NCBI GenBank assembly: GCA_021324655.1
Contig: JAJPIP010000020.1
Location: 1-55,061 of the forward strand
Direction: 5' to 3'
Length of the DNA stretch: 55,061 bases
DNA from: Pseudomonadota bacterium
GTDB lineage: Bacteria > Chloroflexota > UBA5177
Shown: in pieces, positions 1-55,061 of the stretch
Layout: each line of letters opens with the position of its first letter
How positions within the stretch are numbered: the stretch's first letter is position 1
Translations under genes and position numbers: made by a program
The notes under the pieces: model-generated
Told to the model about the DNA's origin: nothing
Seen by the model: the letters and a program-made list of their open reading frames with translations, nothing else
Databases searched by the model: none

Positions 1-1266
1 CTCAACGACGGTTCCTCACTGCGTAACCTGCAGGTTGTCGTGCCCGACGCTGTCGCCGGACACGAGGCGCTCGACGATATCAATACCGGTGCGTCGGTGG
101 TGGCCGAAGGCGAGATAGTGGCGTCCCCCGCGCCTGGGCAGGAGACAGAGCTGAGGGTGACAGGGATCGAGTTACTTGGTGCTGCTCCCGACTACCCTCT
201 CGCCAAGAAGCGGCACTCCTTCGAGTATCTCCGCACCGTGGCGCACCTGCGTCCTCGCACCAACACGTTCGGCGCGATCGCGCGCGTGCGCAATCAGGTG
301 TCCATGTCGATCCACCACTTTTTCCAGGAGCAGGGCTATCTGTACGTCCAGACGCCGATCCTCACCGGCAGCGATGCCGAGGGTGCAGGCCAGATGTTCC
401 AGGTCACCACGCTCGACCTCCAGAATCTACCGCGTGACGCCGGCCCGGCCGACCTGACTCAGGACTTCTTTGGGGGGCCCGCCTTTCTGACAGTCAGTGG
501 ACAGCTGGAAGCGGAGATCATGGCGACCGCTCTCAGCAGCGTCTATACGTTCGGTCCGACCTTCCGCGCCGAGAACTCCAACACGTCGCGCCACCTGGCC
601 GAGTTCTGGATGGTCGAGCCCGAGATTGCCTTCTGTGACCTCTCGGGGCTCATGGACGTGGCCGAGTCATTCCTCAAGCGAATCTTCTCCGATGTTCTGA
701 CCTACTGCCGCGATGACATGGACTTCTTTGACCAGCGGATCCAGGCCGGTGTCGTGGACAGACTACAGCACATCATCGAGACCGGCTTCGTCCGGCTGAC
801 GTACACCGAGGCCATCGAGATCCTTGAGCGGTCCGGGCGCGATTTTGAGTTCCCCGTGTATTGGGGCGCGGACTTGCAGGCGGAGCACGAGCGGTATCTC
901 ACCGAAGAGGTCTTCAGGGCGCCGGTCATACTCACCGACTATCCCGCGTCCATCAAAGCGTTCTACATGCGCCTCAATCCCGACGGCAAGACGGTGGCGG
1001 CGATGGATGTCCTCGTGCCCGGCGTCGGAGAGATCATCGGCGGCAGTCAGCGCGAGGAGCGATACGACGTGCTTGTGCGGCGCATGCAAGAGATGCACAT
1101 TGACCCTCAGCACTACTGGTGGTACCTCGAGCTGCGGAAGTTCGGATCGGTGCCGCACGCCGGATTCGGATTGGGGTTGGAGCGCACTGTGCATTTCATC
1201 ACCGGCATGCAGAATATCCGTGATGTGATCCCGTTCCCGCGCACGCCCCGGAACATCGAGTTCTGA
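1..1266 (+). CDS. asnS: Asparaginyl-tRNA synthetase, 5' truncated by window edge
   Basis: Class II aminoacyl-tRNA synthetase that charges tRNA-Asn in the cytoplasm. The frame is open from base 1, and its first residues ([14 protein letters not shown]) belong to the N-terminal OB-fold anticodon-binding domain, so the true start lies to the left. The GTG at 40 is internal. Class II motif 2 is visible as [21 protein letters not shown]-like sequence around bases 565-635. Motif 3 is [15 protein letters not shown] near the C-terminus. The protein ends [12 protein letters not shown], typical of AsnRS rather than AspRS. The next gene (dgt) appears to overlap its stop by four bases, so the two are probably co-transcribed. 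Identity is confident; only the N-terminus is missing. Confidence 0.95.
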
Positions 1267-2306
1267 GCGAGGACGCCGCTCCATCGGTTCGCGCGCGCCT
1301 CGAGTCAACCGAGGACGCACTCCTGGCTCCGTGGGCTCGGCGCAGTCGTGACGCAACGCGAGCTCGGCCCGAGATGGAGTCCCCGGTACGGACGGCGTAC
1401 CAGCGAGATCGTGACCGCATCCTCCACTCCAACTCGTTCCGGCGTCTACGTGGCAAGACCCAGGTCTTCATAGCGCCGGCGGGCGATCACTACACGACCC
1501 GTCTCAGCCATGTCCTGGAGGTTTCGCAGGTGGCGCGCGTCATTGCACGCGCCTTGCAGCTAAACGAGGATCTGGCGGAGTCAATCGCGCTGGCTCACGA
1601 CCTGGGGCATGCGCCGTTCGGTCACGCCGGCCAGGAGGCGCTCGATCACGTTCTCGAAGGGGGCTATCGACACGACGAGCAGAGCGTGCGAGTGGTGGAG
1701 CTACTCGAACGCGGCGGGCAGGGACTGAACTTGACGCGCGACGTGGTGGATGGTATCCGCACACACCGTAAGCCGCGTCACGATGTGATGGGGGTGACGG
1801 CGGGACAACCGTCCACGCTCGAGGCGGCCGCAGTAAAACTCGCCGATGCGGTCGCCTACATTAACGCGGACGTCGACGATGCCGTCCGAGCGGGGATTCT
1901 GCATGACGGTGATCTGCCGCGCCGCGCCGCTGCGCGCCTGGGGAGGACGCGATCCGAGCGGATCAATACGTTGGTGTGCGACATTGTCGAAACGAGCGCC
2001 GGCCGGCCGCAGCTCGCCCTCTCCCCGAACGTTCTCGCCGCCCTGAACGAATTGCGTGACTATCTCTTCCGGGCCGTCTACACAAATGCGGTAGTGAAAC
2101 GCGAGGCTGACCGTTCTCGTCACGTCGTCACCGAGCTGTTTCGGTACTTTGTCGCTCACCCGGAAGCCTTGCCGCCCGAGTTCCGTGAGGACCCCCGTCA
2201 GGAGGGCCCCGAGCGCCGTGTCGCCGACTACATCGCGGGCATGACGGATCAGTATGCGATCGCGCGATTCAGCGATCTTTTCGTGCCGAAAGTCTGGCCC
2301 GTCTAA
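1263..2306 (+). CDS. dgt: dGTPase-like dNTP triphosphohydrolase (HD domain), probable CTG start
   Basis: Hydrolyses dNTPs to nucleoside and triphosphate, controlling dNTP pools. The HD metal site is clear: H in HVLEVSQ, then [12 protein letters not shown], then a later Asp in [15 protein letters not shown]. The first ATG (1374) would remove a conserved N-terminal segment. The frame upstream of it encodes [20 protein letters not shown] and continues into [21 protein letters not shown], which matches the normal family N-terminus (LE..E...LAPWA..SRD). Back to the in-frame stop at 1221 there is no ATG, GTG or TTG. A CTG at 1263 overlaps the asnS stop as CTGA, the same four-base overlap style used by other gene pairs here. 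Function is confident; the start codon is inferred. If only standard starts are allowed, the gene is 1374-2306. Confidence 0.85.
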
Positions 2307-2327
2307 GCGAATGAGCAGGTAGTTGGC

Positions 2328-3326
2328 TCACTCAGGTTCGCCGTGCGTGAGACGGCGCTTGACGCTATATTCCTCTTCCGGCTGATACGCGTAGTGCCGC
2401 ATCATCTCGCCGAGTAGCCCGAGCATGAATAGCTGGAGACCGGTGACGATCAGGATGCCGGAGAGGAAAAGTAGTGGTCCGTGGCTCTGGAAGATCGACT
2501 GACCGAGCACCTTCAGGACGAAGAGGTAGAGGAAACCGAGAGCGCCGGCGGCCGAAAGCAGAAGACCCAACATGCCGAACAGCTGGAGTGGCCGCTGCAT
2601 ATAGCGGGTGAGGAAGAGCACCTTCAGAAAGTCGAGGAGCCCTTTGAAAAGGCGGGCGGCGCCGAATTTGGAGCGCCCGAAGCGGCGCGGATGGTGCGTC
2701 ACCTCCAATTCGCCGATGCGATACCCCCGGCGGAAGGCCAGGACCGGAATGAAGCGGTGCAGTTCGCCGTACAGCTTCACGTCGTCCAGCACTTCCCGCC
2801 GATACGCCTTGAATCCGCAGTTGAAGTCGTGCAGCGGGATTCCGGTGAAATGCCGTACCGTCGCGTTAAACAGGCGAGAGGGCATGGTCTTGCTCGCCGG
2901 ATCGTGACGGACCCGTTTCCATCCGGAAACGAGGTCGTAGCCGTCCTCGAGCGCTGCCAGGAAGCGAGGGATCTCGGCCGGGTCGTCTTGCAGGTCTCCA
3001 TCCAGGGTAATGACGGTATCTCCCCGTGCCTCGGTGAATCCGGCGACGAGAGCCGCCGTTTTGCCGAAATTGCGGCGCAGCGCCAGGACGTGAACCCGGC
3101 TGTCGGCACGGAATATGTCCGTCAGTCTGTCGAGTGTGCCATCCCGACTGCCGTCGTCCACGTAGATGATCTCGGACGGCACGTCCAGAGAATCGAGGAC
3201 CGCGGTCAGCTGCTCGTGGAGGACGGTCACGCTTTCCTCCTCATCCATGACCGGGATGACGAGGGATACGCGAACCGTTCCCGCCTCCTGAGCCGCGGGA
3301 ACTCGCAGAGACTCCACCGTCGTCAT
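2328..3326 (-). CDS. Family 2 glycosyltransferase with two C-terminal membrane helices (polyprenyl-phosphate sugar transferase type)
   Basis: A 332-residue GT-A glycosyltransferase of the DPM1/GtrB/ArnC type, which transfers a sugar from a nucleotide donor to a polyprenyl phosphate at the inner membrane face. The N-terminus reads VSLVIPVMDEEESV. The donor-binding motif VDDGSRDG is near residue 55 and the metal-binding DGDLQDDP near residue 107. FGKTAALVAGF and FNCGFKAYRREV are family landmarks. Two hydrophobic helices follow at about 242-270 and 280-305, and the tail is charged. Its ATG overlaps the stop of the upstream PAP2 phosphatase gene (ATGA, 3323-3326), so the two form an operon for lipid-linked sugar or lipid metabolism. 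The sugar and acceptor cannot be assigned. Confidence 0.88.
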   Translation of the reverse strand: MTTVESLRVPAAQEAGTVRVSLVIPVMDEEESVTVLHEQLTAVLDSLDVPSEIIYVDDGSRDGTLDRLTDIFRADSRVHVLALRRNFGKTAALVAGFTEARGDTVITLDGDLQDDPAEIPRFLAALEDGYDLVSGWKRVRHDPASKTMPSRLFNATVRHFTGIPLHDFNCGFKAYRREVLDDVKLYGELHRFIPVLAFRRGYRIGELEVTHHPRRFGRSKFGAARLFKGLLDFLKVLFLTRYMQRPLQLFGMLGLLLSAAGALGFLYLFVLKVLGQSIFQSHGPLLFLSGILIVTGLQLFMLGLLGEMMRHYAYQPEEEYSVKRRLTHGEPE

Positions 3327-4207
3327 GCCGGCACGGTTCCCTGGGATCGTCGCACCCAGTTCATGCTGCGGGACCAGAGAGCGAGGACGCCGGCCGCAAC
3401 ACCAACCGTGACGACTGCTCCCACCACGTCGAGTAGCCAGTGATTACCGGAAATGAGGACTGTTGCCGCCATCGCCACGGGATAGGCGGGTGCGAAAAAT
3501 CGCCACCCACGGCGCTCGGCAAGGAAGAACCCGATGGCGACACAGATCGCGTACGCAACATGCAAGCTCGGCATGGCAGCGTACGGGTTGTAGGTGTACG
3601 AACCCGGCTGCGCGCCGCCGGCCGCCGTCAGATGGTGCAGCTGGAGCGGGTCTTCGAATCCGTACTGGAAGAGCATGCGGGGCGGCGTGGTTGGATACAC
3701 GTAGAAGACAATCAGGGCGATTGCCGTGGTCAACATCAGAAGATTGCGGACGTACGGGAAGACCTGGGGGCGCCGGAAGTAGAGCCAGACCAGGATACCG
3801 ATGGTCACCCCGACATGACCGACGATGTAGAAGATATCGATGGCGTCCATGATGGTGCCGAATTGCAGGAAGAAGTGCTCAAGTCGCTGCTCGATGAACA
3901 GGCCGTGGCTCCATTCCAGATCAAGCAGTCGATAGGCATTAAGATCCGCGATGTCGCCGATGTCCTTGTTGTAGACGAAAAGACCGCGAGTGAACTCGTA
4001 CGCCTGCTCGAGGGCGAGAAGAACACCGATCTGCCACGCGAAACGGGAATACCTCCGGACGGGAGGTCGGGCGAGGCGGAGTAACGGCGCCGTGACGAGA
4101 GAAACCAACGCAACCGCCAGGATGACATCCCCGGTCATCAGTTGGTGGATCAGTGCTTGAACGATCGTCGTTGAGTCCTCCTTGTCGAGCGTCCCTATTG
4201 TAGCCAC
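3323..4207 (-). CDS. PAP2-superfamily membrane phosphatase/phosphotransferase
   Basis: An integral membrane protein of about 294 residues with several hydrophobic helices and two PAP2 signatures: PSLHVAYA (motif 2 His) and GNHWLLDVVG (motif 3 His/Asp). The spacing and the upstream YVYPTTPPRM segment resemble the inositolphosphotransferase/Aur1-like branch (PAP2_3). It probably dephosphorylates or exchanges head groups on lipid phosphates at the outer membrane leaflet, for example polyprenyl or phosphatidic lipids; the substrate is unknown. The listed start is a GTG. An AAGGAGG lies inside the frame 18-25 bases after it with no standard start at the right distance, so the true start is unsettled. 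It is the first gene of a two-gene unit with the glycosyltransferase. Confidence 0.85.
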   Translation of the reverse strand: MATIGTLDKEDSTTIVQALIHQLMTGDVILAVALVSLVTAPLLRLARPPVRRYSRFAWQIGVLLALEQAYEFTRGLFVYNKDIGDIADLNAYRLLDLEWSHGLFIEQRLEHFFLQFGTIMDAIDIFYIVGHVGVTIGILVWLYFRRPQVFPYVRNLLMLTTAIALIVFYVYPTTPPRMLFQYGFEDPLQLHHLTAAGGAQPGSYTYNPYAAMPSLHVAYAICVAIGFFLAERRGWRFFAPAYPVAMAATVLISGNHWLLDVVGAVVTVGVAAGVLALWSRSMNWVRRSQGTVPA

Positions 4208-4217
4208 GGCGGATCAC

Positions 4218-4246
4218 GTGACGGAGGGCCTGGTCCGGCGTATAAT
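4218..4246 (+). promoter_or_regulatory. Probable sigma-70 promoter for the Phd-like gene
   Basis: GTGACG (4218-4223) is followed after exactly 17 bases by a perfect TATAAT (4241-4246). Transcription would begin near 4253, about 110 bases ahead of the proposed ATG at 4364. The divergent PAP2 gene starts at 4207. Confidence 0.55.
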
Positions 4247-4363
4247 AGACCGCAACAACTTATCACCACACCATACTTTGAATGTCTGGACGGACCAATG
4301 AAGAACAGCGTGGCGGGCACCGCGGGAGCGAGCCGTCGCAGCCCGGTGCACCGGGGAGACAAC

Positions 4364-4522
4364 ATGATCAAGATCGAGGTGACAACTGCGCTCAAGGATG
4401 CGCTTGAGCACGCCGTGGCGACCGGGACGGCACAGGTTGCCCTTTACAAGGACAAGCCGGTTGTCATCCTGAGTTACGAAGAGTACGAGCGAACCCTCGG
4501 CGAGGAGGATGACGCCGTCTAG
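4364..4522 (+). CDS. Orphan Phd/YefM-like antitoxin-family small protein
   Basis: A 52-residue protein beginning MIKIEVTTALKDALEHAV and ending in an acidic tail. The segment VALYKDKPVVILSYEEYERTL matches the conserved Phd/YefM core (x-x-x-G-K-P-V-A-V-L-x-S-x-E-E-Y-E). In that family the N-terminal part dimerises and binds DNA, and the tail binds a toxin. The frame is open further upstream (ATG at 4298), but GGGGAG at 4353-4358 sits at good Shine-Dalgarno distance from the ATG at 4364, and similarity begins there. No toxin gene (Doc, YoeB, VapC-like) is adjacent: the next gene is hpf on the other strand. It may be a solitary regulator. The family assignment rests on a short motif. Confidence 0.6.
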   Translation: MIKIEVTTALKDALEHAVATGTAQVALYKDKPVVILSYEEYERTLGEEDDAV

Positions 4523-5076
4523 GCGCCAGGCTCGACCAGTGCCAGCAGGCCGTTTGGTTTGCGATAGAGCACGTTAATCTGCTCGTTGCGCGCATTCAAG
4601 AAGACGACGAAGGGGCGGTTGCCTTCATCGAGGAGGGCGGCCGCCTCTTCTTCAAACATGGGCTTGGCATCGACTCGCTCCACGCTGATCGCCTCGGGCT
4701 CCTCATCTTCCAGCACCGGAATCTCGATGGGCTCGGTCCGCGGGCCGTGGTGCCCCTTCATGCGCTCTTTCTTTCGGTTCAGCTGTCGGTAGAGTTTGTC
4801 CACAGCGTCGTCGACCGCGGTGAGCATGTCCGGCCCGGCGCTCTTGACGGTCAGTGTCCGGCCGGGGACATGCGCCACAGCCTCGATCTGGTGCTGCGTG
4901 TCGGCTTCTCGTGTCCGCTCATGCGTCAGAATCACATCGATCGTCTGGAGCCGATCGAGATAGCGGGAGAGGCGCTGCATCTTGCGTGAAACGTGATCGC
5001 GGAGCGAGGGTGTGACCTGTACCCCTCTGCCCTTCACATGGACAGGAACCTGCTCTGGCTCATTCGACGCCGCCAT
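4519..5076 (-). CDS. hpf: Long-form ribosome hibernation promoting factor
   Basis: A 185-residue protein with the S30AE (RaiA/HPF) fold in roughly the first 100 residues (VHVKGRGVQVTPSLRDHVSRKMQRLSRYL..., with a basic NRKKERMKGHHG stretch after it). A C-terminal domain, MFEEEAAALLDEGNRPFVVFLNARNEQINVLYRKPNG, mediates 100S dimer formation in long HPFs. It binds idle 70S ribosomes at the decoding centre and pairs them in stationary phase. The start at 5076 is chosen because AAAGGAG lies five bases upstream; the frame is open five codons further. The 3' end overlaps the convergent Phd-like gene by four bases, sharing a palindromic CTAG stop. Confidence 0.93.
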   Translation of the reverse strand: MAASNEPEQVPVHVKGRGVQVTPSLRDHVSRKMQRLSRYLDRLQTIDVILTHERTREADTQHQIEAVAHVPGRTLTVKSAGPDMLTAVDDAVDKLYRQLNRKKERMKGHHGPRTEPIEIPVLEDEEPEAISVERVDAKPMFEEEAAALLDEGNRPFVVFLNARNEQINVLYRKPNGLLALVEPGA

Positions 5077-5181
5077 GGATTCTCCTTTCACGGAACGCCG
5101 GGCGGCCGTCGCGAGGAAGCGAACCGCTCGACGGTGCCTTAAAGTCTAGTCCCCATCGGCGGCCGCTTCAATGCGCCTCAC

Positions 5182-5529
5182 TTACTTCCAGTGCTCCACC
5201 CGGTACGTCGCAACGGGGTCGTTAACTTCAGAGTTCCGCAGGTGCCAGGTGGACTCAATGTAGATCACCTTGCCGCGGCTGGGCGGCGCCCCGCTGATAC
5301 GCTCCACGGGGAGTCGCAGAGGCTCGGCGGCCGGCGCACCGGGAGAGCTGCGATGCCGGGTGAAGAACGAGAACAAATGTTCTATAGAAAGAGCGACGGA
5401 CAGGAATCGGTCCCGGCGGGGCAATTGCCGCTTCTGCTCCCGCACCAGGTGCGCCAATGCTGCCTTCTTCCGCACCTCGTCCCAGCGTCTTTCCTCGGCA
5501 AGTCGCCATTCTGGAGTGTGCCAAAGCAT
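5182..5529 (-). CDS. Conserved-looking small protein of unknown function
   Basis: About 115 residues beginning MLWHTPEWRLAEERRWDEVR, rich in Arg, Glu and Trp in the first third, then SVALSIEHLFSFFTRHRSS and a Pro/Ala/Arg linker, ending with IYIESTWHLRNSEVNDPVATYRVEHWK. I recognise no family, and no signal peptide or membrane helix is evident. It is likely real. An AAGGAG lies eight bases before the chosen ATG; another ATG two codons earlier is too close to that site. It fills the space between hpf and a divergent WYL regulator that may control it. The first third looks helical and charged; the last third resembles a small beta domain. Confidence 0.6.
   Translation of the reverse strand: MLWHTPEWRLAEERRWDEVRKKAALAHLVREQKRQLPRRDRFLSVALSIEHLFSFFTRHRSSPGAPAAEPLRLPVERISGAPPSRGKVIYIESTWHLRNSEVNDPVATYRVEHWK
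5371..5382. promoter_or_regulatory. LexA-box-like palindrome GAACAAATGTTC inside a coding region
   Basis: A perfect GAAC-N4-GTTC (Gram-positive type LexA core), extended to AGAAC...GTTCT. It lies inside the small unknown gene, about 300 bases upstream of the WYL regulator start. About one such core is expected by chance in a window this size, so it is listed only as a weak candidate. Confidence 0.2.
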
Positions 5530-5595
5530 TCTCATCGCTCCTTCCGCACCGGTGGTGCGTCACTGTCTCTACAAGGATCAGTCTACGGCGGGCAG

Positions 5596-5612
5596 CTGTC
5601 AGGACCTGTCAG
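5596..5612. repeat. Direct repeat CTGTCAG-N3-CTGTCAG, candidate operator
   Basis: Two identical CTGTCAG copies with a 10-base period (one helical turn) lie in the divergent region between the small unknown gene and the WYL regulator. A related TGAC-GG-GTCA inverted repeat follows at 5624-5633. The position fits an operator for the adjacent regulator; this is inference. Confidence 0.35.
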
Positions 5613-5648
5613 TCTTTCCGGGTTGACGGGTCAGATGTTCTATTAATT

Positions 5649-5678
5649 TCGACCCCTCCGGACGGCCTGACGTATCAT
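5649..5678 (+). promoter_or_regulatory. Probable leaderless promoter of the WYL regulator
   Basis: TCGACC (5649-5654), an 18-base spacer and TATCAT (5673-5678) are followed six bases later by the GTG start at 5685. The start codon therefore sits where transcription should begin. No Shine-Dalgarno sequence is present. Confidence 0.45.
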
Positions 5679-5684
5679 GACCTC

Positions 5685-6656
5685 GTGCAGAAGGCCGAGC
5701 GCCTCATGGCGATAACCCTACTGCTTCAGGCGCGTGGAAAGATGACGGCGGAGCGTCTCGCCGACATCCTTGGCGTGTCGGTGCGCACGGTGTACCGGGA
5801 TATGAACTCGCTTTCCCTGGCACACGTTCCCGTGTCGATGGATCACGGCCCCGGTGGGGGCTACTTCCTGCCGGACGATTCGGTGGTTGGGCCGATCGCC
5901 TTCACGGGCGAGGAGGCTCTCGCGCTGGCTCTCGGCCGGAGCGTCGTCGGCGACTCATCTCTCTTCGGGGGCGCGGAGCGACTGCAGCAGGCCCTTATCA
6001 AGCTGGAAGCAGCTCTTCCCGAGGAGTACCGCCGCGACGTCCGGGTCGCTCGCGAGCGAATCCTGGTCGACAGTAGCGCCTGGCACCGGCGCCCGGAGGC
6101 GCCCCGGCTCCTCGATTCGATTCGTCAGGCGGTCTGGGAGGGACGCCGGATCACGATTCTGTACCCACGCTCCGAGCGTCCAGGGTCGGATTTGCGGCCG
6201 GTCGACCCGTACGGTCTCGTCTACAAGGCGGGAATCTGGTACCTGGTCGCCTATTGCCACCTGCGCCGCGACTTCCGCATCTTTCATCTCAGCCGGATCG
6301 AGGCGCAGGAGACGCTGGGAGACCCAATCACGCCGCGCCCCGATTTCAATCTTGCGGGCTATTGGGAAGAGGCGCGGCAACGCTTTGAAGAACAGACGGC
6401 GCCCGTAACCGTGACTCTGAGAATCACAGCTGACGGACTCTCCGGCCATGAAGGGGAGTGGACTGTACTGGAAACCGACCCTGCGGGCCGCACCACGGTC
6501 CTGGTCAGCCTGGAGTCAATCGACGCGGCCGTGGCCTACGTGCTCTCGTTTGGACCCAACGCCACGGTCCTGGGGCCTCCCGACGTCCTCCACGGCGTCG
6601 CGGAGGCTGCTCGCGAACTGTACCAGCTCTACTCTCGGTCGACGGCGGAGATATGA
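5685..6656 (+). CDS. YafY/PafBC-type HTH and WYL-domain transcriptional regulator
   Basis: A 323-residue DNA-binding regulator. Residues 1-60 form the winged HTH (AERLMAITLLLQARGKMTAERLADILGVSVRTVYRD, then a GPGGGYFLPDD wing). Residues about 145-225 form the WYL domain, with the motif in GIWYLVAYC and the conserved FHLSRIE segment. A WCX-like C-terminal region follows. WYL domains bind nucleic acid or small ligands; relatives (PafBC, DriD) activate DNA damage genes. The frame is open far upstream, but similarity begins at the GTG at 5685, so that start was chosen. It is divergent from the small unknown gene and convergent with ftsK. The target genes are not known. Confidence 0.88.
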   Translation: MQKAERLMAITLLLQARGKMTAERLADILGVSVRTVYRDMNSLSLAHVPVSMDHGPGGGYFLPDDSVVGPIAFTGEEALALALGRSVVGDSSLFGGAERLQQALIKLEAALPEEYRRDVRVARERILVDSSAWHRRPEAPRLLDSIRQAVWEGRRITILYPRSERPGSDLRPVDPYGLVYKAGIWYLVAYCHLRRDFRIFHLSRIEAQETLGDPITPRPDFNLAGYWEEARQRFEEQTAPVTVTLRITADGLSGHEGEWTVLETDPAGRTTVLVSLESIDAAVAYVLSFGPNATVLGPPDVLHGVAEAARELYQLYSRSTAEI

Positions 6657-6680
6657 ACCCGGGCTCGATCCCGGTTGGGA

Positions 6681-8864
6681 TCAGTCGGCATCGCCGTCGA
6701 GCACCTGGCGCTGCTTGCTCCCGTCTGCCGGGCCCACGACCCCCTTTGCCTCCAGTTGATCCATGATGCGCGCCGCCCGGGCGTAGCCGACCTTGAGGCG
6801 CCGCTGCAGCAGAGAGACGGAGGCGTGACGGTACTCGCGCACGACGCGGGTCGCATCGCCCAGCAGGTCGTCGTCTGCCGAGGCGCTCGCCTTTGCCGCC
6901 TCGGCGAACTCGTCCTCGGCGATGCGCGGCACCGTCGATCCGATAGGGTGCTTTTGCCAGAACTCCACCAAGCGCTCGATCTCGGCATCACCGACAAAGG
7001 CGCCCTGGAGCCGCATCGTGCGCGGAGCGTCCGGGGGCATGTATAGCATGTCACCCCGTCCCAAAAGCTTCTCGGCGCCTACCGTGTCAAGGATCGTTCG
7101 GGAATCCACCTGCGAGGTCATGGCGAACGCTATCCGCGCGGGGAAGTTCGCCTTGATTAAGCCGGTGACGACGTCGACCGAGGGACGCTGGGTCGCGATG
7201 ACGAGGTGGATACCGGCCGCCCGGGCGAGCTGGGCAAGCCGGCAGATGGCGTCTTCCACGTCCTCAGGCGCGACCATCATGAGGTCGGCCAACTCGTCGA
7301 CGATGAGGACGATGTAGGGCAGTTTTTTCAGGCCAAGGGACTCAGCCTTTTCATTGAAGCGCGTGACATTCCGCACCATCGTCTCGGAAAACAGCTTGTA
7401 GCGGCGCTCCATCTCGCGGATCGCCCACTGCAAGACACCCACTACCTTGTCCATCTGGGTGACGACCGGGCTGAGCAAGTGCGGCACGCCGTTGTACACG
7501 GTCAGCTCCACCATTTTCGGGTCGATCATCATGAGCCGGACCTGCTCGGGCGTGTTCTGATAGAGCAGGCTGCTGATGAGAGAGTTCACGCAGGCGCTCT
7601 TCCCTGATCCCGTCGCTCCCGCGATCAGGAGGTGCGGCATCCTGGCAAGGTCGATCACCTGTGCGGCGCCGGCGACGTCCTTCCCCAGAGGAACCCGCAG
7701 TGGCGAGCGCGTGGCGCGGTATGCGTCCGATTCGAGCAGTTCACGGATCGTGACCGTCGTGGCCGAGGTGTTGGGAATTTCAATGCCAACCACCGGTTTC
7801 CCCGGTACCGGAGCCTGAATGCGAATAGTCGGAGCGGCCAGCGCCAGCGCCAGGTCGTTCTGGAGGGCGGTGATGCTCTTGACCTTCACACCTCGCTCCG
7901 GCTGTATGTCGAACTGCGTGATGACGGGGCCGGAGTGGTGGCCCACCACGCGGGCGGCCACGTTGAAGCTCTCCAGACACTCCTGGATCCGTTGCGACAC
8001 GTGGTCGAGATCGATGCGCGCCGTCGCCGTTTTCACCGGAGCCGCGAAGATATCAATGGGCGGCAGACCGGCCGGCGCCTCGACCGCAGGAACCGTCGGC
8101 ACCGGCTCCGTCGGCGACGCGCGCGTCGCACGGGATTTCGCTGCGGCGGGAGCCTCGGCCATCACGTCCTGAGCCGGCTCCTCATCGGCGAGGGCCAGAT
8201 CCTGCATGCTGACAACTGCCACGGTGTGGCGCTCGGCCGCCTGATGCTTCATACCGCTCAGCCGGCGAACCACGGCGCGTACCGGTGGGACGATCGGCAC
8301 GCGAAAGACGAGCACCGCGGCTGTTAGGCCGACAACGCCGAGGGCGGCGACGGCTCCGGCGCCACGCGAGAGGGGCCCTAATAGAAGGTACCCGGTGTCC
8401 AGACCGACGGCCCCGGCGACGAGATGCCAGGAGATAGACAGCGCAATGAACACGAAAAGGGCGGCGCCGATGCCCACCCGGGCACGGTCCACCGTCATCA
8501 CGTCGAGCTCGTGCCGCCAGTACGGATACAGACGCGCGCATACGGCGAGCGCGAGCAGGACGCCGACCCATGCCAGGCTCTGACCGGGCGTTGTGCCGTT
8601 GAGGACCGACCCGGCAAGCACTCCAAGCAGAGTGGCGCCGGCAAGAAGAGCGAAGAGCAGCGTCAGTGCCTGCGCCGAGGATCGGGGCAGCGCGAAGCGC
8701 AACAGTCCACCGAGCAGCGGGCGAAGGCGCAGCGACCCGCGCCGCGCGGAACGCGGCGATGCCGGTCGAGACGATTGACGAGAAGCAGAGCGTTTGCGAG
8801 CCATACACCACGGCATCGCGGAGTGGGGGCGAACGCAGAATAGCACGCCGCGCCGGGCCATCAC
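6681..8864 (-). CDS. ftsK: FtsK/SpoIIIE-family DNA translocase
   Basis: A septum-anchored, ATP-driven dsDNA pump for chromosome segregation. The N-terminal part (to about residue 200) holds four hydrophobic helices. A linker rich in Ala, Pro and Thr follows. The motor has Walker A GATGSGKS near residue 416 and Walker B YIVLIVDELADLM near 518, and contains IATQRPSVDVVTGLIKANFPARIAF. The last 60 residues are a winged-helix gamma domain (VSLLQRRLKVGYARAARIMDQLE) that reads polar KOPS-like sites. At 727 residues the length is normal for the short SpoIIIE type. A second possible start, MARKRSASRQ, lies at 8804 and may be the real one. It is the last gene of the minus-strand cluster, 11 bases after the M16 peptidase gene; ftsK with an M16 pair is a recurring neighbourhood in Gram-positive bacteria. 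Confidence 0.95.
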   Translation of the reverse strand: MMARRGVLFCVRPHSAMPWCMARKRSASRQSSRPASPRSARRGSLRLRPLLGGLLRFALPRSSAQALTLLFALLAGATLLGVLAGSVLNGTTPGQSLAWVGVLLALAVCARLYPYWRHELDVMTVDRARVGIGAALFVFIALSISWHLVAGAVGLDTGYLLLGPLSRGAGAVAALGVVGLTAAVLVFRVPIVPPVRAVVRRLSGMKHQAAERHTVAVVSMQDLALADEEPAQDVMAEAPAAAKSRATRASPTEPVPTVPAVEAPAGLPPIDIFAAPVKTATARIDLDHVSQRIQECLESFNVAARVVGHHSGPVITQFDIQPERGVKVKSITALQNDLALALAAPTIRIQAPVPGKPVVGIEIPNTSATTVTIRELLESDAYRATRSPLRVPLGKDVAGAAQVIDLARMPHLLIAGATGSGKSACVNSLISSLLYQNTPEQVRLMMIDPKMVELTVYNGVPHLLSPVVTQMDKVVGVLQWAIREMERRYKLFSETMVRNVTRFNEKAESLGLKKLPYIVLIVDELADLMMVAPEDVEDAICRLAQLARAAGIHLVIATQRPSVDVVTGLIKANFPARIAFAMTSQVDSRTILDTVGAEKLLGRGDMLYMPPDAPRTMRLQGAFVGDAEIERLVEFWQKHPIGSTVPRIAEDEFAEAAKASASADDDLLGDATRVVREYRHASVSLLQRRLKVGYARAARIMDQLEAKGVVGPADGSKQRQVLDGDAD

Positions 8865-8875
8865 GACCCCGGCAA

Positions 8876-10144
8876 TCAGAGGGCGGGACGCAGCTCCTCC
8901 TCGGTCAGCGGCCCTGTCGCGCTGATGAGCTGATCGGGCCAGATCGGCCGCTCGCTCAGGAGAGACCGAAGATCAGCAAGAGTGACCGCCTCGATCTTGC
9001 CCCGGATCTCTTCCAGCGTTTCGAGCTTTCCTTGAGTCATCCATGAATTAATGAGACCCATCACTCTCTCGTTCGTGCTCTCGCCGCCGAGAATGACCGA
9101 TGTGATCACCTTTGTCTTGGCCCGCTCCAGCTCGTCCTCGCTGACGTCGAACTCCTGCAGGCGTTTCATCTCGGAGCGTGCGGCGCGGACGGCGGCCGTG
9201 GCTTGCTCGGGGGCCGTTGCAATGTGCACGACGAAGAGGCCATTGTCCTCAAACTCGAGCGACTCGGCGCTTGCCGTCTCGGCCAGTCCCGTCTGATAGA
9301 CGGACCAGAAGAGCCGCGAGCCCCGATCATCACCGAGAATGGTGGCGAGCAGGATGGCCGCGTAGTAACGCGGATCGCTGCGCGGCACCATCGGCGTTCC
9401 GATCGCGATCTGCTCTTGCACGAACTGGGCGTGGGGATACACATGGAGACCCGGGCGAAACTCAACCGGCTGCTCCCGGCGTCCGCTCTCTCCGCGTTGC
9501 CAGCCGGCAGTCAGGTGCTCCAGATCGCCGATTACTCCATCCCAGTCGAAATTGCCGGCGATGGCAAACAGAGTATTACGCGTTCCGTACCGGCGGCTCC
9601 AGTACCCCCGCATCTCCTCGACCGTCAGATCGCCAATCGTCTGGGTGGTGCCGAGGGTGTCCAGGGCCAGCGGATGCCCCTCGAAGTAGTCGCGTAGAAA
9701 ATTGCTGAAGAGGACATGCGCCGCCTGATCCTCGGCGCGCGCGATTTCCTCCAGAATCACCTGTCGCTCCTGGTCGAAATCGCTCTCATCGAGGGCGGGC
9801 TGCAAGAGCTGCGTGAGAATGCCGAGGGCGCCGGGAACGTTTTCACGCAGAGTACGCGCCCAATAGAAGGTCATCTCACGGCCGGTTGCTGCGTTGTGGT
9901 CGGCGCCCAGCTCTTCGAACGCCCGATCGATCTCTTCTCCGGTCAGGCGCTCCGTTCGCTTGAAGGCCATATGCTCCAGGAAGTGGGACACGCCCATTTC
10001 CTGCGGGTTCTCATCACGAGTGCCGGTATCGACCCAGAAGACGGCTGCCGCGGACTGCACGTCGGGCATGTATTGGCCAAGTACGTGGAGTCCGTTGGAC
10101 AGCTCGTGGGTATGAAAGATCGGTTCCCGGAGGGTCGTTGTCAT
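8876..10144 (-). CDS. M16 family zinc metallopeptidase, catalytic subunit
   Basis: A 422-residue peptidase of the pitrilysin/mitochondrial processing peptidase family (M16B size). The inverted zinc motif HxxEH is intact (H54-F-L-E57-H58), and the third-ligand region VILEEIARAED lies about 75 residues later. The C-terminal half is the structurally related second domain (peptidase_M16_C). AGGGGAA sits about six bases before the ATG. It follows the inactive M16 paralogue by ten bases, so the two gene products probably form an active/inactive heterodimer like bacterial M16B pairs. Substrates are probably short peptides; the physiological role is unknown. Confidence 0.92.
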   Translation of the reverse strand: MTTTLREPIFHTHELSNGLHVLGQYMPDVQSAAAVFWVDTGTRDENPQEMGVSHFLEHMAFKRTERLTGEEIDRAFEELGADHNAATGREMTFYWARTLRENVPGALGILTQLLQPALDESDFDQERQVILEEIARAEDQAAHVLFSNFLRDYFEGHPLALDTLGTTQTIGDLTVEEMRGYWSRRYGTRNTLFAIAGNFDWDGVIGDLEHLTAGWQRGESGRREQPVEFRPGLHVYPHAQFVQEQIAIGTPMVPRSDPRYYAAILLATILGDDRGSRLFWSVYQTGLAETASAESLEFEDNGLFVVHIATAPEQATAAVRAARSEMKRLQEFDVSEDELERAKTKVITSVILGGESTNERVMGLINSWMTQGKLETLEEIRGKIEAVTLADLRSLLSERPIWPDQLISATGPLTEEELRPAL

Positions 10145-10154
10145 TGTCGTTCCC

Positions 10155-11429
10155 CTAGCGCCAGGCGACGGCGCGGCCGAATAGCTCTTCTTCCGTGCGC
10201 GGACCGATCGCGACTGCCGTCAGAGTCCGTGTCACGCCGACAGCCTGCACGATATCTCGGATCCTCTCCACGGTGACCCGGTCAATCTCGTCGCTGATCT
10301 CTTGCAGTGTCCGCAGCCGGTTCTCAAACCACCAGCTGCGCAAATTCGCCACCATCCGCGCCGACGTGCTCTCGCTCCGCATGATGACCTGGCTCTTGAG
10401 CCTGGTTTTCGCCAGCCTGAGCTCGTCGTCGGTGATCCCGTCATCCTCCAACTTCCGCAGTTCCTCCTGGATGACCTCCACGCTTTCGTGCGCGCGATCG
10501 GCACTGGTTCCACAGTACACGCGGACCAATCCCGTCTTCTCGAGCGCGTCATACCGGGCGCTCACGGCGTACGCAAGACCCCGCTTTTCACGAACCTCAC
10601 GGAATAGTCGCGAATTACTTCCGCCACCCAGCGCCTGAATGGCGCAGGCGAGCGAGTAATAACGGGGATCGCTACTCGGAACGCCGGAAAACGCGAAGCC
10701 CACGTTCTCCTGCGTCGCCTCACGCGTCTGCACGTGGACGCCGGATTGGGGCTCCGGGGCAGGGGGGGTTGAGCGGCCGGCGCCCGTCGGCCAGGCGGCA
10801 GACAGCGTGTTCAGGCGCTCGATCACGGCGTCCCAGTCAAAGTTGCCGGTGACCGATACCACTATGTTGTTGGCGGTAAAGCGTGCTTCCCAATAGCGGA
10901 ATAGATCGTCGCGCGTGAGGGCGGACACCGACTCCTCGGTGCCGAGTACATCATGGCTCAGCGGGCTACCGGCGAAGAATTCCTGGCGCAGGCGGTCCAT
11001 CACCATCTGCGCCGGGCGATCCTCACGCTGGCGATGCTCCTGGAGGATCAACTGCCGGACGCTGTCAATGTCCTCCGGCGGAAACGCCGGTTCCCTGACA
11101 ACCTCCGCAAGGATGTCGAGCGCGGCCAGAAGACGGTCGCCGAGCTGCACGCCACTGACCAGCGTCATTTCCAGACCCGCTGATGCATCGTAGTTCACGC
11201 CCAGAGACTCAAGCGCATCGACCAGGGCCCGCGCATCACGTCGCTGTGTTCCGCGAAACAGCATCTGTTCCACAAAGTGGGTGATGCCCGCCTGCGCGTT
11301 CGGCTCGTCACGAGCGCCGGTGCCGACAAGGAAACCGAGGGCTGCCGACTCGACCCCTCCCATCGGCTGCCCGATGACCTGGACGCCACTTTCCAGTTGG
11401 TGCTGGAAAAACACTGTTGTTGTATCCAT
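10155..11429 (-). CDS. M16 family peptidase homologue with degenerate zinc motif (HFVEQ)
   Basis: A 424-residue paralogue of the next gene and the same two-domain M16B architecture. The zinc motif reads H51-F-V-E54-Q55, so the second His ligand is replaced by Gln. The downstream LILQEHRQRED segment keeps a Glu. Such subunits are normally non-catalytic partners that shape the substrate chamber. The start MDTTTVFFQHQLESG at 11429 is preceded by AGGAAGG at five bases; the frame is open 15 codons further but without similarity. It lies 16 bases downstream of the 2-hydroxyacid dehydrogenase gene and 10 bases upstream of the active M16 gene. Confidence 0.88.
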   Translation of the reverse strand: MDTTTVFFQHQLESGVQVIGQPMGGVESAALGFLVGTGARDEPNAQAGITHFVEQMLFRGTQRRDARALVDALESLGVNYDASAGLEMTLVSGVQLGDRLLAALDILAEVVREPAFPPEDIDSVRQLILQEHRQREDRPAQMVMDRLRQEFFAGSPLSHDVLGTEESVSALTRDDLFRYWEARFTANNIVVSVTGNFDWDAVIERLNTLSAAWPTGAGRSTPPAPEPQSGVHVQTREATQENVGFAFSGVPSSDPRYYSLACAIQALGGGSNSRLFREVREKRGLAYAVSARYDALEKTGLVRVYCGTSADRAHESVEVIQEELRKLEDDGITDDELRLAKTRLKSQVIMRSESTSARMVANLRSWWFENRLRTLQEISDEIDRVTVERIRDIVQAVGVTRTLTAVAIGPRTEEELFGRAVAWR

Positions 11430-11445
11430 ACCGTCCTTCCTGCCC

Positions 11446-12468
11446 TCAGTATCCGCGATGCCTGTCGACGACATTGAGCAGCGGCCGGCCCTCCAGGTAG
11501 CGGCTGAGATTGACCGCGAAGAGGTTGGCCGCGCGTTCTCCGGTCCGCCGGCTCATCCCGGCCACGTGCGGACTGATGATGACTTGCGGAAAGGACCATA
11601 GCGGACTTGTGCGAGGCAGCGGCTCCGGGTCCGTCACGTCGAGGCCCGCGCCGGCGAGGCGTCCCGAGCGTAGCGCCGCCACCAGCGCATCGTCGTTGAC
11701 CACACTGCCGCGTCCCAGGTTGAAGAACAGCGTGCCGCGCCGCATCGCACCGAACTCGGCGGGGCCGAAGGAGTGGTGTGTCTCCGGAGTGAGCGGCAGC
11801 AGGAGAACGACGACGTCGCTTTGATCGAGGACATCGTGTAGTTGGGCGGCCGGGAACACCACGTTCGGCGGGAGATCCTCCGGCTGCAGCCAGGGAGGAT
11901 TGGCGTATGCCTCGGCGCCGCGGTCCACCTCTCGCGGCGCATGGATCGACCAGCGTGTGCCGAGCACGCGCATGCCGAATGCATCCGCGAGATGGGCGAT
12001 CCCGTCTCCGATCTTCCCCCAGCCGACGATACCCATCGTCATTCCGCGCAATTCGGAGATATGAAGGCGACCGACTTCCGCGTGGGAGAGCCAATCGTGC
12101 TTGTCTTGCGCGCGCACGAAGGCGGGGATCTGCCGCGTCAGACTGAGCAACATGGCGAACAGGTGATCGGCCATCGGCACGATGTGCACGCCGCGTGACG
12201 AGGTGATGGTGATGTCGCTGTCCCAGACGGGCAGGCCGCGAAGATGGTCGGCGCCTGCGCTAGGCAGCTCGATCCACCGCAGGTGGGGCGTCTCGGCGGG
12301 GATATTGGACGGCACGTCCCACGAGTAGAGTACGTCGGCGGTCTGGACTGCCTTGCGCAGCTCGTCTCCGGTGGGCGCAGTCGTGAACGTGACTCTCTCC
12401 TCGAAGAGTTCGCGCGGGAAGCTCGTCGGGAGTGGCCGGGTGACGACGACGCCGAGCGGCTTGCTCAT
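11446..12468 (-). CDS. D-isomer specific 2-hydroxyacid dehydrogenase
   Basis: A 340-residue NAD(P)-dependent oxidoreductase of the D-lactate/phosphoglycerate dehydrogenase family. The Rossmann glycine motif is GIVGWGKIGDGIAHLADAFGM. The catalytic Arg lies in NLGRGSVVND, the acidic partner in DVTDPEPLP and the catalytic His in IISPHVAGMS. The start is the ATG at 12468, which overlaps the epimerase stop as ATGA; the frame is open 82 codons further upstream but only as shadow of the epimerase gene. The substrate is not predictable. Position between a dipeptide epimerase and M16 peptidases hints at peptide or amino-acid turnover. Confidence 0.9.
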   Translation of the reverse strand: MSKPLGVVVTRPLPTSFPRELFEERVTFTTAPTGDELRKAVQTADVLYSWDVPSNIPAETPHLRWIELPSAGADHLRGLPVWDSDITITSSRGVHIVPMADHLFAMLLSLTRQIPAFVRAQDKHDWLSHAEVGRLHISELRGMTMGIVGWGKIGDGIAHLADAFGMRVLGTRWSIHAPREVDRGAEAYANPPWLQPEDLPPNVVFPAAQLHDVLDQSDVVVLLLPLTPETHHSFGPAEFGAMRRGTLFFNLGRGSVVNDDALVAALRSGRLAGAGLDVTDPEPLPRTSPLWSFPQVIISPHVAGMSRRTGERAANLFAVNLSRYLEGRPLLNVVDRHRGY

Positions 12469-13478
12469 CGTGGCGCGACGCCAAGGCCGGATGCTTCCGG
12501 CAGGATCAATCGCCCCGCGTCCACCACGACGCCTGTAAACGGATCGTCTGATACCAGGAGGTTGCCGTCGAGATCGGCGTAGTCGAGGAGGGGCGAGATC
12601 TGGGCAGCGGCAGTGATGGCGAGGGAACTCTCGATCATGCAGCCGGCCATGACGAGAAGGTTGTGCGCGCGGGCGGTGGCGATCATCTGCAGGGCCGGAG
12701 AGATGCCGCCGCACTTCATGAGCTTGATGTTGATGCCGTCGACGTGCGGGGCAACACGGGGCACGTCCTCGGGGACGACGCAGCTTTCATCGGCAATAAC
12801 GGGGATGGGGATCGCATCGCGCACATAGGAGAGGCCGTCGAGATCGGCGGCATGAACGGGCTGCTCGACAAACTCCAGATCGAAGGGGAGGAGTTCCTCA
12901 AGCCGCCTGACTGCTTCCTTGGCGCTCCAGGCTGCGTTGGCATCGACGCGGATGACGGCGTCGGGGCGGGCGCCGCGAATCGCCTCGAGATTGGCAACAT
13001 CGTGGGGTGTGCCGACCTTGACTTTGAGGATGGGAAAATCGCCTGCCGCGGCCGCATCCCTGGCCATCACGTCGGGGGCGGCAATGCCGATCGTGTACGA
13101 GGTGACGGGTGTGCCGGCCGGATCGAGTCCCAGGATGTCGTAGACGGGGGCATCGAGCCTCCGGCCGAGCAGATCGTAGGCGGCCATATCCACGGCCGCT
13201 TTCGCCGCTGGATTGCGGCCGATCGTCCGCTGCATCCTCTCGTGGAGAGTGCTCGGGGCGAGGGAATCGGTCGCGAGCGCGGGAAGAAGGTCGTCGAGGA
13301 TGGCGGCAACAGTCGGCTGTGTCTCGCCGTAGTACGGACTGGGAGCGGCTTCGCCGATACCCTGGTGATCGCCGTCGCAGAGAGTGACGAGCACGTTGCA
13401 CGCGACGGTTTGGGTGCCCCGCGAGATGGTGAAGGGCCGGCGCAGCGTGAGATTGAGAGCCTCGTGCCGTGCGTCCAT
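12465..13478 (-). CDS. L-Ala-D/L-Glu-type dipeptide epimerase (enolase superfamily)
   Basis: A 337-residue member of the muconate-lactonising subgroup of the enolase superfamily. The acid/base lysines are in L-K152-V-K154-V-G. Metal ligands are D179 (RVDANAAW), E205 (VEQP) and D230 (ADES), and the opposite-face lysine lies in IKLMKCGG. GCMIESSLAITAAAQI and YADLDGNLLVSDDPF are typical of Ala-Glu dipeptide epimerases, which recycle murein peptides. The exact dipeptide may differ. The start at 13478 (MDARHEALNL) has AGGAGG four bases upstream. It is the first gene of the minus-strand unit ending in ftsK and lies divergent from the mutasome operon, with about 100 bases between the starts. Confidence 0.9.
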   Translation of the reverse strand: MDARHEALNLTLRRPFTISRGTQTVACNVLVTLCDGDHQGIGEAAPSPYYGETQPTVAAILDDLLPALATDSLAPSTLHERMQRTIGRNPAAKAAVDMAAYDLLGRRLDAPVYDILGLDPAGTPVTSYTIGIAAPDVMARDAAAAGDFPILKVKVGTPHDVANLEAIRGARPDAVIRVDANAAWSAKEAVRRLEELLPFDLEFVEQPVHAADLDGLSYVRDAIPIPVIADESCVVPEDVPRVAPHVDGINIKLMKCGGISPALQMIATARAHNLLVMAGCMIESSLAITAAAQISPLLDYADLDGNLLVSDDPFTGVVVDAGRLILPEASGLGVAPR

Positions 13479-13521
13479 CGCGCCTCCTGCCGCCGATTCT
13501 AGCAATGGCCCAAAATCTGCA

Positions 13522-13550
13522 TTGACACCTTATAGAACTCATGTTCTAAT
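13522..13550 (+). promoter_or_regulatory. Strong sigma-70 promoter of the imuB-like/dnaE2 operon
   Basis: A perfect TTGACA (13522-13527), a 17-base spacer and TCTAAT (13545-13550). Start of transcription is expected near 13557, about 22 bases ahead of the ATG. The LexA-type palindrome overlaps the spacer and the -10 box. Confidence 0.8.
13533..13548. promoter_or_regulatory. LexA (SOS) operator TAGAACTCATGTTCTA
   Basis: TAGAAC-N4-GTTCTA has perfect six-base arms and contains the GAAC-N4-GTTC core of Gram-positive type LexA boxes. It covers the end of the spacer and most of the -10 box, so a bound repressor would block RNA polymerase. It lies ahead of an ImuB/DnaE2 cassette, a well-known SOS target in other bacteria. 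Confidence 0.8.
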
Positions 13551-13578
13551 AAGAAGGAAAGTCCACCGGAGGGGGCGG

Positions 13579-14937
13579 ATGATCCTCTATCTTCGCGTGG
13601 TTCCTGGTCTCGGTATCGCCGTCGAAGAAGGGCGGCGGTCCGAACTTCGCTCTCATCCTGTACTTCTCCTGTCCGATCGCCGGCGCAGTATGGTGCGCGA
13701 GGCGAACTTTATCGCTCAACGGCAGGGGGTGCGTCCCGGCATGGCGGCGACACAGGCCAGACAGATCTGCCCCGACGCCACCGTCCTGCGCTATGATCCT
13801 TCCTCCTATAGCCCGATCTGGGAGGATATCTGCGACGCCGTCCGGCAGGTGACCCCATTGGTCGAACCGGTCGAGCCGGGACAACTGGTTGCCGATCTCA
13901 CCGGATGTGAGCGGCTCTGGGGGGATCGGGTCGGGAGCATCATCGCCGGGCGAGTGGCCGCGGTTGTCGGGGCCGTACCCTGGATCGGCCTGTCCTCCAA
14001 CCGACTGACTGCTCAGCTGGCTTCTCTTCAAGAGGGGATTACGCGCGTCGAGACAGGCATGGAGGCGCTCTTTCTCTCCGAGTTGCCTATCACGCTTCTT
14101 CCCGGCCTGGATGCTCGGCTGGCCCTGACCTTCCAGGTTCTGGGGCTGAAGACGATCGGGGACTTTGCCGCTCTGCCGCGTGATGCCGTTCGTCAGCGCT
14201 TCAAAGCGGATGGCGTACGCCTCCATGCCTGGGCCTGCGGGAAGGATGATCGGCCGGTCGTTCCCCCGCCTCCCAGACCGTCCGTGACGTTCGAGAAGGT
14301 CTGCGAGGACGGGACGATCGAGGAGGCGAGGCAGATCATCCGTCTCCTGGCCGACCGGTGTGCCCAGGAGCTGCAGGAGCGCGGCGTGGCGGGGATGGTG
14401 GTGGAGTTGACGCTGCGGGGAGAGGAATATTCTCCTCGTCCTCGTCCGCTTGCGCCCCCTCTCCCTGAGAGGCGAGCGCTGCAGATCGTGAAGAACGAGG
14501 AAGATCAAGCCCTTCCGATTCCGTATCGTGTCCATTCCTCGCGCTTGCCCCAGCCGGGAGTGACGCCGGATCGTCCTGAGCCGGCACCAACGGAGGGAGA
14601 GCCTCATCGCTTGCCGGCCCACCATCGCCCGGCCGCTCGGGTCCTCCTGCGTACACCAGTCCAGACGGCTGCCCCCCTGACCGAGGCGGCGGAGCGTCTC
14701 CTGCTGCGTGAGTGGAATCCCGCTCATCCTCCCCAGGCGATCGTGCTCCGTGTTTCCGATTTTCCCTCCCCCACGCAGCTCTCGCTGCTGGATAACCGCA
14801 TCCGTTCCCTGGCCGAGGAAGAGCAAATCCTCATCGCCCGTTACGGCGATTCGCCCTTCCGGCACGTCGAGCGGATTGATCCCGGAAACATCCTGGCGGA
14901 ACGGCAGTTCCGCTGGGAGCGAGGCATGCAGGCATGA
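13579..14937 (+). CDS. imuB: ImuB-like Y-family polymerase homologue lacking catalytic acids
   Basis: A 452-residue protein with the Y-family fold but no visible polymerase active site. The N-terminal strand that normally carries the first catalytic Asp reads ILYLRVVPGLGIAVEE. The usual S-x-D-E before the DVTG-like turn reads VEPGQLVADLTGCERLWG. ANFIAQRQGVRPGM matches the fingers region, and LPGLDARLALTFQVLGLKTIGDFAALP is the helix-hairpin-helix. A beta-clamp-binding motif Q400-LSLLD lies near the C-terminus. These traits define ImuB, the scaffold that brings DnaE2/ImuC to the clamp in translesion synthesis. GGAGGGGG precedes the ATG at four bases. The frame stays open upstream, but the promoter lies there. 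No ImuA gene is present. Confidence 0.85.
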   Translation: MILYLRVVPGLGIAVEEGRRSELRSHPVLLLSDRRRSMVREANFIAQRQGVRPGMAATQARQICPDATVLRYDPSSYSPIWEDICDAVRQVTPLVEPVEPGQLVADLTGCERLWGDRVGSIIAGRVAAVVGAVPWIGLSSNRLTAQLASLQEGITRVETGMEALFLSELPITLLPGLDARLALTFQVLGLKTIGDFAALPRDAVRQRFKADGVRLHAWACGKDDRPVVPPPPRPSVTFEKVCEDGTIEEARQIIRLLADRCAQELQERGVAGMVVELTLRGEEYSPRPRPLAPPLPERRALQIVKNEEDQALPIPYRVHSSRLPQPGVTPDRPEPAPTEGEPHRLPAHHRPAARVLLRTPVQTAAPLTEAAERLLLREWNPAHPPQAIVLRVSDFPSPTQLSLLDNRIRSLAEEEQILIARYGDSPFRHVERIDPGNILAERQFRWERGMQA

Positions 14938-15173
14938 CGCGCCTCTACTTCGAGCCGATCCGCGTTCGCTGCGAGGGGGAGAATCCCATTGCCTTTGTCT
15001 GGCGACAGAGCCTCCACCACATTACCGCCATCCCGCGCCGCTGGGTGGTGCGCATCGACTGGTGGCGGCAGGAGGTCGTGCGCCAGTACTACAAGGTCGA
15101 GTGCGACAACCTGGGAACGTACGAGATCTACCGGGAGCGCGGTCTCTGGTTCCTGGAGCGCACCTATGACTAA
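14934..15173 (+). CDS. Small Trp/Arg-rich protein between imuB-like gene and dnaE2 (DUF6504-like)
   Basis: A 79-residue protein beginning MTRLYFEPIRVRC. It has six Trp residues and many basic ones (IPRRWVVRIDWWRQEVVRQYYKVEC) and ends YRERGLWFLERTYD. Its ATG overlaps the imuB-like stop (ATGA) and dnaE2 follows nine bases after its stop, so the three are translated from one mRNA. The pattern resembles the DUF6504 proteins I recall beside Y-family/DnaE2 genes in other phyla; that memory was not checked. Size, basic charge and aromatic content would suit a nucleic-acid-binding or bridging subunit of the mutasome, which is inference. Confidence 0.75.
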   Translation: MTRLYFEPIRVRCEGENPIAFVWRQSLHHITAIPRRWVVRIDWWRQEVVRQYYKVECDNLGTYEIYRERGLWFLERTYD

Positions 15174-15182
15174 TCCCGGGCG

Positions 15183-18100
15183 ATGATCCATCTCCATGTC
15201 CACAGCAACTTCAGCTTTCTCGATGGGTCATCATCCCCGGAACGTCTGATCCTCCGGGCCGCCGAGCTCGGGATGTCCGCCCTCGCCCTTACCGACCACG
15301 ACGGCCTCTACGGCGCCGTCCGTTTCCTGCAGGCAGCCAGATCCCAGGGCATCAAACCAATCCTCGGCGCCGAGATGTGTCTGACGTCCGAGGAGGGGCG
15401 CTCCCATCTCGTCCTGCTCGCGCGGAACCGCCAGGGCTACAGTCACCTCTGCCGCATCATCACCAAGGCACAGCTGGATCACCAGGACGATCCGCATATC
15501 ACCCTCGACGATCTTGCTCCCTGGTCGGACGGTCTGACCGCTCTCTCCGGCTGCCGCAAGGGGGAGATTGCACGCCTGATCCGGCAAGGGAAACGGGAAG
15601 AGGCGCAACATGTTGCCCGCCGCTATGCCGAGATCTTCCCTTCCTTCTATATCGAGCTGGAGCATCATCTCCTTCCCGACGACACGCCGTTGGTGGAGGC
15701 GCTCCGTGATGTCGCCGATCGCACCGGCTTACCCTGCGTGATCGCCAACGACGTTCACTATGCCACGCCCGATGGTCACCGCCTGCGCGATGTCATGGCC
15801 TGCATCCAGACCCGCACCACTCTTGACGGCTGGACCGACGTGCGCCATGTCAACGGGGAGTATTACCTCAAGTCGGAGGAGGAGATGCGCGGCGCTTTCC
15901 GCCTCCCGCGGCGTCTCTTCGATCGCTACGTCGCCGCCACGCGCGAGATCGCCGACGCCTGCTCCGTACAATTGTTGGCCGCGTCCTCGCGCCCGCCGGA
16001 CTTTCCCGTCCCGGATGGCGAAACGCCGTTTTCCTATCTCTATCGCCTCTGTCAGGAGGGCGCCGCCCGGCTCTATCGCCCGCTCACGCCGGACGTCAGC
16101 AGCCGGCTGGCCTATGAGCTGGCGGTGATCGAGCAGATGGGACTTGCCTCGTTCTTCCTGTGTGTATGGGATATCGTCCGCTTTTCTCGTGACCAGGGGA
16201 TTCGTTGTGCCGGGCGGGGCTCGGCCGCCGATTCCATCGTCGCCTATGTCCTCGGCATTACCGCCGTCGATCCGCTCGCCAACAATCTCCTCTTCGAGCG
16301 CTTTCTCAATCCGGGGCGTGTCGGCATGCCGGATATCGACATCGACTTCGATTCACGCCGCCGCGACGAGGTCATTGCCTACATTCAGGACCGCTACACG
16401 GCCGAGCACGCCGCGATGGTGGCCAACGTCATCACCTACCGCTCCCGCTCCGCCTTTCGTGACGTGGCCAAGGCGATGGGGCTCTCCCCGTCCGCCATCG
16501 ATCACCTGGCCGCCAAGCTCAGTTATCGCGGAGTGAGCCACATGCGTGAGGAGTTGCAGCTCGCCGGGGTCACCGTCGACGATGTCCCGCGGCTGGCGGA
16601 CTCAGACGCCTCGTCCGGTGAAACTCTTCCTGCCCCCCTTCCCGAGGAGACCTCCTCCCCGGTGCTGGGGCAGATTCTCGACCTATGTGAGGCGCTGGAC
16701 GGCTATCCGCGCCATCTCTCGCTGCATAACGGCGGCATGCTCATCACGGCCGAGCCGCTCACCGATGTCGTTCCGCTGGAATACGCCACCAGCGGTGTCC
16801 GGGTTTGCCAGTTCAACAAGGACGATGTCGAGCAGATGGGGCTGATCAAGTTCGACATTCTCGGTCTCCGCACGCTCTCCATCGTCGACGAGGCGGTGCG
16901 CATGATCAGCGAGACGCGCGGCATCACACTTGACATCGACAGCCTCTCGCTCGATGATCCCGCCGTCTACGACGTCATCTGCTCCTCCCAGACCATCGGC
17001 ATCTTCCAGATCGAGAGCCCCGGTCAGTGGGCCCTGCTGGCCCGCTCTCAGCCCCGTACCTTCGGTGACCTCATCATTCAGATCGCTCTCTTTCGGCCCG
17101 GTCCGTTGCAGGGCGGAATGGTGAACCCCTACGTCGAGCGGCGGCAGGGGAGGGAACCGGTCAGCTATCCCCATCCCAGCCTGGAGGATGCCTTGCGCGA
17201 TACCCTCGGTATCGTCATCTTCCAGGAGCAGGTCCTGCAGGTGGCGCACGATTTCGCCGGGCTCTCCTACGCCCAGGCCGACGATCTCCGCCGCGCTATC
17301 TCGCACTACCGCACCGAAGCGCAGATGGATGTCTCCCGTGAGGCATTCGTCACCAGCGCGGTCCACCTTGGCCGTCCCCGTGAGCTGGCCGAGCAGATCT
17401 ACGAGACGATTACCTATTTCTCGGGCTATGGGTTCTGCCGCAGCCATGCCGCCGCCTTTGCCAAGACGGTCTACCAGACGGCCTTTCTGAAGGTGTATTA
17501 CCCGGCGGAGTTCCTGGCGGCGATCCTCTCCAACGAGCCCTGCTGCTACTACCCGACACAAACCGTCATCGAGGAGGCGCGCAAGTGGGGGATTACCGTT
17601 CTTCCTGTTGACATAAATAGAAGCAGGGCGCGCTACGTCGTGGAACAGGGGAGGATTCGGATGGGATTGCTCCAGGTCAAAGGGCTCTCGGAGGAGGCGG
17701 CGGAGGAGATCGTGACGGCACGAGGACGGCGCCGTTTTGTCTCGCTGGCCGATTGCTGGAAGCGCACCACGGTTGATCGCAAGGTGATGGAGACGCTCAT
17801 TGCCGGCGGCACGTTTGACACGCTGGGTGAAAATCGCCGCACGCTGCTCTGGCAGCTCGAGGAGGTGGTGCGATCGGTGCCGCGCCGGGGTTCTCACCAA
17901 CGTTCCTTGCGCCGCATGCCGGTGATCCGTGTCCCCGAGCTGCCGCCGCTCGACGACCTCGACATCGCCGGGCTGGACTTCACCCTCCTTGACGCGTCCG
18001 CCCGCTACAACGTGATGAGCTTCTACCGGCGGTCGCTGCGCGAGACCGGTGTGCGCTCCATCGGCCAGCTTCAAGTCGCCTCACCCGGCACCAGTGTGCG

Positions 18101-18398
18101 CGTGGCCGGTATCGTCATCAGCCGGCAGCAGCCGCCGACGGCGAAAGGCATGACCTTTCTCGTTCTGTCGGATGAGGAGGGCGAGCTGCCGGTCGCCGTG
18201 TATCCCAACGTCTATGCGGCCCATCGGACCGTCATTAACGGCTCGGCCTCGCTCGTCATCGAGGGGACCATCCAGCGGGAGCGCTTTGTGATTTCCTTGC
18301 TGGCCACACGCCTCTGGCGCCTCGATGAGGTCGCGACCCTCGACCACGTCCCCGATGCCGGGTCAGCTGTCCTCGATCTGCGCGCCGTCGAGAGGTGA
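15183..18398 (+). CDS. dnaE2: Error-prone DNA polymerase III alpha subunit DnaE2/ImuC
   Basis: A 1071-residue C-family polymerase. The PHP domain starts at residue 1 (IHLHVHSNFSFLDG, ALTDHDGL). The catalytic Asp pair is in PDIDIDFD (D384, D386) and the third Asp in KFDILGL (D558). Helix-hairpin-helix and an OB domain (VRVAGIVISRQQPPTAKGMTF) close the protein. It is about 90 residues shorter than replicative DnaE1. The downstream position after an ImuB-like gene and an SOS box marks it as DnaE2, which extends past lesions together with ImuB and causes damage-induced mutation. It is the last gene of the operon; a hairpin at its stop codon separates it from the convergent BON gene. Confidence 0.93.
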   Translation: MIHLHVHSNFSFLDGSSSPERLILRAAELGMSALALTDHDGLYGAVRFLQAARSQGIKPILGAEMCLTSEEGRSHLVLLARNRQGYSHLCRIITKAQLDHQDDPHITLDDLAPWSDGLTALSGCRKGEIARLIRQGKREEAQHVARRYAEIFPSFYIELEHHLLPDDTPLVEALRDVADRTGLPCVIANDVHYATPDGHRLRDVMACIQTRTTLDGWTDVRHVNGEYYLKSEEEMRGAFRLPRRLFDRYVAATREIADACSVQLLAASSRPPDFPVPDGETPFSYLYRLCQEGAARLYRPLTPDVSSRLAYELAVIEQMGLASFFLCVWDIVRFSRDQGIRCAGRGSAADSIVAYVLGITAVDPLANNLLFERFLNPGRVGMPDIDIDFDSRRRDEVIAYIQDRYTAEHAAMVANVITYRSRSAFRDVAKAMGLSPSAIDHLAAKLSYRGVSHMREELQLAGVTVDDVPRLADSDASSGETLPAPLPEETSSPVLGQILDLCEALDGYPRHLSLHNGGMLITAEPLTDVVPLEYATSGVRVCQFNKDDVEQMGLIKFDILGLRTLSIVDEAVRMISETRGITLDIDSLSLDDPAVYDVICSSQTIGIFQIESPGQWALLARSQPRTFGDLIIQIALFRPGPLQGGMVNPYVERRQGREPVSYPHPSLEDALRDTLGIVIFQEQVLQVAHDFAGLSYAQADDLRRAISHYRTEAQMDVSREAFVTSAVHLGRPRELAEQIYETITYFSGYGFCRSHAAAFAKTVYQTAFLKVYYPAEFLAAILSNEPCCYYPTQTVIEEARKWGITVLPVDINRSRARYVVEQGRIRMGLLQVKGLSEEAAEEIVTARGRRRFVSLADCWKRTTVDRKVMETLIAGGTFDTLGENRRTLLWQLEEVVRSVPRRGSHQRSLRRMPVIRVPELPPLDDLDIAGLDFTLLDASARYNVMSFYRRSLRETGVRSIGQLQVASPGTSVRVAGIVISRQQPPTAKGMTFLVLSDEEGELPVAVYPNVYAAHRTVINGSASLVIEGTIQRERFVISLLATRLWRLDEVATLDHVPDAGSAVLDLRAVER

Positions 18399-18418
18399 GG
18401 GACAACCGGCCCCTCACC
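18394..18418. terminator. Terminator-like hairpin between dnaE2 and the BON gene
   Basis: GGTGAGGG (18394-18401) and CCCTCACC (18411-18418) form a perfect 8-bp stem with a 9-base loop. The dnaE2 TGA is inside the left arm. No T-run follows on either strand, so termination efficiency is uncertain. Confidence 0.4.
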
Positions 18419-18430
18419 ATTGGTCGGCCG

Positions 18431-19027
18431 CTACTTGCCGGCGCTGCCCGCGGCCGGCTTCCCCGTCCCGGCCGTGGAGCCGGGAGCCGTCTCGCTCGAA
18501 CCGGACTTGCCCGAGCCGGTTGACTTCGTTGCCGGCCTGCTCCGTGTGCTGGACGTCGGCGTCGACGACTTCGACGCCGCGGCGCTCTGGCCGGCGGTCG
18601 CCGCACCGGACGAACGCCGGCTCCGGATGGCAATGTGATTATGGACATCCCGAACGCCAGGAGCGGTCCAGGCAATGCGCCCAATATGACGTTTTGCCTG
18701 CTTGCCACGGACGTCCCCGCTCAGGGTCACTGTCCCGCCCTCCACCGTCACGTCGACATCGGCGTTGTGCGGCACAACCGGATCGTTATCCAGCGCGTCA
18801 TAGATGAGCGACTCGATTTGATCGTCGGTGAGATCCGCCGCGCCCGTAGAGGGCGTGGTCCACTGGCCTCCCCATGTACCCCAGCCGCGGCCGAATGCCG
18901 GCCCGAATCCGGTGTCGAAGGGAGGTAGCGACCCGTACTGATTGGCGACAGCGTGCATCACTCGGTACGGCCCGGCTCCCCGGCTGCCGTCCGGCCGCAG
19001 ATCTCCAAACTGATCTCCGTTGTCCAT
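18431..19027 (-). CDS. BON-domain protein with low-complexity basic tail
   Basis: About 198 residues. After a Gly/Pro/Trp-rich N-terminal region (FDTGFGPAFGRGWGTWGGQW), a single BON domain spans roughly residues 65-130 (DLTDDQIESLIYDALDNDP, VDVTVEGGTVTLSGDV, AKRHIGRIAWTAPGVRDVHNHIAI). The last 60 residues are a Ser/Thr/Gly/Ala/Lys tail. BON domains usually bind phospholipid surfaces or occur in envelope stress proteins. No signal peptide is visible. The start at 19027 is chosen because AAAGGAG lies seven bases upstream. A 6-bp hairpin (19054-19069) lies in the leader. The partner is unknown. Confidence 0.8.
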   Translation of the reverse strand: MDNGDQFGDLRPDGSRGAGPYRVMHAVANQYGSLPPFDTGFGPAFGRGWGTWGGQWTTPSTGAADLTDDQIESLIYDALDNDPVVPHNADVDVTVEGGTVTLSGDVRGKQAKRHIGRIAWTAPGVRDVHNHIAIRSRRSSGAATAGQSAAASKSSTPTSSTRSRPATKSTGSGKSGSSETAPGSTAGTGKPAAGSAGK

Positions 19028-19128
19028 GCATCCACTCCTTTCGATGCGGCGCTGCTGCCTCACGGCAGCGGCCACATATTGACGTGCAAAATATATGCCG
19101 CCGGGAGACCGATGGGAGGAGGTGAGAC

Positions 19129-19515
19129 CTACGTCAGTGCTTGCCGGACGTGATCGAGGGTCTGACGGGTCGGCGCGTCGAATGCCTCGAATCCTAACGG
19201 CAACCACTCCGCTCCGCGCAGCACGCCCGTGGACTCGGTCCGCACCTCGAGAGTGCCACCCACGACGCGCCCGAGAAACGTGTACCGCGGTCCGGTCATC
19301 CCATGACCGATGCGCTGCGGCGCTTCCACGAACAGGAGCCGGTCCAGCGCCACCTCGAGACCGGTCTCCTCACGCAACTCTCGCACGGCCGCCTGCTCGG
19401 GCGTTTCGGCGGGCTCTATGGCCCCGCCCGGTAGAACCCAGTGCACCCGTCCGTCGCGCTCGTGTCGCGTCATGAGGATCTCGTCGCCGCGCAGGAGGAC
19501 GACCTGTGCCCGCAT
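19129..19515 (-). CDS. Nudix hydrolase
   Basis: A 128-residue single-domain pyrophosphohydrolase. The Nudix box GGAIEPAETPEQAAVRELREETGLEV-type segment is complete (G-x5-E-x7-R-E-L-R-E-E-x-G). MRAQVVLLRGDEILMTRHERDG is the usual first strand, and the box is preceded by HWVLPGG. It would hydrolyse a nucleoside diphosphate linked to X; the substrate is not predictable from sequence. Its ATG overlaps the mnmG stop (TGATG), so it is the second gene of an mnmG operon. Confidence 0.88.
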   Translation of the reverse strand: MRAQVVLLRGDEILMTRHERDGRVHWVLPGGAIEPAETPEQAAVRELREETGLEVALDRLLFVEAPQRIGHGMTGPRYTFLGRVVGGTLEVRTESTGVLRGAEWLPLGFEAFDAPTRQTLDHVRQALT

Positions 19516-21479
19516 CAGACGGGCGCCGTCTCACGTTCCAGTTGGACGAGGAGCATGGCGATGTCGGCCGGCGTGACTCCGCCAATCCGTGCCGCCTGAC
19601 CGACGGTGCGAGGGCGGACGCGTGCCAGGCGCTCACGTGCTTCGCTGCGGAGCCCGGACAGATTCTCGTAGTCCAGAACTTCCGGAATGATGCGGCCCTC
19701 CATGCGCTGCAGCCGCTCCACTGCCGCCTCCTGCTGCCGGAAATAGGAGGCATAGCGCACGCGTGTCTCCACCTCGCGAGCGATATCGCCGTCGACTTCG
19801 GGGACCAGTCCAACCGACGCGAGCATCGCGAGAGTCGCTGCGGGCTGGGCAAGGACCTGAGCCGCCGGCGCTCCGTTGGCCACTGGACGGCATCCGGCTC
19901 CGGTCAGCATCTCGTTGAGAGCGTCGGCGGGCCTGACTTTCGCCTCGTTCAGCAGGGCGATGGTGTCCTCGATTGCGGCCGTTTGCCGGTCGATATCATC
20001 CTTGCGCGTGTCGTCGATCAGCCCGAGCGACCAGCCGAGTCCGGAGAGGCGTTCTTCGGCGTTGTCCTCCCGGAGCAGCAGACGATACTCGGCCTGCGAC
20101 GTGTGCATGCGATACGGCTCGTCCATCTCCTTCGTGACCAGATCGTCGATCAGGACGCCGATGTAGGCCTGATCGCGACGCAGAACGACCGCTTCATCTT
20201 CCCGCGCGCGCCGCGCTGCATTGATGCCTGCCATCAGCCCGAGCGCGGCCGCTTCCTCATAGCCCGTGGTGCCGATGATCTGACCTGCCAGGAAGAGATT
20301 CCGCACCATCTTCGTTTCGAGATGCGGGAATACCTGCGTGCCCGGGAGGTAGTCATATTCGATGGCGTACCCGTAACGCATGATCTCGCAGTGCTGCAGT
20401 GCCGGGATGCTCCGGAGCATGGCGAGCTGGACATCTTCGGGCAGACTCGTGTTCGCGCCCTGCACGTAGATCTCGCGCGTTGACCATCCCTCGGGCTCCA
20501 GGAACAGGTGATGAGCCCCCTTCTCGGCAAAGCGCACGATCTTGGTCTCGATGGACGGACAATAGCGCGGGCCGGCGCTGGTGATGCCGCCGTTGTACAT
20601 GGGGGCGCGACTCAGATTCTCGCGTATGATCCGGTGCGTCTCGTGGTTGGTGTGCACCTCGTAGCAATCCATCTGCTCGCGCCACGGTTCCCCATCGCCC
20701 CGTCCCGGCGCCCCGATCGCCGCCACCGGACTGTACCGGGTGGGAGAAGCAATGCGTCCTTGCCGAAACGCCTGCCGGGCCTCCCAACTCATGAAGAGCG
20801 GAGTTTGCGAACCGGGCTGGACCGTTGTCAGGTCGTACCGGATGGACTTGCCGTCCACGCGCGGTGGTGTGCCCGTCTTGAGCCGCCCGAGCGTGAAGCC
20901 GGCGCGAGCCAGGCTCGACGAGAGATTGTCCGCCGGAAACTCGCCGGCCCGCCCCGCCGGATACGAACGATCACCCTGGATAATGCGTCCCCGCAGAAAG
21001 GTGCCCGTGGTCAGAACCACGGTGCGAGCGCGATAGACCTGTCCGGTGGACGTCACCACACCGGCGACGCTGGGCATGCCACCGTCTGACTCGACAATGA
21101 GGCCGTCGACCGCCGCCTGCTTCACGTCCAGGCCCGTCTGACTCTCGAGCACCTCTTTCATACTCAGACCGTAGGCGCGCTTGTCGCATTGCGCCCGCAG
21201 CGCCTGGACGGCCGGCCCTTTGCTGGTGTTCAACCGGCGGACCTGGATGCTGGTCGCGTCGGTGTTCCGCGCCATTTCTCCGCCCAGCGCGTCGATCTCG
21301 CGCACGAGATGTCCCTTACCTGGCCCCCCGATCGACGGATTGCACGGCATCAACGCCACCGTGTCGAGATTCAACGTGAAGACAGCGGTCCGGCAGCCCA
21401 TGCGTGCGGCGGCGAGAGCAGCCTCGCATCCGGCGTGACCGGTGCCGACGACGATGACGTCGTACTCCGTTTCGAGCAT
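19515..21479 (-). CDS. mnmG: tRNA uridine-5-carboxymethylaminomethyl modification enzyme
   Basis: A 654-residue FAD-binding MnmG (GidA). With MnmE it installs the cmnm5 group on wobble U34 of several tRNAs. The dinucleotide-binding motif VVGTGHAGCEAALAAARMG is at the N-terminus. Family signatures NPSIGGPGKGHLVREIDALGG, KTGTPPRVDGKSI and GQIIGTTGYEEAAALGLMAGINAA are all present, as is the helical C-terminal domain. Length is normal. A TACAAT box lies eight bases upstream of the ATG and no Shine-Dalgarno is seen, so the mRNA may be leaderless. Divergent from the Zn-ribbon Nudix gene. Confidence 0.97.
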   Translation of the reverse strand: MLETEYDVIVVGTGHAGCEAALAAARMGCRTAVFTLNLDTVALMPCNPSIGGPGKGHLVREIDALGGEMARNTDATSIQVRRLNTSKGPAVQALRAQCDKRAYGLSMKEVLESQTGLDVKQAAVDGLIVESDGGMPSVAGVVTSTGQVYRARTVVLTTGTFLRGRIIQGDRSYPAGRAGEFPADNLSSSLARAGFTLGRLKTGTPPRVDGKSIRYDLTTVQPGSQTPLFMSWEARQAFRQGRIASPTRYSPVAAIGAPGRGDGEPWREQMDCYEVHTNHETHRIIRENLSRAPMYNGGITSAGPRYCPSIETKIVRFAEKGAHHLFLEPEGWSTREIYVQGANTSLPEDVQLAMLRSIPALQHCEIMRYGYAIEYDYLPGTQVFPHLETKMVRNLFLAGQIIGTTGYEEAAALGLMAGINAARRAREDEAVVLRRDQAYIGVLIDDLVTKEMDEPYRMHTSQAEYRLLLREDNAEERLSGLGWSLGLIDDTRKDDIDRQTAAIEDTIALLNEAKVRPADALNEMLTGAGCRPVANGAPAAQVLAQPAATLAMLASVGLVPEVDGDIAREVETRVRYASYFRQQEAAVERLQRMEGRIIPEVLDYENLSGLRSEARERLARVRPRTVGQAARIGGVTPADIAMLLVQLERETAPV

Positions 21480-21487
21480 AGTGACCG

Positions 21488-21493
21488 ATTGTA
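21488..21493 (-). promoter_or_regulatory. -10 box (TACAAT) immediately upstream of mnmG
   Basis: Read on the minus strand, TACAAT is separated from the mnmG ATG by eight bases. Transcription would begin at or one to two bases before the start codon. No convincing -35 is seen. Confidence 0.4.
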
Positions 21494-21543
21494 CGATGGG
21501 CTATGAACGCGACCGCGTGCCGGCCGGCACGACAGTGGCAGCG

Positions 21544-22059
21544 ATGACCGTCTCGGCCGGCACCGACTTCTGCCCGGGATGTGGCGGGTCACTGGTCGAG
21601 CAGTTCGTGAGTGCCGAAGGAAGAGACCGCCTGGTCTGCACGCAGTGCGCCCGAATCCACTACGTCAACCCCGCGCCGGTTGCCGGGACCATCCCGGTAT
21701 CGGACGGACGGCTCTGGCTCCTGCAACGGGGCATCGAGCCGCGACTCGGCTACTGGACCTTCCCGGCCGGATTCATGGAGATGGGAGAAACGGTGGAGGA
21801 AGCCGCGTGTCGGGAAACGCGTGAGGAACTCAACCTCGAGGTGCGTCTGCGCGGCCTGATCGGTGTCTACTCGTACGCGACCGGCACGACGATCCACATC
21901 GTCTACGCGGCCGACGCTCTGACTGAGCCATCGGCCGGAGAGGAGACTCTCGCCTTCGCGGCCTTTCTCCCCCAGGAGATCCCCTGGTCCGAACTGGCCT
22001 TCGCGAGCACTCGTGATGCGCTGCAAGATTGGATCCGAGCGGCCCATGGGACGGCTTGA
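21544..22059 (+). CDS. Nudix hydrolase with N-terminal zinc ribbon
   Basis: About 171 residues beginning MTVSAGTDFCPGCGGSL. Two Cys pairs (FCPGCGG, LVCTQCARIHYVNP) form a zinc ribbon ahead of the Nudix domain, as in the NudC-like branch. The Nudix box is GFMEMGETVEEAACRETREELNLEV, with Asn in place of the usual Gly after EE. The arrangement suggests hydrolysis of NADH, ADP-ribose or a related dinucleotide, but the substrate is unproven. The frame is open upstream, with another ATG at 21496; neither has a Shine-Dalgarno, and the later start fits where similarity begins. Divergent from mnmG. Confidence 0.82.
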   Translation: MTVSAGTDFCPGCGGSLVEQFVSAEGRDRLVCTQCARIHYVNPAPVAGTIPVSDGRLWLLQRGIEPRLGYWTFPAGFMEMGETVEEAACRETREELNLEVRLRGLIGVYSYATGTTIHIVYAADALTEPSAGEETLAFAAFLPQEIPWSELAFASTRDALQDWIRAAHGTA

Positions 22060-22139
22060 AATCGTGCGGGGGCGCGGGATGTGCTTGCACGGCCTCGCGC
22101 GACACACTGGTGCGCGGGAGACGCACCCGTCCAAGACTG

Positions 22140-22970
22140 TCAATCGTTCAGCGGCAGCTCGTGCAGTAGCATGGCCTCTTCCCACCCGTCTCCCCCGGCG
22201 AAGCCAAGTTGCGCGAGGACGTTCACGGTCTCCGCATCATGTGCGATCGTGGCACGTATCTCCGTGAGTCCAAGCGCAGCTCCGCGGGACTGCACGAGCC
22301 GCACGGCGTCGGCAACGTCGTCGGGTTGCCCGACGGCGAGTCCGATTCGGGGAGCGCTCCAACGGCGCGTCGCCGACGCGATCACGACGCCTGAGCCCGC
22401 CACGACCACGCAGTGCTGGGAGAGGAGAAGAGCGATCCGCGGCGGCGTTATCCGGTAGGCGGTCCACGCCTCCGTGTAGTACTGGGCGCCCTGCAGGGCG
22501 CGCCACACGGCATCGAAGTCGGCCGGATGGGCCAGGCTCGCGGAGGTCGGGCCATTTATCGCCGGTCCCCGCAGCGGCCGGAAGCGCTCCACGGCACTGA
22601 ATCCGGCCTTCTCGACCAGACGATTGCTTGCCGGATTATCACTCGCCGTGGAGAGCCGTACCGCCGGAGACCCGCTGTCGCGTGCCCACTGAATCCCCGC
22701 ACCTAACAGTGCTCCGGCCACTCCCTGTCCCCGTGCTTCCGGCGCGACGCGGATTCCCTCCAGCCAGGTACTGCCGTCCGGGTGCAGAACCGCGTGCTGC
22801 AGACCGACGGCTCTGCCTTTCGCCTCCGCGACCAGTACCACGCCGTTCGGATCGCGCAGCCACCGATCCCAGACCGACGGAATGTAATCATGTCCCTCCC
22901 AGATCGTTCTCGAAATGTCGAGCATGGCGGCCCGGTCGGACCGGCGAGCGCGCCGGATGCGCGGGCTCAT
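22140..22970 (-). CDS. GNAT-family N-acetyltransferase with extra C-terminal domain
   Basis: About 276 residues. The first 150 are a GNAT domain: IRRARRSDRAAMLDISRTIW, then the acetyl-CoA-binding segment LEGIRVAPEARGQGVAGALLGAGIQWA (motif A, RGQGVA), then NRLVEKAGFSAV. The second half has a weaker, partly GNAT-like pattern (AVRLVQSRGAALGLTEIRATIAHDAETVNVLAQLGFAGG), suggesting a tandem GNAT fold with a degenerate second copy. The acceptor is unknown. The start at 22970 overlaps the aldo/keto reductase stop (ATGA), so the two are one operon. Confidence 0.82.
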   Translation of the reverse strand: MSPRIRRARRSDRAAMLDISRTIWEGHDYIPSVWDRWLRDPNGVVLVAEAKGRAVGLQHAVLHPDGSTWLEGIRVAPEARGQGVAGALLGAGIQWARDSGSPAVRLSTASDNPASNRLVEKAGFSAVERFRPLRGPAINGPTSASLAHPADFDAVWRALQGAQYYTEAWTAYRITPPRIALLLSQHCVVVAGSGVVIASATRRWSAPRIGLAVGQPDDVADAVRLVQSRGAALGLTEIRATIAHDAETVNVLAQLGFAGGDGWEEAMLLHELPLND

Positions 22971-23791
22971 CGCGTGAGCCGGTGCGCCAACCAGGACACC
23001 CTCTCGCGCTCCTCCTCCGGCAGGAACGGCGGATGACCTGCCTGAGCGTTGGACCGAGCTCGCTCCGGCCGCGACGTCGCCGGGATCGTGCAGGTCACGC
23101 GCGGGTCGCTGACGATCCACTTGAGCAGTGCCTGCGGCCACGTCTCAATGCCGTACTCCCGCAGGGGTTCGAGTTCTGGAGCGGGTGGGGATGATCGGAC
23201 GAGGTCTCCCGTTCCGAACGGAGACATTGTGATGACCCCGATGCCGATCTCGCGCGCCAACGGCAGGATCTCCTGCTCCGCCAGAGTGTCTGCCGCGTTG
23301 TATGGGATCTGGATGCTCTGGATCTCCTCCGACTCCATGATGCGCATCATTTCGGGAAAGGATGAGTGCGCATAGTGGGTGATCCCGACGGCGCGGATGT
23401 CGCCTGATTCGCGGAGCCCGCGCAGCAGGGGCAGGTAGGAGCGCCACTCGACCAGATTGTGAATCTGGTATAGATCCACCATGCCTCCGTACCATCGAAG
23501 AGCCCTCTCGATTTGCCGCCGTCCTTCCGCCACGTCGCGTGTCCATACCTTGGTGGCGATGAGGACGTTTCGTCTTCTATCACCCAGGGCGATCGCCAAC
23601 ACCTGCTCGGCATCGCCGTACATCGGCGAAGAATCAAACAATGTGCAGCCGGCGTCGAGAGCAGCCGTCACAACGTCTCGCCGTCTCTCCACCTCCGGCT
23701 CATCGTCCGGCGCGACGTCGAACGTTCGCCACGTGCCCAGGCCGATGACGCCTGGTTCCATGCCTGTCGAATCGAGAGGTCTCTCTTCCAT
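22967..23791 (-). CDS. Aldo/keto reductase
   Basis: About 274 residues with a TIM-barrel NAD(P)H-dependent carbonyl reductase pattern. The catalytic tetrad is visible: Asp and Tyr in LFDSSPMYG, Lys in IATKVWT and His in YQIHNLVEW. The cofactor-binding segment is near ALLKWIVSDPRVTCTIPATSRPERARSN. The substrate is unknown. The start at 23791 was chosen because the similarity GLGTW begins shortly after it. A TACAAT box ends six bases before the ATG and no Shine-Dalgarno is present, so the transcript is probably leaderless. Confidence 0.87.
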   Translation of the reverse strand: MEERPLDSTGMEPGVIGLGTWRTFDVAPDDEPEVERRRDVVTAALDAGCTLFDSSPMYGDAEQVLAIALGDRRRNVLIATKVWTRDVAEGRRQIERALRWYGGMVDLYQIHNLVEWRSYLPLLRGLRESGDIRAVGITHYAHSSFPEMMRIMESEEIQSIQIPYNAADTLAEQEILPLAREIGIGVITMSPFGTGDLVRSSPPAPELEPLREYGIETWPQALLKWIVSDPRVTCTIPATSRPERARSNAQAGHPPFLPEEERERVSWLAHRLTR

Positions 23792-23837
23792 GGCCCGATT
23801 GTAATGAGGTGAGGTCGCGCGCGGCGGCCGGCTGACA

Positions 23838-23843
23838 TACAAT
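23838..23843 (+). promoter_or_regulatory. Probable -10 box (TACAAT) of the pyrB leader
   Basis: TACAAT on the plus strand would start transcription near 23850, giving a leader of about 113 bases before pyrB. No good -35 is visible. No plus-strand gene lies upstream within 1.5 kb, so some promoter is needed here. Confidence 0.4.
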
Positions 23844-23889
23844 GGGAACGACGTACAGACGGGCTGCGCGGCAGCTCGCACGAGGACGC

Positions 23890-23952
23890 ATGTCGTGGAA
23901 TCACGGACCGATAGAAGATGGCAGGGAGGCTAGGTGCCTCCTTTTTTTGTGA
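23890..23952 (+). CDS. Candidate pyrB leader peptide (20 residues)
   Basis: The reading frame MSWNHGPIEDGREARCLLFL followed by TGA runs through both arms and the T-run of the terminator at 23925-23948. It stops ten bases before the pyrB ATG. GAGG lies four bases ahead of its ATG. This matches the layout of the Escherichia coli pyrBI leader, where a ribosome close behind RNA polymerase opens the terminator. An upstream hairpin, CACGA (23879-23883) with TCGTG (23893-23897), covers the start codon. Expression is unproven, and a 20-codon frame can occur by chance. Confidence 0.35.
   Translation: MSWNHGPIEDGREARCLLFL
23925..23948 (+). terminator. Intrinsic terminator/attenuator in the pyrB leader
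   Basis: GGAGGC (23925-23930), loop TAGGT, GCCTCC (23936-23941), then seven T (23942-23948). It sits 14 bases before the pyrB ATG. The gene upstream is on the opposite strand, so it cannot be the terminator of a preceding plus-strand gene and most likely attenuates pyrB. Confidence 0.75.
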
Positions 23953-23962
23953 GGTGGACTGA

Positions 23963-24937
23963 ATGAGACTGCATCACGTGGTGGCGGCCCAGGACTTCAA
24001 CCGGGGCATGCTGGAGGAACTGTTCGCGCAGAGCCGGCGCATGGAGACGGTCGTGAGCCACGGGGGTGTGCCGGCCCTCGCCGGCTGCATCATGGCGAGC
24101 CTCTTTTATGAGGAGAGCACCCGGACCAGGTTCTCGTTTGAGTCCGCCATGCTCCGTCTGGGTGGCAGCGTGATCTCCACTGAAAACGCGAGGCAATTTT
24201 CCTCCGTGTCCAAGGGAGAGACCCTCGAGGACACGGTTCGCATCCTCAACGGGTACGCCGACGTCATTGTGCTGCGTCACTACGAGGCGGGCGCCGCACG
24301 CCGGGCGGCGGACGTTTCGCGTGTGCCTGTCATCAACGCGGGCGACGGAACCGGCCAGCACCCGACGCAGGCGTTTCTCGATCTCTACACGATCGAGAAG
24401 GAACTCGGGCACATTGATGACATAACGATCGCCGTGGTCGGCGATCTGGCCAACGGCCGCACGGTCCGCTCGCTTTGCTATCTTCTCGCCAAGTACCGGA
24501 ACGTGCGTGTCTACATGGTGGCGCCGGAAGTCGTGCGCATGCACGACGATATCAAGGAGTACCTGGCCCGCCATGACGTGAGATTCCGCGAAGTCGACGA
24601 TCTCAACGCGATCGCGCCGGAGATCGACGTTCTCTACCAGACACGCATCCAGCGCGAGCGCTTCGCGGACCGCGACGAGGATTATCAGCGGGCGCGCGGG
24701 GTGTACGTGGTCGATCGTGAGGTTCTCAATCTGATGCGCCCCGACTCGATCGTCATGCATCCGCTGCCGCGTGTCGATGAGATTGCGGTGGACGTCGACG
24801 GCGATCCGCGGGCCGCATACTTCCGGCAGGCGCAGAACGGGTTGTATATCCGCATGGCGTTGCTCGCTGCCTGCCTGGGCCGCGATCTGTCGGTCGACGC
24901 GGTGCCGTTCAACGGGGCGACGTTGACCACGGCGTGA
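23963..24937 (+). CDS. pyrB: Aspartate carbamoyltransferase catalytic subunit
   Basis: Catalyses carbamoyl phosphate plus aspartate to carbamoyl aspartate, the committed step of pyrimidine synthesis. About 324 residues. The carbamoyl-phosphate loop is YEESTRTRFSFESAM and the interdomain site INAGDGTGQHPTQAFLDLYTI; the aspartate-binding tail is MHPLPRVDEI. These motifs are of the PyrB rather than ornithine type. GAGGTGG precedes the ATG by five bases, directly after the leader terminator. No pyrI, pyrC or pyrR gene is next to it; the following gene is mrfA, 54 bases on. Confidence 0.96.
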   Translation: MRLHHVVAAQDFNRGMLEELFAQSRRMETVVSHGGVPALAGCIMASLFYEESTRTRFSFESAMLRLGGSVISTENARQFSSVSKGETLEDTVRILNGYADVIVLRHYEAGAARRAADVSRVPVINAGDGTGQHPTQAFLDLYTIEKELGHIDDITIAVVGDLANGRTVRSLCYLLAKYRNVRVYMVAPEVVRMHDDIKEYLARHDVRFREVDDLNAIAPEIDVLYQTRIQRERFADRDEDYQRARGVYVVDREVLNLMRPDSIVMHPLPRVDEIAVDVDGDPRAAYFRQAQNGLYIRMALLAACLGRDLSVDAVPFNGATLTTA

Positions 24938-24991
24938 GGCCGGCTATACGATGAAAGCCTCAGGCGTGCTGAGCTAGAAAGGCGGCCCACC

Positions 24992-27253
24992 ATGCACGTG
25001 GATGAGGTCGTCGAGGGATTGCTCAACGATCCGGAGACGGCTGCCAACGTGGCCGCCTATCGGGAAATCCCGGCCAGACCAGGGAAATATCTGCCGCTCC
25101 CGGAGGGACTGGACTCGCGGCTGATCGCGGCCTTGCACGCACGTGGCATCGACCGGTTGTATGCGCATCAGGCGGCTGCCATCGAGGCTGTTCTGGACGG
25201 GGAGAACGTGACGGTCGTCACGCCCACTGCATCCGGCAAGACCCTTTGCTATGCGCTGCCGACCCTGAACGCCGTGCTTGCGGACGACAGCGCGCGGGCG
25301 CTGTATCTCTTCCCGACCAAAGCACTGGCGCAAGATCAGGTGGCCGAGCTACAGGGAGTCATTGACCGCACGGGTGCCGACATCAAGACGTACACCTACG
25401 ACGGAGACACGCCGCAGACGGCGCGCCGGGCCGTGCGCCGCGCCGGGCATATCGTCGTCACCAATCCCGATATGCTCCACACCGGCATCTTGCCGCATCA
25501 CCAGCGCTGGGTTCGCCTCTTTGAAAACCTACGCTACGTGGTGATCGACGAGCTGCACATCTACCGTGGCGTGTTCGGTAGTCATGTCGCCAACGTGGTC
25601 CGGCGCCTCCGCCGGCTCTGCCGCTACTACGGGTCGGATCCGGTCTTCATCTGCTGTTCTGCCACGATTGAGAATCCGGCGGAACACGCGGCTCGTATTA
25701 TCGAGGCGCCGGTCCGGTGCATCGACGAGAACGGTGCGCCGTCCGGCAAGAAGCATGTTGTCGTCTACAACCCTCCGGTCGTCAACCGTCAGCTCGGCAT
25801 TCGTGGCAGCTCGCGTCTGGCGGCGCGTGATCTGGCTGCTCGCTTTATTGCCAACAATATCCAGACCATCCTCTTCAGCCGCAGCCGAACCGGAGTGGAG
25901 ATTCTGCTCCAGTACCTGCGGGACGCAGCCGGACCGAAGCGCCGCGAGGCCATCCGCGGCTACCGGAGCGGCTACCTGCCGCTGCAACGGCGAGCCATCG
26001 AACGTGGGCTTCGGGACGGGAGCGTGCAGGGCGTTGTTGCCACCAACGCGCTGGAATTGGGCATCGACATTGGCGCTCTCGACGCGTGCGTGATCGCGGG
26101 CTTTCCCGGCACCATTGCCAGCACCTGGCAGCAGATGGGCCGCGCCGGCCGGCGCAACGACTCGTCGGTCGCCGTCGTCGTGGCGAGCAGCAGCGGGCTC
26201 GATCAGTTTCTTGCAACGAATCCGGAGTACTTCTTCGAACGCTCGCCGGAGTCGGCTCTCATCGACCCGAATAACCTGATCATCCTGGTAAGCCACATCA
26301 AGTGTGCTGCTTTTGAGCTGCCCTTCGAGGAGGGCGAGCGATTCGGGGTCGACACGACCAAAGAGATCCTGAACTATCTGGTGGAGAGCAATGTCTTGCA
26401 CTACCGTGACGGCGTCTGGCACTGGATGTCGGATGCTTTCCCGGCTCAAGAAGTCAGCCTCCGCAGCGCGGCGGCCGACAACGTCGTCATCATCGACGAC
26501 GGGCCGCCGGCTCGGGTGATCGGAGAGATCGACCGGGTGTCGGCGCCCACCATGGTGCATGAAGAGGCGATCTACATCCACGAAGGGCAGCAGTATCAAG
26601 TCGAGCGACTGGATCTCGAGGAGAAGAAGGCGTATGTCCGCGCCGTCGACGTCGATTATTACACCGATGCCGAGCAGGCGGTTCGTGTCGCCGTCCTCGA
26701 CGTGTTCGAGGAGGAACCCGCGCGCAGCCACGGCGAAGTGGCCGTGACGTACCTGCCCACCATCTTCAAGAAGATCAAGCTTCACACCCACGAGAACGTC
26801 GGCTGGGGGAAGATCCATCTCGACGAGGACACGTTTCATACCACCGCCTACTGGTTCTCGCTCCCGACGGCGGTCGACGATCTTCCGGCGACGGAGGTTG
26901 AGGCGGGGCTCATCGGTCTCTGTCACGCGGTGGGTGCGGTTGCCCCCCTTTTCCTCATGTGCGACCCGCACGATGTCGCCGTCTGGCCTGAGATCAAGGC
27001 AGCATTCACCAGCCGGCCCACCGTGTTCATGTACGACAGCGTTCCGGGCGGCATCGGCTTTTCGCACCGACTCTACCAATTGCACCGCCAACTTCTGGCC
27101 AGTGCCGGAGATGCGATCGCGCGCTGCGGCTGCACCCACGGGTGCCCGTCGTGTGTGGGACCGTGGGATGGTGGACCCAACACAAAGCTGTGCGCGCTGC
27201 GCCTGCTGGCCCTGCTTCTCGAGCGCACATCGCTTCCGGCCGTGACGTCGTGA
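24992..27253 (+). CDS. mrfA: DEAD/DEAH-box helicase MrfA (YprA-like) with Cys4 C-terminal site
   Basis: A 753-residue superfamily 2 helicase. Walker A is PTASGKT (K83) and the DEAH-type box reads D185-E-L-H. Helicase C motifs include NALELGIDIGALDACVIAGFPG and QQMGRAGRR. The C-terminal MZB/DUF1998 region ends in a Cys cluster, C712-G-C-T-H-G-C-P-S-C721, as in Bacillus MrfA. MrfA and MrfB there form an excision pathway for mitomycin adducts, separate from UvrABC. The next gene, an MrfB-like exonuclease, overlaps its stop as GTGA, which strongly supports the assignment. It follows pyrB closely and may share its transcript. Confidence 0.9.
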   Translation: MHVDEVVEGLLNDPETAANVAAYREIPARPGKYLPLPEGLDSRLIAALHARGIDRLYAHQAAAIEAVLDGENVTVVTPTASGKTLCYALPTLNAVLADDSARALYLFPTKALAQDQVAELQGVIDRTGADIKTYTYDGDTPQTARRAVRRAGHIVVTNPDMLHTGILPHHQRWVRLFENLRYVVIDELHIYRGVFGSHVANVVRRLRRLCRYYGSDPVFICCSATIENPAEHAARIIEAPVRCIDENGAPSGKKHVVVYNPPVVNRQLGIRGSSRLAARDLAARFIANNIQTILFSRSRTGVEILLQYLRDAAGPKRREAIRGYRSGYLPLQRRAIERGLRDGSVQGVVATNALELGIDIGALDACVIAGFPGTIASTWQQMGRAGRRNDSSVAVVVASSSGLDQFLATNPEYFFERSPESALIDPNNLIILVSHIKCAAFELPFEEGERFGVDTTKEILNYLVESNVLHYRDGVWHWMSDAFPAQEVSLRSAAADNVVIIDDGPPARVIGEIDRVSAPTMVHEEAIYIHEGQQYQVERLDLEEKKAYVRAVDVDYYTDAEQAVRVAVLDVFEEEPARSHGEVAVTYLPTIFKKIKLHTHENVGWGKIHLDEDTFHTTAYWFSLPTAVDDLPATEVEAGLIGLCHAVGAVAPLFLMCDPHDVAVWPEIKAAFTSRPTVFMYDSVPGGIGFSHRLYQLHRQLLASAGDAIARCGCTHGCPSCVGPWDGGPNTKLCALRLLALLLERTSLPAVTS

Positions 27254-28464
27254 AACTCGCCGATCTCGCCAAATACGGCCACGGACCAAAGCCGACCGTC
27301 GCCGAGACGGCCGATGCGAGTTCTGCCTGGCGATTGGACGGCGACATCGTGCCTCTGACCGGCGATTCTTTCTACCGTGACCTCACCTATCCGGCCGAGC
27401 ACCGTCATGGCATGCACCGATTGCGCGCCATCCGCGGCGTGTCGCCGGCTCGCTTTGCCTTGCTCTGCAAGGATGCGGAGCTTGAGTATGCCGATCTCGG
27501 GCAGGTGGTGTTTCTGGACACGGAGACGACGGGACTGGGCATGGGCGCGGGCACGTACATTTTCCTCGTCGGTGCCGGCTTCCTGGAAGGAGACGCGTAC
27601 CGTGTCCGCCAATTCTTCCTTGGCCATCCGGGAGACGAGCGGAACTTTCTGGATGCGTTGAGTGCCTTTCTCGCCGGGTTCGGGGTGCTGGTGACGTTCA
27701 ACGGAAAAGCGTTCGACTGGCCCCTGCTGGAGGGACGGTTCCTGCGGCATCGGCGCCCGGTGCCTCTCAGCGATCCTCCTCACCTGGATCTGCTCCACCC
27801 CGCGCGCCGCCTCTGGAAGCGCCGCGTGCAGAGCTGCGCCCTCGTCTCCCTCGAGTCCACGCTGCTGGGGGTGCAGCGGACCGAGGAGGACGTGGAGGGA
27901 TGGGAGATTCCGGGCCTGTACTTTACCTATCTCCGCCGGCGCGATCCGGCGGAGCTCGAGCGCGTCTTCTACCACAACGTGCAGGACATCCTGTCGCTAA
28001 CTACCCTGGCGGTTCGCATGGACCGCGTCCTCGCCGACCCTTTCGGGGGGCTGACGCGAGACGCGCTCGACTTCTATAGTCTTGCCCGTGTGTTCGAAAG
28101 AGCCGGCGACCCGCAGTCGGCCGTGCTCTGTTACGAGGAAGCGTTGCACCAGGGACTCGATCCGGAGTACCGGCACGACGCGCTGGTCCGGGTCTCTACT
28201 TTGCACAAGCGGCGGCGGTGGTGGGACGGCGCGCTCGCGGCGTGGGAGCGCCTGCTGGACGATGGTGGCGCGTCCGCGTATTACGCCCTGATCGAGATGG
28301 CGAAGTTCTACGAGCACGTGGAGCGCGACTATGCCCGGGCACTGGACCTGGTCAGGGACGCGTTGATCATGGGAGAGCTGCCCTCTGCCCTGGGCGATGC
28401 CCCCGGCGATCTGGAGCACCGACTGGCCCGTCTCACCCGCCGCGTTACCCTCAACCGTCGGTAG
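27250..28464 (+). CDS. mrfB: MrfB (YprB-like) DEDDh exonuclease with TPR tail
   Basis: About 404 residues from a GTG overlapping the mrfA stop. The ribonuclease H-like exonuclease core is intact: D90-x-E92 in FLDTETTGL, D156 in FNGKAFDWPLL, and H242-x3-D246 in YHNVQDILSL. Residues about 260-380 look like TPR helices (DALDFYSLARVFERAGDPQSAVLCYEEAL). In Bacillus, MrfB degrades DNA with MrfA during repair of mitomycin lesions. All four acidic residues and the His are present, so it should be active. The tight overlap implies coupled translation with mrfA. Confidence 0.88.
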   Translation: MKLADLAKYGHGPKPTVAETADASSAWRLDGDIVPLTGDSFYRDLTYPAEHRHGMHRLRAIRGVSPARFALLCKDAELEYADLGQVVFLDTETTGLGMGAGTYIFLVGAGFLEGDAYRVRQFFLGHPGDERNFLDALSAFLAGFGVLVTFNGKAFDWPLLEGRFLRHRRPVPLSDPPHLDLLHPARRLWKRRVQSCALVSLESTLLGVQRTEEDVEGWEIPGLYFTYLRRRDPAELERVFYHNVQDILSLTTLAVRMDRVLADPFGGLTRDALDFYSLARVFERAGDPQSAVLCYEEALHQGLDPEYRHDALVRVSTLHKRRRWWDGALAAWERLLDDGGASAYYALIEMAKFYEHVERDYARALDLVRDALIMGELPSALGDAPGDLEHRLARLTRRVTLNRR

Positions 28465-28542
28465 AATACGCCATGCCGATGCCCGTCGGACTGGCCGGAT
28501 CGGCCGCCGGGCGTGTTGGGCGGGCACGGAGGAGGAGATCGT

Positions 28543-29427
28543 ATGAGGGTGAGAAAGGCGGTAATCCCCGCCGCCGGGTTCGGGACGCGCTTCCTGCCGG
28601 TGACCAAGAGCGTCCCCAAGGCGATGCTGCCGATCGTCGCCAGGCCGGTCATCCAGTATGTGGTCGAGGAAGCGGTGGCGTCGGGCATCGAGCAGATCAT
28701 CATGGTCACCGGTGAGAACCGCGAGCCGCTGGAGGCCTACTTCGATCGCAATGTGGCGCTTGAGGCGACCCTTCGCCAGACGGGCAAGCAAGCGCTGCTC
28801 GATGAAGTGATCCGCATTGCCGACCTCGCCAACATCGCCTACGTCACGCAGAAAGAGCCGCTCGGCAACGGGCACGCCGTGCTGATGGCTCGGTACGTCG
28901 TGGGGGACGAGCCCTTCGCCGTGCTCTGGGGAGACGACATTCTCATCAGCCGGCCGCCCGTCGCGCAACAGCTCATCGAGGTGGCCGAACGGTACGCAGC
29001 GCCCGTCATCGGGGTTCGGCGTGTACCGCCGGACGACTTCGAGAAATACGGCATGGTGGAAGTCAAAGACCGCGACGGGCGGATGGGCCGAGCCGTGTCG
29101 GTGGTCGAGAAACCACGGCGCGACGACTCTCCCTCGGATCTGGCTCAGATCGGCGGGTTCGTGTTGACGCCGGACGTGTTCGACATTCTCGCTGAGACCC
29201 CGGTGGGTCCGAGCGGCGAGATCTACCTGGCGGATGCGCTCATCACGCTGATGCAGCGCCGCACGGTCTACACGTATGAGTTCTCGGGCCGGCGCTACGA
29301 TGCCGGCAACAAGCTCGACTTTCTTCGCGCCACGGTCGACATGGCCCTGGCTGATCCGGAGCTGGGTCCCACGTTCCGTGAGTTCCTGACCGAGGTGGTC
29401 CGGCGAGAGGGTGCGGTAGCGGGTTGA
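28543..29427 (+). CDS. galU: UTP-glucose-1-phosphate uridylyltransferase
   Basis: About 294 residues. Makes UDP-glucose from UTP and glucose-1-phosphate for cell-surface glycans and trehalose or galactose metabolism. The nucleotide-binding motif AVIPAAGFGTRFLPVTKSVPKAMLPI is at the N-terminus. VWGDDIL-type sequence (AVLWGDDILI), VEKP and the GRRYDAGNKLDFLRA tail are typical of GalU rather than glucose-1-phosphate thymidylyltransferase. The start ATG at 28543 has GGAGGAGGAG about four bases upstream. It lies 78 bases after mrfB and 34 bases before the glycerate kinase gene. Confidence 0.95.
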   Translation: MRVRKAVIPAAGFGTRFLPVTKSVPKAMLPIVARPVIQYVVEEAVASGIEQIIMVTGENREPLEAYFDRNVALEATLRQTGKQALLDEVIRIADLANIAYVTQKEPLGNGHAVLMARYVVGDEPFAVLWGDDILISRPPVAQQLIEVAERYAAPVIGVRRVPPDDFEKYGMVEVKDRDGRMGRAVSVVEKPRRDDSPSDLAQIGGFVLTPDVFDILAETPVGPSGEIYLADALITLMQRRTVYTYEFSGRRYDAGNKLDFLRATVDMALADPELGPTFREFLTEVVRREGAVAG

Positions 29428-29461
29428 CAGTGGCGCCGAAGCGCGATCTGGAGGGGCGGGC

Positions 29462-30643
29462 ATGAGTCTCCGGATCGTCGTGGCACCCCAGTCATTTAAG
29501 GGAAGCCTGGAGGCGACCGAGGTAGCGCGTGCCATCGCGCGCGGCGTTCGGCGCGTGTTTCCCGGCGCTGACCTCGACCTGGTGCCCGTTGCCGACGGCG
29601 GAGAGGGGACGGTGCGCGCGCTCGTCGGCGCCAGTGGCGGACGCACCGTGACAACCCGCGTGGTCGGACCGCTGGAGCGGCCGGTCACCGCGACGTGGGG
29701 ACTCCTTGGTGGGGACCGAGTGGCGGTCATCGAGATGGCGGCTGCGTCCGGTCTTCCTCTTCTCGGCCGCCACGAGCGTAATCCTGCCCGGGCAACGAGC
29801 TTTGGTACCGGGCAGCTGATCCTCCAGGCTCTCGATTACGGTGTCGAGCGCATCATCGTGGGAATCGGAGGGAGCGCCACCAACGACGGCGGCGCCGGTA
29901 TGGCGCAAGCCCTCGGCGTTCGTTTCCTGGATGGGGAGGGTCGTGAGCTTCCCCGGGGAGGAGCAGCGCTCCTGCGGCTCGCTCGGATCGACGTCTCAGG
30001 CCTCGATCCCCGGCTGGCCGGTGTGACCGTGGAAGCCGCGTGCGATGTGGCGAACCCGTTGTGCGGCCCTGAGGGCGCGAGTTATGTGTACGGCCCTCAA
30101 AAAGGAGCCGACCCGGACATGGTTCGCATGCTCGACGCCGCGCTCCACCGCTATGCCGAGATAATTCAGCGCGATCTGGGCAAGGACGTGGCCGGCATAC
30201 CCGGCTCGGGGGCGGCCGGTGGCCTTGGGGCCGGCTTGATCGCCTTCTTGAATGCCACGCTCGAACCCGGTGTCGACATTGTCTTCCGTGCGATCCGTCT
30301 TGCGGACCGCCTTCGTGGCGCCGACGTGGTGATTACCGGCGAGGGCCGGATGGACCAACAGGACCTGTACGGGAAGGCACCGCTTGCCGTCGCACAGTTG
30401 GCCGATTCGCTGGGCGTGCCGTCGATCGCCATTGTCGGTAGCACCGGCCGCGACTATCACGTGGTCTACCAGCATGGGATCGATGCCGTCATCGGGACCG
30501 TGAACCGCCCGATGACACTCGACCGCGCCATCGGCGAAAGCTCCAAGTTGGTCTCCGAGGCGGCGATGCGGGCGGCTCGCCTTCTGAAGGTGGGTATGGA
30601 AATTCGGCGGAATGGCGGGGAGAACGGCAGTATACTGAGCTAG
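29462..30643 (+). CDS. glxK: Glycerate 2-kinase (GlxK/GarK family)
   Basis: A 393-residue kinase of the type-I glycerate kinase family, forming 2-phosphoglycerate from glycerate and ATP. The N-terminal VVAPQSFKGSLEATEVARAIA, the glycine-rich IIVGIGGSATNDGGAGMAQALG and GAAGGLGAGLIAFLNATLEPGVD are family hallmarks, as is VITGEGRMDQQDLYGKAP. Length is normal. GGAGGGGCGGGC precedes the ATG. Placed between galU and acs, it fits general carbon metabolism. Confidence 0.92.
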   Translation: MSLRIVVAPQSFKGSLEATEVARAIARGVRRVFPGADLDLVPVADGGEGTVRALVGASGGRTVTTRVVGPLERPVTATWGLLGGDRVAVIEMAAASGLPLLGRHERNPARATSFGTGQLILQALDYGVERIIVGIGGSATNDGGAGMAQALGVRFLDGEGRELPRGGAALLRLARIDVSGLDPRLAGVTVEAACDVANPLCGPEGASYVYGPQKGADPDMVRMLDAALHRYAEIIQRDLGKDVAGIPGSGAAGGLGAGLIAFLNATLEPGVDIVFRAIRLADRLRGADVVITGEGRMDQQDLYGKAPLAVAQLADSLGVPSIAIVGSTGRDYHVVYQHGIDAVIGTVNRPMTLDRAIGESSKLVSEAAMRAARLLKVGMEIRRNGGENGSILS

Positions 30644-30683
30644 CGTATCCGATTGCCTATATGGTTTTTAGGAGGCATGTCTC

Positions 30684-32651
<1,968 letters not shown>

Positions 32652-32656
32652 GAGAC

Positions 32657-33085
32657 ATGCCCGGCTCGCCGCCCGCACCCGAGGGCGGCGAGTCCGCCTG
32701 TTACCTCCCGTTCGCCGACGAGGATGGACGGATTCGTGCGGCGAGCGATCGTAGGCGGGCCGTCGCTCGCCCCTCGCTCTCCCTGCGATTTCCCGCACGC
32801 CACCCGCTGACCCTCGCTCGCTTCTGGGCGCCGCTGCTCGCCTGTGTCGTGGAGGGCGGAGATGCGGAGTTTGCCTCGGTTGTCGATCCCTCCGGTGCCC
32901 TTCCTCGCCTCCTATTTGTTTGCGAGAACCAGCCGGGCACCGGCATCGAGTTGGAGGTGGGCGTCGACGACCTCGACGCGGCGATCGAGCGGTGCCAGGC
33001 TTTAGGCGCTCGCTTGATCGAGCAAGAGGAAGGGGGCGCCCGTCTGATAGACCCGGAAGGCACTCCCTTCAGCCTCCGAGTGTGA
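32657..33085 (+). CDS. Small VOC (glyoxalase-fold) family protein
   Basis: A 142-residue protein. The second half resembles a VOC/glyoxalase-like repeat (GIELEVGVDDLDAAIERCQALGARLIEQEEGGARLIDPEGTPFSLRV), with the usual beta-alpha-beta pattern and a PEG-x-P-F end. The first 40 residues are Arg- and Pro-rich and may not be part of the fold. No complete metal-ligand set is evident, so enzymatic function is unassigned. It lies five bases after acs and before the ftsY promoter region. Confidence 0.6.
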   Translation: MPGSPPAPEGGESACYLPFADEDGRIRAASDRRRAVARPSLSLRFPARHPLTLARFWAPLLACVVEGGDAEFASVVDPSGALPRLLFVCENQPGTGIELEVGVDDLDAAIERCQALGARLIEQEEGGARLIDPEGTPFSLRV

Positions 33086-33155
33086 GATTTCGACCCCACC
33101 ACGTCCGAAGGCGGCGGGCGGGGCTTCCGGGGTACCGCGGCCGGACCCGTTCCCG

Positions 33156-33161
33156 TATACT
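33156..33161 (+). promoter_or_regulatory. -10 box (TATACT) upstream of ftsY
   Basis: TATACT in the context GTATACTT, about 20 bases before the start of the strong hairpin and 60 before the ftsY ATG. The -35 is weak. Transcription from here would pass through the hairpin at 33181-33204. Confidence 0.5.
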
Positions 33162-33180
33162 TAGCCAGAGGAAAGCACAG

Positions 33181-33208
33181 GAGCACCGCCGCCGTGCGGT
33201 GCTCTTTT
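33181..33208 (+). terminator. Hairpin with T-run ahead of ftsY (terminator or attenuator)
   Basis: GAGCACCGC (33181-33189), loop CGCCGT, GCGGTGCTC (33196-33204), then TTTT. The 9-bp stem is perfect. It could end the acs/VOC transcript or attenuate ftsY, since the nearest -10 box lies upstream of it. Confidence 0.7.
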
Positions 33209-33221
33209 ATGCCGAGAAGGT

Positions 33222-34163
33222 ATGCTACGAAATTTGTTTCGGCGAGAGCCGACCCCGCAGGAGCGCGAACAGATTGAGTCCGCCGTCCAGAAAACGCGGC
33301 AGGGCGCGCTCGGTCACATCTCTGATCTCTTTCGTCAGCAGGTCATCACCGAAGAGACGTGGGATGAGCTTGAAGATCTGCTCATTCAGGCCGATGTCGG
33401 CCCAACCACGGCGATCGAGCTGGTATCCCGCGCTCGCAAAGAGGTCGAGAAGGAAGAGCTGAAAACCCCTGTTGAGGCGGAGACGGCCGTGCGGCGCCAG
33501 ATGGTGGAGATTCTCGGCCGAGATGAGCACGAGCCGCTGGAAGAGATGCCGGCCGGGACAATCATCCTTATGGTCGGCGTGAACGGGTCCGGGAAGACAA
33601 CCAGCATCGCCAAGCTGGCGTCTTATCTCGAGCAGCGTGGCCGCTCCGTTCTTCTCGCCGCCGCTGATACGTTCCGCGCCGCCGCCATAGACCAGCTGCG
33701 AGTGTGGGGTGAGCGCGTTAAGGCGCCGGTTGTCGCCCATCAGCAGGAGGCTGACCCCGGCGCCGTCGTCTTCGATGCCGTCAAAGCCGCCCAGTCGCGT
33801 GGCCTCGATCTTGTCCTGGTCGACACGGCGGGGCGCCTTCACACCAAGTTCAACCTGATGGAAGAGCTGCAGAAGATCAAGCGGGTCGCATCCAAGGCGA
33901 ATCCCGAGGCCCACATCGTCTCGCTGCTCACCCTGGATGCGACCACCGGCCAGAACGCTATTCTGCAGGCAAAAAGCTTTCTGCAGAGCGTGGAGGTGGA
34001 CGGCATCATCCTCTCCAAGCTCGACGGCACCGCCAAAGGCGGGGTCGCCTTTTCCGTCTACAACGAGCTTGGCGTGCCGATCTGGTACATCGGCACCGGC
34101 GAGAAGGTTCAGGATCTCGCACCGTTCGACCACCTGGCGTTTGTGAACGCCCTTTTCGAGTGA
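33222..34163 (+). CDS. ftsY: Signal recognition particle receptor FtsY
   Basis: A 313-residue SRP GTPase that docks the Ffh-ribosome complex at the membrane. The N-terminal helical domain (MLRNLFRREPTPQEREQIESAVQ) lacks the long acidic A domain of Escherichia coli FtsY, as is usual in many phyla. The GTPase has P-loop VGVNGSGKTTSIAKLA, the SRP-specific AADTFRAAAIDQL, DTAGR and SKLDGTAKGG. It ends in a typical GEKVQDLAPFDHLAFVNALF. No clear Shine-Dalgarno is present. ffh follows six bases after the stop, so both SRP-pathway GTPases come from one operon. Confidence 0.96.
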   Translation: MLRNLFRREPTPQEREQIESAVQKTRQGALGHISDLFRQQVITEETWDELEDLLIQADVGPTTAIELVSRARKEVEKEELKTPVEAETAVRRQMVEILGRDEHEPLEEMPAGTIILMVGVNGSGKTTSIAKLASYLEQRGRSVLLAAADTFRAAAIDQLRVWGERVKAPVVAHQQEADPGAVVFDAVKAAQSRGLDLVLVDTAGRLHTKFNLMEELQKIKRVASKANPEAHIVSLLTLDATTGQNAILQAKSFLQSVEVDGIILSKLDGTAKGGVAFSVYNELGVPIWYIGTGEKVQDLAPFDHLAFVNALFE

Positions 34164-34169
34164 GTGATC

Positions 34170-35498
34170 ATGTTTGAGGCCTTATCCGACCGTCTGACCG
34201 ACATCTTTACGGGGCTGCGCAGCAAGGGAACCTTGACCGAGCGTGACGTGGACACCGCGATGCGGGAGATCCGCATGTCACTCCTCGAGGCCGATGTCAA
34301 TTTCAAGGTCGTCAAGGAATTTGTCGCCCGCGTCAAGGAGCGCAGTATCGGCGCTGAGGTGCTGCAAAGCCTGACGCCCGGACAGCAAGTCGTGAAGATC
34401 GTTCACGAGGAGCTGCTGCGCATTCTCGGTGAGCCGGCGCGGCTGGATCTCCAGACGACGCCCGCCGTCATCCTTCTCGCCGGACTCCAGGGCTCGGGCA
34501 AGACGACGACCGCTGCCAAACTGGCGCACACTTTACGAAAGCAAGGACATCACCCTCTCCTCGTCGCCCTTGACGTTTACCGTCCTGCGGCCGTCGACCA
34601 GATCGTCTCCCTCGGCAAACAACTCACGATCCCGGTGTACGAGGAAGGGACGCGCGAGAAACCGGTCAAGATTGCGGCCAACGCTCTCAACCATGCCCGC
34701 AAGAATGCGCATAGCGTGGTCATCTTCGACACGGCGGGTCGCCTGCACATCGACGACGCCATGATGCACGAGTTGAAGGAGATCGACCACCAGGTCCATC
34801 CCAATGAGCTCTTGCTGGTCGCCGACGCGATGACGGGTCAGGATGCCGTCCAGGCGGCTGAGGCGTTTCACCAGGCCGTCAACCTGACAGGCCTCATCCT
34901 CACCAAGATGGACGGCGATGCTCGGGGCGGAGCTGCCCTCTCTATACGGCAGGTCACCGGTATCCCCATCAAATACATGGGCCTGGGCGAGAAGACCGAC
35001 GCTCTCGAGGTCTTCCATCCCGATCGTCTGGCGCAGCGCATCCTCGGCATGGGAGACGTGCTCTCCCTGATCGAGAAGGCGCAGGAGCAGTACACCGACG
35101 ATCAGGCCAAGTCGCTCGAGAAGAAGATGCGTACCGCCACGTTCGATCTGGACGACTTCCTGAGTCAGATGCAGAACCTGCGGAAGATGGGGCCATTGAC
35201 GCAAATCGTCGAGATGATTCCCGGCATGCGCGGCGCGCTAAAGCAGGCAGGTGGGATGCCCGACCTCAATGACAAGCAGGTCAAGCGTGTCGAGGCGATT
35301 ATTCAGTCGATGACGAAGGCGGAGCGGCGTAATCCCTCCATCATTGACGGGAGCCGGCGCAAGCGGATCGCGCGGGGCAGCGGCACGACCGTTCAGGAAG
35401 TCAACCAGCTGCTGAATCAGTTCAGAGACATGCAGAAGCTTATGAAGCAACTCATGTCAGGCAAGATGCGGATCCCGAAGGGATTGATGGGCCTCTAG
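34170..35498 (+). CDS. ffh: Signal recognition particle protein Ffh
   Basis: A 442-residue SRP54 GTPase that binds 4.5S RNA and signal sequences. The N domain begins MFEALSDRLTDIF. The G domain has LAGLQGSGKTTTAAKLA, ALDVYRPAAVDQ, DTAGR and TKMDGDARGG. The Met-rich M domain (FLSQMQNLRKMGPLTQIVEMIPGM...QLLNQFRDMQKLMKQLMSG) closes the protein. The ATG at 34170 matches the family start; a GTG two codons earlier is also open. No 4.5S RNA gene was seen nearby. Its TAG stop is shared with the convergent gene as CTAG. Confidence 0.97.
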   Translation: MFEALSDRLTDIFTGLRSKGTLTERDVDTAMREIRMSLLEADVNFKVVKEFVARVKERSIGAEVLQSLTPGQQVVKIVHEELLRILGEPARLDLQTTPAVILLAGLQGSGKTTTAAKLAHTLRKQGHHPLLVALDVYRPAAVDQIVSLGKQLTIPVYEEGTREKPVKIAANALNHARKNAHSVVIFDTAGRLHIDDAMMHELKEIDHQVHPNELLLVADAMTGQDAVQAAEAFHQAVNLTGLILTKMDGDARGGAALSIRQVTGIPIKYMGLGEKTDALEVFHPDRLAQRILGMGDVLSLIEKAQEQYTDDQAKSLEKKMRTATFDLDDFLSQMQNLRKMGPLTQIVEMIPGMRGALKQAGGMPDLNDKQVKRVEAIIQSMTKAERRNPSIIDGSRRKRIARGSGTTVQEVNQLLNQFRDMQKLMKQLMSGKMRIPKGLMGL

Positions 35499-36199
35499 GG
35501 CGTCGGCGTTCCGGTCGGCATCGGAGGACGGCAGGCGGCCGGCAGCGAGACCCGCACCGACTCGCCCCAGTGGGAGTAGTCCTTGATCAGGTAGATCTGC
35601 TGCCGCGGGCCGCCCTGCGCCGATCCACTGTGCACGGCAATGAAAATGGTCCGCACCAGTCTGCCCATGCCCGTCACATAAAACGTCTCGCGCTCCATGT
35701 TTAGACCTTCAGAAGCGTTGGCAACGATCTTCCAGACAGGAACGCTGTGCCCGGGAACCAGGACCGGCGAGCTGAGCCTCGCCGAGGGCAGTGCCGGCAC
35801 GATGGAGTAGTCCGAGTTGTCAAGGGAGCCGCAGAGCCAGTCACTCTTGTTGACTTTCATCGCTCCCGACCCGCCGACCCCCTCCACCGATGTTCGCACC
35901 GATCCCTTCGTCCATTCGCCGTGCTCCTGGACGTCGCCCGAGTCGATCTGCACGTCACGCAACAGGCCGTAACGCTGCGATTGGTCTTCGAATCCCGTGA
36001 TGATCGCCGATTCGCTGCCGCCGACCACCTGTCCGTGTAATGTGATATGCACACTGCCTCGCATCGTGGCGTAGGCGGTCGCGAGCGTGAGCAAGCTTGT
36101 CGCGCTCGGCGAATCGGCGCGAGCAGGGACCGCGGCCGGTGCGGCGGTCAGCAGCGCGGCCAGACTAAAGCCGAGCGACGCTACAATATGGGCCCGCAC
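35495..36199 (-). CDS. Secreted protein of unknown function
   Basis: About 234 residues with a clear Sec signal peptide (MRAHIVASLGFSLAALLTAAPAAVPARA, probable cleavage after ARA). There is no lipobox. The mature part has a repeated beta-rich pattern (GSVHITLHGQVVGGSESAIITG..., MGRLVRTIFIAVHS) that loosely recalls the LppX/LolA-like fold of envelope lipoproteins; that is a guess. There are two Cys (WLCGSLDN and a C-terminal CRPP) and a Pro/Thr-rich end. It is divergent from mraZ, convergent with ffh, and not obviously tied to either in function. Confidence 0.75.
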   Translation of the reverse strand: MRAHIVASLGFSLAALLTAAPAAVPARADSPSATSLLTLATAYATMRGSVHITLHGQVVGGSESAIITGFEDQSQRYGLLRDVQIDSGDVQEHGEWTKGSVRTSVEGVGGSGAMKVNKSDWLCGSLDNSDYSIVPALPSARLSSPVLVPGHSVPVWKIVANASEGLNMERETFYVTGMGRLVRTIFIAVHSGSAQGGPRQQIYLIKDYSHWGESVRVSLPAACRPPMPTGTPTP

Positions 36200-36282
36200 A
36201 GGCGCCTCCCTGGGAGCGCTACCGTTCCGCTTCCCTGAGTTTGATGCAGATGGGCGGATAATAGCAATCCGCGTGCCGCTCC

Positions 36283-36311
36283 TTGACCGAACCGGGGACT
36301 GCGCTTATACT
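36283..36311 (+). promoter_or_regulatory. Sigma-70 promoter of mraZ
   Basis: TTGACC (36283-36288), a 17-base spacer and TATACT (36306-36311). The start site would be near 36318, about 35 bases before the mraZ ATG. Confidence 0.65.
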
Positions 36312-36352
36312 GACCCCGTCCCCACCCGCCCTTCAACTTTCGTGGATAGGCC

Positions 36353-36805
36353 ATGCTCTTCGGCGAGTACGATCGGACCGTTGATTACAAGGGACGGCTC
36401 AGTATTCCCGGTCATCTCCTGACGGCGGATGGCGAGACTGACTGGTCGCGCGTCATGGTGCTCAAGGGAGAGCAACCGTGCCTGTACGTGTACGACGTGG
36501 GCACCTGGAAGGCCATCCTCGATGAGGCGTACCGGAGCCTGGATGATGACGAGGCGCGCGCTTTCATGCATCGCGCGCTCTCGGATGCGCAGCTCTCGGA
36601 CGTGGACAACCTCAAGCGCGTCACGCTCCCGGCGCCACTGCTCGAGCACGCCGGAATTGAGAAGCAGGCAATTATCGTCGGCATGTTCAATCGGCTTGAG
36701 ATCTGGGAGCCGGCCCTGTGGCACGAGTATTTGTCGCGGCTGGAGGACGTGACGCTCCCCTCGATCGCCGATCTCTCGAGGGCTCGCATTCGCGAGGTCT
36801 CGTAA
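36353..36805 (+). CDS. mraZ: MraZ-family transcriptional regulator outside the dcw cluster
   Basis: A 150-residue protein with two SpoVT/AbrB-type half-domains. The first is LFGEYDRTVDYKGRLSIPGHLL and the second is VDNLKRVTLPAPLLEHAGIEKQAIIVGMFNRLEIWEPALWHEYL; these are the DxKGR and IEIW landmarks of MraZ. MraZ normally heads the division and cell wall cluster (mraZ-mraW-ftsL) and represses it. Here it stands alone between a secreted-protein gene and mfd, with its own promoter, so it is either a relocated mraZ or an AbrB-like paralogue. I saw no mraW, ftsL or murein genes in the window. Confidence 0.85.
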   Translation: MLFGEYDRTVDYKGRLSIPGHLLTADGETDWSRVMVLKGEQPCLYVYDVGTWKAILDEAYRSLDDDEARAFMHRALSDAQLSDVDNLKRVTLPAPLLEHAGIEKQAIIVGMFNRLEIWEPALWHEYLSRLEDVTLPSIADLSRARIREVS

Positions 36806-36826
36806 GCGCCCCGCCCTTCAGGGCGC
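36806..36826. repeat. Inverted repeat directly after mraZ
   Basis: GCGCCC (36806-36811) and GGGCGC (36821-36826) flank a nine-base loop. It begins one base after the mraZ stop and is followed by AAAAAA, not by T, on the plus strand, so it is not a standard terminator. It precedes the mfd -10 box. Confidence 0.4.
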
Positions 36827-36836
36827 CAAAAAACGA

Positions 36837-36878
36837 TATAATAGAGCGCGCGGAGGAGAACCTCCGCGCTCTCCTTTT
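36837..36878 (+). promoter_or_regulatory. mfd promoter -10 with overlapping hairpin and T-run
   Basis: A perfect TATAAT (36837-36842) is followed by a hairpin: GAG plus GCGCGGAGG (36844-36846 and 36848-36856), loop AGAA, CCTCCGCGC (36861-36869) and CTC, then TTTT (36875-36878). The predicted start site near 36849 falls inside the left arm, so the mfd mRNA would begin as a hairpin. The T-run ends six bases before the ATG. It may also act as the terminator of mraZ. Confidence 0.55.
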
Positions 36879-36884
36879 GCCTGT

Positions 36885-39800
36885 ATGATCCTCACCGGTC
36901 TCCTCGATACCGTCGCCTCCCTGGAGCCACTCCAGAGCCTTCGCCGTCCCGGACGGCATCGCGCCTACGGCTTGATGCGTGCTGCGCGTCCTGCCGTCTC
37001 CGCCGCGGTGCTTCCCGATCGCGGCCTCATCGTCACGGCGCATCCGCAAGCCGCTGTCGATTGGAGTCAAGAAATGGCGGGCTGGGGGCGCCGGGCTGAG
37101 CTCTTTCCGGCGATCGAGTCCCTTCCGTACGAGCGAGCGCACGTCGACCGGGCCGTGCTCGCGCAGCGGCAGGCAGTTGTCGATGCCGTGGTCCGTGGCG
37201 AGAACCTCATTGTCGTCGCTCCCGTGAGGGCTCTCCTGCAGCCGGTACAGGACCGCGGCCGCGCCGTGGACCCTCTGGCGTTGCGGGTCGGAGACGATCT
37301 GGACATGGCGCCGGCCGTCGGCCGTCTTGTCGAGGCAGGATACGCGGAGACCGCCGTCGTCGAGGAACCGGGAACGTTCGCCCGGCGAGGTGGTGTTATC
37401 GACGTGTATCCGGCTGGGGAGACCCTGCCGCTTCGCATCGAACTGTTCGGCCCTGAGATTGAATCGCTCCGTACGTTTGATCCCGCTACTCAGCGCTCCA
37501 TCGAGCGGTTGAACGACATCATGATCCGCCCGGTGGCGTCGTTTCACGAGGACGCACGCCTGGACGCGCTGGATCGGCTTATCGATCTGCCAACTGACTC
37601 TCTCACCGCTGAGGCGCTCTCGCGGTGGCAGGACGATCTGGCCCGCCTGGAGTCCGGGGCGCCGCTCGATGATCTGACAGTCTTCGCGCCGTACCTGTAT
37701 TCGCGCGATTCGCTGCTCGACCGAATGGATCCCGGCACGGTCGTCATTCTCGATGATCCGGAGGATGTGCGAGCGACGGCCGACTCCGTGTGGCAGCAAG
37801 CGACGGAGATCGTGGCTGCGCGTCAGGAGGCCGGCGAGTTGCCGCCAGGTCTCATGGATCCCCTGGTGACAGCCGCTCACGTGCACGAGCGGCTCGCTGC
37901 TCAACCGTCCATCTCCTGGATTTCGGGTTCGCCCGACGACACCGGCGCTGTCGATCTCAGCGGCGTCTTTGTTCCCGCTCCGCTCTACCACGGACGCCTC
38001 CGAAACTTCGTGTCTGATCTTGGCGAGCACCGTGAGCGGCGCACGGTCATCATCTCGCAGCAAGCGGCTCGGGTTGAGGAATTGCTGACGGAGAACGAGA
38101 CACCGGCGGCCATCGTGGCCGCGCTGCCTGATGCACCTCCTCCGGGATCCACCATCCTCCCGGGGGGCCTTCCGGAGGGGTGGTGGCTGCCATCCGAACA
38201 TCTGATGATCCTTTCGGATCACGAGATCTTCGGCCGGGCGCGGGTGCGTCACGTTCCCCGGCGTCGCAGCGCCCGGGCCTCCTTCTTCGCCGACTTCCAA
38301 CCGGGTGACTACGTCGTCCATATGGAGCATGGGATTGGGCGATTCGATGGCGTCACGCGCATGACGGTCGACGGCGCCGAGCGTGAATATGCCCTGATCC
38401 AGTATCACGGGGCGGATCGCGTTTACGTCCCGACAGATCAGCTGGAGCGTCTCACCCGCTATGTCGGGGTCGGCGAGAAGCCCCCGCAGCTCAATCGCCT
38501 GGGTGGTGGCGAGTGGCAGCGGGCGCGACAGCGGGCCAAGAAAGCGGCGGAGGATATTGCCAGAGAGCTCGTCGACTTGTACGCGCGCCGCGCCGCCCGC
38601 CCCGGCCACGCGTTCGGTGCCGACTCCCCGTGGCAAGGGGAGCTGGAGGCGTCCTTCCCCTATCCGGAGACCCCGGACCAGTCGCGCGCCGTCGATGAGG
38701 TCAAGGCCGACATGGAGGAGCCACGGCCCATGGATCGTCTTGTCACCGCCGATGTCGGCTACGGAAAGACGGAGGTCGCCGTGCGCGCTGCCTTCAAGGC
38801 CGTCATGGACGGAAAGCAAGTCGCGGTCCTCGTTCCGACGACGATCCTGGCGCAGCAGCACTTCGAGACCTTCAAAGAGCGACTCGCCCCATTTCCGGTG
38901 CGCGTCGAAGTCCTCTCGCGCTTCCGGAATGACGCAGAACAGAGGCAGATCGTTACCAGGCTCGCCTCCGGGGAGATCGATGTGGTGATCGGGACGCACC
39001 GTCTGCTGCAGAAGGATGTCCACTTCAAGAATCTTGGTTTGCTGGTCATTGACGAGGAGCAACGCTTCGGCGTGAAACACAAGGAGCGCCTCAAACAGCT
39101 GCGCGAAAACGTGGATGTCCTCACCTTGACGGCGACGCCGATTCCGCGCACCCTCCACATGACTCTGGTCGGCATCCGGGAAGTGAGTGTGATCGAGACG
39201 GCGCCCGAAGGACGTCTCCCCATCAAGACGTACTTGCAGCCGTTCGACGAGCGCCACATCCGAGAAGCCATCATTCGCGAGCTGGAGCGCGATGGGCAGG
39301 TCTACTTCGTCCACAACAAGGTTGCCACCATCGATGCCATGGCATCGCGCATCCGCCAGTTGGTGCCGGAGGCGCGCGTTCTGGTCGGACACGGCCAGAT
39401 GGACGAAGCGCAGCTGGAGACGGTCATGACGTCCTTCGCGCACCATCAGGCAGACGTCCTGATCGCCAGCACCATCATCGAGAACGGGCTCGATATTCCC
39501 GACGCGAACACCATCATTGTCAACAACGCCCATACGCTCGGGCTAACGCAGCTCTATCAGTTGCGAGGGCGCGTCGGGCGTAGCGCGAATCAGGCGTACG
39601 CGTACCTTCTCTACCCGCGTGATGCCCACCTGTCGCACGACGCGGCTCGCCGTCTCGAGGCGGTCTTCGAATCACAGGAACTCGGCGCCGGGTTTTCAAT
39701 CGCCATGAAGGATCTCGAGATCCGCGGAGCGGGTAATTTGCTGGGGGCGGAGCAGAGCGGGCAGGCGTCCGCCATCGGATTCGATCTGTACACGCGCATG

Positions 39801-40322
39801 GTCTCGGACGCGGTAGAGAGGCTGCGTGGTGTGGTGGTGGAGGAGCCGCCATCGGTGACGATCGACCTGCCGTTGACGCGGTTTCTCCCCGCCGACTACG
39901 TCGGCTCCGAGGCGCAGCGCCTGATCCTCTACCGCCGCCTCGCGTCGGTCGGTGACGATGCTGCTCTGGATGCGTTGGTGGACGAGATGGAGGATCGTTT
40001 CGGCCGGTTGCCGGTAGAAGTGGAGAACCTCGTCACGAGCGTGCGCATCAAACTGCTGGCGATCGCGGCGAAGGTCAATACCGTCACGCTGAACGGCGAC
40101 CTGCTACTCGTCAAGACCGAGCCCTCCGGGCTCTTTGACCGCGTCTCGCTCTATCGGGCCTATGGCATGGACGCCCGCATCCAGAACAACGCTCTGCGCA
40201 TCCCTCGAAGCCGCCTTGGTCCCGACTGGGTCGGCGAGATTCAGCGCATCCTGTCCGACATGGCCGCCCTGCGATCGACCATCACCGCCGGTCCCCGTGA
40301 GCCGGCCGCGGCGCCGGCTTGA
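36885..40322 (+). CDS. mfd: Transcription-repair coupling factor
   Basis: A 1145-residue Mfd that removes stalled RNA polymerase and recruits UvrA. The N-terminal UvrB-like region spans roughly residues 1-430. The CarD-like RNA polymerase interaction domain is FQPGDYVVHMEHGIGRFDGV...RVYVPTDQLERLTRYVG (about 470-540). The helicase has Walker A TADVGYGKTEVAVRAAF, the DEEQ box in VIDEEQRFGVKHKE and TATPIPRTLHMTL. The C-terminal TRCF domain ends around LLAIAAKVNTV. Length is normal. No Shine-Dalgarno precedes the ATG. It is immediately downstream of the hairpin after mraZ. Confidence 0.96.
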   Translation: MILTGLLDTVASLEPLQSLRRPGRHRAYGLMRAARPAVSAAVLPDRGLIVTAHPQAAVDWSQEMAGWGRRAELFPAIESLPYERAHVDRAVLAQRQAVVDAVVRGENLIVVAPVRALLQPVQDRGRAVDPLALRVGDDLDMAPAVGRLVEAGYAETAVVEEPGTFARRGGVIDVYPAGETLPLRIELFGPEIESLRTFDPATQRSIERLNDIMIRPVASFHEDARLDALDRLIDLPTDSLTAEALSRWQDDLARLESGAPLDDLTVFAPYLYSRDSLLDRMDPGTVVILDDPEDVRATADSVWQQATEIVAARQEAGELPPGLMDPLVTAAHVHERLAAQPSISWISGSPDDTGAVDLSGVFVPAPLYHGRLRNFVSDLGEHRERRTVIISQQAARVEELLTENETPAAIVAALPDAPPPGSTILPGGLPEGWWLPSEHLMILSDHEIFGRARVRHVPRRRSARASFFADFQPGDYVVHMEHGIGRFDGVTRMTVDGAEREYALIQYHGADRVYVPTDQLERLTRYVGVGEKPPQLNRLGGGEWQRARQRAKKAAEDIARELVDLYARRAARPGHAFGADSPWQGELEASFPYPETPDQSRAVDEVKADMEEPRPMDRLVTADVGYGKTEVAVRAAFKAVMDGKQVAVLVPTTILAQQHFETFKERLAPFPVRVEVLSRFRNDAEQRQIVTRLASGEIDVVIGTHRLLQKDVHFKNLGLLVIDEEQRFGVKHKERLKQLRENVDVLTLTATPIPRTLHMTLVGIREVSVIETAPEGRLPIKTYLQPFDERHIREAIIRELERDGQVYFVHNKVATIDAMASRIRQLVPEARVLVGHGQMDEAQLETVMTSFAHHQADVLIASTIIENGLDIPDANTIIVNNAHTLGLTQLYQLRGRVGRSANQAYAYLLYPRDAHLSHDAARRLEAVFESQELGAGFSIAMKDLEIRGAGNLLGAEQSGQASAIGFDLYTRMVSDAVERLRGVVVEEPPSVTIDLPLTRFLPADYVGSEAQRLILYRRLASVGDDAALDALVDEMEDRFGRLPVEVENLVTSVRIKLLAIAAKVNTVTLNGDLLLVKTEPSGLFDRVSLYRAYGMDARIQNNALRIPRSRLGPDWVGEIQRILSDMAALRSTITAGPREPAAAPA

Positions 40323-40379
40323 TCCACCACAACATCTTCTTTGACCAACACAATCTGCCACCATATGTGGTATAGTTGC

Positions 40380-40426
40380 GGCCTCAGACCCATCTGATCG
40401 CTTCATTCCGCTGGTATACTGAGGCC
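40380..40426 (+). promoter_or_regulatory. topA promoter region with inverted repeat around the -10
   Basis: TATACT (40415-40420) is a likely -10, about 28 bases before the topA GTG. An 8-bp inverted repeat GGCCTCAG (40380-40387) and CTGAGGCC (40419-40426) surrounds it, with the right arm over the -10 end and start site. TTGACC lies further upstream at 40341, with ACCA-TATG-TGGT at 40361-40372. Confidence 0.45.
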
Positions 40427-40448
40427 GACCTTTAGCAGGGAGCATCCC

Positions 40449-42530
40449 GTGGCGAACAAACTGGTGATCGTTGAGTCACCCTCCAAAGCAAAAACTATCG
40501 AGAAGTTTCTCGGCCCCGACTTCAAAGTCCTGGCGTCCGTCGGGCATGTCATCGATTTGCCGGCCAAGGGCCTGGGTGTCGATACACGCCGTGACTTCAC
40601 CCCGAAATACGTCGTCATCCCGGGCAAGGAAAGAGTGTTGCTCGAGTTGAGAAAGGCGGCGCTGGAGGCCCAGGAGGTCTTCCTCGCGCCTGACCCGGAC
40701 CGGGAAGGTGAAGCGATCAGCGCGCATCTCGCTCGTGCGCTGGAGATCCCCACGGCGCGGCGGGCCGTCTTCAACGAGATCACCAAGAACGCGGTGCGTG
40801 AGGCCATTGAGCACCCACGCGATATCGACAACAACCTGGTCGACGCGCAGCAGGCGCGCCGCATCCTCGACCGCCTCGTCGGTTACAAGATCAGCCCACT
40901 TCTCTGGAGGCGGGTCCAGAAGCACACCAGTGCCGGGCGTGTGCAATCGGTTGCTTTGCGTTTGATCGTCGACCGTGAGGAGGAGATCCGGACGTTCGTG
41001 CCGGAAGAGTACTGGACGCTGACCGCCGAGTTGTCGCGCCAGAAAGAGCGCAAGACCTTCACGGCCGAACTGCTACGTCTCCTGGAGGCTACGGACAAAG
41101 AGAAGCTCCGCATTACCAGCCAGGCCGAGATGGACGACGTTCTGAAGGCGCTGGAGGGGGCGGAGTTCCGCGTGCAGAAGGTCGAGGAGAAGAAGACCAG
41201 AAGCGCGCCGCCCGCGCCCTACAGCACAAGCTCTCTCCAGCAGGATGCGTCGACACGGCTTCGCTTCTCGCCCAAGAAGACGATGAAAGTGGCCCAGGAG
41301 CTGTACGAGGGCATTGACCTCGGCGAAGGTCGCGCCGGTCTCATCACGTACATGCGGACCGACTCTACTCGTATCTCCGAAGAGGCCCAGAGGGCGGTCC
41401 GCGGGTATATCGGCGATGCTTTCGGCTCGAAGTACGTTGGCCCGGGTCCGAAGGGCAAGCAGAAGGCGCACGTGCAGGGCGCACACGAAGCGATTCGGCC
41501 GACGGAAGTTATGAGGAAACCGGAAGAGATGGCACGCTACCTCACGCTGGATCAGCAGAAGCTGTACGGGCTCATCTGGCGCCGCTTCGTGGCCGCCTTC
41601 ATGGCGCCCGCCATCTTCGATTCGGTGCGGGTCCTGATCGCCGCCGAGCGCTATCTATTCGCCGCCACCGGCTCGTCGCTCGCCTTCCCGGGCTATTACG
41701 CGGTCTGGCCTCGTGAGGAAAAGGATGTCACCTTGCCGCCGCTGACCGAGGGGGAGGCGCTGAAACTCCATCGCCTGGACCCGGAGCAGCATTTCACCGA
41801 GCCTCCGCCGCGCTACAGCGAGGCCAGCCTCGTCAAGGCGCTGGAGGAACTCGGCATCGGCCGTCCCAGTACCTACGTGCCGATCATCAGCACGATTCAG
41901 CAACGGAAGTACGTGAAGCTGGAGAACCGGCGCTTCGTGCCGCTCGAGTTGGGTGAGATCGTCGATCGCTTGATGAAGCAGCACTTCCCGGACATCGTGG
42001 ACGTGAAGTTCACGGCCAACGTGGAGTCGGAGCTCGACCAGGTGGAGGAAGGTGAGATGCGCTGGACCGCCCTGCTCTCCGACTTCTACGCCGACTTTCG
42101 TTCGATGTTGCAGCAGGCAGAGAAGGAGATGGAGCGCGTCGAGCGCCCGGTCGTCGAAATCGGGGAGGAGTGCCCCGAGTGCGGTAAGCAGCTCGTCATA
42201 AAGCATGGCCGCTTTGGAGAGTTCATCTCGTGCTCCGGCTACCCGGAGTGTAAATACTCGCGTCCGATCCAGAACAAAATCGGCGTTTCGTGTCCCCGGT
42301 GCGGGGGCGATCTCGTCGAGCGGCGGAGCCGGCGCGGCAGGATCTTCTACGGCTGCGGCAATTATCCGAATTGTGACTTCGCGCTCTGGGATCGGCCCAT
42401 CCCCGAGCCGTGTCCGCACTGTGGCGGCCTCGTCACTCAGGCGAGTCGCGGCAAGCCCGTTCTACGCTGCACCGAGTGCTCTCAGGAGATCATCCCCCAG
42501 CCTGTCCCCGAACTGGTCCCCGCCCACTAG
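40449..42530 (+). CDS. topA: DNA topoisomerase I
   Basis: A 693-residue type IA topoisomerase that relaxes negative supercoils. The TOPRIM domain starts at residue 1 (KLVIVESPSKAKTIEKFLG; DPDREGEAISAHLA). The active-site Tyr is in GLITYMRTDSTR. The C-terminus has zinc-ribbon repeats: CPECGKQLVIKHGRFGEFISCSGYPEC, CPRCGGDLVERRSRRGRIFYGCGNYPNC and a shorter CPHCGG...CTEC. The start is a GTG with CAGGGAG six bases upstream. It heads topA-xerC-hslV-hslU, close to the Bacillus topA-trmFO-xerC-clpQ-clpY order but without trmFO. Confidence 0.96.
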   Translation: MANKLVIVESPSKAKTIEKFLGPDFKVLASVGHVIDLPAKGLGVDTRRDFTPKYVVIPGKERVLLELRKAALEAQEVFLAPDPDREGEAISAHLARALEIPTARRAVFNEITKNAVREAIEHPRDIDNNLVDAQQARRILDRLVGYKISPLLWRRVQKHTSAGRVQSVALRLIVDREEEIRTFVPEEYWTLTAELSRQKERKTFTAELLRLLEATDKEKLRITSQAEMDDVLKALEGAEFRVQKVEEKKTRSAPPAPYSTSSLQQDASTRLRFSPKKTMKVAQELYEGIDLGEGRAGLITYMRTDSTRISEEAQRAVRGYIGDAFGSKYVGPGPKGKQKAHVQGAHEAIRPTEVMRKPEEMARYLTLDQQKLYGLIWRRFVAAFMAPAIFDSVRVLIAAERYLFAATGSSLAFPGYYAVWPREEKDVTLPPLTEGEALKLHRLDPEQHFTEPPPRYSEASLVKALEELGIGRPSTYVPIISTIQQRKYVKLENRRFVPLELGEIVDRLMKQHFPDIVDVKFTANVESELDQVEEGEMRWTALLSDFYADFRSMLQQAEKEMERVERPVVEIGEECPECGKQLVIKHGRFGEFISCSGYPECKYSRPIQNKIGVSCPRCGGDLVERRSRRGRIFYGCGNYPNCDFALWDRPIPEPCPHCGGLVTQASRGKPVLRCTECSQEIIPQPVPELVPAH

Positions 42531-42557
42531 CGCCCCAATCCCTCGCGGCAGAGGAAA

Positions 42558-43445
42558 ATGCAACAACATATCGAGGCGTTTCTCGAGGATCTCCAGCACC
42601 GGCGCGGCGCTTCGGACCACACGGTGATCAATTATCGCCTGGATCTCCAGCACGCCGCCGACTGGTTCGCGAGCCGTGAGCTCGCCGGCTGGCAGGAAGT
42701 GCAGCGGAGCGACATACGGGCCTGGGTCGCGTGGATGCACGGCGAGGGCTATGCCGCAACGAGTATCGGACGGAAGGCCTCCGCGCTGCGTGGGCTCTTT
42801 CGGTACCTCACGCGGCACGGCATCGTCACGTCCGATCCCATGCAGCTTATCTCCACGCCGCGGTCGCGGCGTACTCTCCCCAATGTCCTGTCCATCGTCG
42901 AGATGGAGAGGCTCCTTGAGGCACCTCGCGGCGACACGCCACTCGGCTTGCGTGACCGTGCGATGCTGGAAGTCATGTACGCGACCGGGTTGCGCGTGAG
43001 CGAGCTGTTGAGCCTGGATCTGGATGACCTCGATTGGACCGCGCGCCATATCCGGGTCATGGGGAAAGGTGATAAGGAGCGTCTGGTGCTGTTTGGCGAT
43101 CTCGCCGCCGATGCCGTGGAGGCGTACGTCCATGCCGGGCGGCCGTACCTCCTGCGCGGCCGCGTGTCCGACGCTCTCTTTCTCAGCCATCTGGGCCGCC
43201 GTCTCTGCGTGCGCGGGTTCCACAAGATGCTGCAACAGCACGTCGCCACCGCCGGGATCGAGCGGCATGTGACCCCCCATACCTTGCGCCACAGCTTCGC
43301 CACGCATCTTCTGGAGGGTGGGGCGGATTTGCGCTCCGTTCAGGAGCTCCTTGGTCATGCGAGGCTGAGCACGACCCAGGTGTACACCCACGTGTCTGAT
43401 GCCTACCTGCGCGAGATCTATGCGCGCGCCCATCCCAACGCCTGA
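42558..43445 (+). CDS. xerC: Tyrosine recombinase XerC/XerD
   Basis: A 295-residue site-specific recombinase for resolving chromosome dimers at dif. The N-terminal SAM-like core-binding domain covers residues 1-105. The catalytic set is complete: R146 (TGLRVSEL), K170 (GKGDKER), H241 and R244 (TPHTLRHSFATH), H267 (GHARL) and nucleophile Y276 (TQVYTHV). The position ahead of hslVU mirrors xerC (codV) in Bacillus, so xerC is the likelier name, but a single Xer may serve both roles. Its stop overlaps the hslV start (TGATG). Confidence 0.9.
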   Translation: MQQHIEAFLEDLQHRRGASDHTVINYRLDLQHAADWFASRELAGWQEVQRSDIRAWVAWMHGEGYAATSIGRKASALRGLFRYLTRHGIVTSDPMQLISTPRSRRTLPNVLSIVEMERLLEAPRGDTPLGLRDRAMLEVMYATGLRVSELLSLDLDDLDWTARHIRVMGKGDKERLVLFGDLAADAVEAYVHAGRPYLLRGRVSDALFLSHLGRRLCVRGFHKMLQQHVATAGIERHVTPHTLRHSFATHLLEGGADLRSVQELLGHARLSTTQVYTHVSDAYLREIYARAHPNA

Positions 43446-44002
43446 TGACGACGATTGTTGCCGTGCGGCGGGACGGACAGGTGGCCATGGCCGGTGACGG
43501 GCAGGTCACGTTGGGAGAAACTATCATGAAGCACTCCGCGGTCAAGCTTCGCCCTATGTACAACGGGCGGGTGCTGGCCGGCTTTGCGGGCTCGGTCGCT
43601 GATGCCCTGGCGCTGCTTGACCGCTTCGAGAATCATCTGGAGCGCGCCGGCGGACAGGTACGAAAGGCGGCCGTCGATCTCGCGAAGGAGTGGCGAACCG
43701 ACCGTTACCTGCGGCGGCTCGAAGCCCAACTCCTCCTGGCTGATCCCCAAACGCTGCTCCTCGTATCCGGCGAGGGTGAGGTCATCGAACCGGATGACAA
43801 CGTCCTGGCCGTCGGATCCGGCGGCACCTACGCTCTGTCGGCGGCGCAAGCGCTACTTCGCTTCACCACAATGGCTGCTCCCGATATTGCCCGGGAAGCG
43901 ATGAACATCGCTGCCTCAATCTGTGTCTATACGAACGACACCATCACACTCCATTGCGTCGACGGACGATCCGCCGCGCCGGAAGGGGAAAATAGTGACT
44001 GA
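43445..44002 (+). CDS. hslV: HslV (ClpQ) protease subunit
   Basis: A 185-residue proteasome-like peptidase that forms a double hexamer with HslU. After Met removal, the N-terminal nucleophile is Thr (MTTIVAVRRDGQVAMAGDGQVTLG). The KLRPMYNGRVLAGFAGSVADAL segment and VGSGGTYALSAAQAL are standard. Thr rather than Ser at position 2 is the usual type, unlike Bacillus ClpQ. It overlaps xerC by one base and hslU by eight bases, which implies coupled translation of the protease complex. Confidence 0.95.
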   Translation: MTTIVAVRRDGQVAMAGDGQVTLGETIMKHSAVKLRPMYNGRVLAGFAGSVADALALLDRFENHLERAGGQVRKAAVDLAKEWRTDRYLRRLEAQLLLADPQTLLLVSGEGEVIEPDDNVLAVGSGGTYALSAAQALLRFTTMAAPDIAREAMNIAASICVYTNDTITLHCVDGRSAAPEGENSD

Positions 44003-45338
44003 CCTGACTCCGCAAGAGATCGTGAAACAACTCGATCGCCACATCGTCGGACAGGTCGAGGCCAAGCGGGCGCTGGCTGTGGCCCTGAGGGAGAGAGAGC
44101 GCCGCAAGAAAGTCGATCCCGCGCTTCGCTCCGACATCGGGTCCAAGAATATCCTTCTCATCGGTCCAACCGGCGTCGGCAAGACGGAGTTGGCCAGGCG
44201 GCTCGCCCTGCTGGTAGATGCCCCCTTCCTCAAAACCGAGGCAACCAAGTTCACGGAGGTGGGCTACGTCGGGCGCGACGCGGAGTCAATCATCCGCGAC
44301 CTGACCGATGCCAGTGTGTCCATGGTGCACCTGGAGCGCGTCGAGCAGGTTCGAGAGGAGGCCGAGCGGCTGGCGACGGAGAGGATCCTGAACTACCTCC
44401 TGGGCGACGGCCGCGAGGAAACGGACGAGCAGACCCGCAACCGCGCGTATATGAAGCGGCGCCGGCGGACGCTCGAGAAGCGATTGTCCGAACATGAGCT
44501 GGAAGAGCGCGTCATCGAGATTGAGATGGATGCGGAGGAAGGCTACGGTCAGGTACTGGAATTTGCCTCGAGTAGCGGTGCCGACGAGATTCACGAGCAG
44601 TTTCAGGAATTTATGAGCGCCGTCGCGGCCTCGCGCAAGCGATCGCGGCGTCTCACGGTGCGCGAAGCCCGGCGTGTCCTGACGGAGCAGGAGGCCGCCA
44701 AACTCGTCGACTGGGAAGATGTTGTGGAGACGGCGATCGCGCGGGTCGAAGAGTCGGGTGTTGTCTTTCTGGATGAGATCGACAAGCTCGTCTCTCGTGG
44801 GAGCGACTTCGGTCCGGATGTCTCCGGCGAGGGCGTGCAGCGCGACCTACTCCCGATCGTCGAGGGATCGGGTGTCGGCACGCGCTACGGGCTGGTCAAG
44901 ACAGACCACGTTTTGTTCATCGGGGCGGGTGCTTTCAATCGCGCGCGCCCGTCCGACCTGATACCGGAGCTGCAGGGACGTTTTCCCATCCGCGTGACCG
45001 TGAAGGACCTGGACGAAGATGACTTCGTCCGCATCCTGACCGAGCCCGAGACGGCGCTCACGCGCCTCTACAGTGCGCTACTGGAGACAGAGGATGTGCA
45101 CCTTCACTTCACTGACGACGGGATTCGCGAACTGGCCTTCTACGCGGCCCGGTTGAACGCTGCCGCCGAGAACCTTGGGGCGCGCCGCCTGCATGGCGTC
45201 GTCGAGAAGGTACTGGAGGACGTCAGTTTTCGGGCCTCGGAGTTGAAGGGCGAGACAGTGGCGATTGACGCCGAGTACGTGCGCAGGCGCATGGCTGACG
45301 TCCCAATCTCCGACGAAGCCAGCAAGTACATTCTGTAA
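43995..45338 (+). CDS. hslU: HslU (ClpY) ATPase subunit
   Basis: A 447-residue AAA+ unfoldase that feeds HslV. It starts at a GTG (MTDLTPQEIVKQLDRHIVGQ) inside the end of hslV, with AAGGGGAA about six bases upstream. Walker A is GPTGVGKTE (K63), with the HslU-specific FTEVGYVGRDAESIIRDL pore loop (GYVG). The helical I domain covers about residues 110-230. Walker B is VVFLDEIDKL, and RFPIRVTVKDL plus the C-terminal tail ending ASKYIL complete it. That tail inserts into HslV. Length is normal. Confidence 0.95.
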   Translation: MTDLTPQEIVKQLDRHIVGQVEAKRALAVALRERERRKKVDPALRSDIGSKNILLIGPTGVGKTELARRLALLVDAPFLKTEATKFTEVGYVGRDAESIIRDLTDASVSMVHLERVEQVREEAERLATERILNYLLGDGREETDEQTRNRAYMKRRRRTLEKRLSEHELEERVIEIEMDAEEGYGQVLEFASSSGADEIHEQFQEFMSAVAASRKRSRRLTVREARRVLTEQEAAKLVDWEDVVETAIARVEESGVVFLDEIDKLVSRGSDFGPDVSGEGVQRDLLPIVEGSGVGTRYGLVKTDHVLFIGAGAFNRARPSDLIPELQGRFPIRVTVKDLDEDDFVRILTEPETALTRLYSALLETEDVHLHFTDDGIRELAFYAARLNAAAENLGARRLHGVVEKVLEDVSFRASELKGETVAIDAEYVRRRMADVPISDEASKYIL

Positions 45339-45450
45339 ACCGGACAATGGCCGTCGTGGCACGGCGCTGTGACCCCAGGTCTACAGGCCGCCGCTCCCCA
45401 TGGCATGCCTTTTGCGCGTGAACCTCCAGCACAGCAAGAAGGAGCACATC

Positions 45451-45693
45451 ATGGCCGACAGCAGCACGACGCACCAGTACAACATCGGTGATGCGGTGCT
45501 GGTCCATGTCTCGCCCGGGGTGGTCATCCCGGGAGTGATTCAAGACGAACAGAACGGGCAATTTACCGTCCGGCTCGCGCAGCCGTGGGCGGATGAGACC
45601 GGGAACAAGTCCGACACCACGACGGTGTCACCCGACAAGCTGGACCCGTCGATCGAGGAGGAGACAGGCGGAGAAACAGCGCTGCCCGGTTAG
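45451..45693 (+). CDS. Small acidic protein of unknown function upstream of rpsB
   Basis: An 80-residue protein (MADSSTTHQYNIGDAVLVHVSPG...) with a single possible SH3-like or Tudor-like beta core (IGDAVLVHVSPGVVIPGVIQDEQNGQFTVRLAQP) and an acidic end. No known family was recognised. GAAGGAG eight bases before the ATG supports translation. The preceding 112 bases after hslU hold no other gene. It lies just before the promoter and hairpin of rpsB. Confidence 0.6.
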   Translation: MADSSTTHQYNIGDAVLVHVSPGVVIPGVIQDEQNGQFTVRLAQPWADETGNKSDTTTVSPDKLDPSIEEETGGETALPG

Positions 45694-45702
45694 CCGCTCT
45701 GC

Positions 45703-45745
45703 TATAATTCCGCTGTAGAGGACCAGCGGGCGCCGCTGGTCTTTT
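45703..45745 (+). promoter_or_regulatory. rpsB promoter -10 followed by hairpin with T-run
   Basis: TATAAT (45703-45708) is followed at 45721-45741 by GACCAGCGG, loop GCG, CCGCTGGTC, and then TTTT (45742-45745). The 9-bp stem is perfect. The start site would be near 45715, six bases ahead of the stem, so the hairpin is at the very 5' end of the rpsB mRNA. It could also terminate the upstream small gene. Confidence 0.6.
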
Positions 45746-45848
45746 CTACGCCCATGACACACGCGACCCGATCGTGCGTTGTTGCCGACACTGCCCGGTT
45801 CCCGCACGAGATGACGGCGCGGAGGATATCAAACAAGGAGGTACACCC

Positions 45849-46880
45849 ATGGCAGTTGTTGGCATGAAGCAGCTCCTGGAAGCAGGAGTGCATTTCGGGC
45901 ACCAGACACGGCGCTGGAACCCGAAGATGAAGCCGTACATCTACACCGAGCGGAACGGCATTCACATCATCGACCTGCAGAAGACGGTCGGCCTGCTCGA
46001 GCAAGCGTACGACTACGTACGTGACATAACTCGCAACGGCGGCAAGGTTCTGTTCGTCGGCACGAAACGCCAGGCCCAGGAGGCGACGGCGGAAGAGGCG
46101 GCCCGCGCCGGACAGTTCTACGTCAACGTGCGCTGGCTGGGGGGTTTGCTCACAAACTTCCAGACGATCCAGCAGCGGCTGCGGCGGATGGAGGAGCTCG
46201 AGCAGATGCGGGATACCGGCCGCATGGCAGGCCTGACCAAGAAAGAGCAGCTCCAGCTGATGGACGAACTGGCGCGGCTCAATCGCCTGCTTGGCGGGAT
46301 CCGTGGCATGCGGCGCATGCCCGAGGCGCTCTTCATCATCGACACGAAGAAGGAACACATCGCGGTGCACGAGGCAAATCGGCTCGGCATTCCGATCGTG
46401 GCCCTGCTCGACACGAATTCCGATCCGGATGAGGTGAGCTTGCCCATTCCCGCGAACGACGACGCGATTCGGGCGGTACGCCTGCTGGCCGGCAAGATGG
46501 CCGACGCCGCACTGGAGGGCGCGCAGGAACGTGCCAGCACCATGGCGAAGGAGGAGGCCGAGGAAGGCTTCGAGCCGGAGTCGTACGAGGGCTACACGTT
46601 CGAACCCGAAGGCTATGAGGCGTCTCTCGAGGGCGACTCGGACGCCGACGAATCGGATAACGGACTTGGGGAGGACGAGGAGCCGCCGCTGGCCGCGTCC
46701 GGGGAGGAGCGGCAGCCGGACGAGGCGCTTGAAGTCGCCGAGATGGGAATTGGTGCTGTAGCGACTCCCGAGCTTGCCGCCGGACCGATCATCACTGACG
46801 TACCGGAGGCGGAGCAGGTGACGGTCGAGTCCGTCGCCGAGGCGCCGGCTCCTGCTGAGGCAGCCGCGGCAGAGGAATAG
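45849..46880 (+). CDS. rpsB: 30S ribosomal protein S2 with long acidic C-terminal extension
   Basis: A 343-residue S2. The core (about residues 1-228) has [68 protein letters not shown] and [15 protein letters not shown]2 proteins are commonly about 230-260 residues. Here about 110 more follow, rich in Glu, Ala and Pro, with two similar copies ([10 protein letters not shown] and [10 protein letters not shown]). AAGGAGGT precedes the ATG by seven bases. The frame is open upstream only as leader. It begins the rpsB-tsf-pyrH-frr operon. The leader from the -10 box is about 135 bases. Confidence 0.95.
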
Positions 46881-46886
46881 CATGGG

Positions 46887-46919
46887 GGGACGGCTCGATG
46901 AAACATTCCGAGCCGTCCC
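46887..46919 (+). other. Strong hairpin between rpsB and tsf without T-run
   Basis: GGGACGGCTCG (46887-46897) and CGAGCCGTCCC (46909-46919) give an 11-bp perfect stem with an 11-base loop. No T-run follows, so an intrinsic terminator is unlikely. Possible roles are RNA processing, mRNA stability or a partial attenuator that sets the S2 to EF-Ts ratio. Confidence 0.55.
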
Positions 46920-46940
46920 GCCGTATGTGAAGGAGAAGGG

Positions 46941-47537
46941 ATGACAGCGACCAGTTCACTCGAAGACATCAAACGTCTCCGCGAGGAGACCGGCGCCGGC
47001 GTCATGGAGGCCAAGAAGGCTTTGCAGGACGCGAACGGCAATTACGAGCAGGCGAAGAAGCTGCTCGAGCAGCGGATGGGGCAGAGCGTGGCGAAGCGAG
47101 CGGGCCGTGAGGCGTCCAACGGCATCGTGGATGCGTACATTCACGCCGGCGGACAGATTGGAGTGCTCGTCGAGCTCGACACCGAGACCGACTTCGTGGC
47201 GCGTACCGAACCGTTCAAGAACCTGGCCCACGAGATCGCCATGCAGATCGCGGCGACCGGTCCGAAGTATCTCTCGATTGAGGACTTTCCGCAGGCCGAC
47301 AAGGATGAGATGATCCAGCGCTTCAAGCAAGAGGCGGAAGCGGAGGGTAAGGGGCAGCGTGCCGAACAGATCGCCGAGGGCCGCTTCAAGAAGTACGCGC
47401 AAGGGGTGGTGCTGCTCGATCAGCCCTACATCCGTGACGACTCGAAGACCATACGTCAGTTGATCAACGACGTCGCTGCGTCGACCAAAGAAAACATCGT
47501 TCTGCGCCGCTTCTGCCGGTTCCAGGTCGGCGAGTAG
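46941..47537 (+). CDS. tsf: Elongation factor Ts
   Basis: A 198-residue EF-Ts, the guanine nucleotide exchange factor for EF-Tu. The N-terminal UBA-like domain (DIKRLREETGAGVMEAKKALQDANGNYEQAKKLL) is followed by the core with ELDTETDFVARTEPFKNLAHEIAMQIAA. At this length it is the short form with one dimerisation-type domain, as in Thermus, not the long form of Escherichia coli. AAGGAG precedes the ATG. pyrH follows with no gap. Confidence 0.96.
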   Translation: MTATSSLEDIKRLREETGAGVMEAKKALQDANGNYEQAKKLLEQRMGQSVAKRAGREASNGIVDAYIHAGGQIGVLVELDTETDFVARTEPFKNLAHEIAMQIAATGPKYLSIEDFPQADKDEMIQRFKQEAEAEGKGQRAEQIAEGRFKKYAQGVVLLDQPYIRDDSKTIRQLINDVAASTKENIVLRRFCRFQVGE

Positions 47538-48302
47538 ATGCAACAAACCGTCTCGTTTCCCAAACCCGCGTACCGGCGCGTTCTGCTCAAGCTCAGCGGT
47601 GAGGCGCTGCTGGGCCGGCAGGAGTTCGGTATCGACCCCGATGTCGTGGGTGAGATTGCGCGCGAGATCGTCGCCATTCACGGTTGGGGCGTGGAAGTCG
47701 CGGTTGTGGTGGGCGGCGGCAACATTTTCCGCGGTGCCGTCATGGCATCGCGGGGGATGGACCGTGCCACGGCCGACTACATGGGGATGCTTGGGACGGT
47801 GATCAACGGACTCGCCCTGCAGGACGCCATCGAGAAGCAGGGTGTGCAAACGCGGGTCATGAGCGGCATCGAGATGGACAAGGTCGCCGAACCCTATATC
47901 CGCCGACGCGCCGAGCGGCACCTGGAAAAGGGGCGCGTCGATCTGTTTGTCGCCGGTACCGGCGATCCCTACTTCACGACCGATACAGCGGCGGCCCTCC
48001 GCGCCGTCGAGCTGCACTGCGACGTGCTGCTCAAGGCGACGCAGGTCAACGGCGTCTACGAGTCGGACCCGCGGCACAATCCCGGTGCGCGGCGTTTCCG
48101 GAGCCTGGACTACATGGGAGCGCTGAACCGGGGACTCGAAGTCATGGATGCCACAGCAATCTCGCTGGTCAAAGACAACAATCTGCCGATCATCGTATTC
48201 AACCTCGCCCCCGGCAACATCGAGCGCGTCGTCCGCGGCGAGCCCATCGGCACGCTTATTTCGGGAGACGTCGGGGCGGTTCTGGATGGAGCGGACTCGT
48301 GA
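47538..48302 (+). CDS. pyrH: Uridylate kinase
   Basis: A 254-residue UMP kinase that makes UDP from UMP, linking to the pyrimidine pathway begun by pyrB. The amino acid kinase fold is clear: [44 protein letters not shown], then [20 protein letters not shown] and [12 protein letters not shown]. The ATG directly follows the tsf stop. frr starts inside its last codons (GTGA overlap). Length is normal. Confidence 0.96.
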
Positions 48303-48862
48303 ACTCAGAAGAGGAAATGCTGAACGACGCGCGTGCTCACATGGATAAGAGCCTCGACATTTTGCGCCGCGAGCTGTCCACGGTTCGCACCGGGCGGGCA
48401 AACCCGGCGCTGATCGAGCATATTCACGTCGACTACTACGGAGCGCCGACACCCCTCCTGCAGTTGGCTACCATATCGTCGCCGGAGCCGCGCCAGCTCA
48501 TCGTCCAGCCCTACGATCGCTCCGCGACCGGCAGTATCGAGAAGGCGATCCGCTCGTCGGACCTCGGCCTGAATCCGGCCAACGAAGGGACGTTGATTCG
48601 CATCGTCATTCCGCAGCTCACGGAGGAGAGGCGCCGCGATCTGGTCAAGGTCGTCCACAAGCGAACCGAGGAGGCCAAGGTGTCCATTCGCAACGTCCGC
48701 CGTGACGAGATGGACCGCCTGAAGAAGTTGCGGAAAGACAAGCAGATCTCGGAAGACGAGGCGAGCGTCGTCGAGGAAGCTCTGCAGAAGCTGACGGACC
48801 GCTATATCAAAGAGGCGGATACCATCGGCCAGGCCAAGGAGCAGGAGATGCTGGAAGTCTGA
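48299..48862 (+). CDS. frr: Ribosome recycling factor
   Basis: A 187-residue RRF that splits post-termination ribosomes with EF-G. The core [31 protein letters not shown] is typical, as are [29 protein letters not shown] and [11 protein letters not shown]. The C-terminal helix ends [17 protein letters not shown]. The GTG at 48299 overlaps the pyrH stop. An ATG at 48317 is a second possible start with a purine-rich GAAGAGGAA next to it; homologues fit either. uppS follows two bases after the stop. Confidence 0.95.
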
Positions 48863-48864
48863 CC

Positions 48865-49590
48865 ATGGTTGCCGAGTCTCCAGCCGCTACCGGACCGCGC
48901 GCGCAAATTGTCCCCGCCCATGTGGCCATCATCATGGACGGGAACGGACGCTGGGCGCAGCGCCGGCACCTGCCGAGACTGGCCGGGCACCGGGCCGGAG
49001 TTCGCAACATTCATCGGATCGTTCGCGCCTGCAGAGATCTCGACATCCCCATGCTCACCGTCTACGCCTTCTCCACGGAGAACTGGGGCCGGCCGGCCGG
49101 TGAGGTCAATGGACTGATGGCGATTTTTGCCGACGCCAGCGACCGCGAGACTCGTAACCTGCACGAAGCAGGCGTGCGGGTCCGTCACGTCGGCTCGATG
49201 GAGGGCGTGCCGGTGCATCTTCAGGATGCGATTCAGCGGGCCGTCGATCTGACGCGGCACAACACCCGGTTGACTCTGAACTTTGCCTTTAACTATGGAG
49301 GTCGTGCGGAGATCGTCCACGCGGTTCGCCGCATCGTGGCCGACGGGATTCCCCCGGAGCAGGTGGACGAAGATCTACTCAGCCACTATCTCTATACGTC
49401 GGAACTGCCGGACCCGGATCTTGTCATCCGCACGGCCGGCGAGATGCGCCTCTCGAATTTCCTGATCTGGCAGGCTGCCTACAGCGAGTATTACTCCACT
49501 CCTACGTTGTGGCCGGATTTCGGCGAGGAGGATCTGCACGCTGCAATCCAGTCGTACGCGTCGCGCCACCGGAAGTTCGGGAAGCTCTAG
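48865..49590 (+). CDS. uppS: Isoprenyl (undecaprenyl) diphosphate synthase
   Basis: A 241-residue cis-prenyltransferase that makes the C55 carrier lipid for peptidoglycan and glycans. The catalytic Asp is D25 in AIIMDGNGRWAQRR. LTVYAFSTENWGRPAGEV, LNFAFNYGGRAEIV and the end-region DLVIRTAGEMRLSNFLIWQAAYSEYY are the remaining family signatures. It follows frr by two bases and precedes cdsA, in the classic order frr-uppS-cdsA. Confidence 0.96.
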   Translation: MVAESPAATGPRAQIVPAHVAIIMDGNGRWAQRRHLPRLAGHRAGVRNIHRIVRACRDLDIPMLTVYAFSTENWGRPAGEVNGLMAIFADASDRETRNLHEAGVRVRHVGSMEGVPVHLQDAIQRAVDLTRHNTRLTLNFAFNYGGRAEIVHAVRRIVADGIPPEQVDEDLLSHYLYTSELPDPDLVIRTAGEMRLSNFLIWQAAYSEYYSTPTLWPDFGEEDLHAAIQSYASRHRKFGKL

Positions 49591-49627
49591 GGCCTCTCGC
49601 AACCTCATTGTCCGCATCGGGACCGCC

Positions 49628-50398
49628 GTGGTCGGCATCCCGCTGGTACTCGCTGCCGACTTCGCCGGTGGCTGGGCACTGGGAGCGCTCATCGCCGTGG
49701 TGGCGTCAGTGGCGGGCGTCGAGTTCTACGGCATTATGCGGAGTGCCGGCTATCGCCCCGCCTTCCTCCTCGGCGTCGCGTGCGTTATCGTGATCGCCGT
49801 CTTGCCGCTCAGCAATCCCTCACCGCAGAATGCCTGGATATTCATCCTCCTGGTGCTGCTCGCCCTGGGAGGATTGTGGTATCTCGCGCCGGGCGGTCAA
49901 ACGTCTGCCCTCGGCGGCTGGCTGGCCACCGTTGCCGGCCCCGTTTATGTCGGACTCCTGCTCGGACACCTGAGCCTGCTGCGCACCATCCCGGAGGGCG
50001 CCTGGTGGGTGCTCGTCGCTCTGGTCGTTACCTGGGCGTACGACACCGGCGCGTATGCCGCCGGGACACTGATCGGGCGACGTCCGTTCATGCAACACAT
50101 AAGCCCGCGAAAGACGCTGGAAGGTGTCGCCGGCGGGCTTATCCTTTCCTCACTGACAGGTCTCGTTGCCGTGCCGGCCGTTGGTCTGGGCGGTTGGCAG
50201 TCGGTCTTGCTGGGTTTGGCAGGAGGACTCGCCGCCCAAACCGGAGACCTATTCGAGTCCATGCTCAAGCGGCAGGCGGGCGTCAAGGACGCGGGCGCGA
50301 TCGTCCCGGGGCATGGCGGACTCCTGGACCGCATCGACGGCCTGCTCTTTGTCGGCGCGCTCACGTACTACGTCGCGGCCGCGACAGGCCATGCGTAG
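49628..50398 (+). CDS. cdsA: Phosphatidate cytidylyltransferase
   Basis: A 256-residue, polytopic membrane enzyme that makes CDP-diacylglycerol. The C-terminal CDP signature is complete: SMLKRQAGVKDAGAIVPGHGGLLDRIDGL. The listed start is a GTG (MVGIPLVLAADFAGG). The family pattern RI-x-TA-x-VGIPLV begins a few residues earlier (NLIVRIGTAVVG), yet no ATG, GTG or TTG is in frame between the uppS stop and that point. An ATT at 49607 is therefore conceivable. dxr overlaps its end by eight bases. Confidence 0.93.
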   Translation: MVGIPLVLAADFAGGWALGALIAVVASVAGVEFYGIMRSAGYRPAFLLGVACVIVIAVLPLSNPSPQNAWIFILLVLLALGGLWYLAPGGQTSALGGWLATVAGPVYVGLLLGHLSLLRTIPEGAWWVLVALVVTWAYDTGAYAAGTLIGRRPFMQHISPRKTLEGVAGGLILSSLTGLVAVPAVGLGGWQSVLLGLAGGLAAQTGDLFESMLKRQAGVKDAGAIVPGHGGLLDRIDGLLFVGALTYYVAAATGHA

Positions 50399-51530
50399 AC
50401 TGGCGATTCTCGGCAGTACCGGATCGATCGGCCGGCAGACGCTGGATGTAGTGCGGCTCTTTCCCGACCGACTCGAGGTCGTTGGACTGGCGGGAGGGCG
50501 GAACCACGACCTCCTCGCCGCACAGTATCGTGAGTTCCGGCCGCCGATGGTGGTCCGTGGGGATGCCGGGTCACAGTTGATCTCCGGGGCCCTGGCCGGC
50601 GAGGAAGGACTGGTGGCCCTGGCGACGGCGCCGGACGTGGATATCGTCGTCGTGGCCACAACGGGCACGGTCGCGCTCCGGCCGACCCTGTCGGCGCTTC
50701 GCTCCGGCAAGACAGTCGCGCTCGCCAACAAGGAGATTCTCGTGATGGCGGGAGCGCTGATTCGCCAGGCCGTTGATGAGGGCGGAGGCGTTTTGATTCC
50801 GATCGACAGCGAGCACAGCGCCATCTGGCAATGCCTTCAGGGAGAACCGCCCGGGTCGATCGCTCGCATAACGCTGACGGCAAGTGGAGGCGCGCTGCGC
50901 GACGTGCCGGTCACCCAACTTCGGGACATGGCCCCCGGTGAGGTCCTGCGGCATCCGACGTGGACGATGGGGCCCAAGGTGACCGTGGACTCCGCGAACC
51001 TCATGAATAAGGGGCTCGAGGTCATCGAGGCACACTGGCTCTTCGACGTCCCCATCGACAGGATCGGGGTTGTTTTGCACCGCCAGAGCATCGTGCACTC
51101 CTTCGTGACGTTCGACGACGGCTCGACAAAGGCGCAACTGGGGCTCCCCGATATGCGCCTGCCCATCCAATACGCCTTGAGTCATCCCGAGCGCTGGCCA
51201 AACGATCTGCCGGCGCTCGACCTTCCCACCATGGGCGACCTCACGTTTGACCGGATCGATCTCAACCGGTATCCGGCGTTGGCGCTTGCCGTGGCCGCCG
51301 GGCGGTCCGGCGGCTTGCTGCCCGCTGCCCTCGTGGCGTCCGACGACGTCGCCGTCGACGCCTTTCTCTCCGGCCGCATCGCGTTCGGGACCATCACCGA
51401 CATCGTGGCCCAGGTCGTGCAGCGTTGCCCCCATTGTCAGGTTCCGGACCTCATGGCTATACTTTCGGCAGAGCAATGGGCGCGCGCCGAGGCGGCGCGC
51501 CTGATCGCTAGACAAGAAGGTGCTGCTTGA
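50391..51530 (+). CDS. dxr: 1-deoxy-D-xylulose 5-phosphate reductoisomerase
   Basis: A 379-residue NADPH enzyme of the MEP isoprenoid pathway, which ultimately supplies the UppS substrates. The cofactor-binding start is RRLAILGSTGSIGRQTLDVV. The active-site segment is ALANKEILVMAGAL, then PIDSEHSAIWQCL (metal-binding Asp/Glu) and LTASGGALRD. MGPKVTVDSANLMNKGLEVIEAHWLF is also characteristic. The ATG at 50391 lies inside the end of cdsA. Length is normal. The M50 protease gene overlaps its stop as TTGA. Confidence 0.95.
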   Translation: MRRLAILGSTGSIGRQTLDVVRLFPDRLEVVGLAGGRNHDLLAAQYREFRPPMVVRGDAGSQLISGALAGEEGLVALATAPDVDIVVVATTGTVALRPTLSALRSGKTVALANKEILVMAGALIRQAVDEGGGVLIPIDSEHSAIWQCLQGEPPGSIARITLTASGGALRDVPVTQLRDMAPGEVLRHPTWTMGPKVTVDSANLMNKGLEVIEAHWLFDVPIDRIGVVLHRQSIVHSFVTFDDGSTKAQLGLPDMRLPIQYALSHPERWPNDLPALDLPTMGDLTFDRIDLNRYPALALAVAAGRSGGLLPAALVASDDVAVDAFLSGRIAFGTITDIVAQVVQRCPHCQVPDLMAILSAEQWARAEAARLIARQEGAA

Positions 51531-52570
51531 CCCTCGTACTCGGGATTCTCACCTTCTTCGTGGTGCTCACCGTTTTAGTGCTGGTGCATGAAGCGGGGCA
51601 CTTCACATTTGCCAAGCTCTTCGGTGTGCGCGTGGATGAGTTCGGCCTCGGCTTCCCGCCGCGCGTTGCGGGGAGGCGCGTCCGCGGGACACTCTATTCG
51701 CTAAATGCGATTCCGCTGGGCGGGTTCGTGAAGATGCGGGGTGAAAACGGGGAGGATACGGCGCCGGACAGCTTCGGTGCGAAACCGCCCTGGCAGCGCC
51801 TGGTGATTCTCGCCGCCGGCCCCATCATGAATGTCCTGCTGGCGGTTGCGGTCTTCTTTGTGATGTTCTCCGTGGGATATCCCAAAGGGCTCACCACCAT
51901 CACGGGCGTGGCCTCGGGCAGTCCCGCGCAACGCGCCGGTCTTATCGCCGGTGATCGCATCACGCGCGTCGACGGCCGCACGGTCGCTGATCGTGCCGCA
52001 CTCCAGGATGCGATTGCAGCCCGGTTGGGCCACGCGGTCACGCTCACCGTCGTCGACAGCGGCATCACCCGCATCGTCCGTGTCGTTCCCCGCGTCCATC
52101 CTCCGAACGGTCAAGGGGCGGTCGGGATCGTGATGGCGCGGACGGTCATCGTCCATGTCGGTCCCGGGACGGCGCTGCGTGAATCGGTGGGCCAGGTGGG
52201 CGGCATGGTTGCGTCGGTTCCGTCCCTATTGGCCAGCATCCCCGCGCACGGCGCTCAAAATGTCTCCGGCCCCATTGGGATTGCCAACGTGACAACCCAG
52301 GCGGTGGGGGCCAGCCGTCAGATTGGTCCCAGCCCGGTATTCTCTGTGCTGGCCATCTTGAGCACCAGCCTCGGCGTTCTCAATCTCCTGCCCATACCGG
52401 CGCTTGACGGCGGCCGGATCCTGTTCGTCCTCGTATCCTGGATCCGCCGCCGCAATCTAGACCCCGAGCTCGAGGGGCTCATCCATGCTGCGGGTATGGC
52501 CTTCCTGCTGGTCCTGATCGCCTTCATTTCCTACCAGGACATTGTCCGCTGGGTGAGTGGATCGTTCTAG
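51527..52570 (+). CDS. rseP: RseP-like site-2 (M50) membrane zinc metalloprotease with PDZ domain
   Basis: A 347-residue intramembrane protease. The zinc motif is V-H21-E-A-G-H25 in the first transmembrane helix, and the third ligand lies in NLLPIPALDGGRILF near the C-terminus. One PDZ domain (about residues 115-185) contains GLIAGDRITRVDGRTVADRAALQDAI. Members cleave anti-sigma factors or signal-peptide remnants; the substrate here is unknown. It starts with TTG, overlapping dxr by four bases. It ends the operon, convergent with the peptide transporter genes 16 bases on. Confidence 0.93.
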   Translation: MTLVLGILTFFVVLTVLVLVHEAGHFTFAKLFGVRVDEFGLGFPPRVAGRRVRGTLYSLNAIPLGGFVKMRGENGEDTAPDSFGAKPPWQRLVILAAGPIMNVLLAVAVFFVMFSVGYPKGLTTITGVASGSPAQRAGLIAGDRITRVDGRTVADRAALQDAIAARLGHAVTLTVVDSGITRIVRVVPRVHPPNGQGAVGIVMARTVIVHVGPGTALRESVGQVGGMVASVPSLLASIPAHGAQNVSGPIGIANVTTQAVGASRQIGPSPVFSVLAILSTSLGVLNLLPIPALDGGRILFVLVSWIRRRNLDPELEGLIHAAGMAFLLVLIAFISYQDIVRWVSGSF

Positions 52571-52585
52571 ACGCCGGCGACTGAC

Positions 52586-53512
52586 CTACCGGTATCTGAC
52601 CCGCGGATCGATCAGGGCGAAGCTCAGGTCCACCACGATGTTCGAGATCACGATCAGCAAGGCGGCGAACAACACAGTGCCCATGATGATCGGGATGTCG
52701 AGTTGGGTGATCGCATTGATAGCCTGCTGTCCGATACCCGGCAGGCCGAACACCGCTTCGATGATGAAGACGCCGCCCAGGAAGTAGCCCAGGTCGATGC
52801 CGATCTGGGTGACGATTGGGGTGATTGCATTCGGGATGACGTGGCGCAGCAGCACGACGGACTCCGACAGGCCCTTGGCGCGGGCCATGCGGATGTATGG
52901 CTGATCCAGCACGTCGAGGATCGTGGAGCGGAACGTCCGCGTGTACACCGCGGCGCCGCCGATGCCCAGCGTGAAGGCCGGCAAGATCAGGTAGCCAATG
53001 AACGGGCTTCCGTAGCCCCCGATGGGGAACCATCCCATTTTGAACGCCAGGTAGTAGAGAAGAACGAGCCCCAGCCAGAAGGGAGGAGCGGAGAGGCCAA
53101 GCAGGGCGAAGACCGTCGCGATGCGGTCGGCGATGGAGCCGCGCCGATAGGCGGCAATGATGCCGGTCGGCAAGCCCACCAGCAACTCGACGATCACACC
53201 GCCGATGGCGAGTTCAGCGGTCACCGGGAAGCGCGACCAGATGGCCGGGAGCACCGGCACGCCCTGCACGTACGAATAGCCAAAGTTTCCGTGGAGAACA
53301 CCACCAACGTAGCGGCTGTACTGGACCCAGAAGGGCTGATCCAGCCCCAACTGATGACGAATGCTGGCGACGGTGGCGGCCGATGCGCCGATGCCGGCGA
53401 TGCGCCGCGCCGGATCGCCCGGCATGAAGTACGTCAACGCGAAAGTGATGAGCGAAACGCCGAAGAGGACAACAACGGCCCAGAAGAGGCGGCGAAGCGT
53501 GTAGCGGACCAT
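52586..53512 (-). CDS. Peptide/nickel-type ABC transporter permease (DppB family)
   Basis: A 308-residue inner membrane protein with about six helices. It begins MVRYTLRRLFWAVVVLFGVSLITFALTYFMPGDPA, the DppB/OppB-type N-terminus. The cytoplasmic EAA-like loop is RTFRSTILDVLDQPYIRMARAKGLSESVVLLRHVIPNAI. It imports peptides or related compounds with the neighbouring binding protein, whose gene lies upstream on this strand with a 13-bp hairpin between them. The second permease and ATPases are not within 16 bases downstream, where rseP converges, so they must be elsewhere. Confidence 0.93.
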   Translation of the reverse strand: MVRYTLRRLFWAVVVLFGVSLITFALTYFMPGDPARRIAGIGASAATVASIRHQLGLDQPFWVQYSRYVGGVLHGNFGYSYVQGVPVLPAIWSRFPVTAELAIGGVIVELLVGLPTGIIAAYRRGSIADRIATVFALLGLSAPPFWLGLVLLYYLAFKMGWFPIGGYGSPFIGYLILPAFTLGIGGAAVYTRTFRSTILDVLDQPYIRMARAKGLSESVVLLRHVIPNAITPIVTQIGIDLGYFLGGVFIIEAVFGLPGIGQQAINAITQLDIPIIMGTVLFAALLIVISNIVVDLSFALIDPRVRYR

Positions 53513-53523
53513 AGTGGGGAATC

Positions 53524-53554
53524 GGGCAGCGCGTCCGGGAAGGACGCGCTGCCC
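53524..53554 (-). other. 13-bp perfect hairpin between binding protein and permease genes
   Basis: GGGCAGCGCGTCC (53524-53536), loop GGGAA, GGACGCGCTGCCC (53542-53554). It lies just after the binding-protein stop and 12 bases before the permease ATG, with no T-run. Such intercistronic hairpins usually protect the upstream mRNA so that the binding protein is made in excess. Confidence 0.65.
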
Positions 53555-53564
53555 CTACTATCTC

Positions 53565-55061
53565 CTAGCCCTTCCACATGTGCTGGAAGATCCACTCCTC
53601 CACGTTGTGGTAGAGGTAACCCTTCAGCGCCGTGGAGTGAATATCCCAGAAAACCGGGTTGTAAAGAGGGACGATCGGCGCGTCCTGCATGACCATCTTG
53701 TCCAGCCGCGGGTACAGGCGGAGCCGCTGGGCGCGGTTCTGCATAACCTTGAGCTGGTTTGCGTACCTGTCGACCTTCGGATCGCAATACCACGGCTCGT
53801 TGAAGGTGCCGGGCACCGCGGAGGCGCAGCTGAATATCGGCTCGAAGAAGTCATTGGGGTCGGGGAAGTCCTGGAACCAGGCTTCAAAAGTAATCGGAAC
53901 CTTGCGTTTCGTGCCGACCGCTGCGGTCAGCGTGTTTCCGTTGACGACTTTCAAGCTGGCGTGGACGCCGATGCCGGCGAGCTGCTGCACGATGTTCTGG
54001 GAAATGCGCGAGTCGTCACCGACGTTGTCCGTCCAGAAGGTCGTGCTGAAGCCGTGCGGGTAGCCGGCTTGCTTCAGCAGTTGGCGGGCTTTGGCCGGGT
54101 TGTAGGGGTACAGATTGAAACTCCCGTGGCCCGGCATGCTCGGAGGCAGGATGGTATTGGTGACCACGCCGCGCCCGTTGATCAGGCGGACGATGATGCT
54201 TTTGTTGATTGCATAATTGATGGCCCGCCGCACCAGGACGTTGGTAAACGGTTTCATCAGCGTGTTCATCGGGATGTAGTACGTGCCGACCTCGGTGTAG
54301 TGGAACATCAGCTTGCTCCACTTCGGGTCGTTCCGCACGCTGACAAAGTCGGCGGCGGGGATGCCGTCGCCGTCAAGGTCGGCCGAGCCGCGCTCAATGC
54401 GGAGCAGACCGGTGTCCTCGCTGATCCCGAAGTCGGCTTCGATCGTCTTTAGATGACCGGTTGCCGCCTTCCCACCCCAATAGTGCGGGTTCGGAACGAG
54501 GACCATTCGCTGGTTGATGATGTGCTCTTTCAGCATGTATCGCCCGGTCCCCATGACATGGCAGCAGTCATAGGAGCGGCCGTACTTCTGTACCACGGCT
54601 TGATCCACAACCGAGCCGAAGGGCATCGCCAGCACGTTCAGGAACGACGCGTCGGGGTTCAGGAGCTTGATGCGCAGGCCCCATTTTCCCAGGGTTTGGA
54701 TACCGGAGACGTGTTTGGCCTTGCCACTGGCATAGGCCGAGGCGCCCACGATCTCCGTCCAGAAACTCGCCGCGCCCGCCTGCGTCTTGGGGTTGATGAT
54801 GCGCTCAAACGAGTACTTCCAGTCGGCCGACGTCACGAGCTTGCCGTTCCAGAAGTGGATGTTCCGGCGCAACCTGAAGGTATACGTCTTCCCACCGTTG
54901 GTGACGGTCGGCATGGCAACCGCGCCGTCGGGAACGAACTGGTCGTCGTTCGTGGAGTCAGTCTTATAGTCGATCAGCCGGTCGAACATGGCGTACATGT
55001 ACGGCCAGCACTCCGTGTCGTAGCACTTGCCCGTGTCCAGGTGAGACAGGTCGTTTGTCCA
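53565..55061 (-). CDS. Family 5 peptide ABC transporter substrate-binding protein, N-terminus cut by window edge
   Basis: The C-terminal ~498 residues of a family 5 (OppA/DppA-like) solute-binding protein. The frame is open to the window end; the visible N-terminal part (WTNDLSHLDTGKCYDTECWPYMYAMFDRLI) precedes the ATG at 54998, so that ATG is internal. Typical parts include YTFRLRRNIHFWNGKLVTSADWKYSFERIINP, INYAINKSIIVRLINGRG and YPYNPAKARQLLKQAGYPHG. The pair of Cys in CYDTEC and a further pair in SCASAVPGTFNEPWYC is notable and may form disulphides. Signal peptide and start are outside the window. Confidence 0.93.
   Translation of the reverse strand, partial: WTNDLSHLDTGKCYDTECWPYMYAMFDRLIDYKTDSTNDDQFVPDGAVAMPTVTNGGKTYTFRLRRNIHFWNGKLVTSADWKYSFERIINPKTQAGAASFWTEIVGASAYASGKAKHVSGIQTLGKWGLRIKLLNPDASFLNVLAMPFGSVVDQAVVQKYGRSYDCCHVMGTGRYMLKEHIINQRMVLVPNPHYWGGKAATGHLKTIEADFGISEDTGLLRIERGSADLDGDGIPAADFVSVRNDPKWSKLMFHYTEVGTYYIPMNTLMKPFTNVLVRRAINYAINKSIIVRLINGRGVVTNTILPPSMPGHGSFNLYPYNPAKARQLLKQAGYPHGFSTTFWTDNVGDDSRISQNIVQQLAGIGVHASLKVVNGNTLTAAVGTKRKVPITFEAWFQDFPDPNDFFEPIFSCASAVPGTFNEPWYCDPKVDRYANQLKVMQNRAQRLRLYPRLDKMVMQDAPIVPLYNPVFWDIHSTALKGYLYHNVEEWIFQHMWKG

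Follow-up and report, generated by a model that had tools for sequence, protein, structure and literature searches.

Attenuation of the pyrBI type involves a U-rich, UTP-sensitive pause before the terminator, and falling UTP leads to more read-through. In E. coli, the terminator is kept from forming by the ribosome that translates pyrL (PMC5021804). Ribosomes positioned close to a stop codon also suppress terminators in their vicinity (PMC4824070). The 5' leader of carA in Pseudomonas (P. aeruginosa, with a leader peptide, and P. syringae, with P32) contains a terminator between the promoter and the gene, for which pyrimidine attenuation has been proposed (PMC4997734). Neither pyrB nor Chloroflexi occurs in the main text of a survey of premature terminators (PMC2965389), and no paper on pyrB attenuation in Chloroflexota was found in the literature searched.

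We analysed the region upstream of pyrB in a 55,061-base stretch of Chloroflexota DNA, below called the window. The following features were found:

23838..23843, plus strand: TACAAT, resembling a -10 box, of the presumed promoter of pyrB, with a weak -35 box; TACAATG also occurs upstream of pyrB in relatives
23890..23952, plus strand: leader frame 1, 20 codons, MSWNHGPIEDGREARCLLFL and stop; GAGG at 23882-23885, spacer 4
23918..23962, plus strand: leader frame 2, 14 codons, MAGRLGASFFCEVD and stop; the stop TGA abuts the pyrB ATG, and there is no clear ribosome site
23925..23941, plus strand: candidate terminator hairpin GGAGGC-TAGGT-GCCTCC, -13.7 kcal/mol in isolation, arms kept in three genera
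23942..23948, plus strand: seven-T tract of the terminator, read from the sequence
23951..23957, plus strand: Shine-Dalgarno box GAGGTGG of pyrB, just 3' of the T tract; base-pairing to the terminator's 3' arm is possible
23963..24937, plus strand: pyrB, aspartate carbamoyltransferase catalytic chain, 324 aa (TIGR00670, 332 bits against a cut-off of 237)

The terminator stem is perfect (arms 23925-23930 and 23936-23941), and an eight-pair version spans 23923-23943. Its T tract is the only run of at least seven T or A in the window, and the hairpin is the best terminator-like site in the 10 kb scanned. The first-pass annotation, made from this sequence, had placed the stem and seven T 14 bases ahead of pyrB, and these coordinates are correct. 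It had also proposed that the terminator acts on pyrB itself. The closest gene upstream is an aldo/keto reductase-like frame on the minus strand, so the terminator has no adjacent plus-strand owner. A terminator of an upstream plus-strand gene was thus rejected, since that gene is divergent, as was a minus-strand terminator, since the T run is absent on that side. In the relatives described below, the structure again belongs to the pyrB leader, and the gene upstream is divergent. These positions strongly support a candidate terminator that would act on pyrB itself.

The class of the window is represented by only seven genomes. The pattern GGAGGCN{2,9}GCCTCCTTTTT was searched in eleven genomes, and had one match each in the genome of the window (G000) and in two other genera of its family (G002 and G004), every match directly before pyrB, and none in the remaining genomes. 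The pyrB terminator is thus kept in three of the five genera of the family, and together with the rarity of its T tract in the window this sets the hairpin above chance. The arms GGAGGC/GCCTCC are invariant in these three genera, and the loops vary (TAGGT, AGAAG, TCTG). The pyrB leaders of G001, G003 and G005 do not contain the terminator. In the leader of G001 (L086), a strong hairpin GGTCCGTGGG/CCCACGGGCC is present without a T run.

The motif TACAATG was observed upstream of pyrB in G000, G001, G002 and G004, and in all of these except G001 the start codon lies 116-136 nt away; the box of the window was not recovered by a strict consensus promoter scan. No conservation was seen between this box and the hairpin across the three genera, and the leader, being otherwise unconserved, has no candidate aptamer. 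Rfam gave no match in the leader at the gathering threshold, and at relaxed thresholds only weak, unrelated matches far below the gathering scores. A riboswitch was rejected on these two grounds. Two additional small hairpins of the first-pass annotation (23863-23875 and 23879-23897) show no conservation and do not exceed chance (z = -1.15 for the fold of the whole leader), and were discarded as functional parts.

Candidate terminators were also found upstream of other pyrimidine genes. The carA genes of G000, G001, G003 and G004 (loci L190, L189, L218 and L188, respectively) are preceded by two tandem terminators with stems around CTCGTCC/GGACGAG and T-tracts of five to eight bases, the second of them close ahead of the carA start. 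The arms are near-identical. Pairing holds in 95.7% of cells over the eight hairpins, six cells show compensatory changes on both sides, and none of 500 shuffles reached either value; stem covariation was 0.262 versus 0.147. A TGGTGGCG block between the tandem terminators is common to L189, L218 and L188, the three carA leaders other than that of G000. The arrangement at carA is analogous to the Pseudomonas carA leader in having a terminator ahead of carA, but differs in the two tandem copies, in the occurrence in Chloroflexota, and in the accompanying pyrB terminator.

A terminator precedes pyrC in G000 and G002, 3' of a small same-strand frame. A small basic frame conserved between L205 and L204 (MASTRRRK...KKANHGKRPLAGK) has its end immediately ahead of the terminator directly preceding pyrC; this terminator may thus only end that gene. 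Upstream of pyrE, the search gave no terminator. The hairpin arms differ between pyrB, carA and pyrC, and therefore a common protein-binding site in the hairpins was rejected.

The locus resembles E. coli pyrBI with PyrL in having an intrinsic terminator with a T run just before pyrB, a frame that crosses it and ends near the pyrB start, and no need for a regulator protein. Leader frame 1, proposed in the first-pass annotation as a 20-codon frame with a GAGG site, is indeed present, traverses the hairpin, and stops at the Shine-Dalgarno box of pyrB. However, 22-41% of shuffled window leaders contain such a frame, and thus the window alone is at chance. Leader frame 2 was absent from that annotation. 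In the pyrB leader of G002, a GTG start behind the strong ribosome site GGAGGT opens a frame of 16 codons, whose phase relative to the hairpin and stop are both as in the window, whereas the 29-codon TTG frame of G004 is in a different frame, with a poor start and a distant ribosome site.

Frames with an ATG, GTG or TTG start and a Shine-Dalgarno box of at least four bases at a spacing of 3-12, a criterion chosen post hoc, cross the last terminator in all seven pyrB and carA leaders of the family. In the carA leaders such frames cross both terminators in four of four genera, with shuffle fractions of 0.15, 0.42, 0.15 and 0.69. Multiplied over the seven leaders, which are related, the shuffle fractions give about 4e-5 for a criterion set after inspection. 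With ATG starts only, most of the seven leaders fail; the starts vary between ATG, GTG and TTG, and some of the ribosome sites are poor. No conservation of the leader peptide sequence was found among the pyrB leaders of the family. Since the criterion was set post hoc, the leaders are related, and ATG starts alone fail, we give the frame evidence moderate weight. A translated leader frame spanning the terminator, and with it translation coupling, is thus a moderately supported prediction. The likeness to pyrBI suggested in the first-pass annotation stands for the terminator, whose stem recurs in three genera, and to a moderate degree for the frame as such, but does not extend to the sequence of the peptide.

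In two other respects the locus differs from E. coli pyrBI, namely in that carA also has terminators, and these in tandem, and in the composition of the leader. The window leader contains 12% U and no UU (longest U run 1), where that of E. coli reaches 31% and has U runs of five; this agrees with the earlier observation that no U-rich pause precedes the terminator. Among the three family pyrB leaders with the terminator, only that of G002 contains U5, and a U-rich pause is absent from those of G000 and G004. The depletion of U itself was rejected as a signal, as 11% of window segments are equally U-poor.

The best reading, to which we give about an even chance, is transcription attenuation of pyrB in which translating the leader frame relieves the terminator, as in E. 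coli pyrBI. In its favour are the single match per genome at pyrB, the absence of PyrR and of an aptamer, the tandem terminators at carA, the frames in the seven leaders and the Latescibacterota leaders described below. Against it are the unconserved peptide and variable starts, the chance-level frame of the window, the lack of a U-rich pause in G000 and G004, and the three pyrB leaders that have no terminator. RNA polymerase would start near 23850, transcribe a leader of about 110 nt, and meet the terminator, with 14 nt left between its T tract and pyrB; in the default state, a large part of transcription would end there. A ribosome close behind the polymerase, on the leader frame that crosses the hairpin, would keep the hairpin from forming, so that transcription would enter pyrB, and would finish at the pyrB ribosome site. 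The signal would presumably be pyrimidine supply, acting via UTP-limited polymerase speed or by another route. Judged from the leaders compared here, translation coupling is plausible and UTP sensing unproven.

A parallel was observed in a clade of Latescibacterota; of this phylum, that of L033, 50 pyrB loci were examined. A terminator with a T run is present in the pyrB leader at 16 of these loci (among leaders L138-L155). Thirteen of them have, 7-10 nt past a TATATT box with a TTGC-type -35 box upstream, an ATG whose frame stops in the hairpin, past it or only a few bases away. It is possible that these leader frames are leaderless or nearly so; leaderless translation is a prediction here, as the transcription start is itself inferred. 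The frame of L138, which is the L033 locus, terminates in RGAFFVP; the sequence of E. coli PyrL reads RGAFFCPGVRR at its end. PyrR was over the cut-off in none of the nine of these genomes searched. The Latescibacterota hairpin stems align in different registers and are unlike those of the Chloroflexota group, and the two groups may be convergent.

Rather tentatively, one may imagine a PyrR-free attenuation regulon in the Chloroflexota family, with tandem terminators at carA and one at pyrB, paralleled by the leaderless or nearly leaderless frames of Latescibacterota, in which the coupling of polymerase and ribosome is read out unlike in pyrBI. Most of these leaders contain no U-rich pause, and thus the readout would be of a kind not known from pyrBI. 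The attenuation proposed here would extend repressor-free control of pyrimidine genes past the best-studied proteobacterial cases, and raises the question of how supply is sensed in leaders lacking a U-rich pause, with leader peptides that in Latescibacterota are possibly leaderless.

It is conceivable, although we consider it doubtful, that the terminator is regulated without leader translation, and that an RNA-binding protein, a small RNA or an alternative pairing decides on read-through. The invariance of GGAGGC/GCCTCC in three genera with diverged surroundings is consistent with this explanation, as is the ability of the 3' arm (CCUCC) to pair with the Shine-Dalgarno box of pyrB (the folded stretch gives -8.5 to -11.5 kcal/mol), which also makes a translational layer possible. 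However, sequence conservation is confined to the hairpin and the ribosome site, and the differences between the arms at pyrB, carA and pyrC leave no common binding site. Nor do the folds of the pyrB leader show a clear antiterminator pairing that would compete with the hairpin.

A partial terminator that acts constitutively, senses nothing, and simply keeps pyrB low or blocks stray transcription, would agree with the divergent upstream gene and with the lack of a conserved sensor. We consider it unlikely: insulation alone needs no site behind the gene's own promoter, and the recurrence of terminators as two tandem copies at carA and in the pyrB leaders of another phylum suggests regulation.

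Attenuation by PyrR, of the type found in Bacillus or in other Chloroflexota, is highly improbable for the pyrB gene of the window, since neither the PyrR gene nor its RNA site, both of which such leaders need, was found. In a profile search with NF003549, in which the positive controls and four other Chloroflexota passed the cut-off, none of the seven genomes of the class, which are incomplete assemblies, had a match over it (best 39 bits against 138), and the best matches in G000 and G002 are frames that, judged by eye, resemble hypoxanthine-type phosphoribosyltransferases. The segment GGGAGGCT of the window is superficially like a PyrR loop, but the leader has no match to the PyrR binding RNA RF00515 even at relaxed thresholds.

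On the other hand, PyrR-controlled leaders govern the same genes and occur in related Chloroflexota. PyrR is encoded adjacent to pyrB in G030, G038, G021 and G046, and the pyrB leaders of G030 and G038 contain weak RF00515 matches of 34-39 bits, below the gathering score of 54 bits. Within one phylum, control of pyrB would thus switch between PyrR and terminator systems. The loci L090 and L091 contain pyrB with an adjoining PyrR gene.
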